From the NCBI GenBank assembly GCA_021324975.1, contig JAJPIA010000091.1, positions 1 to 50,201 of the forward strand: a stretch of 50,201 bases of DNA, given 5' to 3'. Position numbers and translations under genes: made by a program. The stretch's first letter is position 1. Every line of letters starts with the position of its first letter. The stretch comes from Bacillota bacterium. GTDB taxonomy: Bacteria > Sysuimicrobiota > Sysuimicrobiia > Sysuimicrobiales > Segetimicrobiaceae. A model generated the notes under the pieces. The model was not told the origin of the DNA. It did no database searches and saw only the letters and a list, made by a program, of their open reading frames with translations. Shown piece by piece: positions 1-50,201 of this stretch.

Positions 1-110
1 CTGACATGGGCGTACTCCTTTCCCCTCCCGGGCCAGGGAGGTTTCCGATGTGGTGGATCTCGGAAAGGGTACGCCCTTCGAATTTCCACACCTCTTGACA
101 TTAGCTCCGC
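1..110 (-). mobile_element. Left end of an IS256-like insertion sequence, with the transposase start
   Basis: On the minus strand a ribosome binding site (GGAAAGGAG, plus positions 14-22) precedes an ATG at 7-5, whose reading frame leaves the window after a few codons. The leader contains GTCAAGAGGTGTGGAAATTC near 81-100, which resembles the upstream region of mutator/IS256-type transposase genes. That family call rests on memory of such ends, not on a protein match. Arms at 8-23 and 62-76 pair over about 15 bp with one bulge and bury the ribosome binding site. An inner hairpin (CCTCCC/GGGAGG) lies near 25-42. The stretch 111-305 holds no gene or RNA that I can recognise. Confidence 0.45.
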
Positions 111-305
111 GGATCCGCTCAAGAACGACACGGGACAGTAGTCTGAGCACGTAGTAGTGAGTCTGATCCTCATTCGTCATCGCAAACCCGAGTCGCTCGT
201 GCAACCTGCGAGCCGGATCACCTTGAGAACCCGAGAAGATCGTACCTATGCTGCCGGCTACGGCCAACACCGTAGCGTGGTATCAAGGCCTTTACTCGGC
301 ACGCG

Positions 306-1106
306 CTACCGAGCGCCGCTTCGCGGCGCGATCCCCCAGCGACGCGCCCATCCCAAGCCCGCGCGCGTATCGCCGGCCGGCCGATATTCGAGTCCCACCC
401 AATCCTTGTAACCGACCTGATCCAGCAGTTCCAACAGATAGGCGTAATTGACCTCTCCGCGATCCGGCTCCCCCCGGTCGGGCACACCGGCGATCTGCAC
501 GTGAGCATAGGTACCGGTGAGTGCGCGGATGTGCCGGGCGAGGTCGCCTTCCATGATCTGACAGTGGTAGAGGTCGAGCTGCAGTTTGACGTTGTCGCGG
601 CCCACCTCCTTGATGACTTCGACCGCTTTGGCGGTGGTGTTCAGAATGTATTCCGGCATGTCGCGGGTGTTGATGGGCTCAATCAACACGGTAATGCCGT
701 ACGGCGCCGCGAGGTCGGCGGCGCGCCGCAGGTTGGCCACGTAGACCGCCATGAGCGCGCGACGCTCATGCTGCGGGGGGCGATTGCCGGCCATGGCGTG
801 CAACCGCGTGCATCCGGTAGCCGCCGCGTACTCGAGCGCGCGCTCCATGCCGGCCATGAACTCGTCCTCGCGGCCCGGCAACGCCGCCGTCCCGCGCTCT
901 CCGCCGGCCCAGTCACCCGGCGGCAGGTTGAAGAGCGCCTGCGCAAGCCGGTGGCTCTCCAGGCGAGAAGCAATCTCGGACGCGGGCGCCTCGTAGGGAA
1001 AGAGGTACTCAACACCAGAGAAACCCGCCGTCGCGGCTGCCGCGAACCGGTCAAGGAAACGCACGTCCTGAAACATCAGGCTGAGGTTCGCCGCGAGCTT
1101 CGGCAC
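306..1106 (-). CDS. otnI: 2-oxo-tetronate isomerase / hydroxypyruvate isomerase family
   Basis: This 266-residue TIM-barrel protein belongs to the hydroxypyruvate isomerase family, and its neighbours point to the OtnI role of interconverting 2-oxo- and 3-oxo-tetronate. E143 in EPINTRD and E240 in GLEYRP are at the expected catalytic/metal positions, with D178 and Q204 also in place. The length matches the roughly 258 residues of E. coli Hyi. It starts with GTG behind a good GGAGG six bases upstream. It diverges from otnK, otnC and the ltnD-like gene, which supply the other steps. A 7-bp GC hairpin (313-329) lies at the very end of the coding region and may contribute to termination, but no T-run follows. 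Confidence 0.88.
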   Translation of the reverse strand: MPKLAANLSLMFQDVRFLDRFAAAATAGFSGVEYLFPYEAPASEIASRLESHRLAQALFNLPPGDWAGGERGTAALPGREDEFMAGMERALEYAAATGCTRLHAMAGNRPPQHERRALMAVYVANLRRAADLAAPYGITVLIEPINTRDMPEYILNTTAKAVEVIKEVGRDNVKLQLDLYHCQIMEGDLARHIRALTGTYAHVQIAGVPDRGEPDRGEVNYAYLLELLDQVGYKDWVGLEYRPAGDTRAGLGWARRWGIAPRSGAR

Positions 1107-1454
1107 AGATCGCCTCCGGGAACGGCTTCAGACCTACTTCCTGAGCGCGACGTCGTCGCACTCAATGGACGGCCGGCAAGCCTCGCCCGACGATCGTCTG
1201 ATCGTCCAGGTGTCGGACGCGTTCCACCGTCCGGCGCGTTCCACGCCCGCGCAAGCTTAGTATAGCGTGCTGCATTTCGAAGCTCGCTATCGCCGCACGC
1301 CGGGATCGGACTCGCAGTTTGGTTTCCTTCGGCAATTCTGTTGCCGCTGTCTCCTGATTTAACGGATGCCTCGATGTGATGGACATCTGTGACTGGCCGT
1401 GAACCATGCACGGCGAAGGATCAGAGCCCGTGATCCTGGAAGAACGCCGCTACG
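1107..1454. promoter_or_regulatory. Divergent intergenic region between otnI and otnK
   Basis: This 348-base gap must hold the promoters of both divergent transcription units. The clearest element is an inverted repeat GGATCA-7-TGATCC at 1418-1436, just upstream of the otnK start; it could be an operator or a leader hairpin. A TATACT hexamer reads leftward at 1264-1259 and could be the -10 box for otnI, but I see no convincing -35 box at the right distance. No gene is supported in this stretch. Confidence 0.35.
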
Positions 1455-2720
1455 ATGCCGGTGGTGCTCGGGGCAATCGCGGACGACTTCACCGGTGCGA
1501 CCGATCTCGCGAACACGCTCGTCCGTGAGGGGATGCGGACCGTTCAGCTCATCGGCGTCGCCTCCGGCGATGCGCCGGCCGACGCCGACGCGGTGGTGGT
1601 CGCGCTGAAGAGCCGGACCATCCCTGCTCCCGCCGCGGTCGACCAGTCCCTCGCCGCACTCGCCTTCCTGCGGCAGGCCGGCGCTAGGCAGATTCTCTTT
1701 AAGTACTGTTCGACGTTCGATTCGACCGATCGGGGCAACATCGGTCCGGTGGCCGATGCGCTGCTTGCGGCCCTCGACGCCGAATTCACCATATTTTGTC
1801 CCGCGTTCCCCGAGAACGGCCGGACGATCTATCATGGCTACCTGTTCGTCGGCGACGTGCTGCTGTCCGAGTCGAGCATGCAGGACCATCCGCTCACCCC
1901 GATGCGCGACGCCAACCTGGTTCGGGTACTCGGACGTCAGACACCCCACAAGGTCGGCCTCGTGCCGCTCGCCGCGGTCCTGCGCGGCCCGGACGCCGTC
2001 CGGGCGGATTTCATGCGGCTCAGCCGCGGGGGCTACCGCCACGCCGTGGTCGATGCGGTGCGGGACGTCGACCTTCGCACCATCGGCGCGGCGGCGGCCG
2101 ATCTCCGCCTCGTCACCGGCGGCTCCGGCATCGCGCTCGGGCTTCCCGAGAACTTCCGGCGCGCCGGACTGATCGAGCGCGCTCAGCGGGCCGATCTCCT
2201 GCCGTCGGTCCGGGGCGACGCGGCTGTGATTTCCGGATCATGCTCGGCGGCCACGCTCGCGCAGGCCGCGGCGATGCGCGCCGTCCACCCGACCTTCGAC
2301 GTGAACCCGCTCGCGCTCGCGGCGGGAGAACCGATCGTGGCGCACGCGCTCGAGTGGGCGGAATCGCGCCTCGGCGGGACGCCGGTCCTGATCACCGCAA
2401 GCGCGCCGCCCGACCAGGTGCGCGCGGTCCAGGAGCGACTGGGCCGGGAGCGGGCCGGCAGCCTCATCGAAGCGGCGCTGGCGGCCATCGCTCGCGGTCT
2501 CGTCGGGCTGGGCGTCCGCCGGCTCGTTGTCGCCGGCGGCGAGACGGCCGGCGCGGTCGTGCAGGCGCTCGGCATTACGGGACTGCGCATCGGGTCGCAA
2601 ATTGATCCCGGCGTACCGTGGACCGTCAGCCTGGGCGAGCCAACCATCGCGCTTGCGCTGAAGTCCGGCAACTTCGGGCGGGAGGACTTTTTTGTGAGGG
2701 CATTCACATGTCTCGACTGA
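1455..2720 (+). CDS. otnK: 3-oxo-tetronate 4-kinase (DUF1537 family)
   Basis: The protein phosphorylates 3-oxo-tetronate at O4, the step that commits four-carbon acid sugars to decarboxylation. It has 421 residues, the normal family length. The N-terminal substrate domain opens with IADDFTGATD (8-17) and continues through KYCSTFDSTDRGNIG (83-97) and PAFPENGRT (116-124). The C-terminal nucleotide-binding domain carries SGSCSAATLAQ (260-270) and GGETAGAV (361-368). The ATG follows a weak GGAAG. The next gene, otnC, overlaps it by 13 bases, which implies coupled translation. DUF1537 kinases also act on D-threonate (DtnK) or other acid sugars; the otnC and otnI neighbours favour the OtnK role. 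Confidence 0.9.
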   Translation: MPVVLGAIADDFTGATDLANTLVREGMRTVQLIGVASGDAPADADAVVVALKSRTIPAPAAVDQSLAALAFLRQAGARQILFKYCSTFDSTDRGNIGPVADALLAALDAEFTIFCPAFPENGRTIYHGYLFVGDVLLSESSMQDHPLTPMRDANLVRVLGRQTPHKVGLVPLAAVLRGPDAVRADFMRLSRGGYRHAVVDAVRDVDLRTIGAAAADLRLVTGGSGIALGLPENFRRAGLIERAQRADLLPSVRGDAAVISGSCSAATLAQAAAMRAVHPTFDVNPLALAAGEPIVAHALEWAESRLGGTPVLITASAPPDQVRAVQERLGRERAGSLIEAALAAIARGLVGLGVRRLVVAGGETAGAVVQALGITGLRIGSQIDPGVPWTVSLGEPTIALALKSGNFGREDFFVRAFTCLD

Positions 2721-3340
2721 ACGAAGCAATGCTACGCGAGGAAATCTGCCGGCTCGGCGCCTCGATGTTCGCCCGTGGGCTCACCGCTGGCAGTTCCGGC
2801 AACATCAGCGTGCGGCTCGACGAGGGCTGGCTCATGACGCCAACCAACACGTCGTTGGGCCAGCTCGAGCCGGCGCGTCTGGCGAAACTCGACTCGACCG
2901 GCCGGCTGGTCTCCGGAGATCCCCCCACCAAAGAGAGCCTGCTCCACCGCGTCATGTATGAGGAACGACCCGGGACCGCTGCGGTCGTGCACCTGCACTC
3001 CACCTACTCAGTGGCGGTCTCCGTGCTCGCGGACGTCGATCCGTCGAACGTCCTGCCCCCGATCACGGCCTATTACATCATGCGCGTGGGCCGCCTGCCC
3101 CTCGTGCCGTTCCATCCGCCGGGCGACGCTACGCTTGCCGAGAGCGTCCGGCGGTTCGCTCGCACCCATCACGCGGTGCTGCTGGCCAACCACGGCCCGT
3201 TGGTCGCCGGGAGTTCGCTTGACGCCGCGGCCAACGCGATCGAGGAACTGGAAGAGACCGCTAAGCTCCACCTGATCCTGCGGGGGTGCCGGGTCCGTGT
3301 GCTGACCGACGAGCAGGTGGCGGCGCTTGCGCCCCGGTAG
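2708..3340 (+). CDS. otnC: 3-oxo-tetronate 4-phosphate decarboxylase (class II aldolase family)
   Basis: A 210-residue class II aldolase/adducin-fold metalloenzyme. In this context it is expected to decarboxylate 3-oxo-tetronate 4-phosphate to dihydroxyacetone phosphate. The zinc ligands are visible as H95 and H97 in HLHSTYS and H162 in ANHGPL; the acid E76 sits in KESLLH and the phosphate loop is GNIS at 31-34. The frame is open further upstream, but family alignment and the overlap with the end of otnK favour the ATG beginning MSRLNEAM. A fuculose-phosphate aldolase or a methylthioribulose-phosphate dehydratase would look similar; the otnK neighbour decides the call. Confidence 0.88.
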   Translation: MSRLNEAMLREEICRLGASMFARGLTAGSSGNISVRLDEGWLMTPTNTSLGQLEPARLAKLDSTGRLVSGDPPTKESLLHRVMYEERPGTAAVVHLHSTYSVAVSVLADVDPSNVLPPITAYYIMRVGRLPLVPFHPPGDATLAESVRRFARTHHAVLLANHGPLVAGSSLDAAANAIEELEETAKLHLILRGCRVRVLTDEQVAALAPR

Positions 3341-3347
3341 GGACTCC

Positions 3348-4259
3348 GTGGCATCCACCGCGTGCGTGATCGGCCTGGGATCGATGGGATACGGCGCCGC
3401 CGTGTCCCTACTCCGCGCCGGCATCGAGGTGCGGGGCGTGGACGTCCGCGCGGAGGCGCGGGAACGGTTCAGGGGCGCGGGCGGCGCGACCGTGCCATCC
3501 CCGGCGGAGGGCGCTGTGGGTACCGAGATCGTGTTCACGTTCGTCGTCAACGCCGACCAGACGGAGGCGGTCCTGTTCGGCCCGGCGGGTGCAGCGGCGA
3601 AGTTGTCACCGGGATCCGTGGTGGCCGCGTGCGCCACTGTCGCGCCGGCGTACGCGGAGGAACTTGGCCGCCGGCTCGCCGCGATGGGGTTGCTCATGCT
3701 GGACGCCCCGGTCTCCGGCGGCGTCGCGCGGGCGGCGAAAGGGGACCTAACCGTGATGGCGTCCGGGGCACCGCAGGCATTCGCCAAAGCGGAGCGGTTC
3801 CTGCGGGCCATCGCGGGCCGCGTCTACCGGCTCGGCGACGCGCCGGGCATCGGGTCGCGGGTCAAAATGATCAACCAATTGCTCGCCGGCGTGCACATCG
3901 CCGCCGCGGCGGAGGCGATGGCGCTCGGGATCGGGACGGGCGCCGACCCCCGCCAACTCTACGAGGTCATCGTCAACAGCGCGGGATCGTCGTGGATGTT
4001 TCAGGATCGTGTGCCGCACATGCTCGCCGGCGACTACTCGCCCCGCTCCGCCGTCAACATCTTCGTCAAGGATCTCGGCATCGTCGTTGAGGCCGGGCGC
4101 GCCGCCGGGCTTCAGCTGCCGATGGCGGAGGCCGCGTACCGCCTGTTCGCGGCCGCCCGGGATCAGGGCCTCGGTGGCGAGGACGACGCGGCGGTCATCA
4201 AGGTCTATGCTGCGGAGGGCCGCGTCGCGCTGCCCGCCCCGGACAGGCCGGTCGATTGA
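3348..4259 (+). CDS. ltnD: L-threonate dehydrogenase-like beta-hydroxyacid dehydrogenase
   Basis: A 303-residue NAD(P)-dependent dehydrogenase of the 3-hydroxyisobutyrate family. With OtnI, OtnK and OtnC it would oxidise L-threonate (or an isomer) to 2-oxo-tetronate and so open the pathway. The Rossmann motif GLGSMG is at 9-14, the substrate motif DAPVSGG at 119-125 and the catalytic lysine at K173 in VKMINQL. I chose the GTG at 3348 because GTAGGGA lies just upstream and the Rossmann strand then begins normally; a TTG at 3327 is possible. It starts 7 bases after otnC, so the three rightward genes form one operon. Tartronate semialdehyde reductase is the main alternative. Confidence 0.8.
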   Translation: MASTACVIGLGSMGYGAAVSLLRAGIEVRGVDVRAEARERFRGAGGATVPSPAEGAVGTEIVFTFVVNADQTEAVLFGPAGAAAKLSPGSVVAACATVAPAYAEELGRRLAAMGLLMLDAPVSGGVARAAKGDLTVMASGAPQAFAKAERFLRAIAGRVYRLGDAPGIGSRVKMINQLLAGVHIAAAAEAMALGIGTGADPRQLYEVIVNSAGSSWMFQDRVPHMLAGDYSPRSAVNIFVKDLGIVVEAGRAAGLQLPMAEAAYRLFAAARDQGLGGEDDAAVIKVYAAEGRVALPAPDRPVD

Positions 4260-4287
4260 TCCGCCGGTGTTGCCGCCGGCCGCGTCC

Positions 4288-5460
4288 CTACGATCCGCCC
4301 CGGTATACCCGCGGGACCGAGTCGCCGACGGCGACGGACAGGCGGGTCGGCTGGTCGAATCCCCGAGCGATCAGCACGTCCGTCACCGTGATCTCGGCGT
4401 CTCCCTGTCGGCCGATGAAGACGACCTCGTCGCCCGCCTGCGCGTCGGGCACGTCCGAGATATCGAGCCGGAGATGTTCCAAGTTTGCGCCGCCCGCGAC
4501 GGGCACGCGCCGTCCCCGCACCAGCGCGGCTCCGCAGTGCAGGCTCTCGATGCCGTCCGAGTAGCCAATCGGGGCGATGCCGATACGCGCCCCAGGTCGA
4601 GCGGAAAACGGCACGGACTCGCCGCGATCGGCCCGCAGGCTGCGGCAGTGAATCAGCCGGCTCCGCAGGCCCGCGAACGCCTCCCGGATCCGCATCCCGT
4701 GCCGTTCGAATTCCGTGTCCGACCGCAGATTGCCGTAGATGACCCTGCCGACGTCGATGCCGTTGAAGCCCGCATTCCCGGCCCGCAGCACGACCGGCGT
4801 GCTGGCTGCGACGGCCACCGGGATCTCCACCCGCGCGTTGCGCGCCGCGCGCACCGCGGCGCCGAACCGGGCTAATTGCACGCGGATGGCGGCCCCGGCC
4901 ACATCGGCGGCGCGCGGCACAAACATGTGCGTGTAGACCCCTGCCAGCCGCAGCTTGGGCGATTCGTGGATCCGCCGGAGCAGCGCCGGCGCGCCGGCGT
5001 CGGTGATCCCAAACCGCTCGCCGCCCACGTCGATCTCGACAAACACCTTGACTTGCTTGGCCGCGAACCGCGCGTAGGCGTCGGCGACCTCCGGGTCCGT
5101 CACGGTGGCGAAGAACCCGTGTTCCTCCACCATTCCCACGAACTCGGCGTCCACGAGCCCGCCGCCGTAGATGAGCACCGGCAGCGACACGCCTCCGCCG
5201 CCGAGCACCAGCGCGTCGGCCGGATCGGCGACCGCGACCATGTCGACGCCGGCGTCCTGAAGCGTCCGACACACGGGCAGCAGGCCGAAGCCGTAGCCGT
5301 TGGCTTTCACCGCGGCGAGCAGGCGAACGTCCGCTCCGACGACCCGCCTGATCTCTCCCACGTTGTGGGCGATCGCGCCGAGGTCGACCTCGAAAACGTT
5401 CGGCCGCGCCATGCCGGGCATCCGCCAGCACACGCGAGGGTCCGCATGAGGCGAGGGCAT
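4288..5460 (-). CDS. Alanine-racemase-fold PLP enzyme lacking the catalytic tyrosine
   Basis: A 390-residue fold-type III PLP enzyme. K52 in AVKANGYG is the PLP lysine, and R149 (EIDVGGERFG) and H178 (YTHMF) match further racemase positions. In true alanine racemases the second catalytic base is the tyrosine of a SYG motif before IGxxPIGYADG; here the aligned residues are PFS, with F285 in its place. The usual GRxxMD segment near the C terminus is also replaced (GGANLEHL). Ordinary two-base racemisation is therefore doubtful. It is the last gene of the ABC transporter operon: its ATG follows the ATPase stop by two bases behind a strong GGGAGGAGG. A changed racemase, lyase or amino-acid-binding role is possible. 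Confidence 0.75.
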   Translation of the reverse strand: MPSPHADPRVCWRMPGMARPNVFEVDLGAIAHNVGEIRRVVGADVRLLAAVKANGYGFGLLPVCRTLQDAGVDMVAVADPADALVLGGGGVSLPVLIYGGGLVDAEFVGMVEEHGFFATVTDPEVADAYARFAAKQVKVFVEIDVGGERFGITDAGAPALLRRIHESPKLRLAGVYTHMFVPRAADVAGAAIRVQLARFGAAVRAARNARVEIPVAVAASTPVVLRAGNAGFNGIDVGRVIYGNLRSDTEFERHGMRIREAFAGLRSRLIHCRSLRADRGESVPFSARPGARIGIAPIGYSDGIESLHCGAALVRGRRVPVAGGANLEHLRLDISDVPDAQAGDEVVFIGRQGDAEITVTDVLIARGFDQPTRLSVAVGDSVPRVYRGGS

Positions 5461-5462
5461 CG

Positions 5463-7511
5463 TCAGCCTCCTCCCGAGAGCGGGAAATGACAGGCCACGG
5501 CCCGCCCGGCCTCAACCTCATGAAGCTCCGGAGGCGTCTGTGCGCAGACGGCTTGGGCGAACCGACACCGCGTCCGAAACCGGCAACCCGAGGGCGGCGC
5601 GCTCGGAGACGGCGGGTCGCCGCTCAGGACGATGCGTTCTCGGGGCGCCGCTCCCAGGACAGCGGGCACGGAAGACAGCAGCGCGGCAGTATACGGGTGC
5701 AGCGGCCGCGAGCACACCACTTCGCTCGGGCCGTGCTCGACGACTTGTCCCAAGAACATGATCGCGATGTGCGTACTCAGGTGGCGCACGACCCGCAGGT
5801 CGTGACTGATGAAGATCAACGCGAGATGAAATTCGCGCTGCATGTCCTTGAACAGGTTGATAATCTGTGCCTGCACCGACACGTCCAATGCGGATATGGG
5901 TTCGTCGGCCACGATCAATTCCGGGTTGAGCGCGATGGCACGAGCGATCCCCACACGCTGCCGCTGCCCGCCGGACAACTCGTGGGGCAGGTGGGCAGCG
6001 TAGCGGGCGCCGAGACCGACGAAGTCCAGGACCTCGCGCACGCGCCGCTTGCGCTCATCATGAGCCACGCCAAATGCGATCAGCGGCTCGCCGACGCTAT
6101 CCCCAATGGGACTCCGCGGGTTCAGCGACGCGTACGGGTCTTGGAATATCGGCTGCATGTACCTGCGCAGCTGCCGCAGGTCCTCTCCGCCGGTCCGCGT
6201 GATGTCCCGGCCCATGAAGCGTATCCGGCCGCTGTCGACGTCGAGCAGGCGCAGCGCGCAGCGGCCCAACGTGGTCTTACCGCACCCCGACTCGCCGGCG
6301 ATGCCCAGAACTTGCCCCCGCCGGACGGTGAGCGACACGTCGTCCAGCGCGTGCACGTGCGCCGGCGCGGTGAAGGGCAGCCGATTCGGCATGAGAAAAT
6401 GTCGGGTGACGTGTTCGAGACTGAGGATCGCGTCCGGCGCCGGAGACTCAGGCTCGACCGTCTCAGAAACGTCCGGAGCGAGCACCCGGACCGTGCTCGT
6501 GACCGTCTCCTTCGGCGCCGCCGGCAGCGACCCGTCTTTCGCAAACCAGCAGGAGACCAATGAGTGTCCGACCGGCTCCAGCGGCGGCTCCGCCGATCGA
6601 CAAATCTCGGCCGCATAGGGGCATCGCGGGTGGAACGGGCATCCGGACGGAAGGGCGCCAGCGAGAGGCGGCTCGCCCGGAATGGCCGCGAGCCTCCGTG
6701 TCTTCGGCACATCCGGGGACGGCATCGACTGCAGCAACGCCCGGGTATAGGGGTGTCGCGGCTGAGCCAGCAGGTCGCGCGTCGGGCCGAACTCGACGAA
6801 ACGTCCCGCGTACATGACCGCCACGGTCTTGGAGATTTCGCTTACCACCGCCAGGTCGTGGCTGATGAGGATCACCGCGACACCTAGCTCGCGATTCAGC
6901 CGGCCCAACAAATCCAGAATTTGAGCCTGGACGGTCGCATCGAGGGCCGTGGTCGGCTCGTCCGCGATCACCAGCGGCGGCGCGGCGATGAGTGCCGTGG
7001 CGATGACCGCGCGCTGCCGCATCCCGCCGGAGAACTCGTGCGGATATCGCATCATTGCGCGGCCGGGATCGGGAATACCCAGGCGATGCAGTTCCTGTTG
7101 GGCCGTTAGTGTGGCGGCCCGTCTCCCCGCGAGCCGGTGCAGGACGAGCGGCTCCCGCACCTGCGGACCGACCCGCATGATGGGGTCGAGCGACGTGAGG
7201 GAATCCTGAAACACCATGCTGATCTCTTTACCGCGGACCTCCGACAGGCGCTGTCTCGGCACACCGAGCAGATCCTCGCCCTTGAAGCACACGGTGCCCC
7301 CCGTCACCTTGGCGCCGGAGGGAAGCAGCCTCGGGATGGCCGACACAGTCATGGTCTTGCCGGACCCGGACTCCCCCACGAGGCCCAACACTTCGCCGCT
7401 CCCAAGGCGAAACGACACGCCGCGGACAACCTCGATAGCCCCCGCACCGCCACCCACGGCGACGTGAAGGTCGTTGACTACCAGGAGATCCCCTGTGCGT
7501 CCGCCGTTCAC
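5463..7511 (-). CDS. Fused double ATPase of a peptide/oligosaccharide-type ABC importer
   Basis: This 682-residue protein joins DppD-like and DppF-like ATPases in one chain, as GsiA and YejF do. The first half has Walker A GESGSGKT (46-53), signature SGGMRQR (161-167), Walker B VIADEP (181-186) and the cysteine-containing GCPFHPRCPY segment (290-299) typical of oligopeptide ATPases. The second half has Walker A GESGCGKT (406-413), signature SGGQRQR (513-519) and Walker B IVADEP (533-538). The frame is open far upstream, but that part overlaps the permease gene; the GTG at 7511 after AGGAG fits family alignment. It powers the two permeases encoded just upstream and might also serve the ATPase-less cluster at 20-25 kb. 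Confidence 0.9.
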   Translation of the reverse strand: MNGGRTGDLLVVNDLHVAVGGGAGAIEVVRGVSFRLGSGEVLGLVGESGSGKTMTVSAIPRLLPSGAKVTGGTVCFKGEDLLGVPRQRLSEVRGKEISMVFQDSLTSLDPIMRVGPQVREPLVLHRLAGRRAATLTAQQELHRLGIPDPGRAMMRYPHEFSGGMRQRAVIATALIAAPPLVIADEPTTALDATVQAQILDLLGRLNRELGVAVILISHDLAVVSEISKTVAVMYAGRFVEFGPTRDLLAQPRHPYTRALLQSMPSPDVPKTRRLAAIPGEPPLAGALPSGCPFHPRCPYAAEICRSAEPPLEPVGHSLVSCWFAKDGSLPAAPKETVTSTVRVLAPDVSETVEPESPAPDAILSLEHVTRHFLMPNRLPFTAPAHVHALDDVSLTVRRGQVLGIAGESGCGKTTLGRCALRLLDVDSGRIRFMGRDITRTGGEDLRQLRRYMQPIFQDPYASLNPRSPIGDSVGEPLIAFGVAHDERKRRVREVLDFVGLGARYAAHLPHELSGGQRQRVGIARAIALNPELIVADEPISALDVSVQAQIINLFKDMQREFHLALIFISHDLRVVRHLSTHIAIMFLGQVVEHGPSEVVCSRPLHPYTAALLSSVPAVLGAAPRERIVLSGDPPSPSAPPSGCRFRTRCRFAQAVCAQTPPELHEVEAGRAVACHFPLSGGG

Positions 7512-7525
7512 AGCGCTCTCATCTC

Positions 7526-8395
7526 CTATCGTCTGCCGCCGAGCCACGGATCCAGCGCGTCGCGGATCGAGTCTCCCAGAAGGTTGAACGCAAACACGAG
7601 CGACAGGATGGCCAGGCCGGGAAAGGTCGCGACCCACCACTGATCCATGACGTCGACTCCACTCGACACCATGGCCCCCCACTCGGGTTGCGGTGGCTTC
7701 GCCCCCAACCCGAGAAAGCTCAGGGTGGCAAAGTACAAGATGGCCCGCCCGACGTCGATGGCCGCCATCACTAACAGCGCGGGGAGAACGTTCGGCATGA
7801 TGACCAGGTACAGCGTGTGCAGCGGTAACCGCCCGGAGGCCCGCGATGCCACCACGTACTCCTTCTCCCGCAGATCCAGCACCAGCCCCCGGCACACGCG
7901 AACGTATTGGGGCCACCAGACCGCGGCCAGCGCCACGACGCCGTGACTCAAGCTGGCCCCCAGCGCTGCGGCCACGGCCATGGCCAAGACGAGGACGGGG
8001 AACGCCAGGACCATGTCCGTGACCCGCATCACTACTTCATCGACGGCTCCGCCGAGGTACCCCGCGGCCGCGCCGAGGGCGGTTCCAACCGCCAGGCCGA
8101 TGCACACCACGACCACCGCCGCCGGCAGCGAAGCCTGGCCCCCGTACAGGACCCGGCGCAAGACGTCACGTCCCAGTTGGTCGGTTCCGAACGGGTGCGC
8201 GGCGCTCGGCGCCTGCAGCAGGACGTCGATGTCCTCCGCGATCGGCCCGCCCCGCGTGAAGAGGCCCGCGCCGGCAATCGCCACGAGCCACGCCACAATG
8301 ATGGCCAGGGCGATGGTCATCTGCGGGTCTTGTCGTGCGAACATCAGCCCTCTGCGTGCGGCGGCGGCGGGGTGCGCAGGCAGACTGGACATCAC
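7526..8395 (-). CDS. ABC importer permease, DppC type
   Basis: A 289-residue inner-membrane permease with the binding-protein-dependent transport fold. It has one N-terminal helix (about 27-50), the periplasmic HPFGTDQLGRDVLRRVLYG segment typical of DppC/OppC, and five further helices. The coupling loop is near VVASRASGRLPLHTLYLVIM and the C terminus ends in DPWLGG. GTG and ATG are adjacent at the start (8395 and 8392), and the GTG overlaps the stop of the DppB-type gene, so the permeases are translationally coupled. It belongs to the five-gene leftward operon of binding protein, DppB, DppC, fused ATPase and racemase-like enzyme. The sugar-acid genes around it suggest a carbohydrate or sugar-acid conjugate rather than a peptide as substrate; this is inference. 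Confidence 0.88.
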   Translation of the reverse strand: MMSSLPAHPAAAARRGLMFARQDPQMTIALAIIVAWLVAIAGAGLFTRGGPIAEDIDVLLQAPSAAHPFGTDQLGRDVLRRVLYGGQASLPAAVVVVCIGLAVGTALGAAAGYLGGAVDEVVMRVTDMVLAFPVLVLAMAVAAALGASLSHGVVALAAVWWPQYVRVCRGLVLDLREKEYVVASRASGRLPLHTLYLVIMPNVLPALLVMAAIDVGRAILYFATLSFLGLGAKPPQPEWGAMVSSGVDVMDQWWVATFPGLAILSLVFAFNLLGDSIRDALDPWLGGRR

Positions 8396-9423
8396 CGGCG
8401 CCCGGATATCATGGCGGCGCGTATCCGCGGATCCAGCGCCGCGTAGACAAGGTCAACGCAAAGGTTGACGATGGTGTAGATGACGCCGAAGACGAGCGTC
8501 ACGCCCATGATCGCGGGAAAATCGGCATAGATGGCGGCCTCGTACGCGTAATGGCCGATCCCAGGCCAGCCAAAGATGGTCTCGATGAGGATGACGCCGG
8601 TCAGCAAGTCGCCGTAAGCCAGTCCAACGACGGTCACGACCGGAATCAAGGCGTTCGGCGCCGCATGCCCAAGGACGGTGTGCAGCTCGGTTGCGCCCTT
8701 GCTGCGCACCATCCGCAGGAAGCCCTGAGGCAAGACGGACAACATGCTCGTGCGGGTCATGCGGGTGAGCGTACCTGTGCTCCAGGTCGCCATAATCAGC
8801 GCCGGAAGAGCCAAATGAGATACGGCATCCCAAAACGTCTTCATGTTGCCCGCGATCAGGCTGTCGACGGTATACATGCCGGTTACGTTTGGAGGCGGCG
8901 CGTCGGTCGGGTTCAACCGCCCGGGGGCCGGCGCGATTCCCAGGTGCAGGTAAAATACGTCCAGGGCCGCCAGGGCCAGCCAGAAGATCGGCATGGCCAC
9001 ACCTACCAGGGTCACAAGGCGCACGATCAGATCCGGCGTGGTACCCCGTGTCACCGCGGCAACAATCCCTAGCGGCACAGACAGGATCGTGCTCAAAAGG
9101 ATGGTCGCCGTCGCCAGCTCGATCGTGGCAGGCATGTAGGATCGCAGATCCTGCGTGACCGGACGATGGGTGTAAATCGAGTCCGAGAGATCGCCGTGCA
9201 GCAGGTTCTTCACGTACGTCAGGTACTGCATCGGCAGCGGCTGATCCAGCCCCCAGTGATGACGATAGGCGGCCACGATGGCGGGATGGTCCGCGGCCTG
9301 CTGGCCCAGAGCGGCGACGACCGGGTCGGTGGGGATCGCACGGCTCACGGCGAAGGCGATGACGGTCATGCCGAGGAGAATCGGCACGAGAAGGAACAAC
9401 CGGCGGGCCACATATCCGATCAT
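8392..9423 (-). CDS. ABC importer permease, DppB type
   Basis: A 343-residue permease with the classic N-terminal helix of DppB/OppB proteins (GYVARRLFLLVPILLGMTVI) followed by a periplasmic loop ending in HGDLSDSIYTHRPV, then five more helices. The EAA-like coupling loop reads LRMVRSKGATELHTVLGHAAPNAL (about 220-243), and the C terminus (VNLCVDLVYAALDPRIR) is typical. The loop between helices is a little longer than in E. coli DppB because of a proline-rich insertion around 160-185. It pairs with the DppC-type protein encoded next and is separated from the binding-protein gene by 188 bases that contain a strong hairpin. Confidence 0.88.
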   Translation of the reverse strand: MIGYVARRLFLLVPILLGMTVIAFAVSRAIPTDPVVAALGQQAADHPAIVAAYRHHWGLDQPLPMQYLTYVKNLLHGDLSDSIYTHRPVTQDLRSYMPATIELATATILLSTILSVPLGIVAAVTRGTTPDLIVRLVTLVGVAMPIFWLALAALDVFYLHLGIAPAPGRLNPTDAPPPNVTGMYTVDSLIAGNMKTFWDAVSHLALPALIMATWSTGTLTRMTRTSMLSVLPQGFLRMVRSKGATELHTVLGHAAPNALIPVVTVVGLAYGDLLTGVILIETIFGWPGIGHYAYEAAIYADFPAIMGVTLVFGVIYTIVNLCVDLVYAALDPRIRAAMISGRR

Positions 9424-9530
9424 GACGGTCGCGCCGCGATCAGAACCGCCGGATCAGAGACGACACGGCTCCGCCCGCCTTACGACCGCGTCGCACATCA
9501 AGCCTCGGGACCGCGTCCGGCGGGACTGCC

Positions 9531-9557
9531 GGACCGAAGGCGTCCGACCTTCGGTCC
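9531..9557 (-). terminator. Intercistronic hairpin between binding protein and permease genes
   Basis: A perfect 10-bp stem, GGACCGAAGG paired with CCTTCGGTCC around a 7-base loop, lies in the 188-base gap after the binding-protein gene. No T-run follows on the minus strand, so a full intrinsic terminator is unlikely. Such hairpins often stabilise the upstream message or cause partial termination, so that binding protein is made in excess over permease. Confidence 0.5.
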
Positions 9558-9611
9558 GCGCCCAGCGCGTTTAGGGCCCTGCTCGGCCTTGCGTATCGTC
9601 GATCAACCAAG

Positions 9612-11273
9612 CTAGACCAACTGGATGCTCCCGACGTCGAAGAACCACACCGGGTTGGTCGCCATCGACTTGATGACATCCTTGCGGTAGCCGATCTGGA
9701 TGTTGCCCTCCCATAACCAACAGTACGGCCCCACTTGATTCATCAGGCGCTGGGCCTGATAGCAGAGCTGCTGCTGTTTGGCGGGATTCAGCGTCTTGAC
9801 GGCCTCCGCCGACAGATCGGCGATCTGCTTGGCTTGGGGAGAAAACTCCGGCGTCCACCCCTGGCGAGGCGCCGCCACGTGTCCGCCCGGAGCGAAGACG
9901 GGGAGGAAATCGGTCCACCCGATATAGTCCGCTCCCCACTCGTGGATCACCGCCTCGAGTTTGCCGGCTCGGAAGTCCGTCAGTTCCTGGGTGGACGGCA
10001 CAGGACGCAGGTTCGCGGTAATGCCGACGTGAGCAAGATCGCCCTGCACTTTCGCCGCGATGATGCTTGCGGGGACGTTCCAGAAGACCTGGTCGGACGC
10101 GTACGTCAATTCAAACGTGAACCCCTTGGGGTACCCGGCCGCCACGAGCGCGGCCTTCGCGCGGGGGATGTCCCGCTTGAATCGCTCCGACACGGGCAGG
10201 GCGTTGGGAAGTCCCGGCGGAATGACTCCGGCGGTAAACTGCCCGGCGCCCCGATAGATCTTGGCCATGCCGTCATAGTCGAGGGCGTACTTGCACGCCT
10301 CCCAGGATTGGGGAGTCTTGAGCGCCGGGTTGCGGTTCACGTGGAACCCCAGCCATGGAAATCCCAACGATGGGATGTTGAGGATCCCCACCGTCTTCGA
10401 GGTTGCAAGCTCGGCGGCTAAATCCGGCGTCAGGTTGGCGGCGATGTGCGCGTCGCCCCGCACCAAGAGGTCGCGCTGCGTAGTAGCGTTCTTCTCGAAC
10501 CTAAACACGATTCGTTCGAGGGGCGACGGCTTTCCCCAGTAGAGCGGATTCCGATGCATCGTCAGCTGCGACCCGTGGCTCCAGGCGTCCAGCACAAACG
10601 GGCCGCTGCCGGCGCTATGCTGGTCAATCCAGGCCCGTGCCGTGTCCGTCGTCGCCGCGCTCGTGGCATCATTGGCGCCGTTGTGCTCCAGGACCGAGCT
10701 GTTGGCGATGCTCAGGAACGGCGACGTGAGCAGAAACAGCCAGTCGGGGTTCACGGACGTGAGCTTAACGGTGACTTGGCTCGGTCCGGTCTTGTTGACG
10801 GACGCGACGCCGTCCTGGAACCAGGACGCGGGCCCCTTCAGGTACTTCTGGCGCCTCAGAGAGAACACGACGTCATCCGGCGTGACGGCACTTCCGTCCG
10901 AGAACCGGACCCTGGGGTCCAGGTTGAACACGTAGGTTAGGCCGTCGGGACTGACCCTCCAACTCGCGGCAACGTCGCCGGCCACCTTGCTGAAGGAGGA
11001 CCCTGGGAACGTCGTCAGCTGATCATACAAGGCCTTCAAGAAAATCGGCACCGTCAGCTCGTTCGCTCCTTGGGGGTCCAGGGTTCGCGTGTCTCCTTCC
11101 TCCACTGCCACAACCAGCGTGCTGATCTTCCCCGCCGTCTGCCCGAAGGCTCTGGAGCCGGCTTTCAAGAAAAACGGGGCGGCGGCCGCGGCCCCCAATC
11201 CGCCCAAGACTGCGCGCCTCGACATGCGCGTGTGCAGGAGCCGCCCGGGACCATCGATCCGCTGCCTACTCAT
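9612..11273 (-). CDS. Family 5 extracellular solute-binding protein with Tat signal
   Basis: A 553-residue SBP_bac_5 protein, the substrate-capturing subunit of the adjacent ABC importer. The N terminus carries a Tat-type signal: SRRAVLGGLG (about 18-27) followed by an alanine-rich hydrophobic stretch and cleavage near AFGQTAG. The mature part has the family pattern: an N-terminal DTRTLDPQGANE segment, ASWRVSPDGLTYVFNLDPRVRFSDG, and a C-terminal GWTDFLPVFAPGG region. The frame stays open for 99 codons upstream of the chosen ATG at 11273, but that part is the tail of a broken sugar-isomerase gene in the same frame. Only a weak G-rich ribosome binding site precedes the ATG. Tat export suggests that the protein folds before secretion. 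Confidence 0.88.
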   Translation of the reverse strand: MSRQRIDGPGRLLHTRMSRRAVLGGLGAAAAAPFFLKAGSRAFGQTAGKISTLVVAVEEGDTRTLDPQGANELTVPIFLKALYDQLTTFPGSSFSKVAGDVAASWRVSPDGLTYVFNLDPRVRFSDGSAVTPDDVVFSLRRQKYLKGPASWFQDGVASVNKTGPSQVTVKLTSVNPDWLFLLTSPFLSIANSSVLEHNGANDATSAATTDTARAWIDQHSAGSGPFVLDAWSHGSQLTMHRNPLYWGKPSPLERIVFRFEKNATTQRDLLVRGDAHIAANLTPDLAAELATSKTVGILNIPSLGFPWLGFHVNRNPALKTPQSWEACKYALDYDGMAKIYRGAGQFTAGVIPPGLPNALPVSERFKRDIPRAKAALVAAGYPKGFTFELTYASDQVFWNVPASIIAAKVQGDLAHVGITANLRPVPSTQELTDFRAGKLEAVIHEWGADYIGWTDFLPVFAPGGHVAAPRQGWTPEFSPQAKQIADLSAEAVKTLNPAKQQQLCYQAQRLMNQVGPYCWLWEGNIQIGYRKDVIKSMATNPVWFFDVGSIQLV

Positions 11274-11354
11274 AGCGCCCACCCCCGTTTCGTGTTGGTG
11301 TTCCGTAGACGACTGCCTCAGAACCGGTCGGATGTCGGCAACCGCCGCGTCTAA

Positions 11355-11521
11355 CAGCTGCGCCCGCACCTCGGTGACCACACGTTTCGTGCCCGCAATC
11401 ACCGCAGCCGATCCTCGTCGGGGAACGGCTTCACCTCGAAGCTGAGGAACGGCCCCTGCGCGATGTGGCCGAGGATCCCGGTCTCGACCAACAGGCGGAG
11501 GTACTCGAGCACCCCCGGCAT
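11355..11521 (-). pseudogene. C-terminal fragment of a sugar-phosphate isomerase/epimerase, frameshifted
   Basis: Between the dehydrogenase and binding-protein genes the minus strand encodes MPGVLEYLRLLVETGILG, then QGPFLSFEVKPFPDEDR, then a stop. One base out of frame it continues AVIAGTKRVVTEVRAQL. Joined, these match the usual end of TIM-barrel sugar isomerases (LSFEVKP...ED..LVIANAKRVLNEAWAQL). One missing base near 11402-11410 accounts for the shift. The N-terminal two thirds are absent, so this is a relic of a gene once cotranscribed with the lactonase and dehydrogenase. Its second frame runs unbroken into the binding-protein gene. A sequencing error could explain the shift but not the missing N terminus. 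Confidence 0.65.
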
Positions 11522-11593
11522 CGCTCGCGTCGTCGGCGATGCCGCGCCCCCGCCGCTGGCCGCCGTACACCGAGCCGCGGGCTCCTCAAATCG

Positions 11594-12433
11594 TCAGGCC
11601 CGGCGCCCGTGCAATCCCTCCGCTCCCGTGTCCGTCACCGGGTCGCGGACGCCGCCGGTGATGAGCCCGCCGTCGATGGTGACGACGCTGCCGCTGAGAT
11701 ACGAGGCGTCCGGCGAGGCCAGAAACGCGATGCAGGCGGCCACCTCCGCCGCGTCGCCAAATCGCCCCATGGGGATGCGGCCGACCCGCCTCGCCCGCGC
11801 CTCCTCCGAGAGTACGCCGCTCGCGAACCCCGTCGCGATCGTGCCCGGGGCCACGGCGTTGACCTGGATACCGAGGGGCGCGAGCTCGAACGCCATGGTG
11901 CGCGTCATCGCCTCGATCCCCGCCTTACTCACCGCGTATGCGGTCTGGTTGTTGTGGGCGATCCACGCGGCCACCGAGGCCATGTTGACGATCCGGCCCG
12001 AGCCTCGGGCGGCCATCACCCGCGCCGCCTCCTGCGCGACGATGAACGCGCCGGTCAGATTGATGCCGAGGATCTCCCCCCAGACCTGATCCGTCATTTC
12101 CAGGAACGGCGCGCCGCGCAGAATGCCAGCCTGGTTGACGAGGATCGTCAGACGCCCGAACTTCGTGACAACGGCGCCGATGGCGGACCGTACCTCGCCG
12201 CGATTCGTGACGTCGCAGGCGAGCCCCAACGCCGGGTATCCGTCTGCGACCAAGGCGGCGGCGGCTTCGCCCGCGCCGGCGCCGTTACGGTCCGCCAGCG
12301 CCACGGCCGCCCCTTCGCCCGCCAAGCGCGCGGCGACGGCGCGTCCGATGCTTCCGGCGCCGCCGGTGATCAGCGCGACGTCACCGGCAAGACGCTTGGT
12401 CAAGTCGACGCGTGGCGAGGCCGCTCGATTCAT
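11594..12433 (-). CDS. Short-chain dehydrogenase/reductase (classical SDR)
   Basis: A 279-residue NAD(P)-dependent oxidoreductase of the classical SDR family, probably acting on a sugar or sugar acid. The nucleotide motif TGGAGSIGR is at about 23-31, the NAG motif is varied (LVNQAGI), the catalytic tyrosine and lysine are in YAVSK, and the C-terminal segment is LSGSVVTIDGG. It begins 12 bases after the SMP-30 lactonase gene and a cotranscribed isomerase relic follows. Lactonase, SDR and isomerase is a common set for oxidising an aldose to a lactone and onward. The exact substrate cannot be read from the sequence. Confidence 0.85.
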   Translation of the reverse strand: MNRAASPRVDLTKRLAGDVALITGGAGSIGRAVAARLAGEGAAVALADRNGAGAGEAAAALVADGYPALGLACDVTNRGEVRSAIGAVVTKFGRLTILVNQAGILRGAPFLEMTDQVWGEILGINLTGAFIVAQEAARVMAARGSGRIVNMASVAAWIAHNNQTAYAVSKAGIEAMTRTMAFELAPLGIQVNAVAPGTIATGFASGVLSEEARARRVGRIPMGRFGDAAEVAACIAFLASPDASYLSGSVVTIDGGLITGGVRDPVTDTGAEGLHGRRA

Positions 12434-12445
12434 CGTCTTGTCCTC

Positions 12446-13333
12446 CTAAATCCAGCGGAACCGGTGGGCCGGCTTGCCGGCCGGCCCGGGCCGGCAGCAG
12501 AACAGGCTGCCGGCGTGAACTTGGCGGGCACATTCCTCCGGGGTCAGGCGGTGCCGGGCGGTGGTGATGTAGAGATCGCGGAGGTCGGGCCCGCCGAACG
12601 TCGCGCTGGTCACGAGTGTGACGGGGATCTCCACTTCCATACTGACGGCACTATCCGGGGTGTAGCGGCGGACGCGGCCCCTCCAGAACAGTGCCACCCA
12701 GACGCCGCCGTCGGCGTCGACGACCATCCCATCCGGAAGACCCTCGGCCTCCGGGATCTCGGCGAAGACGCGCCGGTTGCTCGCGGCGCCCGCCTCCACG
12801 TCAAAGTCGAAGACGTCGATGCGCTGGGTCGGGCTGTCGACGTAGTACATCAGGCGGCCGTCGGGGCTCCAGTCGATGCCGTTCGCGATCGTGAGGCCGC
12901 CGAACATCCGCTGCGGGACGAGCGCACCGCCCACCTGCTGCAGCCGGTAGAGGGACCCCGCGCCCGACGTGTGGTCGTCCGCCATTGTTCCCGCCCAGAA
13001 CCGTCCGGCCGGATCGCAGCGGCCATCGTTCATGCGGTTTCCGGCGATGTTCCGCTCGACCTCGATAACGCTCTCGATCCGATTCGACCCGGCGGGCACA
13101 AGACCGAAGCCGTCACGGATCGCGACGACGAGGCCGCCGTCGGCCCCGAGGGCGAGCGAACCGACCGGCTGTCCGAGTTCGAGCACCGGATCGGAACCGT
13201 CAGCCGGCGCAAAGCGGTGCACGCGGCCGGCCCGGATATCGACCCAGTGCACCCGGCCGCTCCGGTCGTCCCACACGGGGCCCTCGCCGAGCTCCGCGCG
13301 AACGTCCTGGACCACGTCGGCTTTTACGGACAT
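12446..13333 (-). CDS. SMP-30/gluconolactonase family lactonase
   Basis: A 295-residue six-bladed beta-propeller metal-dependent lactonase. The metal ligand E17 lies in ELGEGPVWDD. The substrate/metal loop is NRMNDGRCDPAGRFWAGTM (about 99-117), the next asparagine is in ANGIDWSPDG and the catalytic aspartate is in EGLPDGMVVD. The length is normal. It would hydrolyse an aldonolactone to the acid; the acid-sugar genes at 0.3-4.3 kb could be downstream of it. It is the first gene of the leftward train lactonase, SDR, isomerase relic, ABC importer and racemase-like enzyme. The repressor gene of the GntR family is encoded upstream on the same strand, 123 bases away. Confidence 0.88.
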   Translation of the reverse strand: MSVKADVVQDVRAELGEGPVWDDRSGRVHWVDIRAGRVHRFAPADGSDPVLELGQPVGSLALGADGGLVVAIRDGFGLVPAGSNRIESVIEVERNIAGNRMNDGRCDPAGRFWAGTMADDHTSGAGSLYRLQQVGGALVPQRMFGGLTIANGIDWSPDGRLMYYVDSPTQRIDVFDFDVEAGAASNRRVFAEIPEAEGLPDGMVVDADGGVWVALFWRGRVRRYTPDSAVSMEVEIPVTLVTSATFGGPDLRDLYITTARHRLTPEECARQVHAGSLFCCRPGPAGKPAHRFRWI

Positions 13334-13456
13334 GCCGGCACCGGGGACAGGGCCGCCGATGAACCCTCGCGTTCAATGTACTGCTGGCGAGAGATGCCGC
13401 CGGGATGATCACCCGTCGCGCTGCCCTTTGTTGTCTTCATAGCTCGTCTTCGCTCG

Positions 13457-14173
13457 TTACGCGAGTGCTTGTTGTTCGGAGCGACGCGATTGCTCGTGCA
13501 GGTCTGCCTCGTGATGAAGCCATTCGACCGACCGGCGGATGTGGAGCCGCATGGCCGCCTCCGCCCCCTCAGGATCGCGCCGCTGCAGCGCCTCGAAGAT
13601 GGGCTGGTGCTCGGCCATGACCTCGCGGATCGGGCGGATCAACCCGCCCCCAAAGGCCGCCACCATGACGTTGACCGACTGCATCGTCTGCGTCAGGGGC
13701 GCGCTGCCACCGATGTCCACGAGCCCCGTGTGAAACGCGTAATCCTGTACCATGTAAGTTCGCCGCAGGTCCGGTGTTTCGCGATCGGGAGCGATGTCGG
13801 CAAACAAGGAACGGAATGCCTCCACCTGGCGCGGCTCGATGACCGCTGCGGCCCGCCGCGCAGAGAGGCCTTCAAGCACCTCGCGCAACTCGAAGACCAG
13901 GGCCAATTCGCGCAACGAAAGCCTCCGCACAAACACGCCGCGGCGGGATCGCCATTCGACGAGTCGTTCCTGCGACAACCGCTTCAAGGCGCTCACGAGC
14001 GGCGTGCGACTGACGCCGAGGTCCTGGCAGAGTTGCGAGATTTCGATCCGCTGGCCGGCCGCGAGCGTGCGGTGGGCGATCATGGTCTTGAGGTGTTCGT
14101 AGACGTGGTCGTCGAGATTTTCGCGGGTCCCGAGCTGCCGGCGTGCTGCGACTGTCGCTTCCATGGCAGGCAT
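13457..14173 (-). CDS. GntR family transcriptional regulator (FCD/FadR type)
   Basis: A 238-residue regulator. The N-terminal winged helix-turn-helix is seen in GQRIEISQLCQDLGVSRTPL and SALKRLSQERLVEWRSRRGV. The C-terminal all-helical FCD effector domain has ELREVLEGLSARRAA, a metal-site-like segment (DYAFHTGLVDIGG) and a final EHQPIFEALQRRDPEGAEAAMRLHI. FCD domains usually bind a carboxylate or sugar acid, which suits this neighbourhood. ATG 14173 is preceded by GGGAGAG; an in-frame TTG 33 bases earlier lies inside the operator palindromes and is less likely. It is transcribed divergently from the Gfo/Idh/MocA gene and probably represses both itself and the neighbouring operons. Confidence 0.88.
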   Translation of the reverse strand: MPAMEATVAARRQLGTRENLDDHVYEHLKTMIAHRTLAAGQRIEISQLCQDLGVSRTPLVSALKRLSQERLVEWRSRRGVFVRRLSLRELALVFELREVLEGLSARRAAAVIEPRQVEAFRSLFADIAPDRETPDLRRTYMVQDYAFHTGLVDIGGSAPLTQTMQSVNVMVAAFGGGLIRPIREVMAEHQPIFEALQRRDPEGAEAAMRLHIRRSVEWLHHEADLHEQSRRSEQQALA

Positions 14174-14188
14174 ACACTCTCCCGGTAG

Positions 14189-14206
14189 ATTCAATATTGA
14201 ATTCAA
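14189..14206. promoter_or_regulatory. Palindromic operator, likely GntR site
   Basis: Two overlapping perfect palindromes, ATTCAATATTGAAT (14189-14202) and TTGAATTCAA (14197-14206), lie between the GntR gene and its divergent neighbour. A related half-site, CAATTTCGAATTG, follows directly and runs into the -35 box. The stretch is strikingly AT-rich for this genome. Its position suggests autorepression and control of the divergent gene. Confidence 0.6.
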
Positions 14207-14213
14207 TTTCGAA

Positions 14214-14243
14214 TTGACACCGCCTGTATCCTTCCCCTACAGT
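14214..14243 (+). promoter_or_regulatory. Sigma-70-type promoter of the Gfo/Idh/MocA gene
   Basis: A consensus -35 TTGACA (14214-14219) and a -10 TACAGT (14238-14243) are separated by 18 bases. Transcription would start at about 14250-14252, on or next to the ATG at 14252, so the message would be leaderless or nearly so. No ribosome binding site is visible before that ATG, which agrees. Confidence 0.6.
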
Positions 14244-14251
14244 AGCCCCGA

Positions 14252-15190
14252 ATGAACCTCTGCTTCGTCGGCTGCGGCGCCATCGCGGCGGTCCACGCGG
14301 ACATCTGCCGTCGCCTGGGGCACACGTTTCACGCCGCGGTGGGACGCACGCCCGCGTCCGCGGCCGACTTCGCCCGCGAATGGAAGTTCTCGCACCATAC
14401 CGACCGCTTGGAGGAAGCCCTCGAGCACCGGGACATCGACGCCGTGCTGATTTGCTCACCCAGCGAGGAGCACGAGACGCAGGCCCGGTGCGCCATCGAC
14501 GCGGGACGGCACGTGTTGGTGGAACTGCCGCTGGCCATGAGCTACGCCGCCGGCGCCGCGATGGCCGAACTCAGCGATCGGCGGGGCGTCACCGTGATGG
14601 TGGCCCACACCCAGCGCTTCATGCCGGCGGTGCAGGCGGTCCGCGAGGAAGTCGCGGCCGGGCGGCTACATCTGCACCACATCCTGGCCCGCTTCCTGTT
14701 CTTCCGTCGGCGTCACGTCGGCTGGACAGGACGGCCGCGCTCCTGGGCCGACAACCTCCTCTGGCATCACGCGTGCCACGTCGTCGACACGTGCTTGTGG
14801 CTGCTCGGGATGCCGCCGGTGGACGGCCTTGACGTGCGAGGGCGCATCGGACCCCGCTATCCCGCCACCGGCATCCCAATGGATCTCGACATCACCTTTG
14901 CCGTTCCCGGGGAGACGCTCGTCAACATCGGCATGTCGTATCACTCGGAGGAGACGGGGCTCGACTACCTCATGATCGGCGAGGAGCGCACGCTGCGCAT
15001 TACGCGGCGGACGCTGCTGCACGGCGTGGAAGTGCTCTACGACGGCGAGCGGGACGTCCGCTACATCGCCAACGCACTGCAAGATCGCGAGTTCTTCGCC
15101 GCCATCGCGGAGCGCCGGCCGCCTGCGGTCGGCATCACGGACGTCCTCCGGATGCTCCAGTTGGTGCATGATCAGAACCCTGCGTCGTAA
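14252..15190 (+). CDS. Gfo/Idh/MocA family oxidoreductase
   Basis: A 312-residue NAD(P)-dependent sugar oxidoreductase. The Rossmann motif is GCGAIAAVHA (8-17). The usual EKP motif is ELP here (VLVELPLAM), so its lysine is replaced by leucine. A catalytic-type histidine lies in LLWHHACHVVDTC. The C-terminal half is the normal alpha/beta dimerisation domain. The family acts on inositols, sugar acids and amino sugars; loss of the EKP lysine makes a standard dehydrogenase mechanism uncertain. It is divergent from the GntR regulator and has a strong promoter ending almost at its ATG. A terminator overlaps its stop codon, so it is a single-gene unit. Confidence 0.82.
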   Translation: MNLCFVGCGAIAAVHADICRRLGHTFHAAVGRTPASAADFAREWKFSHHTDRLEEALEHRDIDAVLICSPSEEHETQARCAIDAGRHVLVELPLAMSYAAGAAMAELSDRRGVTVMVAHTQRFMPAVQAVREEVAAGRLHLHHILARFLFFRRRHVGWTGRPRSWADNLLWHHACHVVDTCLWLLGMPPVDGLDVRGRIGPRYPATGIPMDLDITFAVPGETLVNIGMSYHSEETGLDYLMIGEERTLRITRRTLLHGVEVLYDGERDVRYIANALQDREFFAAIAERRPPAVGITDVLRMLQLVHDQNPAS

Positions 15191-15205
15191 GGAGGCGACC
15201 TCCTT
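15189..15205 (+). terminator. Intrinsic terminator-like hairpin after the Gfo/Idh/MocA gene
   Basis: AAGGAGG pairs perfectly with CCTCCTT around a CGA loop, and one more T follows. The stem overlaps the stop codon TAA. The T-run is short, so termination may be partial. Confidence 0.5.
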
Positions 15206-15395
15206 TGACCGTCTGAACCCTCGGTCGCCGGCCGCGCCAGAAGCAGACGCTCGACCGCGGCGACCTTGGTGGGGAGAGTAGGGAGATGGCGAGGTGCCAA
15301 CCGTGAGCCGGGCATTTCAGCCCTGTCCGTCTCCGACGACGGCGTACGGACCCCTGCCTCCTCTCGCAGCCGGTCCTGCTCCATCTCCCCCTCAT

Positions 15396-15431
15396 CGCAC
15401 CGTACGTGAGGTTTTCCCTCATACGGCGCAC
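15396..15431 (-). ncRNA. Group II intron domain V
   Basis: Read on the minus strand, GCGCCGTATGAGG and CCTCACGTACGGTGC form the short bulged hairpin of domain V, closed by a GAAAA loop. This is the catalytic core of group II ribozymes. It lies about 20 bases after the reverse-transcriptase stop codon, the normal place. Sequence and spacing suggest that the ribozyme is intact. Confidence 0.75.
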
Positions 15432-15450
15432 GGATCGTCTTCACCGACAG

Positions 15451-16740
15451 TCACTGGCCCCAGCGATATTGCACACGGTTGGTTCCAATGTCCACGAGCC
15501 CAAAACGCTCGTGTAAGACCTTCTCCGCGAGGCCCCAAATCGCGGATCGGTGTCGCTTCCCGTGCTTGCTCAAGATAAATCGCCGCAGACGCCGATACGC
15601 ATGCTCCTGCACCTTCCGGAAGCGCCGAGCACTCGCCGTGTGCCGGTAGTATTCCGACCACCCCAGCAAGCTCTGGTTCATCTCGGCCACAATCGCCTCG
15701 ATGGGTTCCGTCGCTCGCCGACGGTTTGTGATCTGCGTCAACCTCCGGATGGCTCGTTTGACCGCCTCCGGCTCAACGAAGAAGTGCGTGACGACCTTCT
15801 GGAAACGGGGCGCATACCCGCGCCGGTACATGAACCCCAGAAACGTGAAGCCCTCGGAGGCATGAAGGACGCGGCTTTTCTCCCGGTTCACCGGGAGCCC
15901 CAACTCCTCCAGCCGCCGAGACAGTTTCTCGGCAACCGGCTGTGGGCGTTTATCAGTGAGGACGCGAAGATCATCCGCGTACCGCACCATTTGCGCATTC
16001 CACCCGTACCGTCGGGTCATCCCTTCGGCAAGCCACCAGCGGTCCAATTCGTTCAGGTAGCAGCTCGCCAGAAGCGGCGACAACGTCGCGCCTTGCGGTG
16101 TGCCTTCCGTCGATCGATGGTACACACGACCATAGAGAATCCCAGCCCGCAGCCAGGCCCGGACCAGCCGCAAGATGTACCCGTCGGCGATCCGGCGCTG
16201 AAGGACCCGCAGCAGCCGCTCATGGGGGATCCGGTCAAAGTACGTTTCCAGATCCACGTCCACAACGTGGACGAGTCCATAGTTGAGCCACTTGAAGACC
16301 TCCAGACTCGCCTGCACCGCGGAGCGCTTCGGCCGGTAGCCGTAGGAGCACTCCTGAAAGTCCGCCTCGAACAGGGGCTCGATCACGATCCGTACCGCGG
16401 TCTGGACGACCCGATCGCGGACCGTGGGAATCCCCAGCGGCCGCTGCTTCCCGTTAGGCTTGGGGATCATCACCCGCCGTACGGGACGGCAGCGATAGGT
16501 CCCCGTCCGCAGGGCTTGCTGCAGTTCAGTCAGGAACTCCTCGACGCCCCGGGCCTCAATCATCTCGATGGTCATTCCATCGACCCCTGGAGCTCCGCCA
16601 TTCACTCGCACGCGACGCCAAGCTTCACGCAAGACGTCTGGCCGATAGATCTTGTCATGCAGGGAATGGAACCGCCGCGCCGGCTGAGCGCGTGCTGCCC
16701 GGTAGAGTGTCCGCTGCAATTCTCGGACCGAAGTCTCCAT
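15451..16740 (-). CDS. ltrA: Group II intron reverse transcriptase/maturase without endonuclease domain
   Basis: A 429-residue intron-encoded protein. Reverse-transcriptase blocks are clear: [74 protein letters not shown], the catalytic RYADDL (about residues 253-258) and [11 protein letters not shown]. The maturase domain X follows with [10 protein letters not shown]. The chain then ends at YRWGQ, with no HNH endonuclease and little DNA-binding tail. Such En-minus proteins use nicks at replication forks, or terminator structures in some intron classes, for insertion. No frameshift is seen, so the protein should be functional. Confidence 0.93.
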
Positions 16741-17501
16741 GTGCTACCCTCGCCGGGGAATCATGGAGGGTCTGTCCTTGCGCGCGAACACACGACGAAA
16801 CTGGGAGCCTTGGCTCGGGGCGGTTCTGTTGTCCGACCCGTCATTGCTACTATGCTCCCCCGACGCCCTGCATGGCATCAGCAGGCCCTTCGGCATCCGC
16901 CTTATAGCCCGCCTGATCTCCGGGACAGAGAGAACCATGCAGGGCCTCCCACGTTTCTGCCAACCGCCGTCCGGCATGCCGATCCTGCGACGCCGGGAGG
17001 AGGGACAGGCGATGCCCTCTTGTCCTCCGCCTCTCCCTATCAGCCTTCGCGCATTGACGAGGGGCTCGGCTCCTCCAGTTCCCCTTGCGGGTACGACCTT
17101 CACGGCGCTCCATGTGGATTCCCGATTGGTACGGCCTGCCGTTTGCGGCGCCTCCTTATCGAGGCCTTGTCGAGCGGCTTCACCGTCGGAGATTACTCTC
17201 CGCCGGTGCGCTCCACGCTACCTGGCCGAAGAGGGCAATTGCCAGGGTGGGTCTTGCACCCACAGGCGGTTGGCCCTTCGTGGCACACCGACGAGCCGAT
17301 CGGTTTTGCCGATTCAGCGCGACATTACTGTCGATCTGCACCTCCTGTCGGCGCAGAGCACCAGCCTCGTGAGGTCCTGGGGCATGATTCTGTTCATGGT
17401 CTCGAGGCCTCGACCAAGCTGATTCGGTTATCCGGTATGAAAAAGGGGATCCGCAGGGTGCCCCTCACGCCGGCTCTGATATCGGCGGCTCCCAGCCAAG
17501 A

Positions 17502-17933
17502 TCAGCCTTCTATTCGCGCTCCCTTCTCCTCAAGGAACAGTTTCCTAATTTCGCGCTCGATCGACCCGGCCGCGACACGGTACCGCTCAATGTTGTCGCC
17601 ATAGGGATCCGGAACGTTGAGTTCCACGATCGCCGCCCGATTTGCACCACGCGCCCGAAGAGATCCCGCGACCGCACGATTCATCGCCACAATCGCGTCG
17701 AATGCCGACAGATCCACGCCGTCAATCCGACGAGCCGAATGCCCCTTGATATCCAGCCCCTTCTCCGCCATCACCGCGATGGCGTTCGGAGCCGCCGGCG
17801 CCCCGTTGGCGGCGCTGACGCCAGCGCTTTCGACGGAGACGCTCTCACCGAGAATACGACGCGCGATGGCCTCCGCCATGGGGCTTCGGCAGGTGTTACC
17901 CGCGCACACGAACAGGATTCTCTTCATCGACAT
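17502..17933 (-). CDS. Low-molecular-weight protein tyrosine phosphatase / arsenate reductase family
   Basis: A 143-residue LMW phosphatase. The P-loop CAGNTCRSPMAE (about 10-21) contains the nucleophile cysteine and the phosphate-binding arginine, and the general-acid aspartate is in PDPYGD near the C terminus. The family includes Wzb/YwlE-type protein-tyrosine or protein-arginine phosphatases and thioredoxin-type arsenate reductases; the PDPYG context favours a phosphatase. GTG and ATG codons at 17936, 17933 and 17927 are all possible starts and none has a clear ribosome binding site. It lies 61 bases after the amidase gene and could be the last gene of that operon, though a functional link is not obvious. 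The intron lies just downstream. Confidence 0.85.
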   Translation of the reverse strand: MSMKRILFVCAGNTCRSPMAEAIARRILGESVSVESAGVSAANGAPAAPNAIAVMAEKGLDIKGHSARRIDGVDLSAFDAIVAMNRAVAGSLRARGANRAAIVELNVPDPYGDNIERYRVAAGSIEREIRKLFLEEKGARIEG

Positions 17934-17994
17934 CACCCGGCAGGATCAGATCCGCCCCCGCTTCTCGGATACGGCTTCAGTGGGACGTCACTTT

Positions 17995-19491
17995 CTAGGT
18001 GCAATTATCCTCGTTTCTCACGTCAACGCGTTGCACAGCATTGGCCGCCTCTTGACTTATGCAGTTAAGCGATGGTCTCTGGGTCATCCACGGTCTCGCT
18101 TCCTCGATACGTGCGGCAACCTGGAAGAGGGTGGCTTCATCACCGAATGGGGTGACCAACTGAACACCGAGTGGCAACCCGTCCGGAGTTTGCGTCCAGG
18201 GGATCGAGGCAGCTGGCGTTCCTGCACAATTGAAAAGGGACAAGAAACAATGGTCTGGAAGCATCAGGGAATTGATTGCTTCCACGTTTCTCATATTGAG
18301 ATCGACCACGGGCAAGCGCCGCGGTGGACTCGCGGTCGCCGGCGTCACTAAAAGGTCGTAGCGTTCGAAGAAGCGCGCGACACTGCGGCCAACCGCGTGT
18401 ATCAGCTCGAGGCTGCGGACATAATCCGTCGCCGTTCTGGGGGTGCTCGCCATAATTCTCTCGTAGACGTGCGGTTCCAGATCATCAGAGCGCAACGGCC
18501 GACCAATGGCTCTGGCACGGTCTTCGAGTTTAGTGAGCAGATATCCGCACACTATCTTGCCGCGCGCACTCGCCCACTCCCGGACTTGCGGTTGAAATGT
18601 TACGTGCTCAACGATGTGGCCCATCGTCTCTAATAGCCTTGCGGCATCGCACGCCGCGGCCACGGAGACCGGGGCGACCGGCGCCTCTATGAATGGCACA
18701 GTGACTAAAGCTATACGCAGAGTCCGAATGGGAGCCGTAAGTTCTTCGATATAAGGACGCGCCTGCGGAGGAGCAAGGTAGGGCGCGCCGGCATCAGGAC
18801 CGGCCGTCACATCCAGGAGAGCGGCAGAATCTCTAACGCTTCTGCTCACGACGTGCGTGACCGCCAACCCGCCGCGCTGTTCGCCTTCGTCGGGGCCGAC
18901 CGGCAGGCGGCCTCGTGTCGGCTTGAGCCCGAACACTCCGCAGTGCGCGGCTGGGATGCGAATCGAACCGCCGCCGTCGCTGGCACACGCCGCAGGCACG
19001 ATACCAGCAGCAACCGCAGCGGCGGAACCGCCGCTCGAGCCCCCTGCGCTATAGAATGTATTCCATGGGTTCCGCGTCGCGCCGAATAGAAGCGACTCCG
19101 TGGAAGTGCTGAACTCGAGTTCCGGCGCGTTTGTCTTACCGAAGATCACTAGTCCAGCACGCTTGTAACGGGCAACGATTTCGCTGTCATGTTTCGCAAT
19201 GTTTCCCTTGAACAGCGCGCATCCCATGAGGGTTTCGGTGCCCGCAAGCGCAACTCCGCAGTCCTTTAGGAGGAACGGCACCCCCCGAAATAACCCGCTT
19301 GGCAAGCCCTGGGATACCTGCTTATGGGCGAGATCGAACAGCTTGTAACCGACGGCATTAATTTCGTGATCCACCGCACGCGTCCGGGCGATGGCAGCCT
19401 CCAGGAGCTCTAGCGGCGTGACTTCTCCCCGCCTCACGAGGTCAGCGAGCCCAAGAGCGTCAAACTTGCCATATTCTTCGAAGCGCATCAT
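17995..19491 (-). CDS. Amidase signature family hydrolase
   Basis: A 498-residue amidase. The Ser-cisSer-Lys triad has the usual spacing: K76 in FLLKDCG, S152 in GGSSGGS and the nucleophile S176 in [11 protein letters not shown]. The family hydrolyses amides, from acetamide-like compounds to peptide amides. I start at the ATG pair 19491/19488 because family alignment begins around [10 protein letters not shown] and the earlier in-frame codons lack support. It follows the second SelA-like gene by 68 bases in the leftward cluster with the D-aminopeptidase and dipeptide transporter, so an imported amide or modified amino acid is a sensible substrate. It is not GatA, because no GatB or GatC gene is nearby. 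Confidence 0.87.
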
Positions 19492-19559
19492 CCTGACAAT
19501 CCTGAGCGATGTGTTACCGCATACACTTTCACGCACACAGTAGCCACATCAAGTCCCGC

Positions 19560-20726
19560 TTAGGAGGACCGATGCGTGCCACGAGAGCGCCGACACGGTG
19601 TTACTCCATCGCGCTTCGTTGATACCGCCTGCATGGACTCAACAAATCGCCGCCCAACGATCTCGTCTTCACCGGATCTGAGCGCGTGCGGATTAAGCGC
19701 GACGGTGTTGCGCGCGGTATCAATCCCCATGACGTACACCGGAGGTGTTCCCTCGCACAACGCCTGCTGGACGTCTGCGGCTCTTCCGAGACTTCCAAGG
19801 TGGACCTCGACGACCGGAATATTCCTGTACTTCTCGAATTGGAGATTTACTTCGCAGTCGGTTCCGTGTTGGATCGTGTGAGCAATTCTGTCCGCCTGCG
19901 CCTTCCACAGCCGCATGTCTGCCGCGTGGTCCCTGGCCCAGTAATTCTCCAGGGCGACAAGTGTGCCGACGATCGTCTCTTTACTCACTTTCGCGCTACG
20001 GCCGATGCTGTAATTGGGGCTCATATTGAGAGCCGCGGCTCTAACAAGATCACGTCTGCCGCAAAGAACTCCTCCCCCTTGCGGTCCACGCAACGCCTTA
20101 CCAGCGCTAAAGCACACCAAGTCGGCGCCCTCCGCAATGAACCGCCTGAGATTCTCAGCAGGAGGCAGCATCGCTGCGCCGTCTACAATGACCGGAACAG
20201 CCGCCCGCTTCGCAATCTTCACGACGGCGGGCAAGGGAAGAGCCCCTTCGCTTACCCATGGAGACAGCACATAGGCGATGGCAGCGGTCTGGTCGGTGAT
20301 GGCCGCCTCGAACTGCCACTCGAACGTCTGATGTCCGGCGCCAACCTCAATAATACGAGCTCCAGTAGCACGTATCGAGTGATCGAAGCCGTTCCGATGT
20401 ACTCGATGCATGATCAATTGATTGCGCAGCCCGGTGGTATCGGGCAGCTGATCTATCCTCGCCAAATCATTGCCCGTAAGACAGGCCGCCGTACCCGCCA
20501 ATAGGGCAGCCGCGGCGCCAGCAGTCACGATGCCATCTTCTGCGCCCGTGACCCGCGCGATGACGGAGCCGGCCTTCTCTTCCAAATCGTCAATGTTCAC
20601 CGTCAAAGACGCGGCCTCGTGCATGGCGTCGAGCACTTCGGGAAGCATCGGGGCGCCACCGTACCGCGTGACGGTGCCCGCCGCATTGATGATGGGGGTG
20701 ACTCCAAACCGCTCGTAGATGCCCAT
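19560..20726 (-). CDS. SelA-like PLP-dependent enzyme (paralogue 2)
   Basis: A 388-residue fold-type I PLP enzyme related to selenocysteine synthase SelA and D-glucosaminate-6-phosphate ammonia-lyase. K210 in FSAGKALRGPQGGG binds PLP and D182 in VIVDGAAMLPP holds the cofactor ring nitrogen. The opening IYERFGVTPIINAAGTVT is typical. There is no selenium machinery in the window, so an amino-acid lyase, dehydratase or racemase-type role is more likely than Sec synthesis. The ATG at 20726 follows GGGAG. It is a clear paralogue of the protein encoded at 25499-26638 at the head of the same cluster. The two flank the transporter and D-aminopeptidase genes and may act in sequence or on stereoisomers. 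Confidence 0.82.
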   Translation of the reverse strand: MGIYERFGVTPIINAAGTVTRYGGAPMLPEVLDAMHEAASLTVNIDDLEEKAGSVIARVTGAEDGIVTAGAAAALLAGTAACLTGNDLARIDQLPDTTGLRNQLIMHRVHRNGFDHSIRATGARIIEVGAGHQTFEWQFEAAITDQTAAIAYVLSPWVSEGALPLPAVVKIAKRAAVPVIVDGAAMLPPAENLRRFIAEGADLVCFSAGKALRGPQGGGVLCGRRDLVRAAALNMSPNYSIGRSAKVSKETIVGTLVALENYWARDHAADMRLWKAQADRIAHTIQHGTDCEVNLQFEKYRNIPVVEVHLGSLGRAADVQQALCEGTPPVYVMGIDTARNTVALNPHALRSGEDEIVGRRFVESMQAVSTKRDGVTPCRRSRGTHRSS

Positions 20727-20834
20727 CAAGTTCTCCCGGGCTCTATAGCTCGCTGCGAACAGTTGGTGGCAGCGGGAGCGAGTCCCTCGTGAACGAGTTA
20801 GAAACCAAAGAGACTTGACATGCTCGTCCTCAAG

Positions 20835-22391
20835 CTAGTGCATCTGCGCATCTTGGACCTGCACCGTTTGGTCAGGGAGAACGTAGGCGTTGGCGATCTT
20901 AGTGCTCATGCCCCAGAGGTTCGTAGGTTCGGCGAGCCACACGAATGGTGCATCGCGGAACAAGATCTCCTGTACCTGCTTGTAGTTCGCATTCCTCTGG
21001 GTGGTTGATGTACTGCGCCCAGCTTGGTCAAGAAGCATGTTCACCTGAGGGTTGTTGTAAAAGCCCAAATTGTAGAACACGGGCGGCCATGAAGCGCGCG
21101 TCACGAGGGCCTGAAGAATCCACTGGATAGCGCCATTAGAAGGCGAGAAGCCGTTGAGAATGAGTTGTCCCTTGTTGGCATCTGGGCCTTGGAGCGATGA
21201 CGAGTCAAGGACCCCAGCCTCCATCGGTGTAATGACCACCTTGACGCCAACCTGAGAAAGCTGCTGCTGGAGAAACACCATCTCCTTCTGTGTAAATGTG
21301 TCGTTAAGCCCCCATAGCGTGGCTGTAAATCCGTTGGGATACCCACTCTCAGCTAGGAGTTGACGGGCCTTCGTCAGGTCGAACGGATATGTTCCCACCG
21401 GCACGTAGCCCGCGAGTTGTGAGCCAGCGAGGGAATGCATTTCGTGCGCGTATCCAAGGTAAAGTGTCGAAATTAGGGCCTGCTTGTTTACCGCGTAGTT
21501 CATCGCCAACCGGACATTGCGCTTGTTGAAGGGCGCGTGGAGCTCATTCATCGAAAGTGTTGTGGTCAGAATGCTCGGCCTATTGACGACTTGGATGCCT
21601 GACTGCCCGGCAAGCGCTTTGACATCGACAGGGTCGATCGGGTAGACGAACTGCGCTTCCCCAGTCTTAAGCATTGCGAGTGCTTGAGTCGCGTCTGGAA
21701 CGTCCCGAAAGATGATCTCGTCTGGCCCGGCGCTGTTAGACCGCCAATAGCCGGGATTTCGTCTTCCGACAATACGATTGCCGCGCACCCAGCTGTCAAA
21801 GATGTATGGCCCTGTCCCGACCGGATGCGAGCCAATTGCGGCAGCCCCATACTTCGCGAGGGCAGCTGGACTGATCATTCCTGCCGAAGGATGCGCCAGG
21901 TTGAAGATCAATAGCGCCGATGGCGCGCTCAGCTTCAACGCAACGGTATTCGTGTCGATTACCGTCGCGCCTTGAAGATGAGTAGCATTATGGTAGAAGC
22001 CGTATTTTTGCTGGTGATTGTCAGGGTTCAGCACAAAGTCAATGTTCGCTTTCACCGCTTGCGCATTGAATGGGGTGCCGTCCTGAAACTTGATGCCTGG
22101 TCGCAGCTTGAACGTATAGGTTAAGCCATCGGAGGACACGGACCAGCTCGCGACAAGGCCGGTCTCTTGAACTTTCATGGTGGGGCTAAACTCGAAGAGC
22201 CGGTCGTAGAAGGCGCGCACAATGCCAAGCCCGGGGTTATCGCTCGTGTTCCATGGGTCCAAATTGAGAGCATCTGCATTTTGCACCACGGTGAAGGTAC
22301 TCGACGGGGCCGCAGAAGTATACGGCGAGCTCGCAAGTGCGGCAATGCCGATGACTACCAAAAAGAGTGGCGGACGGAGGAACCGCAACAT
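20835..22391 (-). CDS. Family 5 extracellular solute-binding protein
   Basis: A 518-residue SBP_bac_5 (DppA/OppA-like) binding protein. A Sec signal peptide (LRFLRPPLFLVVIGIAALA, cleavage near TSAAPS) precedes the mature protein, which starts FTVVQNADALNLDPWNTSD. Later blocks include LVASWSVSSDGLTYTFKLRPGIKFQDGTPF and SHPVGTGPYIFDSWVRG. I chose ATG 22391 over the GTG two codons earlier because GGGGGTG precedes it. It is encoded after its permeases rather than before them, 273 bases downstream of the DppC-type gene. With a D-aminopeptidase in the cluster, a D-residue-containing peptide is a plausible ligand; this is inference. Confidence 0.88.
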   Translation of the reverse strand: MLRFLRPPLFLVVIGIAALASSPYTSAAPSSTFTVVQNADALNLDPWNTSDNPGLGIVRAFYDRLFEFSPTMKVQETGLVASWSVSSDGLTYTFKLRPGIKFQDGTPFNAQAVKANIDFVLNPDNHQQKYGFYHNATHLQGATVIDTNTVALKLSAPSALLIFNLAHPSAGMISPAALAKYGAAAIGSHPVGTGPYIFDSWVRGNRIVGRRNPGYWRSNSAGPDEIIFRDVPDATQALAMLKTGEAQFVYPIDPVDVKALAGQSGIQVVNRPSILTTTLSMNELHAPFNKRNVRLAMNYAVNKQALISTLYLGYAHEMHSLAGSQLAGYVPVGTYPFDLTKARQLLAESGYPNGFTATLWGLNDTFTQKEMVFLQQQLSQVGVKVVITPMEAGVLDSSSLQGPDANKGQLILNGFSPSNGAIQWILQALVTRASWPPVFYNLGFYNNPQVNMLLDQAGRSTSTTQRNANYKQVQEILFRDAPFVWLAEPTNLWGMSTKIANAYVLPDQTVQVQDAQMH

Positions 22392-22664
22392 TGTCACCCC
22401 CGTGCATAGGATTCAAAGCGTCTGCGAATTCACCACCTTCCGCATCCACAAATCCAGGTCCTCCAAAGATCTACATATCGGCGCCTGCGTGCGCAACCCG
22501 TGCGCTGTTCGACACGTCGGACTCAGTGAGAGAGGGCCGCTGGCTTTCGCGGAATTGGATTTTAGCGGCGGACCGTGGTTGATTTGCGAGAGGGTCGCAC
22601 TCGTTGGCAAGCTCCGGGAGCTGACGCGTGGTTCAACGTTCAACATGATCCGCCCGGCGCAAAG

Positions 22665-23501
22665 TCACATCTTCATGCGCGGATCCAGTACATCTCGCAA
22701 CCCGTCACCGAGCAAATTAAACCCGAGCACGGTGATCACCAGGGCAGCGCCGGGGAAGAGCGCCATATAAGGTAGCGTAGCAAGGTCATCCTTGGCATTG
22801 GTCAGGATTGCTCCCCATTCGGGTGTCGGCGGCGGTGCGCCCAGCCCCAGAAAGGAAAGGGCCGATTCGGTCAGGATGGCACTGGCTAGTTGCAGGGTCG
22901 AAATAACAATGATTGGTGCGACGACATTCGGCAAGATGTGCCGAATGAGGATGCGTGGCGCCCGTGCGCCTTGGGCGCGTACTGCTTCGACGTACGCCAG
23001 TTCCTTTGCCTGGAGTGTCGACCCCCGCACCAATCGCGTGTACACTGGAATGCCGAAGAACCCGATCGCAATGATTATGTTCACGAGGCCAGGCCCCAGG
23101 ACCGCGACCATGGCGATCGCAAGTAAGATCCCCGGGAAGGCCAGGAGGACGTCGATGACCCGCATAACAACTTCATCGAGCCACCCACCAGCGTAGCCTG
23201 CGATGAGTCCGAGCAATGCGCCAGGGATCAGTCCGATGACGACTCCGAGAAACCCCACGGTCATGGATATTCGCGCCCCGTACAGCACCCGAGAGAAGAT
23301 ATCGCGCCCGAAATCGTCTGTCCCGCCGAGATGTACTGCGCTAGGAGCTTCGCGAGCGTGCGCATAGTCCGGGGTATTTGGCGCGTACGGTGCCCATAGT
23401 GGGCCAAGCACAGCAGTCAGGATCATTGCGATCACAATCACAAATCCGATGGCTCCCGCGGTCGTTCGGCGCAGCAGGCGCCGAAGGGTTGCGCGACCCA
23501 C
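22665..23501 (-). CDS. ABC importer permease, DppC type (second cluster)
   Basis: A 278-residue permease with one N-terminal helix (about 15-38), the LGGTDDFGRDIFSRVLYGARIS signature and five further helices. Its coupling loop is YVEAVRAQGARAPRILIRHILPN (about 169-191), and it ends GDGLRDVLDPRMKM. The GTG start overlaps the stop codon of the DppB-type gene by one base, so the two are translated together. No ATPase gene follows. The 273-base gap to the binding-protein gene holds a GTTCAAC tandem repeat and a small AGCTCC/GGAGCT hairpin but no gene. Confidence 0.88.
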   Translation of the reverse strand: MGRATLRRLLRRTTAGAIGFVIVIAMILTAVLGPLWAPYAPNTPDYAHAREAPSAVHLGGTDDFGRDIFSRVLYGARISMTVGFLGVVIGLIPGALLGLIAGYAGGWLDEVVMRVIDVLLAFPGILLAIAMVAVLGPGLVNIIIAIGFFGIPVYTRLVRGSTLQAKELAYVEAVRAQGARAPRILIRHILPNVVAPIIVISTLQLASAILTESALSFLGLGAPPPTPEWGAILTNAKDDLATLPYMALFPGAALVITVLGFNLLGDGLRDVLDPRMKM

Positions 23502-24421
23502 TATTGGTAACGGACGCGTGGATCTATGCGAGCGTACAGCACATCGACCAGCAGGTTTACGGCGACGAATTCAAGCGCGAACACGAGCACGACCCCTTGG
23601 ATGACCGGATAGTCTCGAAATGAAATGGAGTCGATGAGCAGACGCCCGAGCCCCGGCCATGCAAAAACCGTTTCGACGATGATAGCTCCCGATATCAAGA
23701 AGCCGAAGTGAAGGCCAATCACCGTAATCACGGGGATGAGCGTATTCGGCAGCGCATGCTGCAGCACCACCATTCGTAGCCGATGTCCCTTCGCTTTGGC
23801 CACACGGATGTAGTCCTGCGCGAGGACCTCCAGCATCTCCGACCGCGAGATTCGGGCAATCGTCGCCGCCGCACCAGCCCCCAGCGTGATCGCCGGAAGA
23901 ACCAAAGACGCGGCGCCTTGGTCACCCCCCGTTGGGAACCATCGCAGATCCACACCGAAGATCCAGATGAGCGCGAGCGCCAGGACAAACGATGGCAGGC
24001 TAATCCCGAACATCGCGAGCGACGTCGTTGTGAAGTCCAGCACCCTCCCGTGACTCACAGCCGCGATCATCCCGGCCGCCAGGCCGATGGCGATGGCCAC
24101 GAGCATTGCCGCCACGGTTAGGAAGAACGTCGGGCCGAAGGCTTGCATGATGTGAGTGCTTACGGGCGCCGCATCCCGATTTGAGGCTCCCAGGCTCCCA
24201 TGGATCAGGTTGTTGAGATAGATCCCGTATTGGACCCAGAGTGGTTTGTCCAGCCCCAGCGACCTCCGCACTAATTGTACGGAGTCCTCGGTCGCCTCGA
24301 TACCGGCCATGAGCCGGGCAGGATCACCGGGGAGCACGTGCACGAACATGAACACTGCAAGAGTAACACCAAGTAAGGTGGGCGTAGCCGACAACACGCG
24401 CCGAAGTATATAGTAACCCAT
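23501..24421 (-). CDS. ABC importer permease, DppB type (second cluster)
   Basis: A 306-residue permease of the DppB/OppB family. It has the N-terminal helix GYYILRRVLSATPTLLGVTL, the family motif VHVLPGDPARLM, the periplasmic HGSLGASNRDAAPV segment and a coupling loop with DYIRVAKAKGHRLRMVVLQHALPN. The C terminus LLVDVLYARIDPRVRY is normal. ATG 24421 follows AGGGA; a GTG codon directly before it is an alternative. It forms the membrane pore with the overlapping DppC-type gene. The 198 bases between it and the D-aminopeptidase gene hold no gene that I can see. Confidence 0.88.
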   Translation of the reverse strand: MGYYILRRVLSATPTLLGVTLAVFMFVHVLPGDPARLMAGIEATEDSVQLVRRSLGLDKPLWVQYGIYLNNLIHGSLGASNRDAAPVSTHIMQAFGPTFFLTVAAMLVAIAIGLAAGMIAAVSHGRVLDFTTTSLAMFGISLPSFVLALALIWIFGVDLRWFPTGGDQGAASLVLPAITLGAGAAATIARISRSEMLEVLAQDYIRVAKAKGHRLRMVVLQHALPNTLIPVITVIGLHFGFLISGAIIVETVFAWPGLGRLLIDSISFRDYPVIQGVVLVFALEFVAVNLLVDVLYARIDPRVRYQ

Positions 24422-24619
24422 CACGTTCCCTATGAAGCGGACGGCCCCGCAGGCTAACGCCGTCCCCCTCCTCTATTCGCCATCCTCGATATGCGTCCAT
24501 TCTAAGCATTTCTTTGAGTCTAGTGATTTGGGCGCGCTGTTCTTGGAGCCATTACTGTCGAGCGGTTCTTTCCTGCCGGCACAGCCGGGCGCATGCCATG
24601 GTCCGAAGAACCGTGCCTG

Positions 24620-25477
24620 TTAGGGCATCCGAGAATTCATGACGTTTCGTATGACGAGCCAGGCCTTCCAGACGTCGAGCATGTCAGTCCCCTCATAAGC
24701 GATCGTCCGCGGGCCCTCGCGGGTAACCCCATGGCACAGAGTCGCGAGGTCTGCGAGGTCGGGTTTAGCGACGTCCACCTCGAATCGAATCGGGGACTTC
24801 GGAAGGTAGGGACGAAGACGTGGAGCTCGACGTACAGCTTCGGCCGCGCCTGCCCTAATCTCAGCCCGCGCCTTCTCCGGATGCAGGTGAACTGCGGACG
24901 TCGAGCTGAGCGCTCTCTTGACTTCAACCCCCACAACATCGGCCCCAAGGAGTTCGTGCACCTGCGCGACTACCGTGTTGTCACCTGAGACGAATGCCAC
25001 CGGTACGCCAAAGTGCCCCGCGAGCGCCGCGTTCACACCGTATTCACCGACCGCGATTCCGCCGAGGCGGATCTCCTGGATGATCCCGATAAACGTATGG
25101 GCAAGTATCGACGCCGGCGTGCCCGCCCGTCCATGGTACCCCGTAAACATGACGGCGCCGAACGACCTGTCGAGCCCCTCGAGCTGGCCGAGGAACTTTG
25201 GACGGCCACTCACGTAGCGCGCCTCAGGGTGCAGAGCCGGCGGCAGCAGGTTGCGCATTGCTCCGTGCCCCTCGGTGACCCATACTTCAGTTGCGCCGCC
25301 CTCGAGGGCACCGTTCACGGCCGCATTTACTTCCTCGGTCATCAACCGGCGCGCCCAATCGAACTCTACAGCGTTATTCCTAATGCCCGACTCGCCGGCG
25401 TGGTCGGGAGGGGTCACGTGGGCAGAATGCACGATACCCGCTGTTCCCTCCATGTCGGCGGAAATGAGCACTTTCAT
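24620..25477 (-). CDS. dppA: M55 family D-aminopeptidase (DppA-like)
   Basis: A 285-residue zinc peptidase of family M55, whose Bacillus subtilis member DppA releases D-amino acids from peptide N termini and forms a ring-shaped decamer. Metal ligands D8 and E10 are in SADMEG; H71 (EGHGAMRN), H115 (GYHGRAG) and E145 (VGEYGVNA) follow at family spacing. The usual Asp-Ser-His-Gly reads Glu-Gly-His-Gly here. A strong GGGAGGG precedes the ATG. The genes around it encode a dipeptide-type permease pair, a binding protein and two SelA-like enzymes, so the product probably cleaves imported D-residue peptides such as wall fragments. It is cytoplasmic, with no signal peptide. Confidence 0.87.
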   Translation of the reverse strand: MKVLISADMEGTAGIVHSAHVTPPDHAGESGIRNNAVEFDWARRLMTEEVNAAVNGALEGGATEVWVTEGHGAMRNLLPPALHPEARYVSGRPKFLGQLEGLDRSFGAVMFTGYHGRAGTPASILAHTFIGIIQEIRLGGIAVGEYGVNAALAGHFGVPVAFVSGDNTVVAQVHELLGADVVGVEVKRALSSTSAVHLHPEKARAEIRAGAAEAVRRAPRLRPYLPKSPIRFEVDVAKPDLADLATLCHGVTREGPRTIAYEGTDMLDVWKAWLVIRNVMNSRMP

Positions 25478-25498
25478 CGCACCCTCCCGAGGCGTCGC

Positions 25499-26638
25499 CT
25501 AGAGTCGTGACGAAGCCTCTGGCATGCTAATTGTCTCCCGGATGCGGGCCGCGACGATGTCCTCGTCGCCCACCGTGAGCCCTTGGGTGGTCACCACGAT
25601 ATCGCGTCCTACTGGCAACACGCGCACCGACGGATTCCCTTCTTTGAGCCGACGAACAATGTCATCTCTGCTCATGGGAAGCGCCGGGAGGATCCTGAGC
25701 AGCACCCTTGGGACGTCGAATGGATGAAGCTCTGCTTCGTCACGAACTCCGACGATTCGCTCAGCGCTAATCCCAGGGATATCTGCTAACGCTTTGATGA
25801 TATTTGCGACCTGGCGATCGCGAGCAGCGAATTCTGCCGTGAAGTCCCGGGACAAATATCGTTCCACCGCGACGACCAATCCGGCAATCTCTTCCTTCCC
25901 AATCTTCATGGGCCGCCCGATCGCGTAGTTCGGAAAAGCGTTCAGGGCGCAAGCCTCGATGAGCGCCCGCTTCCCTAAGATTAATCCGGATCCCTGAGGA
26001 CCACCGATAGCCTTGCCCCCGCTGAAGATGACCAAGTCCGCTCCTTCATCCGTATAGCGCCTCAAGTTGGCTGCCGGGGGCAACTCATCGGCGGCGTCGA
26101 CGACGACCGGCACACCTGCCTTATGCGCGATGTCGCATACTTCCGGCAGGGGTAGCGAGTTCGTGCGTGCATACGCGACGAAGTAAACGACAGCTGCGGT
26201 TCTGTCGGAAATTGCGTCCTGCAACTCCCACGCGTGAGTCTCGCGGGCTAATCCGATCTCGACAAGCTTCGCGCCTGCCTGGCGAACGCAAGAGTCGTAA
26301 TGATTTCGCTGCTGGCGATGCACGATTACCTCACTCCTCATTTCCCGAGTGTCTGGCAACCGCGAGATCTTCGCCGGGTCTGTTCCGGTGATGCACGCCG
26401 CGGTAGATACTACTAACCCCGCGGCGGCCCCCGATGTGATGAAGGCAGCGTCGACGCCGATCAGGTTCGCAAGATGCTGTCCGCTTCTTGCGAGAAGGTC
26501 AGAGATGTCAACGTAGCATTCCGCGGCCTCCACCATGGCAGCCAAGACCTCTGGAGCCATCAGCGAGCCGCCAATTTTGCTAATTGATCCCTGCGCGTTG
26601 ACGATCTCTCGTAACCCCAGACGTTCATAGATGTGCAT
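25499..26638 (-). CDS. SelA-like PLP-dependent enzyme (paralogue 1)
   Basis: A 379-residue SelA/DgaE-like PLP enzyme. K209 in FSGGKAIGGPQGSG is the cofactor lysine and D181 in VVVDAADELPP its partner. The start IYERLGLREIVNAQGSISKIGG aligns with paralogue 2, but the two differ through much of their length, so the duplication is not recent. GGGAG lies five bases before the ATG. It is the first gene of the leftward cluster, 21 bases ahead of the D-aminopeptidase gene, so the two are surely cotranscribed. An ammonia-lyase or other elimination on a D-amino acid or amino sugar would fit the family and context; Sec-tRNA synthesis would not. Confidence 0.82.
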   Translation of the reverse strand: MHIYERLGLREIVNAQGSISKIGGSLMAPEVLAAMVEAAECYVDISDLLARSGQHLANLIGVDAAFITSGAAAGLVVSTAACITGTDPAKISRLPDTREMRSEVIVHRQQRNHYDSCVRQAGAKLVEIGLARETHAWELQDAISDRTAAVVYFVAYARTNSLPLPEVCDIAHKAGVPVVVDAADELPPAANLRRYTDEGADLVIFSGGKAIGGPQGSGLILGKRALIEACALNAFPNYAIGRPMKIGKEEIAGLVVAVERYLSRDFTAEFAARDRQVANIIKALADIPGISAERIVGVRDEAELHPFDVPRVLLRILPALPMSRDDIVRRLKEGNPSVRVLPVGRDIVVTTQGLTVGDEDIVAARIRETISMPEASSRL

Positions 26639-27009
26639 CGTCGCTCCCTCTTCTCCGCACCGTGTATTTTGGCATCAGGGTGGCGTGTTCCATCGAAACT
26701 CGATCAGAAGACCCCCAGCATCGCCGACCAACACCTCATGGATGCCTAAGCCGGGCGGATCATGACGACGATCGTAATTGCCTGAGAAATGCGGCACGTC
26801 GCCGCCCAGCCGCTAGGCATGCGATTCCAATCGAGCTCTTGCACCCGATCCGTGACCTCACACAGGCGATTCTCTGTTTGTAGACATGTAAACGGCCGCC
26901 GCTCTATTACCGCGTATGTTCTCGTCTTGCTACGCCTTGTCCTATAAGGCTTTGCGCCCGGGTGTCGTGCTACGGCATATCGTCGAATATCCCCTCGTAC
27001 CACCCCGCA

Positions 27010-27030
27010 GAATAGCAAGAGAATAGCAAA
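27010..27030 (+). repeat. GAATAGCA-type repeat, copy 1
   Basis: GAATAGCA, a 3-base spacer and GAATAGCAAA form a doubled motif that recurs imperfectly at 28920-28940. The copies bracket the HxlR and integrase remnants and the DJ-1/YciI pair. They may be old integrase arm or attachment sites. Confidence 0.4.
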
Positions 27031-27255
27031 CCGGTGCTGCCGGGGAGCTGCCCAGACGGGGCTCCCCTGCTCCTCTGATCGTTGGCATCAGAGAAGGGCG
27101 TGGCGGCGTTCGTGCCAAGAGGGGGATTCCTGATTTGGCGACCTGGCCCGCCGTGCCGTTTGTCGCCTGAGGCGTCCGGAATCGAAACCCGCGCCCTCCT
27201 GAGTGCAGGGTATCCTCTCCGAACGTTCGGTTTCTTGATCGTTGCTGTAATGCAC

Positions 27256-27339
27256 AGTGATCCGCCACTTGTTGGACAGAAGGTCGATCGCCTCCCGCGA
27301 CTGCAAGGCGTGCCGTCCAGTACCGACAGGTTCCCGCAC
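27256..27339 (-). pseudogene. Possible HxlR-type regulator remnant
   Basis: The minus strand reads ALQSREAIDLLSNKWRITV, close to the helix that opens HxlR winged-helix regulators (ALDLLSGKWTLLIL). After this the expected HTH sequence is absent in every frame, so only the start of the gene seems to survive. HxlR regulators are often divergent from DJ-1/PfpI or YciI genes, which is the arrangement here. The match is short and could be chance. Confidence 0.35.
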
Positions 27340-27454
27340 GGACCACCTCGCTTACCCAAAAGTAAGTCCGTAACCACGCGGTGCGTAGCAAGACATCGGA
27401 TTGCCTTGTTATGATCCGCACGCGCTTACTCCTGTGGGTCCGGAGGTCAGGCAA

Positions 27455-28201
27455 ATGGCCGAAAGCGTCGATGTCTTGCATCCCGAAGAGCCGAAGCGCG
27501 TGCTGGTCGTCGCGTCGAATCCGGCGGTCTCGAAGCAGACCGGGTGGACGATCGGCTTTTGGTGGGCGGAACTCACGCATCCCTATGTCGAGTTGATGGA
27601 GCACGGGTACCGCGTCGAGGTCGCGAGTCCCGACGGCGGCAAGCTCGAAGGGGATGACTGGAGCGACCCGCGCGACAAAAGCGCATACTCCGCGCACGAC
27701 CTGATCAGCCTAGGATTCATTAATTCGCCGGAACACCGGAAACTGACCGACGACTCCAAACCGATCCGCGACGTCCGCGTTGGAGAATACGATGCCGTGC
27801 TCTTCGTCGGCGGCCAAGGCCCGATGTACACGTTCTTCAACGACGAGCGGGTGCACAAACTCGCCGCGGATTTCTACGAGGCCGGCAAGATTACCGCGGT
27901 GATCTGCCACGCCACCTGTATGCTGCTGAAGGTCAGGCTGTCGAATGGCAAACTGCTCGTCGACGGGAAAACGTGGACGGGCTTCGCCAACTCCGAGGAA
28001 CAATACGCGGACGAGCTCGTCGGCCGGCGCATTCAGCCGTTTCGGATCGAGGACGAGGCCAAGAAGATCCCCAACACCAACTTCATCGTGCAGGGCCGGT
28101 TCAAGGCGCACGCTGTCCGCGACGGGAATCTCATCACCGGACAGCAGCAGTATTCGGGAACTGCCGCCGCGCGCCTCATAATCGAGGCCCTCGGTGTCTA
28201 A
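27455..28201 (+). CDS. DJ-1/PfpI family class I glutamine amidotransferase-like protein
   Basis: A 248-residue DJ-1/PfpI protein of the Hsp31-like group. The nucleophile cysteine is C151, followed by H152, in AVICHATCML; the partner glutamate is E40 in FWWAELTHPY. VLFVGGQGPMYTF precedes the elbow. Members act as glyoxalase III, protein deglycase or chaperone. I start at ATG 27455 because GGAGG lies 8 bases upstream; earlier in-frame codons have no such site. The YciI-family gene begins 15 bases after its stop, so they form a two-gene operon that a divergent HxlR regulator, now degraded, may once have controlled. Confidence 0.88.
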   Translation: MAESVDVLHPEEPKRVLVVASNPAVSKQTGWTIGFWWAELTHPYVELMEHGYRVEVASPDGGKLEGDDWSDPRDKSAYSAHDLISLGFINSPEHRKLTDDSKPIRDVRVGEYDAVLFVGGQGPMYTFFNDERVHKLAADFYEAGKITAVICHATCMLLKVRLSNGKLLVDGKTWTGFANSEEQYADELVGRRIQPFRIEDEAKKIPNTNFIVQGRFKAHAVRDGNLITGQQQYSGTAAARLIIEALGV

Positions 28202-28216
28202 CACGGAGATGCCGCC

Positions 28217-28531
28217 ATGGCCTACTTTCTTTACAAGTTGATCCCGCCGCGCCCGGCTTTTCCGGACGGCATGTCCGATGCCGAGAGCGCGATCATGCAG
28301 CGGCACTTCGCGTACTGGGCGGCGCACGTTGAGAGCGGGACCGCGGTCGTCTTCGGGCCGGTCGTCGATCCCAGTGGCAACTACGCCATCGCCGTTCTCG
28401 AACTTGAGGACGGCGCAGACCCCAGCGCGCTAGGAGTGGAAGATCCGGCGATAACGGCCAATGCCGGCTTTCGCTTTGAAGTCCATCCTATGCCGCAGAT
28501 AACGAAGGCCGGTGCCCCGAGCCGGCGTTAA
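28217..28531 (+). CDS. YciI-related domain protein
   Basis: A 104-residue ferredoxin-like-fold protein of the YciI family. The family histidine lies in MQRHFAYWAAHVESG (about 27-41), followed by VVFGPVVDPSGNYAIAVLELED and the FRFEVHPM strand. YciI-type domains are found in small dehydrochlorinase-like or dimeric alpha-beta barrel proteins of mostly unknown function. GGAG lies 8 bases before the ATG. It is cotranscribed with the DJ-1-type gene, so a role in handling reactive carbonyls or similar stress is possible. Confidence 0.8.
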   Translation: MAYFLYKLIPPRPAFPDGMSDAESAIMQRHFAYWAAHVESGTAVVFGPVVDPSGNYAIAVLELEDGADPSALGVEDPAITANAGFRFEVHPMPQITKAGAPSRR

Positions 28532-28649
28532 CGAACGCCCCTGACACCGGCGTGACGCGATCACAATCCCGGAGGAAGGGTGGGCACGTCATGTTCTGCG
28601 CAACGGTGCTCTACCCGTGCAAAGAAGGCGTCAGTTTTGACCTTGCGCA

Positions 28650-28872
28650 TTGCATTACTGCCTGTACCTGCTCATTGCATACACTGGCGCGCCGCCGGGG
28701 GAGGCGCTGGCGCTTAAGTGGCCCGCAGTAAACCTCACGCTCGGCGAGGTCACGTTACGCGAAAAGCTCTACCGGCTCGGCAAGCAGCAGATATGGGGCC
28801 CGACAAAATCCACCGGCAGGATGTGGTGCCGATCCCGCCCGCGCTGGTCGAGGAACTACGACCCGGCAGGCC
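28650..28872 (+). pseudogene. Tyrosine recombinase (integrase) fragment
   Basis: LYLLIAYTGAPPGEALALKWPAVNL followed by VTLREKLYRLGKQQ matches the start of the integrase catalytic domain (TGLRRGELLALRWSDVDL). The frame then shifts near 28800 to GPDKIHRQDVVPIPPALVEELR, which continues the same domain. The first catalytic arginine is replaced by proline, and the N-terminal and C-terminal parts are missing. The fragment points at the 3' end of tRNA-Ala about 140 bases away, the usual place for an element integrated at a tRNA gene. The rest of 28532-29010 holds only the repeat at 28920 and the terminator at 28983. Confidence 0.75.
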
Positions 28873-28919
28873 GTAAACGCCCTGGCCGACCGGCTCCTCG
28901 CGGGCCAGCCTACAGCGGA

Positions 28920-28940
28920 GAATAGCAGGGAATGGCAAAA
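28920..28940 (+). repeat. GAATAGCA-type repeat, copy 2
   Basis: GAATAGCA, GG and GAATGGCAAAA repeat the motif seen at 27010-27030, with one substitution and a shorter spacer. This copy lies between the integrase fragment and tRNA-Ala. Confidence 0.4.
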
Positions 28941-28982
28941 TGGCTGTGATGGGACGCTCAGCGTTCGGAGAGGATCGAGCCG

Positions 28983-29005
28983 AAACCGTTGCGCTGCAAC
29001 GGTTT
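28983..29005 (-). terminator. Terminator hairpin of tRNA-Ala
   Basis: A perfect 10-bp stem (AAACCGTTGC with GCAACGGTTT) around a 3-base loop lies 5 bases downstream of the tRNA 3' end. On the minus strand the stem ends in TTT. Confidence 0.65.
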
Positions 29006-29010
29006 GAGCC

Positions 29011-29085
29011 TGGTGGAGACGAGGGGATTCGAACCCCCGACCCCCTGCTTGCAAAGCAGGTGCTCTCCCGCTGAGCTACGTCCCC
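29011..29085 (-). tRNA. tRNA-Ala (UGC anticodon)
   Basis: The minus strand gives a complete cloverleaf of 75 bases including encoded CCA. The acceptor arm is GGGGACG with CGTCTCC, including the G3-U70 pair that identifies tRNA-Ala. The D arm is GCTCAGCGGGAGAGC, the anticodon arm CTGCTTTGCAAGCAG and the T arm GGGGGTTCGAATCCCC. Confidence 0.97.
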
Positions 29086-29232
29086 ATATTTTTCGCGGGT
29101 TTGCGCGGATTCCCAAAAAGGCCCGAGACGCCGTTCCCGTCCGGTCAATTGTCGCACCTCCCGCCTCGTTCGTCCAGAGGTAGTTGATTAAGGTCACCGA
29201 AATCCTCCGGCGTCGGCACGGGAGGATGCCAC

Positions 29233-29872
29233 GTGAGACGAGCGCTGGCTAACGCCGCGAACACGGTTCTGCCGGAATCAATTGTGGCGATCCTCGCCGT
29301 CGTGCGGCGACACAAACGGGAAACGGGGGCGTTTCCCAACCTGCTGCGCCCGACAACGTTCAACGAGAAGCTCATCCACCGCATGCTCTTTGATCATCGC
29401 CCGATTTGGACGCAACTGCAGGACAAGTTGGCGGCGCGCGAGTACGTCAAAGCACGAATCGGAGCTGAACCGCTCACGCAACTGTACTGGGTGACGGCCG
29501 ATCCGGCCAACATCCCATTTGACGAGCTGCCCGACAGTTTTGTGACAAAACCCAATCATACTCCGGGCGCGTCGCGCTGGTACCAGACAAAGCACAACTA
29601 GACCGGATCCGACCCAGCGTCTCAGGAATCTACGCGCGCCGGATGAGGTCGATCGCGGTCTGGATCCGCCATTGCACCTGTCGACGATGATCGAGTACGC
29701 GGAAGCCTTGGGACGTGGTCTCGATTACATTCGGGTGGACCTGTACGACACCCCGAACAAAGTGTACTTTGGCGAGCTGACGCCAACGCCCGCCGGCGGG
29801 ACAGAACCGTTCGAGCCACGCGCTCTCGACGGCTTTCTTGGAAGGCTCTGGCCTCGATGCGTGCACCCGTGA
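29233..29872 (+). pseudogene. Decayed TupA-like ATP-grasp gene
   Basis: The first frame encodes about 120 residues, with RPTTFNEKLIHRMLFDHR, LAAREYVKARIGAEPL and LPDSFVTKPNH. These match the N-terminal part of TupA-like ATP-grasp proteins, which act in polysaccharide or teichuronopeptide synthesis. It stops at 29601. About 70 bases later another frame encodes the C-terminal part: IEYAEALGRGLDYIRVDLYD and KVYFGELTPTPAGG, up to 29872. Roughly 100 middle residues, with much of the ATP site, are missing. The start GTG still has GGGAGG upstream. One internal deletion plus drift explains it. The remainder up to 30077 shows no gene. Confidence 0.75.
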
Positions 29873-30077
29873 CCTGGGCCCAGCGCGCGGCGAAGCTCGC
29901 GGTCGCGCGCAGACACCCGACGGTACGCTGCCCCAGACGACGTGCGGCACGATCGTGCCCGGCCGGTGGCTCGCGATGCTCGACGCTCCGCCGCCCGGGG
30001 CGCGGACCGCCCAGCACCGCCTGCCGGCCAGGACTCCCCAGGTCGGCCCACGAACTTTTGGGCGTGTATCGATCGCA

Positions 30078-31307
30078 ATGAGCGAGCACCCGCCGTCCTC
30101 TGCGCCGGCTCCCGTCCGCCCCGCGCAGGCGCCACGCATTCGTATCTCGCCGTTGGACCTGCGCGTCGCCCTCCTCGGCGCCGCAGGGTTTCTCATCGCC
30201 ATCTCGTGGCAGTTCGTCCTGCCCATCCTTCCGGTCCGCCTGTCGCGCATCGGTTACTCGGCGGCGCAAATCGGGACGCTTGTGAGCTTGCTGAGCCTGG
30301 CGATGGGGATCGTCGAGTTGGAAGTGGGCCGGATCGCCGGCGTGCTGGGCGCCCGCCGGACGTTGGCGACTGGATTGGTGGTCAACGCGGCCGCCATGGC
30401 GTGGATCGTGCTAACGCGGGCCCCCCTGGGCGTGGCCGTCGGTCTCATCGGCGTGGGCATGGCGCGTGCCGCGATGTGGTCGCCGCTGCATGCGGCCGTC
30501 GCGGCGACGGCGTCCGAGGAAACGCGCGGCCGCGCGTTCAGCGTCTTCTGGTTCCTCACGTCCGTCGCATTTCTCGCCGGACCGGCCATCGGCGGCAGCG
30601 TGGCGGCCCAGTTCGGCATCCGGATGAGTTTTTTTGTCGGCGCCGCCGTCAGCCTCCTGACGCTGGCGGTGATCGTGCCCATCACGGAGTCACGGCCGGC
30701 CGTCGTGCGGGCTCGTCCCGCCGCCGCAAGCTGGGAGGTCCTTCGCGATCCGATCGTGCGCCGGCTGTGCCTGGCCAATCACTTCTTCTATGCGATCTCG
30801 GGGATCTGGTCGACGTTCGTTCCGCTCTATATGGTGCACCTCAAGCTCTCCGTCGCGACGATCGGCTGGCTGTTCACGGTGCAGGGCCTGATGTACGCGC
30901 TCGTGCAGCTTCCCACCGGGCGCGTCGCGGACCGCGTCGGTCCGGAGCGGCTGATCCTGCCGGGGGTCATCGGACGAGCCGCGATCCTCGCCCTGTGCCC
31001 GTTGCTGCACGGCGCGGGGCCGCTGTTGCTGGCGGCCGCCGCCTTTGGGATCGCGGGCGGGATGATCCCGGTCACGTTCACGATGCTCATTGCACGTTTC
31101 AGCTCTCGAGAACACTACACGAGCGCCATGGGCGTGTACAACAGCTCGGGTGACCTTGGATTCTTCGTGGGCCCGTTCCTCGGCGGCGCCGCGGCGCTGC
31201 TCGGCATCGTCGCTCCATTTGTGCTGGCGTTTCCGCTCGGCGCATTCGGTGTCGCGATGGCGCTGCGCGGCATCGCGGCGGTGAGACGCGCCGACCAGGA
31301 AGTGTGA
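30078..31307 (+). CDS. Major facilitator superfamily transporter
   Basis: A 409-residue membrane protein with about 12 hydrophobic segments, a size and pattern typical of MFS drug or sugar-efflux carriers. The loop between helices 2 and 3 reads GRIAGVLGARRTLATG, and the corresponding loop in the second half is GRVADRVGPERLILPG, the usual MFS signature pair. The central cytoplasmic loop (about 195-215) is basic and proline-rich. The frame is open for 80 codons upstream, but that sequence has odd composition and overlaps the ATP-grasp relic. I start at the ATG before the proline-rich N-terminal tail. The ribosome binding site is weak. The substrate cannot be predicted. Confidence 0.83.
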   Translation: MSEHPPSSAPAPVRPAQAPRIRISPLDLRVALLGAAGFLIAISWQFVLPILPVRLSRIGYSAAQIGTLVSLLSLAMGIVELEVGRIAGVLGARRTLATGLVVNAAAMAWIVLTRAPLGVAVGLIGVGMARAAMWSPLHAAVAATASEETRGRAFSVFWFLTSVAFLAGPAIGGSVAAQFGIRMSFFVGAAVSLLTLAVIVPITESRPAVVRARPAAASWEVLRDPIVRRLCLANHFFYAISGIWSTFVPLYMVHLKLSVATIGWLFTVQGLMYALVQLPTGRVADRVGPERLILPGVIGRAAILALCPLLHGAGPLLLAAAAFGIAGGMIPVTFTMLIARFSSREHYTSAMGVYNSSGDLGFFVGPFLGGAAALLGIVAPFVLAFPLGAFGVAMALRGIAAVRRADQEV

Positions 31308-31314
31308 GAGATGC

Positions 31315-31320
31315 TATACT
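31315..31320 (+). promoter_or_regulatory. -10 box of tRNA-Ser
   Basis: TATACT ends 6 bases before the mature tRNA 5' end, so transcription would begin at the tRNA itself. A weak -35 (CCGACC) lies 18 bases further upstream, inside the end of the MFS gene. Confidence 0.5.
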
Positions 31321-31326
31321 GCGCGC

Positions 31327-31414
31327 GGAGGGATGGCAGAGCGGCCGATTGCGGCGGTCTTGAAAACCGCTAGGGGGCAACCCCTCGGGAGTTCGAATCT
31401 CCCTCCCTCCGCCA
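31327..31414 (+). tRNA. tRNA-Ser (UGA anticodon)
   Basis: A complete 88-base class II tRNA with a long variable arm (TAGGGGGCAACCCCTC). The acceptor is GGAGGGA with TCCCTCC, the anticodon loop is TCTTGAAAA with anticodon TGA, the T arm is GGGAGTTCGAATCTCCC, and the gene ends in GCCA with CCA encoded. The 263 bases that follow contain a CCGCCGC/GCGGCGG hairpin near 31632-31648 but no gene. Confidence 0.97.
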
Positions 31415-31677
31415 CGCCGCTCTCCGCATCCGACCACGGCATGCCGCGACCCCTGCCCCCTCGACCGGATGTGTCTACGTCATGGCTATGCATCTTGAAC
31501 GCCCCAGGATGGGCGGCGTGCCACAGCAACCCTGGGACACCCGCACAGCCACCCCTTCCCACTGGGGCAACGTGGCATGTGGAGGGACCTGCTCCTTTAT
31601 CCCGAAGCCCTGGGCGCAGGATCTCGGACTCGCCGCCGCATGGCGGCGGACCGTCTCGGGTAATCGGGAGGAACGTC

Positions 31678-31920
31678 ATGGAAGACAAGGATGTCATCGG
31701 CCACATCAATCAGCTCGCTCACGAGGAGCACACGTTGTGGGAGAAAGAGTCGAAGGGTGGCGCGACCGACGCCGACCGGTCACGCCTCCGGCAGATCCAG
31801 GTCACCCTGGACCAGTGTTGGGACTACCTGAATCAGCGCCGCGCGCTGCGCGACGCACGCCTCAATCCTGAGGATGCGAAGGTACGGGACGCCAATACCG
31901 TGGAGCGATATCAAGAGTGA
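31678..31920 (+). CDS. DUF2630 family protein
   Basis: An 80-residue mostly helical acidic protein. The opening DKDVIGHINQLAHEEHTLW and the central SRLRQIQVTLDQCWDYLNQRRALR match DUF2630, a small family of unknown function best known from Actinomycetota and Chloroflexota. The ATG has GGGAGG 7 bases upstream. A longer frame begins at 31333 but runs through tRNA-Ser and cannot be the gene. It stands alone between tRNA-Ser and the small protein at 32128. Confidence 0.8.
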   Translation: MEDKDVIGHINQLAHEEHTLWEKESKGGATDADRSRLRQIQVTLDQCWDYLNQRRALRDARLNPEDAKVRDANTVERYQE

Positions 31921-32127
31921 GAACACAGAGAACGGCACGCCCGTGGCTTGTCCGACGCCTGCGGCAAGCGTGACCACCTCGCGGCCGGCCGACGTCGAAG
32001 CGGCATCGAATCTTGCGTAATCTTGCTCCGAATTTCGCCTGACCCTCCCTGTGCAGACGCGCCCGCGAAGTGTATAGTGGTGTGTCCGACACCACCCACC
32101 GAGACACGGGGCACGAGGGGGACATGG

Positions 32128-32292
32128 ATGGCAAGCCGGCGTCACTATGTCGAAGTTCGGGTACTCTACGGAAAGGATGTCGCCGCGGAACTGAATGCCT
32201 GGGCGGCCAAAGGCTACAAGGTCGTCGTCGCCACCGGGGACCGGATTATCATGGAGACGAAGGTGCGGAACCGAGAGGACGAGGACGAGTAG
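32128..32292 (+). CDS. Small conserved-looking protein, possibly DUF4177-like
   Basis: A 54-residue protein with ATG preceded by AGGGGG at a normal distance. The core HYVEVRVLYGKDVAAELNAW followed by AAKGYKVVVATGDRIIME has the strand-helix-strand shape of DUF4177-type proteins (LN...GYKVV), but the match is weak. The tail is highly charged (RNREDEDE). Its last 44 bases overlap the 3' end of the convergent sensor gene. I would not assign a function. Confidence 0.55.
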   Translation: MASRRHYVEVRVLYGKDVAAELNAWAAKGYKVVVATGDRIIMETKVRNREDEDE

Positions 32293-35200
32293 ACGGCTCG
32301 CCCACGGGCCGCATGGTCTCAATCGCATCCGCCAGCGTCCCAAAGGTCTTGAACGCCTGCCCCACCCCCGCGATGTGAACGAGCCGCCGCAGCGCCGCCG
32401 ATGACGGCACGACGAGCAGTAGCTCGCGCCGGTTGGTCGCGAGCCGCCGGCCAAACCGGAGCAGCGCGCCGATCGCGTAACTGTCCAGATAGGCGGCCTC
32501 GGTAAGCGCGACGATCACGCCGCGCGAGTCCGCGCGTGCCGCCTGGTCGAGCGCCGCTTCGAACGCCGCGGCGTTTCGCAAATCCATGTCGCCGCCAATC
32601 GTCACCACCGGGATTTCCCCCGCCCGATAAATGCCGAACGGAGTTCCGCGCGCCAACCGCCCCGCGCCGTCCTTGCCCGGCGACCCGCCGGTGGGTCGGG
32701 GGTCGATCGCCCCGGCCACGCCGTCCCGCGGGGCTCCGCCCGGCTCCGTCGACAGCTCATCCGGGATGCTCGCGGAATCGTGCGGCAGCTTCATGGCCAA
32801 GCGGACCGTCGTTCCCGCCGACGTTGACTGCACCTCAACGGCATCCGCCAACGCCTCCATCACCCTCAAGCCGTGGCCGCCGCCGGTGAATGGCCGGTCT
32901 GTGCGCCAGGTTCCATCGTCCGCGACTTCCACCCGCAGCGTCCGCCTCTCATCAACGTAGGCGCGCACGCGCAGCTGCCCGGCCGTTGTGCCGTACGCGT
33001 GCTCGATCACGTTGTTGACGGCCTCGCCGACCGCAACCATGATCGACGTCAACCGCTCGCGGTCGAGGCCGGTGTCGGCGGCAAGCCGCCGCAGCGCCTG
33101 ACGCACCACGACGGCGCTGCGGGGTTCCGACGGGAGCGCGATCTCGAACCGGTCGAACGGCCGCGCCGCGACGGCCACCGTCAGCACGGCGATATCGTCG
33201 CCGATGTGACCATGGGTCAGCACCCGCTTGACGATGGCCTCGGCGTGATCCGCCTCCGGCTCCGTCAGCACTTCGCGGGCGGCCTCGATCACCGCCGCCT
33301 CGCCGACGATGGGGTCGAGCCGTGTCTCGGTGAGCCCGTCTGTGTAGAGCACGATCAGGCTCCCTCGGGGAAGGGTGACGCTATGCGATGGCGGCTGATC
33401 GATGCCGAGATAGCCGAGCGGCAGGCCCCCGCAGGGGAGCCGCGCGGGCTCCTCATCGGGGACGACGAGGATCGGGGCCGGGCACCCCGCCGTGGCGTAG
33501 ATCAACTCGGACGTGTTGGGGTCCATCACGCCAAACAGCGCCGTCGCCATCGCCGCGTCGCCGTCTGTGAGGGCCAGCAGATCGCTCGCGCGCCGCAGCA
33601 CGCCGGACGGATCCGCGTGCGAGAGCGCGGCGGCCCGGATGGACTGCCGAAGCTGCCCCATGGTCACGGCCGCACGGAGGCCACGCCCCGCGACGTCGCC
33701 GATGGACAGGGCGATGCGGCCGTCCGGCAACCAAAACATATCGTACCAATCGCCGCCGATGTCGGACTCCCATGCGCCGCCGGATCGGTACGCGCTGCGC
33801 AGGGCCAACCCGGGGCACTGCGGCAGCGCCCCCGGCAACAGCGCGCGCTGAAGGGTTTCCGCCACCCGGCGTTCGCGCGCGTACGGTCGCGCGCGCTCGA
33901 TCGCCTGCCCGCACTGACGGCCCACGGTCACCATAAACTCAAGCTCATCCGTGGGAGGCCGGCGCGCTTCCGTGAATCGCACATATAGAACGCCGATCAC
34001 GCGGCCGTACGATATCAACGGCACTTCGGCCAGCGCGCCCGCCGTTGCCGAGTCCATAAACGGCGTGGGGTCCGGAGCACGACCGTCTTGAGTGCCCCCG
34101 GCCGCGTGCCACACCGCGCCGACGCTCCCCGCCGGACCCGCGCCGGTCGTGGGGCGGCGAAGCGGAAACCGCCGCCAGCGCTGCGTGATCTCTGAGGGAT
34201 AGCCGACCGCGCGGACCAGTTCTAGCGTCGATTGGTCCGCACTCAACAAGCAGAGGCTCGCCGCGGAACCGCCGAAGGTCTCCTGCGCGTGCGCAACGAT
34301 GACATCGGCAATCTGCTCCGGGGTTACGGCCTCGGACAACGCGGCCGTAATTGCCTGCATGCGGGTCACCCGATCGGCGGCCCGTTCCGCTGCCACGCGC
34401 TGGAGTTGCTCCGAACGATGAAGGCGGGCATTGTCGAGCGCCAGCGCCGCCCGGCGCCCCACTTCCTCCGCGAACGCCAGATCAGCTTCCGTGTGGCGGC
34501 GCGCGGACTCTGCGGAGAAGAGGGTGATGGCTCCCAAACACCGTTCGTGCGCCACGAGCGGCAGCACCATCGCGGACCGCGCCCCCAGACTGCGCACGAT
34601 CCGCCGCAGCGCCGGGTTCGGCACGGCATCCGCGAGCAACGTGGCCGAGATATCGGCGTAGAGCTCGGCCTTGCGTGTCCGGACGGCGTGGGCGGCGCCG
34701 TACCGCGATCGGGGATCCGGCGGGTACCGGCGCTGCACTTCGCGTGCGAGCGCGGCACGGTCCACATCTTTATGCATGGTGATCGCCGTCCGCAGCGTTC
34801 CGGAGTCATCGGTCAGATCGATGATGCACCAATCCGCAAGCGCTGGCACCAGCACGCGAGCCAGGCCGTCCAGGTTGGCGTCCACATCGAGTCCGGACAG
34901 CGCGTCGCCGATTTGGACCAACAACTGCCGCTGCTGCTCCACCCGCTTACGCTCGGTGATGTCCCGCGCGACCGACGACGACCCAACCACGGCTCCCCAT
35001 CGACTCCGGATTGGGGAGATGCTCAGGGACACGTCGACGCGGCTGCCGTCCCTTTTGACGCACTCGGTCTCGTAGCGCTCGAATCGCTCTCCCCGCCGCA
35101 GCCGCGCGAGCAGATCCGCGACCGCGCCGGCGCGGTCGTGCGGTGCGAGCATAAAGACCGGCCGGCCCAGCGCCTCCGCGGCACCATAGCCAAACAGCCG

Positions 35201-35665
35201 CTCAGCGCCGGGGTTCCAGGTGAGGATCGTGCCGTCGGGGGCTTTGCTAAAGATTGCGTCGTCCGAGGACTCGACGATGGACGCCAGTTGGCGCGCCGCA
35301 AGGTCCGCCCGGCGGAGGCGCACAGCCCCCTCCGCGGTAACCACGGCCACCGCCGTAAACAGGATGATGCCCGGCCATTCCGTGGGGAGCGGAAGGGACA
35401 GCGGGTCGTGCGGCGACACCACCGCAAACCATGCCCCGGCCAAACTCACAATCGCTGCGACCCAGCCGGGGAGGCGGCCCCAGAGATACCCGACCGCGGC
35501 GACCACGGGCACGTACACATAGAGAAAGCCGGCCGGCGCAAATATGATGTGCAACACCGAAACGAGCAAGGCGGTCCCGCCGGCAACAAGCAGCGCGCCA
35601 GCACCCATCGCGACACGGGAGGGCTCGCGAAACGGCACGGCAAACCTCGACGCGGAATGCGTCAC
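32249..35665 (-). CDS. PAS/GAF/SpoIIE phosphatase/anti-sigma kinase/STAS multidomain sensor
   Basis: A 1138-residue membrane-anchored partner-switching protein. Three or four N-terminal helices (about 20-115) lead into a PAS domain (125-245), two GAF domains (about 255-415 and 435-595) and a PP2C/SpoIIE phosphatase (600-830) with D639, D657, D776 and D823/D824 as metal residues. An HATPase anti-sigma kinase-like domain (840-960) has N-box EAVNNVIEH, ADDGTW and GGGHGL. After a proline-rich linker comes a STAS domain (1015-1120) with S1062 in LDSYAIGALL, where the RsbV/SpoIIAA phosphoserine lies. Phosphatase, kinase and antagonist of a stress-sigma switch are thus in one chain. GTG start 35665 is uncertain; M20 is an alternative. 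No sigma factor gene is nearby. Confidence 0.88.
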   Translation of the reverse strand: MTHSASRFAVPFREPSRVAMGAGALLVAGGTALLVSVLHIIFAPAGFLYVYVPVVAAVGYLWGRLPGWVAAIVSLAGAWFAVVSPHDPLSLPLPTEWPGIILFTAVAVVTAEGAVRLRRADLAARQLASIVESSDDAIFSKAPDGTILTWNPGAERLFGYGAAEALGRPVFMLAPHDRAGAVADLLARLRRGERFERYETECVKRDGSRVDVSLSISPIRSRWGAVVGSSSVARDITERKRVEQQRQLLVQIGDALSGLDVDANLDGLARVLVPALADWCIIDLTDDSGTLRTAITMHKDVDRAALAREVQRRYPPDPRSRYGAAHAVRTRKAELYADISATLLADAVPNPALRRIVRSLGARSAMVLPLVAHERCLGAITLFSAESARRHTEADLAFAEEVGRRAALALDNARLHRSEQLQRVAAERAADRVTRMQAITAALSEAVTPEQIADVIVAHAQETFGGSAASLCLLSADQSTLELVRAVGYPSEITQRWRRFPLRRPTTGAGPAGSVGAVWHAAGGTQDGRAPDPTPFMDSATAGALAEVPLISYGRVIGVLYVRFTEARRPPTDELEFMVTVGRQCGQAIERARPYARERRVAETLQRALLPGALPQCPGLALRSAYRSGGAWESDIGGDWYDMFWLPDGRIALSIGDVAGRGLRAAVTMGQLRQSIRAAALSHADPSGVLRRASDLLALTDGDAAMATALFGVMDPNTSELIYATAGCPAPILVVPDEEPARLPCGGLPLGYLGIDQPPSHSVTLPRGSLIVLYTDGLTETRLDPIVGEAAVIEAAREVLTEPEADHAEAIVKRVLTHGHIGDDIAVLTVAVAARPFDRFEIALPSEPRSAVVVRQALRRLAADTGLDRERLTSIMVAVGEAVNNVIEHAYGTTAGQLRVRAYVDERRTLRVEVADDGTWRTDRPFTGGGHGLRVMEALADAVEVQSTSAGTTVRLAMKLPHDSASIPDELSTEPGGAPRDGVAGAIDPRPTGGSPGKDGAGRLARGTPFGIYRAGEIPVVTIGGDMDLRNAAAFEAALDQAARADSRGVIVALTEAAYLDSYAIGALLRFGRRLATNRRELLLVVPSSAALRRLVHIAGVGQAFKTFGTLADAIETMRPVGEPSTRPRPLGSAPSSP

Positions 35666-35873
35666 GGCCTGCCGGATCCTGCGCCCGGGCGGCAGTCACG
35701 CGCCGCCCAGCATCCCGGCCACGACGTATCGATCGACACTAGCCTCCCCCCGGCGAACACGAGCGACCGGCGTTCGCCGCCCGCTCGTTCCGCCCAAGCT
35801 TCGCCGAAGCGCCTTGGCGCTTGCGGATCAATCATATATCTCCCCGTCGACGATCGGCCAAACACGATTCGGG

Positions 35874-36707
35874 CTAAAGCGAAGCCGCTTGGCCTCGGAC
35901 GGCCTGCTCATAACGTTCCAGCGACTGCACGACCGCGTCATGCGCCCCGGCGGCGATGACCCGTCCTGAAAAGCCGCCGTAGACCCGGTCGAAGCGCAGG
36001 GGCTCGACGATTCCCGCGATACGGCGGAACGTCGCGGCGTCCACAGGAATCAAGTTAGGGTAACTATACATGACGCTCACGTGGCGCCGATCAGGCACCA
36101 CCTGCAGGGTGTCCCCCGTCAACAACGCGCCCCGCCCGCCGGCGCCCCCCGGCCAGTGCAGGACCGCGGAGCCGCGAAAATGTCCACCACAGCGGAGCAG
36201 GGTGAGCCCCCCGGGCAGCACGTGGCTCGCGCCTTGCCAGGGCGTGATCGCGTCGTCCGGACGCATGATCCACATGCGATCGTCCGCATGGACGTACACG
36301 GGAGCGTCCCCGAACGCGCGGCTCCACTCGACCATGGACGAGTAGAAGTGCGGGTGCGAGATGGCGATCGCCGCCAGCGACCCTCGCCGCCGGATCTCGT
36401 TCACCGTCTCCGGGTCGATGAGGCTGACGCAATCCCACAACACGTTGCCGGCGGCGGTGGTGATGAGCAGAGCGCGCTGGCCGATCGCAAAGCTTGGTTC
36501 GGTGCGGATGCCGAGGAGCCCAGGCTCTTCCTCGGTGAAGGTGTTGCGGTGGTCGCGCCGCAGATGGGCCAGGGTCGTCCACGACTGGCCCTGCCAGTTG
36601 ACCCACTGGCGCTCGTCGGCACAGATCCCGCACTGCTCCGGTGGTTGCGCCGACTCCTTGAACTGGGTGCCGCAGGTCGTGCAAATCCAGTGAGGCAAGC
36701 CCGCCAC
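35874..36707 (-). CDS. Metallo-beta-lactamase-fold hydrolase with N-terminal zinc ribbon
   Basis: A 277-residue protein. The N terminus has a rubredoxin-like zinc ribbon, CTTCGTQF followed by CGIC. The MBL-fold part keeps SHPHFYSSMVEW in place of HxHxDH, then GGHFRGSAVLHWPG and LLTGDTL. It lacks a clear final histidine (GGFSGR), so metal binding is partly changed. Members are poorly characterised. The frame is open to 36995, but GTG 36707 begins just before the zinc ribbon and follows a G-rich stretch; TTG 36698 is also possible. A strong promoter at 37029-37001 would give it a leader of nearly 290 bases containing an early terminator. Confidence 0.75.
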   Translation of the reverse strand: MAGLPHWICTTCGTQFKESAQPPEQCGICADERQWVNWQGQSWTTLAHLRRDHRNTFTEEEPGLLGIRTEPSFAIGQRALLITTAAGNVLWDCVSLIDPETVNEIRRRGSLAAIAISHPHFYSSMVEWSRAFGDAPVYVHADDRMWIMRPDDAITPWQGASHVLPGGLTLLRCGGHFRGSAVLHWPGGAGGRGALLTGDTLQVVPDRRHVSVMYSYPNLIPVDAATFRRIAGIVEPLRFDRVYGGFSGRVIAAGAHDAVVQSLERYEQAVRGQAASL

Positions 36708-36929
36708 CCCCAATCCCACCGTTGGTGTTCGCGGGAGCCCCGTCGCAAGTCCTCTGGACAAGTAGCGTGCTGAAAGTCTAATCGAAAGGAGGCGTACGAA
36801 CCGGCATAAAGTCGCACAAGGAGGAATGGTTGTGCTTCGGCCACCGGTGTGAACGCGGAGCCAGCAAGAGAGAGGAAAGAATTCGGCAGCGGACGTGAAA
36901 ATAAGAGATGTGGGGTGGATACGAGCAGC

Positions 36930-36961
36930 AAAACGCCGCGTCACAACAACGTTCCGCGGCG
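36930..36961 (-). terminator. Intrinsic terminator or attenuator in the leader
   Basis: CGCCGCG (36961-36955) pairs with CGCGGCG (36940-36934), followed at once by TTTT on the minus strand. It lies only about 35-65 bases after the predicted transcription start. It would release a transcript of roughly 65 bases unless bypassed. Confidence 0.55.
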
Positions 36962-37000
36962 CAACTTCGTTTGAATCTTGCGATTGAGCTAACAAAATGA

Positions 37001-37029
37001 ATTATCTCAAGCGTCTAATCGATTGTCAA
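37001..37029 (-). promoter_or_regulatory. Strong leftward sigma-70-type promoter
   Basis: On the minus strand TTGACA (37029-37024) and GATAAT (37006-37001) are separated by 17 bases. Transcription would begin at about 36994. It points at the MBL-fold gene. Confidence 0.65.
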
Positions 37030-37573
37030 GTGCCTCCGCAACGCTTGCCCAGTATGGTCCGGCGATCGACGAAGATTGAGCCGACGCGACACCTAGGCAA
37101 TGTTGCTCTCGCCTCTGGCTGAATTGTAGAGTCAATCTACCGCCAGGCAACAGATGTTCGGACATTCTTAGAGATGCGGATAGCGCGCTCTTGCGCGGCG
37201 TAGCAGCATCAGGTTCGCTGGATTGGCGCCTCGGCGCGGACGACGTGCGATACGTAGAACAAATTCACAAGCCCTTCAGGACTCCTTCACGGGCCCCGCG
37301 CTACTATGAAAGTGTGAGATGACCTGTTCGTCACGCCCGGAGAGCGGGACTCGCGGATCGTCTTTTTCCCCCCTTGCGGCGGTCCGCGCAGCCCGCGCCG
37401 GGCGTGCTTCATCGGTCGCGTACCAGTTGCGTCCCTGGAAGAGTCTGTTCCCCCGGTTCGGGCGAAACGGGCACAAGGGACCAATTTCTCCCGCGCTGAA
37501 CGTGTCTTCTCGTTTGCCGGCCGCTTGCGCAACCCGAACCCGCGGATCGCCACCTCGGCGGAGGTCATGACGT

Positions 37574-38560
37574 ATGGCCATGCATCGCTTCACCCCCCAG
37601 CACTACCACAATACATTGGGCTCACACGCGCCCGTTCTGCGGATTCATGACGGCGATACCGTGGGGACCACGACGCTCGATGCGAGAGGGTACGACGCGC
37701 GGGGCGCGTCCGCTGCGCCGCGCGGCAACCCGCAAACAGGGCCGTTCTACGTCGAGGGCGCCGAGCCTGGCGACGTGCTCGAAGTGCGCCTGGACCGCCT
37801 CACCCCGAACCGTGCGATTGGCTGGTCCGGCACCGTGATCGCGCCGAACGTGCTGGAACCGGCCTACGTGCGGGAGACGCCGGCCGGCGCGGTCACACTG
37901 TGGCACATCGACCTGGAGCGCCGCACCATCGCGCTCGCCAATGGCGGCGCGCCCGCCCCGCCGATCGCGGACATCGATCCACGCCATCGCGCCGTGACAC
38001 GGGCGGAGTTGCCCGGCCTTGCGCCGCTCACCATCGCGCTCGAGCCCATGGTGGGCTGCTTCGGCGTGGCGCCGCCCGGCGGGCAAGCCATCTCCACCTC
38101 GACCTCCGGACCACACGGGGGCAACATGGATTACCGCGGGTTCACGGCAGGCGTCACCGCGTTCTTCCCGGTGTTCGCGCCGGGCGCCCTGTTCCACCTC
38201 GGCGACTGCCACGCCGCGCAGGGCGATGGCGAGATCGTCGGAAACGGCGTCGAGACGGCGTTCGAGGTCGAGTTTACCGTGCGCGTGCACAAGGGCCGGC
38301 CGATCGCGTGGCCGCGCGGCGAAAGCAGAACCCACATCTTCACGCTTGGCAACGCCAGGCCGCTCGACCAGGCACTGCAGCACGCCACGACGGAGATGGT
38401 GCGGTGGCTCGGCAGCGACTATGGGCTGGACGCGCGGGCGGCGAGTACCTTGCTCGGCCAGTGCGTGGAGTACGACGTCGCGAACGTCTACAATCCCGCG
38501 TACACCGTCGTCTGCAAGATGCCGAAGCCGATCCTCCGCACTTTGCAAGCATCGCGGTGA
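37574..38560 (+). CDS. Acetamidase/formamidase family hydrolase
   Basis: A 328-residue FmdA/AmdA-type amidase, unrelated to the signature amidases, which hydrolyses formamide, acetamide or similar small amides. Metal and active-site motifs are STSGPHGGNMDYR (about 176-188) and FHLGDCHAAQGDGEI (about 207-221), and AYTVVCKMPK is the usual C-terminal block. GGAGG lies 9 bases before the ATG. Its stop codon overlaps the GTG of the xpt gene (GTGA), so the two are coupled. Release of formamide or urea-like nitrogen next to purine salvage suggests a purine-nitrogen connection; that is inference. Confidence 0.87.
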   Translation: MAMHRFTPQHYHNTLGSHAPVLRIHDGDTVGTTTLDARGYDARGASAAPRGNPQTGPFYVEGAEPGDVLEVRLDRLTPNRAIGWSGTVIAPNVLEPAYVRETPAGAVTLWHIDLERRTIALANGGAPAPPIADIDPRHRAVTRAELPGLAPLTIALEPMVGCFGVAPPGGQAISTSTSGPHGGNMDYRGFTAGVTAFFPVFAPGALFHLGDCHAAQGDGEIVGNGVETAFEVEFTVRVHKGRPIAWPRGESRTHIFTLGNARPLDQALQHATTEMVRWLGSDYGLDARAASTLLGQCVEYDVANVYNPAYTVVCKMPKPILRTLQASR

Positions 38561-39126
38561 AGGAGCTTCGCGATCGCATCCTTCGGGACGGCCGCAACCT
38601 CGGCAACGGGATCCTCAAGGTCGACTCGTTCTTGAACCACCAAATCGACCCCGCGTTGATGGACGCGTGCGGCCGGACCCTGGCGTCGCGGTTTGCGCAC
38701 GTGCGCGCCACGCGGGTGCTCACCGCCGAGATCTCCGGGATCGCACCGGCGTTGAACACCGCCCGGCACCTCGGTCTCCCTTTGGTGTATGCGCGCCGGG
38801 AGCGCCCGGTGACGATGCCCGACCAAGTGTTGCTCACCGTGGCGCCGTCGCACACGAAACGCAGGACGGCCGAACTGATCGTCTCGCCCGAATATCTGTC
38901 CGCGGCCGACCGCGTCTTGATCATCGACGACTTCCTCGCCACCGGACAAACCATCCTCGGCCTCGCGCGCCTGGCCGAAGCCGCGGGCGCCACCGTGGTC
39001 GGCATCGGCGCCGTGATCGAGAAAGTGTTCGAGGGCGGCCGGCAGCACCTGGCCGTCCTCGGGGTTCCCGTCGAGTCGCTCGCCGCGATCGAGGACATGA
39101 GCGACGGCCGGATCGTCATCGCCTGA
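38557..39126 (+). CDS. xpt: Xanthine phosphoribosyltransferase
   Basis: A 189-residue type I phosphoribosyltransferase that converts xanthine and PRPP to XMP. The N terminus KELRDRILRDGRNLGNGILK and KVDSFLNHQIDPALM matches Bacillus Xpt closely. The PRPP loop is VLIIDDFLATGQT (about 126-138). Length equals the family norm. The GTG start overlaps the formamidase stop by four bases. In Bacillus, xpt is next to the xanthine permease pbuX; here the partner is an amide hydrolase instead. I see no purine-riboswitch-like sequence upstream of the operon. Confidence 0.92.
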   Translation: MKELRDRILRDGRNLGNGILKVDSFLNHQIDPALMDACGRTLASRFAHVRATRVLTAEISGIAPALNTARHLGLPLVYARRERPVTMPDQVLLTVAPSHTKRRTAELIVSPEYLSAADRVLIIDDFLATGQTILGLARLAEAAGATVVGIGAVIEKVFEGGRQHLAVLGVPVESLAAIEDMSDGRIVIA

Positions 39127-39216
39127 CCGGCCGCATCCGCGGAGCCCGCGCCTGGGAGCCCTCGGGTCGAGGCGGGGGCCCTGGCCACGCCCAACTGCCG
39201 CGCGCGGCGACCACCG

Positions 39217-40077
39217 TCAGCCTTTGATCGCCCCCGCGGTGAGCCCTTTGATGAATTGCTGGGACAGAACGATGTAGAGGAGCAACACCGGCGCGGCCGC
39301 GAGCGTCAACCCGGCGAACAGCAGGGCCCAGTTGGTCTGGTACTCTCCGAAGAAGACCGTGAGGCCGAGCGGCAGGGTCTTGAGCGCATCCGCGTGGATG
39401 AACACCAGCGGAAAGAAAAAGTCGTTCCAGATCGGGATGATGTTGTACACGGTCACGATCGCCAGCGCGGGACGCACGAGCGGCAGCAGCACGCGCCACA
39501 GGATGCCGAGCTCGCCCGCGCCGTCGATGCGCGCGGCGTTGTCGAGATCCTGCGGCAGGCTCCGGAAGAAGCCCGTGAGGATGAACACGGTGCTCGGCAG
39601 GCCGGAGGCCGCGTAGACCAACACCAGGGATCCAAACGTGTCGAGCAGGCGCAGGTCGCGCATCATGATGAACAGCGGGATTACGGCGAGGCGAATCGGA
39701 ACCATGATGCCGCTCAGGAAGTACAGAAAGATCAGGTCGTTGCCGCGGAACGCGTACCGGCCGAGCGCGTAGGCCGCGGGCGTCCCCGTGACCAGGAGGA
39801 GGGCCATCGACAACACGGTGACGACCACGCTGTTTCGGAAGTACACGGCAAAGTGCGCGGCGCTCCACAGCTGCGCGTAGTTGTCCCAGCGCAGCGTCGC
39901 GGGGAAACCGAACGGATCGCGAAAGATCTCCCGCGTCGTCTTGAGCGACGACAGCACCATGAACACCATCGGCAGCACCACGAGAAGCGCGTTGGCAGCG
40001 AGCAGCAACTGCGCCAGGGCGGACCGGAGGACGGGACCCTGGCGCCGTGCCGCCGCGAGCCACGGGGCCGCGGCCAC
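39217..40077 (-). CDS. CUT1 sugar ABC transporter permease, MalG/UgpE type
   Basis: A 286-residue permease with six helices. Family marks are the N-terminal MVFMVLSSLKTTREIF, the central GIMVPIRLAVIPLF and the EAA loop DLDNAARIDGAGELGILWRVLLPL (about 177-200), and it ends FIKGLTAGAIKG. It overlaps the MalF-type gene by one base and ends the leftward operon of binding protein, permease and permease. There is no ATPase gene in the operon, as is common for CUT1 systems that share a general MsmK/MalK-like ATPase encoded elsewhere. Confidence 0.92.
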   Translation of the reverse strand: MAAAPWLAAARRQGPVLRSALAQLLLAANALLVVLPMVFMVLSSLKTTREIFRDPFGFPATLRWDNYAQLWSAAHFAVYFRNSVVVTVLSMALLLVTGTPAAYALGRYAFRGNDLIFLYFLSGIMVPIRLAVIPLFIMMRDLRLLDTFGSLVLVYAASGLPSTVFILTGFFRSLPQDLDNAARIDGAGELGILWRVLLPLVRPALAIVTVYNIIPIWNDFFFPLVFIHADALKTLPLGLTVFFGEYQTNWALLFAGLTLAAAPVLLLYIVLSQQFIKGLTAGAIKG

Positions 40078-41024
40078 TACCCTTCCACTTCCCGCCGCCG
40101 GAGATACAGCGCGCCGGCGCTGCTCGTGATCAGGATCAGCAGGAACATGACGACCGCGATCGCGGAACCAACGCCCACGTCGGGATTGCCCGTGTCCACG
40201 GCGCCGAACGCGGCACGGTAGAACAGCAGGCCGAGCACGTCCGTGGCATGGTACGGCTCACCGGTCACGCCCTGCATCACGTAGGGCAGCTCGAACCAGT
40301 TGAACGCGCCGATGAACGTCAGGATGACCACGATGTTCACCTGGGGCGCGAGCAGCGGCAGCACGATCCGCCGAAACACCGCCCCCGACCCGGCCCCGTC
40401 GAGGCGCGCCGCCTCCAGGTACTCCTCGGGAATCGCCTGCATGCCGGCGAGGAACACGATCGTCGGGAACCCGACCCACCGCCAGGCGTTCACGAGGATC
40501 AACGCGACGAGCGCCGTGTGCGTGTCGCCGAGCCACGGCCTGGCGAGCGCGCCGAGGCCGGCGAGCACGAGGAGCTTGTTCACGGCGCCCCACACCGGGT
40601 TGAGAAACAGCTCCCAGAGAAAGCCCACGACCACGAGCGAGAGCACGACCGGCATGAAGAAGATCGCCCGGTAGACCCGCGCGCCCCACGCGCGGCCGGC
40701 GAGCAGTACTGCAAACAAGAGGGCGACGCCGTTTTGCACGATCATCGTGAGGACGAACGTCCACACGTTGTGCCAGAACGCTTCCGCCGTGCGCTCCGGG
40801 TACGGGTACTGCGTCAGAAGCCGCTGGAAATTGGCCCACCCGGCAAACCCGCGCCGGACGATCCCGTCCCACCGGTACACGCTGTACGCCATCGCCGTGA
40901 CGATGGGATAGGCGACAAACGCCGTGAACAACACGAGCGCCGGGGCGAGGAACGCCGCGACCCAGCACATGCGCGCCGTCCGGTACGAAAAGCCTCGCCG
41001 TCGGGCGGCCGGAGGCGCGCTCAT
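40077..41024 (-). CDS. CUT1 sugar ABC transporter permease, MalF/UgpA type
   Basis: A 315-residue permease with six to seven helices. The first is AAFLAPALVLFTAFVAYPIV (about 23-42), and the EAA coupling loop is EEYLEAARLDGAGSGAVFRRIVLPLL (about 199-224). It pairs with the overlapping MalG-type protein. It starts 85 bases after the binding-protein gene. The substrate is probably an oligosaccharide or glycerol-phosphate-type compound; the sequence alone does not decide. Confidence 0.92.
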   Translation of the reverse strand: MSAPPAARRRGFSYRTARMCWVAAFLAPALVLFTAFVAYPIVTAMAYSVYRWDGIVRRGFAGWANFQRLLTQYPYPERTAEAFWHNVWTFVLTMIVQNGVALLFAVLLAGRAWGARVYRAIFFMPVVLSLVVVGFLWELFLNPVWGAVNKLLVLAGLGALARPWLGDTHTALVALILVNAWRWVGFPTIVFLAGMQAIPEEYLEAARLDGAGSGAVFRRIVLPLLAPQVNIVVILTFIGAFNWFELPYVMQGVTGEPYHATDVLGLLFYRAAFGAVDTGNPDVGVGSAIAVVMFLLILITSSAGALYLRRREVEG

Positions 41025-41109
41025 CGATCACGCGGCCGGGGCGAGCCTATGCCCGCTCCGGCCGCGCACGGTCTGAATCCCCTTATGCGGAACGATCGCC
41101 GGCGCCGAC

Positions 41110-42366
41110 CTACCGGTTCTTGAACGGCGCGAACCAGGCGCTGAGACCGCGCGTCACGTCGTCGCCGACCTGCTGCGGGCTCAGCCTGCCGCCGAACATG
41201 CCCTGCAGGTCGTTCTGGATCAGCTCGCTTCCCGTGGGGTTTTGCCACCGAAAGCCTACGAGCATGATGTACGGCGTGGCGTGCCGCATCCATCCGAGCA
41301 CCTGCTGCAGGATCGGGTCCTGGACCTTGACGCCCGGCACGGCGGAGAGCTGCTTGAGCTGATTGGTGAATTCCTGTCCCCACTCGCGCGTCGCGGTGAA
41401 CCGGATAAACTTGATCGCCGCGTCCATGTTCCGGGCCTTTGCGTTGACGCCGTAGTTGCCGTCGTCGTAGCTGCTGATCCAGGGCGTGTCGCCCGCGTGC
41501 TGCACCGGCCCCGGGATCACGCCGATCTGCAGGGACGGATTTTGGCTCTGGAAGAAGCCTAGCTCGAAAATTCCGCCGACGTACATCGCCGCCTGTTCGT
41601 TGACGAACAGCTGTTGCATGTCGGTGTAGGACACGCCCTCGTACCCTTGCGGCATGTACGGGCGGATTTCAGCGACCTTTGCCAGTGCGCCCGTGAAGCG
41701 CGGATCACGGAACGTGGTCTGACCGTGAACCACGGCGTCGTAGAAGTTGGTCCCGCCGTAGAAGTTGGGGGCCAGGACGCCCATCGCGACTTCCAGCGTC
41801 CAACCCTCCTTGGCACCGTTGGCCAGCGGCGTGATCCCATGGTCCTTGAGCGTCCGGAGCGCGGTGAGGAACTCGTCCCAGGTCTGGGGCGGCTTGACGC
41901 CGGCCTTCGCGAGCAGCTGCTTATTATAGAAGATGACGAGCGCTTGAAACGCGAACGGGACGCCGTAGACCTTGCCGTCGGCGCGGCTCCGGGCGCCGTC
42001 GAGCCATTGCGGTGCAAAGGTTTTGAGCTCCGGGACCTTGTCCTCGAGCGGAACGAGGAACTCCGGGCGCGCGTACGGTTGCAGCGCGCCGTAGGCGCGC
42101 ACCTGCACGATGTCCGGGCCTTTGCCTGCCTGCATCGCCGCAGACAACACCGTGTTGTACTCGGTTGGTTTGTACGTCTGGAAGTCGATCGTGACGCCGG
42201 GGTTCTGCGCCTCGAACTTCCGGATCATGCCCTCGTAGAACGCGCGGTCCTCGGCCCGCCAGCTCCAAAACGTCAGGGCCGCCTTGCCCTGGCCCATCGC
42301 TACCGCGGGCCAGAGCCCGACGAGCAGCGCGATCGCGGCCACAGCGGCCCACACACACCTGCGCAT
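41110..42366 (-). CDS. Family 1 extracellular sugar-binding protein
   Basis: A 418-residue CUT1 substrate-binding protein. A Sec signal peptide (VWAAVAAIALLVGLWPAVAMG, cleavage near residue 26) is followed by LTFWSWRAEDRAFYEGMIRKFE, the typical first strand-helix, then PDIVQVRAYGALQPYA, VYGVPFAFQALVIFYNKQLL and TWDEFLTALRTLKDHG. The frame extends far upstream but that part is a shadow of the divergent PP-loop gene; the ATG at 42366 starts the signal peptide. The 270-base divergent gap (42367-42636) holds the promoters of both units, which I could not pin down. Confidence 0.9.
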   Translation of the reverse strand: MRRCVWAAVAAIALLVGLWPAVAMGQGKAALTFWSWRAEDRAFYEGMIRKFEAQNPGVTIDFQTYKPTEYNTVLSAAMQAGKGPDIVQVRAYGALQPYARPEFLVPLEDKVPELKTFAPQWLDGARSRADGKVYGVPFAFQALVIFYNKQLLAKAGVKPPQTWDEFLTALRTLKDHGITPLANGAKEGWTLEVAMGVLAPNFYGGTNFYDAVVHGQTTFRDPRFTGALAKVAEIRPYMPQGYEGVSYTDMQQLFVNEQAAMYVGGIFELGFFQSQNPSLQIGVIPGPVQHAGDTPWISSYDDGNYGVNAKARNMDAAIKFIRFTATREWGQEFTNQLKQLSAVPGVKVQDPILQQVLGWMRHATPYIMLVGFRWQNPTGSELIQNDLQGMFGGRLSPQQVGDDVTRGLSAWFAPFKNR

Positions 42367-42636
42367 TCCGCACCCCCGGCCCCGGGATACGCTCTCGGCC
42401 GTGGCGACGCCCGGCCAGGGCTGAAAGCTTCCTGGACGCCGGCTGCTTCTCCTGTCGGCCCTACCTGGACCGCACGCGATCAGCGCAGCCATTCGGGGCA
42501 CACGACCCGGAGCTCGAGACCGCCGGTTCGGAACGCTGCGGCCGGCCCCCAGGTTCGCACCGCCGGCGCTCAGGGTGTCGAGGCTGCCGGGCTGCGGGTC
42601 CGTGACAACGGTCAAGGGATCGGGTACGCTTGCGGT

Positions 42637-43629
42637 GTGACCTTGCGGGAGGCGCTCCTTCGGGACATCCGCGAAACCACGGGCGCCGCGCCGGTGGTCG
42701 TCGCGTTCAGCGGCGGGCTGGACAGTACGGTGACGGCGGCGCTGGCTCGGGACGCCCTTGGCGCGGCGGCCGTGCTGCTCGTCACGGTCAACATGGGGCA
42801 GTACGCGTACACCCGCGGCAACGAAATCGTGCTCGAGGTCGCGGAGCAGCTCGGATTGCAACAGCGCTGCCTGCTCGGGCAGTTCAAGCAGCACCGGGTC
42901 CAGGCAGCGGGCCCGGCGTGTAACCGCTGCACGCGCGAGATCAAGCTCGGCATGGTCAAGGCCGTGGCGGGCGGGCGGCTGGTCTTGACGGGCGCGAACC
43001 GGAGTGACACGTGGGGCCAGATGGGGCTCAAGGTATGCAACGGTTACTATGCCCCACTGCTCGAGCTGGAGAAGCCGGCCATCGCGGCGCTTGCGGACGC
43101 TATGAACGTACGGCCGCCGCGCATCGGCGAGAACCCAGGCCGCGAGGGCTGCAAGCTCAAGCACCTCCTCAAACCGCTGGCCGCCCCCGACTACCACGGC
43201 CGCGCGGTGGCCCGCGCCAACGAGGTCGTCCTGAATGTGCTTCGGAACGCCGGCGTGAGCCCGCAGCTCGCAAACGTCAAGATCATCGGCCCGCTCGGGC
43301 GAAACATCGGGCTCGTCAACGTCCGGCCTGCGCCGCCCGCTGACGTCCGTGGCCAACTCTTGAACGCGCTCCGTGGGATCCCCGAGCTCGACGAGGTGCA
43401 CTTCGTCGATGGGCCGGTCGTGCTTGTCGCCAAGGCCAGCCCGGCAATCCTCAACGACCCGCACGCGCGCTACTGGATCCAGCACGGTCGCATGGCGCCG
43501 GACTTCGCGGCGCCGATCACCGTGGAGTGGCAGCCGACATCGAACACTCGCCTCGGCACGTTTCAGGTTGTCGGCTTTCGGCCGGGCGCACCGGCCCAGG
43601 GCGCGCCTGCTATACTCGAGCGTGGATGA
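42637..43629 (+). CDS. PP-loop ATP-pyrophosphatase family protein of unknown role
   Basis: A 330-residue member of the adenine-nucleotide alpha-hydrolase superfamily. The PP-loop VVAFSGGLDSTV (21-32) binds ATP. A CxxC pair (C95, C98 in ACNRCTRE) and further cysteines C134 (KVCNGYY) and C172 (REGCKLKH) could bind zinc or an iron-sulfur cluster, as in tRNA-thiolating enzymes. The C-terminal third (about 195-330) is a separate domain that I do not recognise. The gene overlaps queG by ATGA and so is translationally coupled to a tRNA-modification enzyme. LarE, TtuA/Ncs6-like and COG2117-like enzymes are possible relatives; I cannot pick one. The GTG start has only a weak AAGGGAT. Confidence 0.7.
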   Translation: MTLREALLRDIRETTGAAPVVVAFSGGLDSTVTAALARDALGAAAVLLVTVNMGQYAYTRGNEIVLEVAEQLGLQQRCLLGQFKQHRVQAAGPACNRCTREIKLGMVKAVAGGRLVLTGANRSDTWGQMGLKVCNGYYAPLLELEKPAIAALADAMNVRPPRIGENPGREGCKLKHLLKPLAAPDYHGRAVARANEVVLNVLRNAGVSPQLANVKIIGPLGRNIGLVNVRPAPPADVRGQLLNALRGIPELDEVHFVDGPVVLVAKASPAILNDPHARYWIQHGRMAPDFAAPITVEWQPTSNTRLGTFQVVGFRPGAPAQGAPAILERG

Positions 43630-44876
43630 ACGCCGACACGTCGGTGGATCTTCACGCACTCGCCGCCGCGGTCAAGGCTGAAGCGCGCGCCGCCGGGTTC
43701 GACCTCTGCGGCATCGCCACGACCGAGCCCTTCCAACAGGAGGGTGAGGCCCTGGCGCGGTGGGTCGCAGACGGTCGCCACGGAGACATGGGCTACATGG
43801 CCCGCAACGCGCCACGCTCGCCGCGCCCTCGGGCCGTCGAGCCGCACGCGCGCGCCCTCGTCGCCGTGGGGCTTTATTATGGAGAGGCGCGCCCCCTGGG
43901 CGACGGCGGCGGAACCCCGCTGCGCCGCCTGCCAGGCGGGTCTGGGCTGCACGAGCCCGAAGGCGAGCGCGCCGAAGCGGCGCCGGCCGGGGCGTCCGGA
44001 ACCGGCCGGCCCAGGGGCCGGGTTAGCCGCTACGCGCAGGGCGCCGATTACCACGACGTGATGGCGCCGCGTCTCGAACGCGTGGCCGGGTTTCTGCGGT
44101 CGCACGGAGCGCGCATCGCACGCTACTACGTGGACACCGGGCCCATGATCGACCGCGCGGCGGCGCGGCGCGCGGGACTCGGATGGTACGGTAAGAACAC
44201 CCTCATCATCTCGCGCCGCGGTTTCGGATCGTGGGTCTTTTTGGGAGAGATCCTCACCGATCTTCCCCTTCCCGCCGACGCGCCCGCACGCGGCGACTGC
44301 GGGCGCTGCCGGCTCTGTCTCGACGCGTGCCCGACGGGCGCGATCGTGGCGCCGTACACCGTGGACGCGCGCCGCTGCATCTCGTACCTGACCATCGAGC
44401 ATCGCGGCGCCATCCCCCACGAGATGCGGCCGCTCATCGGCGACCGCATCTTCGGCTGCGACGACTGCCAGACCGTGTGCCCGCACAACGCGCGCACCGC
44501 GGCGCGGACGCACCCGGAGTTCGCGCCGCGCCCCGGGGTCGGCGCGCGGCCGGACCTGCTTCAGTTGCTGAACATCGGGGATGAGGAGTTTCGGCGCCGG
44601 TTTCGCGGCTCGGCGATCACGCGCACGAAGCGGCGCGGTCTGCGCCGGAACGTCGCGGTGGCGCTCGGCAATCTCGGCGATCCCGTGGCCGTTCCCGCGC
44701 TGGCCCGCGCGCTCAGCGACGAGGACGAGCCGCTCGTCCGCGCCCATGCGGCGTGGGCGCTGGGCCGGATCGGCACCGACGCGTCGCGGATCGCGTTGCG
44801 GGCGAGGCTCGGGCGGGAACGCGACCCGGAGGTCCGCGACGAGATCAGTCGGGCGCTCGAGGCGCGCGCGTCATGA
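43626..44876 (+). CDS. queG: Epoxyqueuosine reductase
   Basis: A 416-residue cobalamin and Fe-S enzyme that makes queuosine from epoxyqueuosine in tRNA wobble position 34. The catalytic aspartate region is YYVDTGPMIDRAAARRAGLGWYGKN. The first cluster motif is CGRCRLCLDACPTGAI plus a later cysteine in RRCISYL, the second CDDCQTVCPHN. A C-terminal HEAT-like repeat follows (NVAVALGNLGDPVAVPAL, then HAAWALGRIG). An extra 35-40-residue Gly/Pro-rich insertion (about 100-140), just before the conserved RYAQGADYHD, is unusual. Start and stop overlap both neighbours by four bases. None of the other queuosine genes (queA, tgt, queC) is in the window. Confidence 0.93.
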   Translation: MNADTSVDLHALAAAVKAEARAAGFDLCGIATTEPFQQEGEALARWVADGRHGDMGYMARNAPRSPRPRAVEPHARALVAVGLYYGEARPLGDGGGTPLRRLPGGSGLHEPEGERAEAAPAGASGTGRPRGRVSRYAQGADYHDVMAPRLERVAGFLRSHGARIARYYVDTGPMIDRAAARRAGLGWYGKNTLIISRRGFGSWVFLGEILTDLPLPADAPARGDCGRCRLCLDACPTGAIVAPYTVDARRCISYLTIEHRGAIPHEMRPLIGDRIFGCDDCQTVCPHNARTAARTHPEFAPRPGVGARPDLLQLLNIGDEEFRRRFRGSAITRTKRRGLRRNVAVALGNLGDPVAVPALARALSDEDEPLVRAHAAWALGRIGTDASRIALRARLGRERDPEVRDEISRALEARAS

Positions 44877-45559
44877 GCCTCCGGGGGCGCCAGATCCTCA
44901 TCACCTCCGGGCCCACACGCGCGCCGCTCGACGCCGTGCGCTTCCTGACGAACAAGTCAACAGGCCGGCTCGGCTCCCTCATCGCCGAGCGCGCGCTCGA
45001 AGCCGGCGCCATGGTGACGTTCGTGTACGGCCGCGGGAGCATCCTCCCGACGGTGCGCGGGGGACGCGTCGACCATCTCCGGCTGCTGCCGATCGACACC
45101 GTGGAGGATCTCATCGCGAGCTTCGAGCACGAGCTCCGGGAGCACCGGTACGATGCCGTGATCCACGCCATGGCGGTGCTCGATTTTGCCCCCTCCGAGG
45201 TCCGCGAGGAAAAGGTCACGAGCGCCACCGACGAGTGGCTGATCCGGCTCGTGCCGACGCCAAAAGCCGCCGCCCGCGTGCGCGACCTGGCGCCCAAGAC
45301 CTTTTTCATCGGCTTCAAGCTGGAAGTGGGCCGGCCTCAGCATGAGCTCGTGGGCGTCGCGAGCGAGTGGGCCCGGCGAAACCGCGCGGACCTGGTGGTC
45401 GCGAACGACATGCACGACATCGAACAGGGCCTGCATGTGGGGTATGTCGTCAACCCCGAGGGCGGCATCGAAACCGTTGCCCAGGGGAAGGAAGTCATCG
45501 CCCGGACGCTCGTCGATATTCTCGAAAAACGTGTCGGTGCACAAAGCTCAGGCGCGTAG
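44873..45559 (+). CDS. CoaB-like phosphopantothenoylcysteine synthetase domain protein
   Basis: A 228-residue stand-alone DFP/CoaB-type domain. ILITSGPTRAPLDAVRFLTN and NKSTGRLGSLIAERAL (about 27-42) match the CTP-binding opening of CoaB. MAVLDFAPSEVREEKVTS is the central loop and KTFFIGFKLE and DLVVANDMHD the later ones. CoaB joins cysteine to 4'-phosphopantothenate in coenzyme A synthesis, usually as a CoaBC fusion; here no CoaC flavoprotein part is attached. Its ATG overlaps the queG stop. It may be the true CoaB, type III-like, or a paralogue acting on another carboxylate. The R-A-P-L-D substitution in the first loop differs from the usual T-x-E-P-I-D. Confidence 0.75.
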   Translation: MSLRGRQILITSGPTRAPLDAVRFLTNKSTGRLGSLIAERALEAGAMVTFVYGRGSILPTVRGGRVDHLRLLPIDTVEDLIASFEHELREHRYDAVIHAMAVLDFAPSEVREEKVTSATDEWLIRLVPTPKAAARVRDLAPKTFFIGFKLEVGRPQHELVGVASEWARRNRADLVVANDMHDIEQGLHVGYVVNPEGGIETVAQGKEVIARTLVDILEKRVGAQSSGA

Positions 45560-45598
45560 CCGCTGCTCGGCCGCGGCCCCCGCGATTCGCGCCCGCTG

Positions 45599-46009
45599 TT
45601 ACGCAGTTGCCGGGTTGGCGAGATATGCCGTGCAGGTTACCTCTACCAACAGATCCGGATGGATCAGCGCCGCGACCTGCACGAGCGTGCTCGACGGCCG
45701 GTGTTCGCCAAAATATCGCACGCGCACTGGGTTGATGCGGGCCCGATCTTCCATGTTCGTGAGGTGGATCAACACGCTGACGATCTGCGATCGAGCGGCG
45801 CCTGCGTGCTCGAGCACCCGGTCGACGTGCGCGAAGATCTGTTCCGCCTGACGCGCGGCATCGCCGGCGCCGACCACGTGCCCGTCACGGTCCATGGAGA
45901 CGATCCCGGAGATGAAGAGATAGTCGCCGGCCCGCACGGCGTCGCAGTAGTGGCTGACGGGCTCAGGCAGTATGCCCGCGAGCCGGATCCGCTCGATATG
46001 TCCGGTCAT
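45599..46009 (-). CDS. RidA/YjgF/UK114 family protein without the deaminase arginine
   Basis: A 136-residue RidA-family protein. GDYLFISGIVSMDRDG, AEQIFAHVDRVLEHAG and VLIHLTNMEDRARIN are typical. Imine deaminases of the RidA subfamily need an arginine in a PARSxV motif; here the aligned residues are RPSSTLVQVAAL, with serine at that place. Subfamilies lacking this arginine do not hydrolyse 2-aminoacrylate, so its role is unknown. GGAGG lies before the ATG. It is convergent with the CoaB-like gene and divergent from tRNA-Gly. Confidence 0.85.
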   Translation of the reverse strand: MTGHIERIRLAGILPEPVSHYCDAVRAGDYLFISGIVSMDRDGHVVGAGDAARQAEQIFAHVDRVLEHAGAARSQIVSVLIHLTNMEDRARINPVRVRYFGEHRPSSTLVQVAALIHPDLLVEVTCTAYLANPATA

Positions 46010-46038
46010 GGTCGGCCTCCCTGCACCACTGTTTGTGA

Positions 46039-46044
46039 TATAAT
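46039..46044 (+). promoter_or_regulatory. -10 box of tRNA-Gly
   Basis: A perfect TATAAT lies 23 bases before the tRNA 5' end. No good -35 is visible at 16-18 bases upstream. Confidence 0.5.
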
Positions 46045-46067
46045 GCGGTTTGCTGGCCGCAGACCGA

Positions 46068-46143
46068 GCGGGAATAGCTCAGTTGGTAGAGCATCTGCTT
46101 CCCAAGCAGAGGGTCGCGGGTTCGAGTCCCGTTTCCCGCTCCA
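46068..46143 (+). tRNA. tRNA-Gly (CCC anticodon)
   Basis: A complete 76-base cloverleaf with encoded CCA. The acceptor GCGGGAA pairs with TTCCCGC, the D arm is GCTCAGTTGGTAGAGC, the anticodon arm CTGCTTCCCAAGCAG and the T arm GCGGGTTCGAGTCCCGT. Just beyond it lie a doubled GCTAACG sequence (46217-46235) and an integrase remnant. Confidence 0.96.
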
Positions 46144-46252
46144 CTCGAAAATCCTTGCAGGACAAGCGCTAGCGCGCGATTCTCCTCCTTACTGAGCACG
46201 AGCTCAGAGGCCGATTTGCTAACGCCTGCTAACGGGAGCTGCGGGCGCGCGC

Positions 46253-46360
46253 TCACTTGCCGCCCAGGAGCCGCTCGCTGAGCAGGTCCGCGGCCTCCCG
46301 CTCCTTACTCGCCAGCACCCTGGCGCAGTGCCTGAGCAGCGTGGTCGCCTGCTTGTGCCT
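46253..46360 (-). pseudogene. Tyrosine recombinase C-terminal remnant
   Basis: The minus strand reads ATTLLRHCARVLASKEREAA and then DLLSERLLGGK before a stop. This matches the end of integrases (TTLDRYAHVLPSMQREAADRLE). The catalytic tyrosine is replaced by cysteine, and upstream the similarity fades. The fragment points at the 3' end of tRNA-Gly about 110 bases away, the same geometry as the remnant at tRNA-Ala. Confidence 0.6.
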
Positions 46361-46416
46361 GGTGCGGCGTGGCGCGATGCGTGGGCGGGAGACGCCGGGC
46401 GCGCAGGAGGAGCGAC

Positions 46417-47800
46417 ATGAGCGGTGGCGGCCCGATGGCCGTGTATCTCTACCTCCTGGGTCGGCACGCGGACGCACTGCGGGTTTCGACCGGTGCCGGG
46501 GAACTCGTGCTCCCGCGCGCGCACCGGCTCCCGCTCCGCGCGCTTCGCGAGGCCGCCCGCGCGGGCGGGTACCTGGCCGTCTGCCCATGGGTGGAAACAG
46601 CCGATGGCCATGCGCTCGTGGCGTTGTGGACGTACGCCCAGGGCCATGAACGCGCCGTGGCTGCGCTTCCGGCGGATCTCGCGCCCCAGGCGATCGTGCA
46701 CGCGCCAGTCGGTGCGAGACTGCTGTGGATCCTGGCTGCACCCTATCCGGAAGCCCCGGCGGGACGGCCGACCAGCCCCGGGAACGATCCTTGCGGAGCT
46801 CGCAGAGGCGCTGGGCACGATCCCCGCAAGTCCCGCCGACATGCTGCCGGTGCCCGCAGCCGACGCGGACCTCGTGATTCTCGATCGTGACGGCGCGACC
46901 GACGCGGAGGCGCTATGGGCATGGGCGCATGCCGCCGCGGACGCCGCCCGGGAGCGGGCACCGAGGGCCGCCGGAGAAAGTGCCGCGATGGCCGTACGTG
47001 TGGGCGAGGAAGACGTCGCGAGCGCGGCGGGAATGCCCGAAGCACCCTCCGCCAAGACGGCTACCGACGGCGAGGCACCAGCGCCGCCAAACGCCGTATC
47101 GGCGGGGTCAGGAGCAAAGACGGGGGCGTGCGACGCAGCCGGCACCGACGCTGGACCTGCCGCAGATACCTCCGTCCTTCCATTAGATACAACCGATGAA
47201 AAGTCGAAAACCGCCGTGCATACACCTTCCCCGGCTGCCGACGACCAACCCGGCGCGCTACCCGCAGCGGAAGATGAAACGCGCCTCGCAAAGATGACCG
47301 CGCTTCCGGCGGAAAGCGCGGGGGTGGATGAAGCGGTCGATCACATTGCCGCCAAGATCGCCGCGGGCAGCACCGCCGAGGGACTGCGCGTTTCGTCCAA
47401 CGGCACGCTCGCACCACCCCGCGAGCTCGTTGGTGGTCCCGTCGACACATCCTCCGCTGCGGACTGGGGGCCGCGGCTGGAGATAGATCCCACTTTCGAG
47501 AAAGGATTGCCGGGGAGGGTTGCGCCGGGGTCCAGCACGGCGGCTATCTCCGGGTCAATCACCGATGGATTCAACGATCTCCCGGCTCCACTCCGATCCA
47601 TGCTTGCCGCGGCGGCGCAGGCGCAGCGTTTGTCGAACGGCGACGCTCTTGCCGAGGCCGTTTTGGCGTACGCCCTGGCAACGCTCGGCACCCGCGAGAC
47701 CCATGCGCAACTGGGTGTCGGCCTGACGTGGAAGCGTGCCGATGGGCTGCACGTGCTGACGCTGAATAGTGGGTGGCGGAAACTGAGCGAGCTACTCTAA
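46417..47800 (+). pseudogene. Hypothetical protein gene with a +1 frameshift
   Basis: The first frame starts with ATG after a perfect AGGAGG and reads MSGGGPMAVYLYLLGRHADA, then a foldable domain up to LLWILAAPYPEAPAG. From about 46780 the sense passes to the +1 frame: GTILAELAEALGTIPASPAD, a long Ala/Pro/Thr-rich linker (about 160 residues) and a C-terminal domain with LPAPLRSMLAAAAQAQRLSN and LTLNSGWRKLSELL. Together they make a protein of about 460 residues. The junction lies near AGC CCC GGG at 46774-46782, where slipping from CCC to CCG would restore the frame. Mutation, sequencing error or programmed frameshift are all possible. I recognise no domain. It lies between the integrase remnant and the epimerase gene and could be element cargo. 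Confidence 0.6.
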
Positions 47801-47974
47801 ATTTCGCGTTGTGCCCCCTTCGGCCGCAGGAGTAGTTCGGTCGCTGTCGCCGGGCGAAACATGCGGATGGCACAAAGCTGTGGTGGCAGATGGGCGTTCG
47901 CAACGTCTTAGCGAAGGGATTCCATCGAAGCTACAATAAAGTAAATCAAACGAACGCCCTACGAATCGACCGCG

Positions 47975-49084
47975 ATGACTGAGCCCCGCGCGTTGGTGAC
48001 CGGCGCGACCGGATTGGTGGGGAGCGCCGTGGCGCGCCACCTGCTGGCGCAAAAACATCCCGTCCGCGTCTTTGTGCGAGACCCTGAACGCGCTCGTGCG
48101 CTCTTCGGATGGCGCGTGGAGATCGCTGCCGGCGATCTGCGGGACCCGGAGAGTCTGCGACGGGCCTGTGCTGGCATGAACGACGTCTACCATGTGGCCG
48201 GAGCCGTGGACATTCACAGGCACGCGGACGCGGAGATGTGGGAGACCAACGTCGAAGGCACACGCCGGGTGATCGAGGCGGCTCGGGATGCTGGAGTCAG
48301 CCGGCTCGTATACACGAGCTCCGTATCCGTGTACGGCGATCGGCTGCCCATCGGCCTCGCCGAGGACGCACCGCTCAACCCGGCAGGCATCTATGGGGCG
48401 TCCAAGGTTGAGGCGGAGCGACTGGTGCGCGACGCTGCGGCCGGCGGTCTTCGCGCGACGATCATCCGGCCGTGCATCGTATACGGCCCCGGCGATCGAT
48501 ATTTCATCCCGGAGGCGGCGCGGGTCATGCGGCTGCCGGCGCTTCCGCTGCCCGATGGGGGCCGCCACTTGGTGGACGTGGTGCATGCGGACGACCTCGC
48601 GGCGGCGCATCGGCTTGTCATGGAAGCAGGACAGTCCGGCGAAGCCTACAACGTGACGGACGGTGGATGCTATCGGGCGGGAGAACTCCTCCGCTGGATT
48701 GCCGAGGTGCTCGGCCGCTCTCTCTGGTTTCCGTCCATTCCCTGGCGGTGCGCAATCGTGATGAGACCGCTCATTAACCTCCTCGGCCGCTTATGGGAAC
48801 GGCCGGATCTCGCACGTCTTGGAATGCAGGAACTCAACGGATTGTTCAGCGACTACCATTTTGAGATTTCCAAGATCGCGGCCCTCGGTTATGCCCCTCG
48901 TATTAGCGCCCGCACGGGATTACGTTCTGAGCTCCAGGCGGTGCGTCGGCGCGGCGCCGTCCACGAGAGTGTCTTAGGGCCTTCCAAGGATCCCGCATAT
49001 CGCGATCCGGCATACCGGGTACCCGCATACGGGCAGGATGACCGGGAAAAGATTGGGTCTTCCGAGAATCGTGTGGGTGAGTAG
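47975..49084 (+). CDS. NAD-dependent sugar epimerase/dehydratase (extended SDR)
   Basis: A 369-residue extended SDR resembling hopanoid-associated (HpnA-like) and 3-beta-hydroxysteroid-type epimerases. The NAD motif TGATGLVGSAVA is at about 9-20. The catalytic serine region is YTSSVSVYG, and Y and K are in YGASKVEAE. Substrate-side IIRPCIVYGPGD and HLVDVVHADDLAAAH follow. The last 50 residues are low complexity with a short PAYRDPAYRVPAYG repeat that reads like an unneeded tail. A TACAAT box at 47932 may be its -10; the ribosome binding site is poor. It stands alone between the frameshifted gene and a tRNA remnant. Confidence 0.83.
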   Translation: MTEPRALVTGATGLVGSAVARHLLAQKHPVRVFVRDPERARALFGWRVEIAAGDLRDPESLRRACAGMNDVYHVAGAVDIHRHADAEMWETNVEGTRRVIEAARDAGVSRLVYTSSVSVYGDRLPIGLAEDAPLNPAGIYGASKVEAERLVRDAAAGGLRATIIRPCIVYGPGDRYFIPEAARVMRLPALPLPDGGRHLVDVVHADDLAAAHRLVMEAGQSGEAYNVTDGGCYRAGELLRWIAEVLGRSLWFPSIPWRCAIVMRPLINLLGRLWERPDLARLGMQELNGLFSDYHFEISKIAALGYAPRISARTGLRSELQAVRRRGAVHESVLGPSKDPAYRDPAYRVPAYGQDDREKIGSSENRVGE

Positions 49085-49133
49085 GGAACATGGGTACGGA
49101 GACAAGACGCCTGTCGGTCGTTCGAAAATCCTC

Positions 49134-49209
49134 TTTCCCGCTCCCGCAGCCGTCAATGGTAAAGCCTGCGGCCCGCTACGCGGCCATTGACAGCCTTGGT
49201 CGCGGGAAA
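49134..49209. repeat. Long imperfect hairpin after the epimerase gene
   Basis: Outer arms TTTCCCGC (49134-49141) and GCGGGAAA (49202-49209) and inner arms GTCAATGG (49152-49159) and CCATTGAC (49184-49191) nest into one bulged stem of about 76 bases. There is no T-run for a terminator. It could be a REP/MITE-like unit, a structured RNA or an integrase-related site. Confidence 0.45.
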
Positions 49210-49241
49210 AGACTGGCCAATTACGACCGGCAGGCAAACGG

Positions 49242-49266
49242 TGGTGGACGCGCGAGGACTTGAACC
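49242..49266 (-). other. tRNA 3'-end fragment, candidate attachment-site remnant
   Basis: On the minus strand GGTTCAAGTCCTCG then CGCGTCCACCA gives a T-loop, the 3' half of the T-stem, a 7-base acceptor strand, discriminator A and CCA in exact tRNA spacing. The 5' half of the T-stem is replaced by AAAAGG, and no matching GGACGCG acceptor lies 70 bases upstream. Only the 3' end of a tRNA is therefore present, as at the far end of an element integrated into a tRNA gene. The parent tRNA is not in the window. Confidence 0.5.
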
Positions 49267-49299
49267 TTTTCCCTACTGCGGAAATGGGCAGCGTTCTAT

Positions 49300-49566
49300 T
49301 TACGCGGGCTGATCGACGGTCTGAGCCTGTGAGGCCTGTACTTCCCCCGGATCTTTCTTTAGAGTGACGGGCGTTCTTCGTGATTCCAGGTGAAGCCTCC
49401 CCGAAGCCAGCTCTTCGATGGCAATGAGCACAGGATTGCGCCTGGTTGTCTCGATGGCGGGCAGATCTCCCGCAATCAACTGCTGTGCCCGAATGGCCAC
49501 CACATTCACGAGGGCGTACCGTGCTGAAACCTTGGTCAGCAGTTCCTCCAGCGGCGGTGTGTGCAT
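49300..49566 (-). CDS. rpoZ: RNA polymerase omega subunit
   Basis: An 88-residue omega subunit, which helps assemble RNA polymerase by binding beta-prime. The core KVSARYALVNVVAIRAQQLI matches the family pattern (SRYALVLVVAKRARQL), followed by NPVLIAIEELASGRLHLE. The frame is open to 49617, but the ATG at 49566, with GAGGGAGA just upstream, fits the family N terminus. The tail is Gln/Thr-rich and slightly long. The usual partner gmk is not next to it; its upstream neighbour is groEL on the same strand. Confidence 0.9.
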   Translation of the reverse strand: MHTPPLEELLTKVSARYALVNVVAIRAQQLIAGDLPAIETTRRNPVLIAIEELASGRLHLESRRTPVTLKKDPGEVQASQAQTVDQPA

Positions 49567-49790
49567 CGTCTCCCTCTCAAGACGCGTGGTATGTCGCATG
49601 TCGCGGTAGGAATACACAGCCTCGTCCGGGCGTCTCGAGATAACCCGGCAGGATGCGCTTGCGTAAACAGGAGAGCTTCAGTGACCTTACGCCCAGAACC
49701 CGACCAGCTTGGCCTCAGAAGAGATCGAAGAAAGGGCGAACCTCGCGGACTGGTTCCTGGAACTCATGACGACCCCTCGCAGGCACACGA

Positions 49791-50201
49791 TTACATGTCC
49801 ATGTCCTCCGGGTTGTAGCCGCCCGGGGTGGCCGCCGCCGCATTCTTCTTGCCCTTCTCCGCGACGAGGGCCTCGGTCGTGAGGAGCAGACTCGCCACGC
49901 TCGCGGCGTTCTGCAGCGCCAGCCGCGTGACCTTCGTCGCGTCAATGATGCCTGCCTTCAGCATGTCAGTGTAGCGGTCCGCGGCGACGTCGTAGCCGAT
50001 GCCATGCTTTTCCGACTTGATCCGCTCGACGACAACCGCACCCTCCAAGCCGGCGTTCGCCGCCAGCCACTTGGTTGGTTCCTCGATGGCCTTGCGGACG
50101 ATGTTGACGCCGCTCTTCTCGTCGGTATCATCGGCGTCCACCTTGTCCAGGGCCTTCGCGATGTTGAGCAAAGCCACCCCGCCTCCGGGGACGATCCCCT
50201 C
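49791..50201 (-). CDS. groEL: Chaperonin GroEL, C-terminal part (gene runs off the right edge)
   Basis: About 136 residues of the end of GroEL: EGIVPGGGVALLN, EEPTKWLAANAGLEGAVVVE, IGYDVAADRYTDMLKAGIID, TKVTRLALQNAASVASLLLT and TEALVAEK. The coding frame continues beyond 50201, so the start is not in the window. The tail ends in GGYNPEDMDM and lacks the Gly-Gly-Met repeats common at GroEL C termini, a variation also found in some additional GroEL copies. The 173 bases between its stop and 49618 show no gene. Confidence 0.96.
   Translation of the reverse strand, partial: EGIVPGGGVALLNIAKALDKVDADDTDEKSGVNIVRKAIEEPTKWLAANAGLEGAVVVERIKSEKHGIGYDVAADRYTDMLKAGIIDATKVTRLALQNAASVASLLLTTEALVAEKGKKNAAAATPGGYNPEDMDM

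Follow-up and report, generated by a model that had tools for sequence, protein, structure and literature searches.

The window, a stretch of 50,201 nucleotides, carries on its reverse strand a gene whose product is best read as the kinase, phosphatase and antagonist arm of a partner switch, mounted in one chain on a membrane sensor; a separate and probably kinase-dead RsbW would make up the anti-sigma arm. The gene, its domains and its neighbour are as follows.

32249..35665, minus strand: sensor-phosphatase-kinase-antagonist gene, 1138 aa, GTG start (Pfam, orthologs)
35288..35602, minus strand: DUF4118-type membrane region, residues 22-126 (Pfam 3.6e-10; hydropathy peaks)
34958..35290, minus strand: PAS domain, residues 126-236 (Pfam 2.1e-18)
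34436..34879, minus strand: GAF domain 1, residues 263-410 (Pfam 1.5e-20)
33896..34327, minus strand: GAF domain 2, residues 447-590 (Pfam GAF_2 6.5e-18)
33173..33727, minus strand: PP2C/SpoIIE phosphatase domain, residues 647-831 (Pfam 4.6e-41; motif table; fold match)
32795..33136, minus strand: HATPase domain (HATPase_c_2; RsbW-like Ser kinase), residues 844-957 (Pfam 1.9e-21; B. subtilis RsbW alignment; fold match)
32624..32782, minus strand: unconserved Pro/Ala/Gly-rich linker, residues about 962-1014 (pLDDT <50 at 965-1003)
32324..32623, minus strand: STAS antagonist domain, residues 1015-1114 (Pfam 1.4e-12; RsfB match 1e-8)
32480..32482, minus strand: codon of S1062, predicted phosphoserine (alignment to antagonists)
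35874..36995, minus strand: MBL-like gene 5' of the cassette, adjoining it in both congeners

A chance open reading frame was ruled out by the domain scores and by orthologs, the one from a congener showing 88% identity. Pfam confirmed the single chain of PAS, two GAF, PP2C, HATPase and STAS domains that an earlier note had read from the DNA, and it added the DUF4118 head that was not named there; the N-terminus is hydrophobic. The upstream gene is a possible operon partner of the cassette, and its MBL-like name is a reading of the sequence, as the one Pfam match, to a rubredoxin-like domain, stays below the threshold. The same note had placed S1062 at the phosphoserine position of STAS, and alignment with RsbV/SpoIIAA-type antagonists bears out both the position and its numbering. 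The context Y1059-L-D-S1062 aligns with RsfB, TM1442 and SpoIIAA-type antagonists, and the domain combines, as RsbV and SpoIIAA do, a STAS fold with a phosphorylatable Ser after Asp. The linker in front of it has 28–76 residues across the fused set and is read as a tether because it is unconserved and rich in Pro, Ala and Gly.

The metal-binding aspartates of RsbU/SpoIIE-type PP2C phosphatases are all present (D639, D657, D776, D823 and D824). At the AGH-P motif of the PP2C domain Cys728 replaces the His of nearly all relatives, with Ser being found in the closest ortholog. The RsbW/SpoIIAB kinase motifs are intact, namely E881 and N885 in the N-box, D916/D917 in G1 (Asp-x-Gly) and the G928 region in G2 (Gly-x-Gly). 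Aligned with B. subtilis RsbW, E881 corresponds by our own count to Glu49 and N885 to the N-box Asn, and Glu49 is the residue that touches Ser56 of RsbV in the RsbV-RsbW structure, according to excerpts of its description (PMC7340262). The lid region of the fused HATPase is shorter than in RsbW, and the RsbW-specific model PRK04069 gives it 51 bits against a cut-off of 145, so it is not a full RsbW equivalog. Among solved structures the closest relative in a sequence search is 3ke6 (E 1.9e-29), the PP2C-kinase part of Rv1364c, which was also the top match to the fold predicted for residues 588-1138 (mean pLDDT 80.4, pTM 0.68) with Z 28.2, rmsd 11.5 and 334 aligned residues. The PP2C domain of this fold matches SiaA-PP2C with Z 25.4 and the HATPase part matches B. 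subtilis RsbW (6m37_C) with Z 19.0, rmsd 1.7 and 114 aligned residues.

That no sigma factor gene is close, as the earlier note stated, holds for the entire contig of the window (C12), which gave zero sigma gene matches. A search of the genome found two genes above the SigBFG cut-off, on contigs C10 and C55. The one on C10 lies at the contig end, where 33 codons of an RsbW gene from the end of C94 recur with 100% identity, and both contigs probably join in one rsbW-sigB pair; near the C55 gene no RsbW was detected. All 12 genomes of the family have a SigBFG gene with an RsbW gene directly upstream, two of these pairs being deduced from contigs that break off in between. The N-box Asn is lost in all 19 sigB-adjacent RsbWs, which come from four families of the phylum and have Ala, Ser, Asp or Val instead, and in all three further partial or split cases, one of them from a fifth family, although the query of the RsbW search was itself degenerate and favours the recovery of similar RsbWs. 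Their G1 and HAY motifs are degraded too. In contrast, the Asn is kept in 29 of 29 PP2C-HATPase proteins and in 5 of 5 RsbW-like proteins with no sigma gene nearby. Loss of the N-box Asn in this kinase fold should impair Mg-ATP binding. Because it is lost beside sigB and kept in the PP2C-HATPase proteins, the sigB-adjacent RsbW is probably an anti-sigma factor only, with the kinase function residing elsewhere. Likewise, a STAS gene stands beside rsbW in just 1 of 11 rsbW-sigB loci, which argues that the antagonists come from elsewhere. The description of the gene as a whole partner-switch module is thus probably wrong, since a separate, motif-degenerate RsbW is found beside SigB throughout the family.

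Starting from the observed domain order, intact motifs, repeated fusion, rsbW-sigB pair, N-box Asn loss and linkage of the relatives, we propose with moderate confidence that the membrane module controls whether its own tethered STAS domain is phosphorylated, and that this domain, when dephosphorylated, captures the kinase-dead RsbW so that SigB is released. What the DUF4118/PAS/GAF region senses would shift the balance between the predicted PP2C and HATPase activities, with the HATPase phosphorylating S1062 and the PP2C dephosphorylating it. Being held by the flexible linker, the STAS domain may be acted on in the same chain or in a dimer. Phospho-STAS would be inert; dephospho-STAS would stay on the membrane protein and bind its presumed target, the separate RsbW encoded beside the SigB/F-type sigma gene, and this capture would free the sigma factor. 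Having lost its kinase motifs the separate RsbW would act solely as anti-sigma factor, so that phosphorylation would have to come from the PP2C-HATPase proteins. The membrane tether also predicts that the anti-sigma factor moves to the membrane upon activation.

The switch might instead be self-contained, in line with the intramolecular switching considered in the earlier note and as suggested for Rv1364c, with the fused HATPase itself being the anti-sigma factor and its own dephosphorylated STAS displacing the sigma factor intramolecularly. This would suit the second SigBFG gene, the one on C55 with no RsbW detected nearby, and as Rv1364c itself is reported to bind SigF, in the excerpted part of PMC7693655, the fused HATPase might bind a sigma factor directly. 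We nevertheless consider a self-contained switch unlikely, as a dedicated RsbW accompanies SigB in every family genome, as PRK04069 favours the operon RsbW (88 bits in the own genome, 92 bits in G027) over the fused domain, and as the lid region of the latter is short.

A link between such proteins and SigB is also found in the gene neighbourhoods. In a sample of 43 genomes of the phylum, 16 contain a cassette match at the threshold of E 1e-60, and in five of them PP2C-HATPase genes adjoin sigB loci. In G033 the gene, divergent to a STAS-RsbW-SigB-STAS run, encodes an unfused member of the family's clade; in G012, G016 and G018 the PP2C-HATPase genes face rsbW-sigB; and in G027 such a gene lies near the second SigB gene. 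About 430 nt downstream of that SigB gene a further HATPase with intact Asn is encoded, which counts against the proposed reading. Linkage in 5 of 16 genomes would have a chance of roughly 2e-8 to 3e-5 with copy numbers being assumed. The linked genes are unfused relatives, the triple fusion being present at none of the five loci. A degenerate RsbW occurs in 15 of the 16 cassette genomes versus 6 of the 27 others, a comparison that is uncorrected for genome kinship. In six genomes (G020, G021, G029, G030, G031 and G034) degenerate RsbW and SigB occur with no cassette match at E 1e-60, so either these genomes rely on a different kinase or their cassette falls below the cut-off. As a genome can have as many as five related matches but has one or two rsbW-sigB pairs, the sensors seem to converge on a shared output, and the insulated output considered in the earlier note is not favoured.

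These neighbourhoods also bear on the idea that the STAS domain regulates something else, such as a cyclase or an enzyme as in SiaABCD or SypE/SypA, and that the link to SigB is indirect. STAS switches with no sigma output do exist, as seen from excerpts that name SiaABCD (PMC9239204) and from titles on SypA/SypE, and the window has no sigma gene. But five genomes have relatives adjoining sigB loci, the cassette tends to occur together with degenerate RsbW, and no cyclase was found among the ten ORFs scanned beside the gene, which makes a non-sigma output quite improbable.

To see how widespread the fusion is, we tallied 29 PP2C-HATPase proteins from the phylum and 70 from outside, with L046 being excluded as it has no HATPase; 30 of the 37 phylum matches were read, and G023:C22 and G025:C80 among the other seven also extend to the end of STAS. 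From the 29 phylum proteins 16 are fused to STAS, eight have a STAS gene directly downstream, four have one upstream and for one none was seen. The 70 outside proteins among the matches listed, for which one relatives scan kept the best 80 matches, include two fused ones, 26 with STAS downstream, one with STAS on both sides and 41 with none seen. The usual arrangement is therefore a PP2C-HATPase gene with a separate STAS gene just downstream, and the serine is kept in 39 of 39 STAS genes linked to PP2C-HATPase genes. All 16 fused phylum proteins belong to seven genomes of a single family (f1). Their sensor heads vary, the 12 of the 16 with a Pfam assignment having DUF4118-PAS-GAF-GAF, PAS-PAS-GAF-GAF, PAS-GAF, MASE1-GAF or GAF-GAF, and the own genome encodes a second copy with MASE1-GAF-PP2C-HATPase-STAS on contig C68. 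The triple fusion was also found in at least 8 of 396 sampled Actinomycetota genomes (G584, G296, G349, G388, G292, G278, G053 and G240), a lower bound as up to six candidates per genome were scored, and among the matches listed from 148 Eremiobacterota genomes none extends into the STAS part. The PP2C-HATPase-STAS design is thus recurrent yet uncommon. These counts from the phylum, Actinomycetota and Eremiobacterota rule out a common architecture, and Rv1364c rules out an unprecedented one: the fused kinase and antagonist that the earlier note contrasted with the normally separate RsbU, RsbW and RsbV is uncommon and has intact motifs, but its domain order has a precedent that is already characterised.

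In a tree of 99 PP2C-HATPase regions all 16 fused proteins of the family fall within one group of 19 (support 98/91), together with the three unfused proteins L041, which is cut by a contig end, L045 and L051. The fused proteins from Mycobacterium (L170), a relative of Rv1364c (3ke6 match, 3e-182), and Solirubrobacter (L159) are located far from this group. A single clade for all 18 fused proteins was rejected by the AU test (p 2.3e-74), with long branches calling for caution. Judged from these sequences, the PP2C-HATPase-STAS fusion arose more than once and the fusion in this family is independent of that in Rv1364c. Such repeated fusion indicates that kinase, phosphatase and substrate belong together, and independent fusions can thereby tell, even before any experiment, which STAS pairs with which kinase, a pairing that is usually guessed.

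The role of antagonist could in fact belong to free STAS proteins, whose genes lie at other places in the genome. That the fused STAS just inhibits the kinase domain covalently or serves as a docking arm, with a free STAS in trans as true substrate, would fit these several free genes, the STAS gene directly upstream of the window gene's ortholog in G027 and the uncertain phosphatase activity of a PP2C domain with Cys728 in place of the usual His, but is the least probable explanation as 16 of 16 fused copies retain S1062 and its Asp, residues for which a simple docking arm would have no use. All 16 also keep the PP2C Asp residues and the equivalents of E881 and N885.

The favoured reading, a sensor-bound kinase, phosphatase and antagonist acting on a separate RsbW, might be extended to the phylum, which we do only tentatively. 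RsbW would then be a phylum-wide pseudokinase whose kinase role has moved into sensor chains, joined in this family by the antagonist, and sensors with swappable heads (DUF4118-PAS-GAF, MASE1-GAF or GAF-GAF) would converge on one cytosolic RsbW-SigB pair and pull RsbW to the membrane in a kind of spatial partner switching. The family offers a testable case in which the kinase role of RsbW and its role as sigma inhibitor have separated and the substrate travels with kinase and phosphatase.

The open-access literature, seen mostly as titles, gave no description of PP2C-HATPase-STAS proteins with DUF4118 or MASE1 heads or of a phylum-wide kinase-dead RsbW. The nearest known system is Rv1364c from M. 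tuberculosis, which likewise joins a PAS sensor, PP2C, RsbW-like kinase and STAS, in this order, into a single uninterrupted chain. Excerpts and titles cited in PMC7693655, PMC9138534 and PMC10950880 report its auto-phosphorylation and dephosphorylation, although one title reports the kinase activity as lost. It differs in having one PAS domain, with no membrane or GAF part described in these excerpts, its mycobacterial relatives show Gly-Ser at the phosphosite in contrast to Asp-Ser in the family of the window protein, and by the AU test its fusion appears to be of separate origin. OsaC from S. coelicolor and RsbZ from C. difficile are similar as GAF/PAS-PP2C sensor phosphatases, but a fused STAS is not described for this type in the excerpts of PMC12143880. 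With RsbU/RsbP-RsbV-RsbW-SigB of B. subtilis the protein shares the domain families and the phosphoserine logic, but there the parts are separate and RsbW is both kinase and anti-sigma factor (PMC7693655, excerpt). The division of labour proposed here resembles the experimentally tested one in M. smegmatis, where, according to excerpts of PMC7693655, RsbW1 is an anti-SigF factor with no kinase activity and RsbW2 a kinase of RsfB that does not bind SigF. In this RsfB-RsbW2-RsfR and RsbW1-SigF system two RsbW-type proteins likewise divide kinase and anti-sigma function between them, and the antagonist is reset by a PP2C phosphatase (PMC7693655 and PMC10950880, excerpts), but each of kinase, antagonist and phosphatase is a protein of its own there, with the phosphatase under a two-component system, whereas the window protein unites them in one sensor chain.

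In the genome that holds the window, an rsbW-sigB pair appears to be divided between two contig ends (C10 and C94), and a comparison of contig ends revealed 99 identical bases of the RsbW gene at the end of C10 and the start of C94. Two sigma loci in other genomes of the same phylum are of note:

L189 (G033, contig C76), 3345-5964: STAS / STAS-RsbW-SigB-STAS run, divergent from a PP2C-HATPase sensor gene
L230 (G027, contig C99), 3863-8980: second SigB paralog, followed downstream by a HATPase whose motifs are intact

A PP2C-HATPase gene is also present at L230 in the opposite direction, and at L189 the STAS upstream of RsbW carries Asn-Ser, not Asp-Ser.

The cassette gene itself is flanked in the window by:

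31327-31414 (+): tRNA-Ser(TGA), just downstream
35874-36995 (-): MBL-like gene, directly adjoining

A DUF2630 gene adjoins the tRNA gene. The MBL-like gene, which possesses an N-terminal zinc-ribbon-like stretch, is retained directly next to the cassette in both congeners, and in G027 a STAS gene is placed between the two.

Within the cassette protein, one position of the PP2C domain deserves mention:

33482-33484: Cys728, AGH-P motif position

Here cysteine replaces the common histidine of this motif, and the congener G026 has a serine at the equivalent position.
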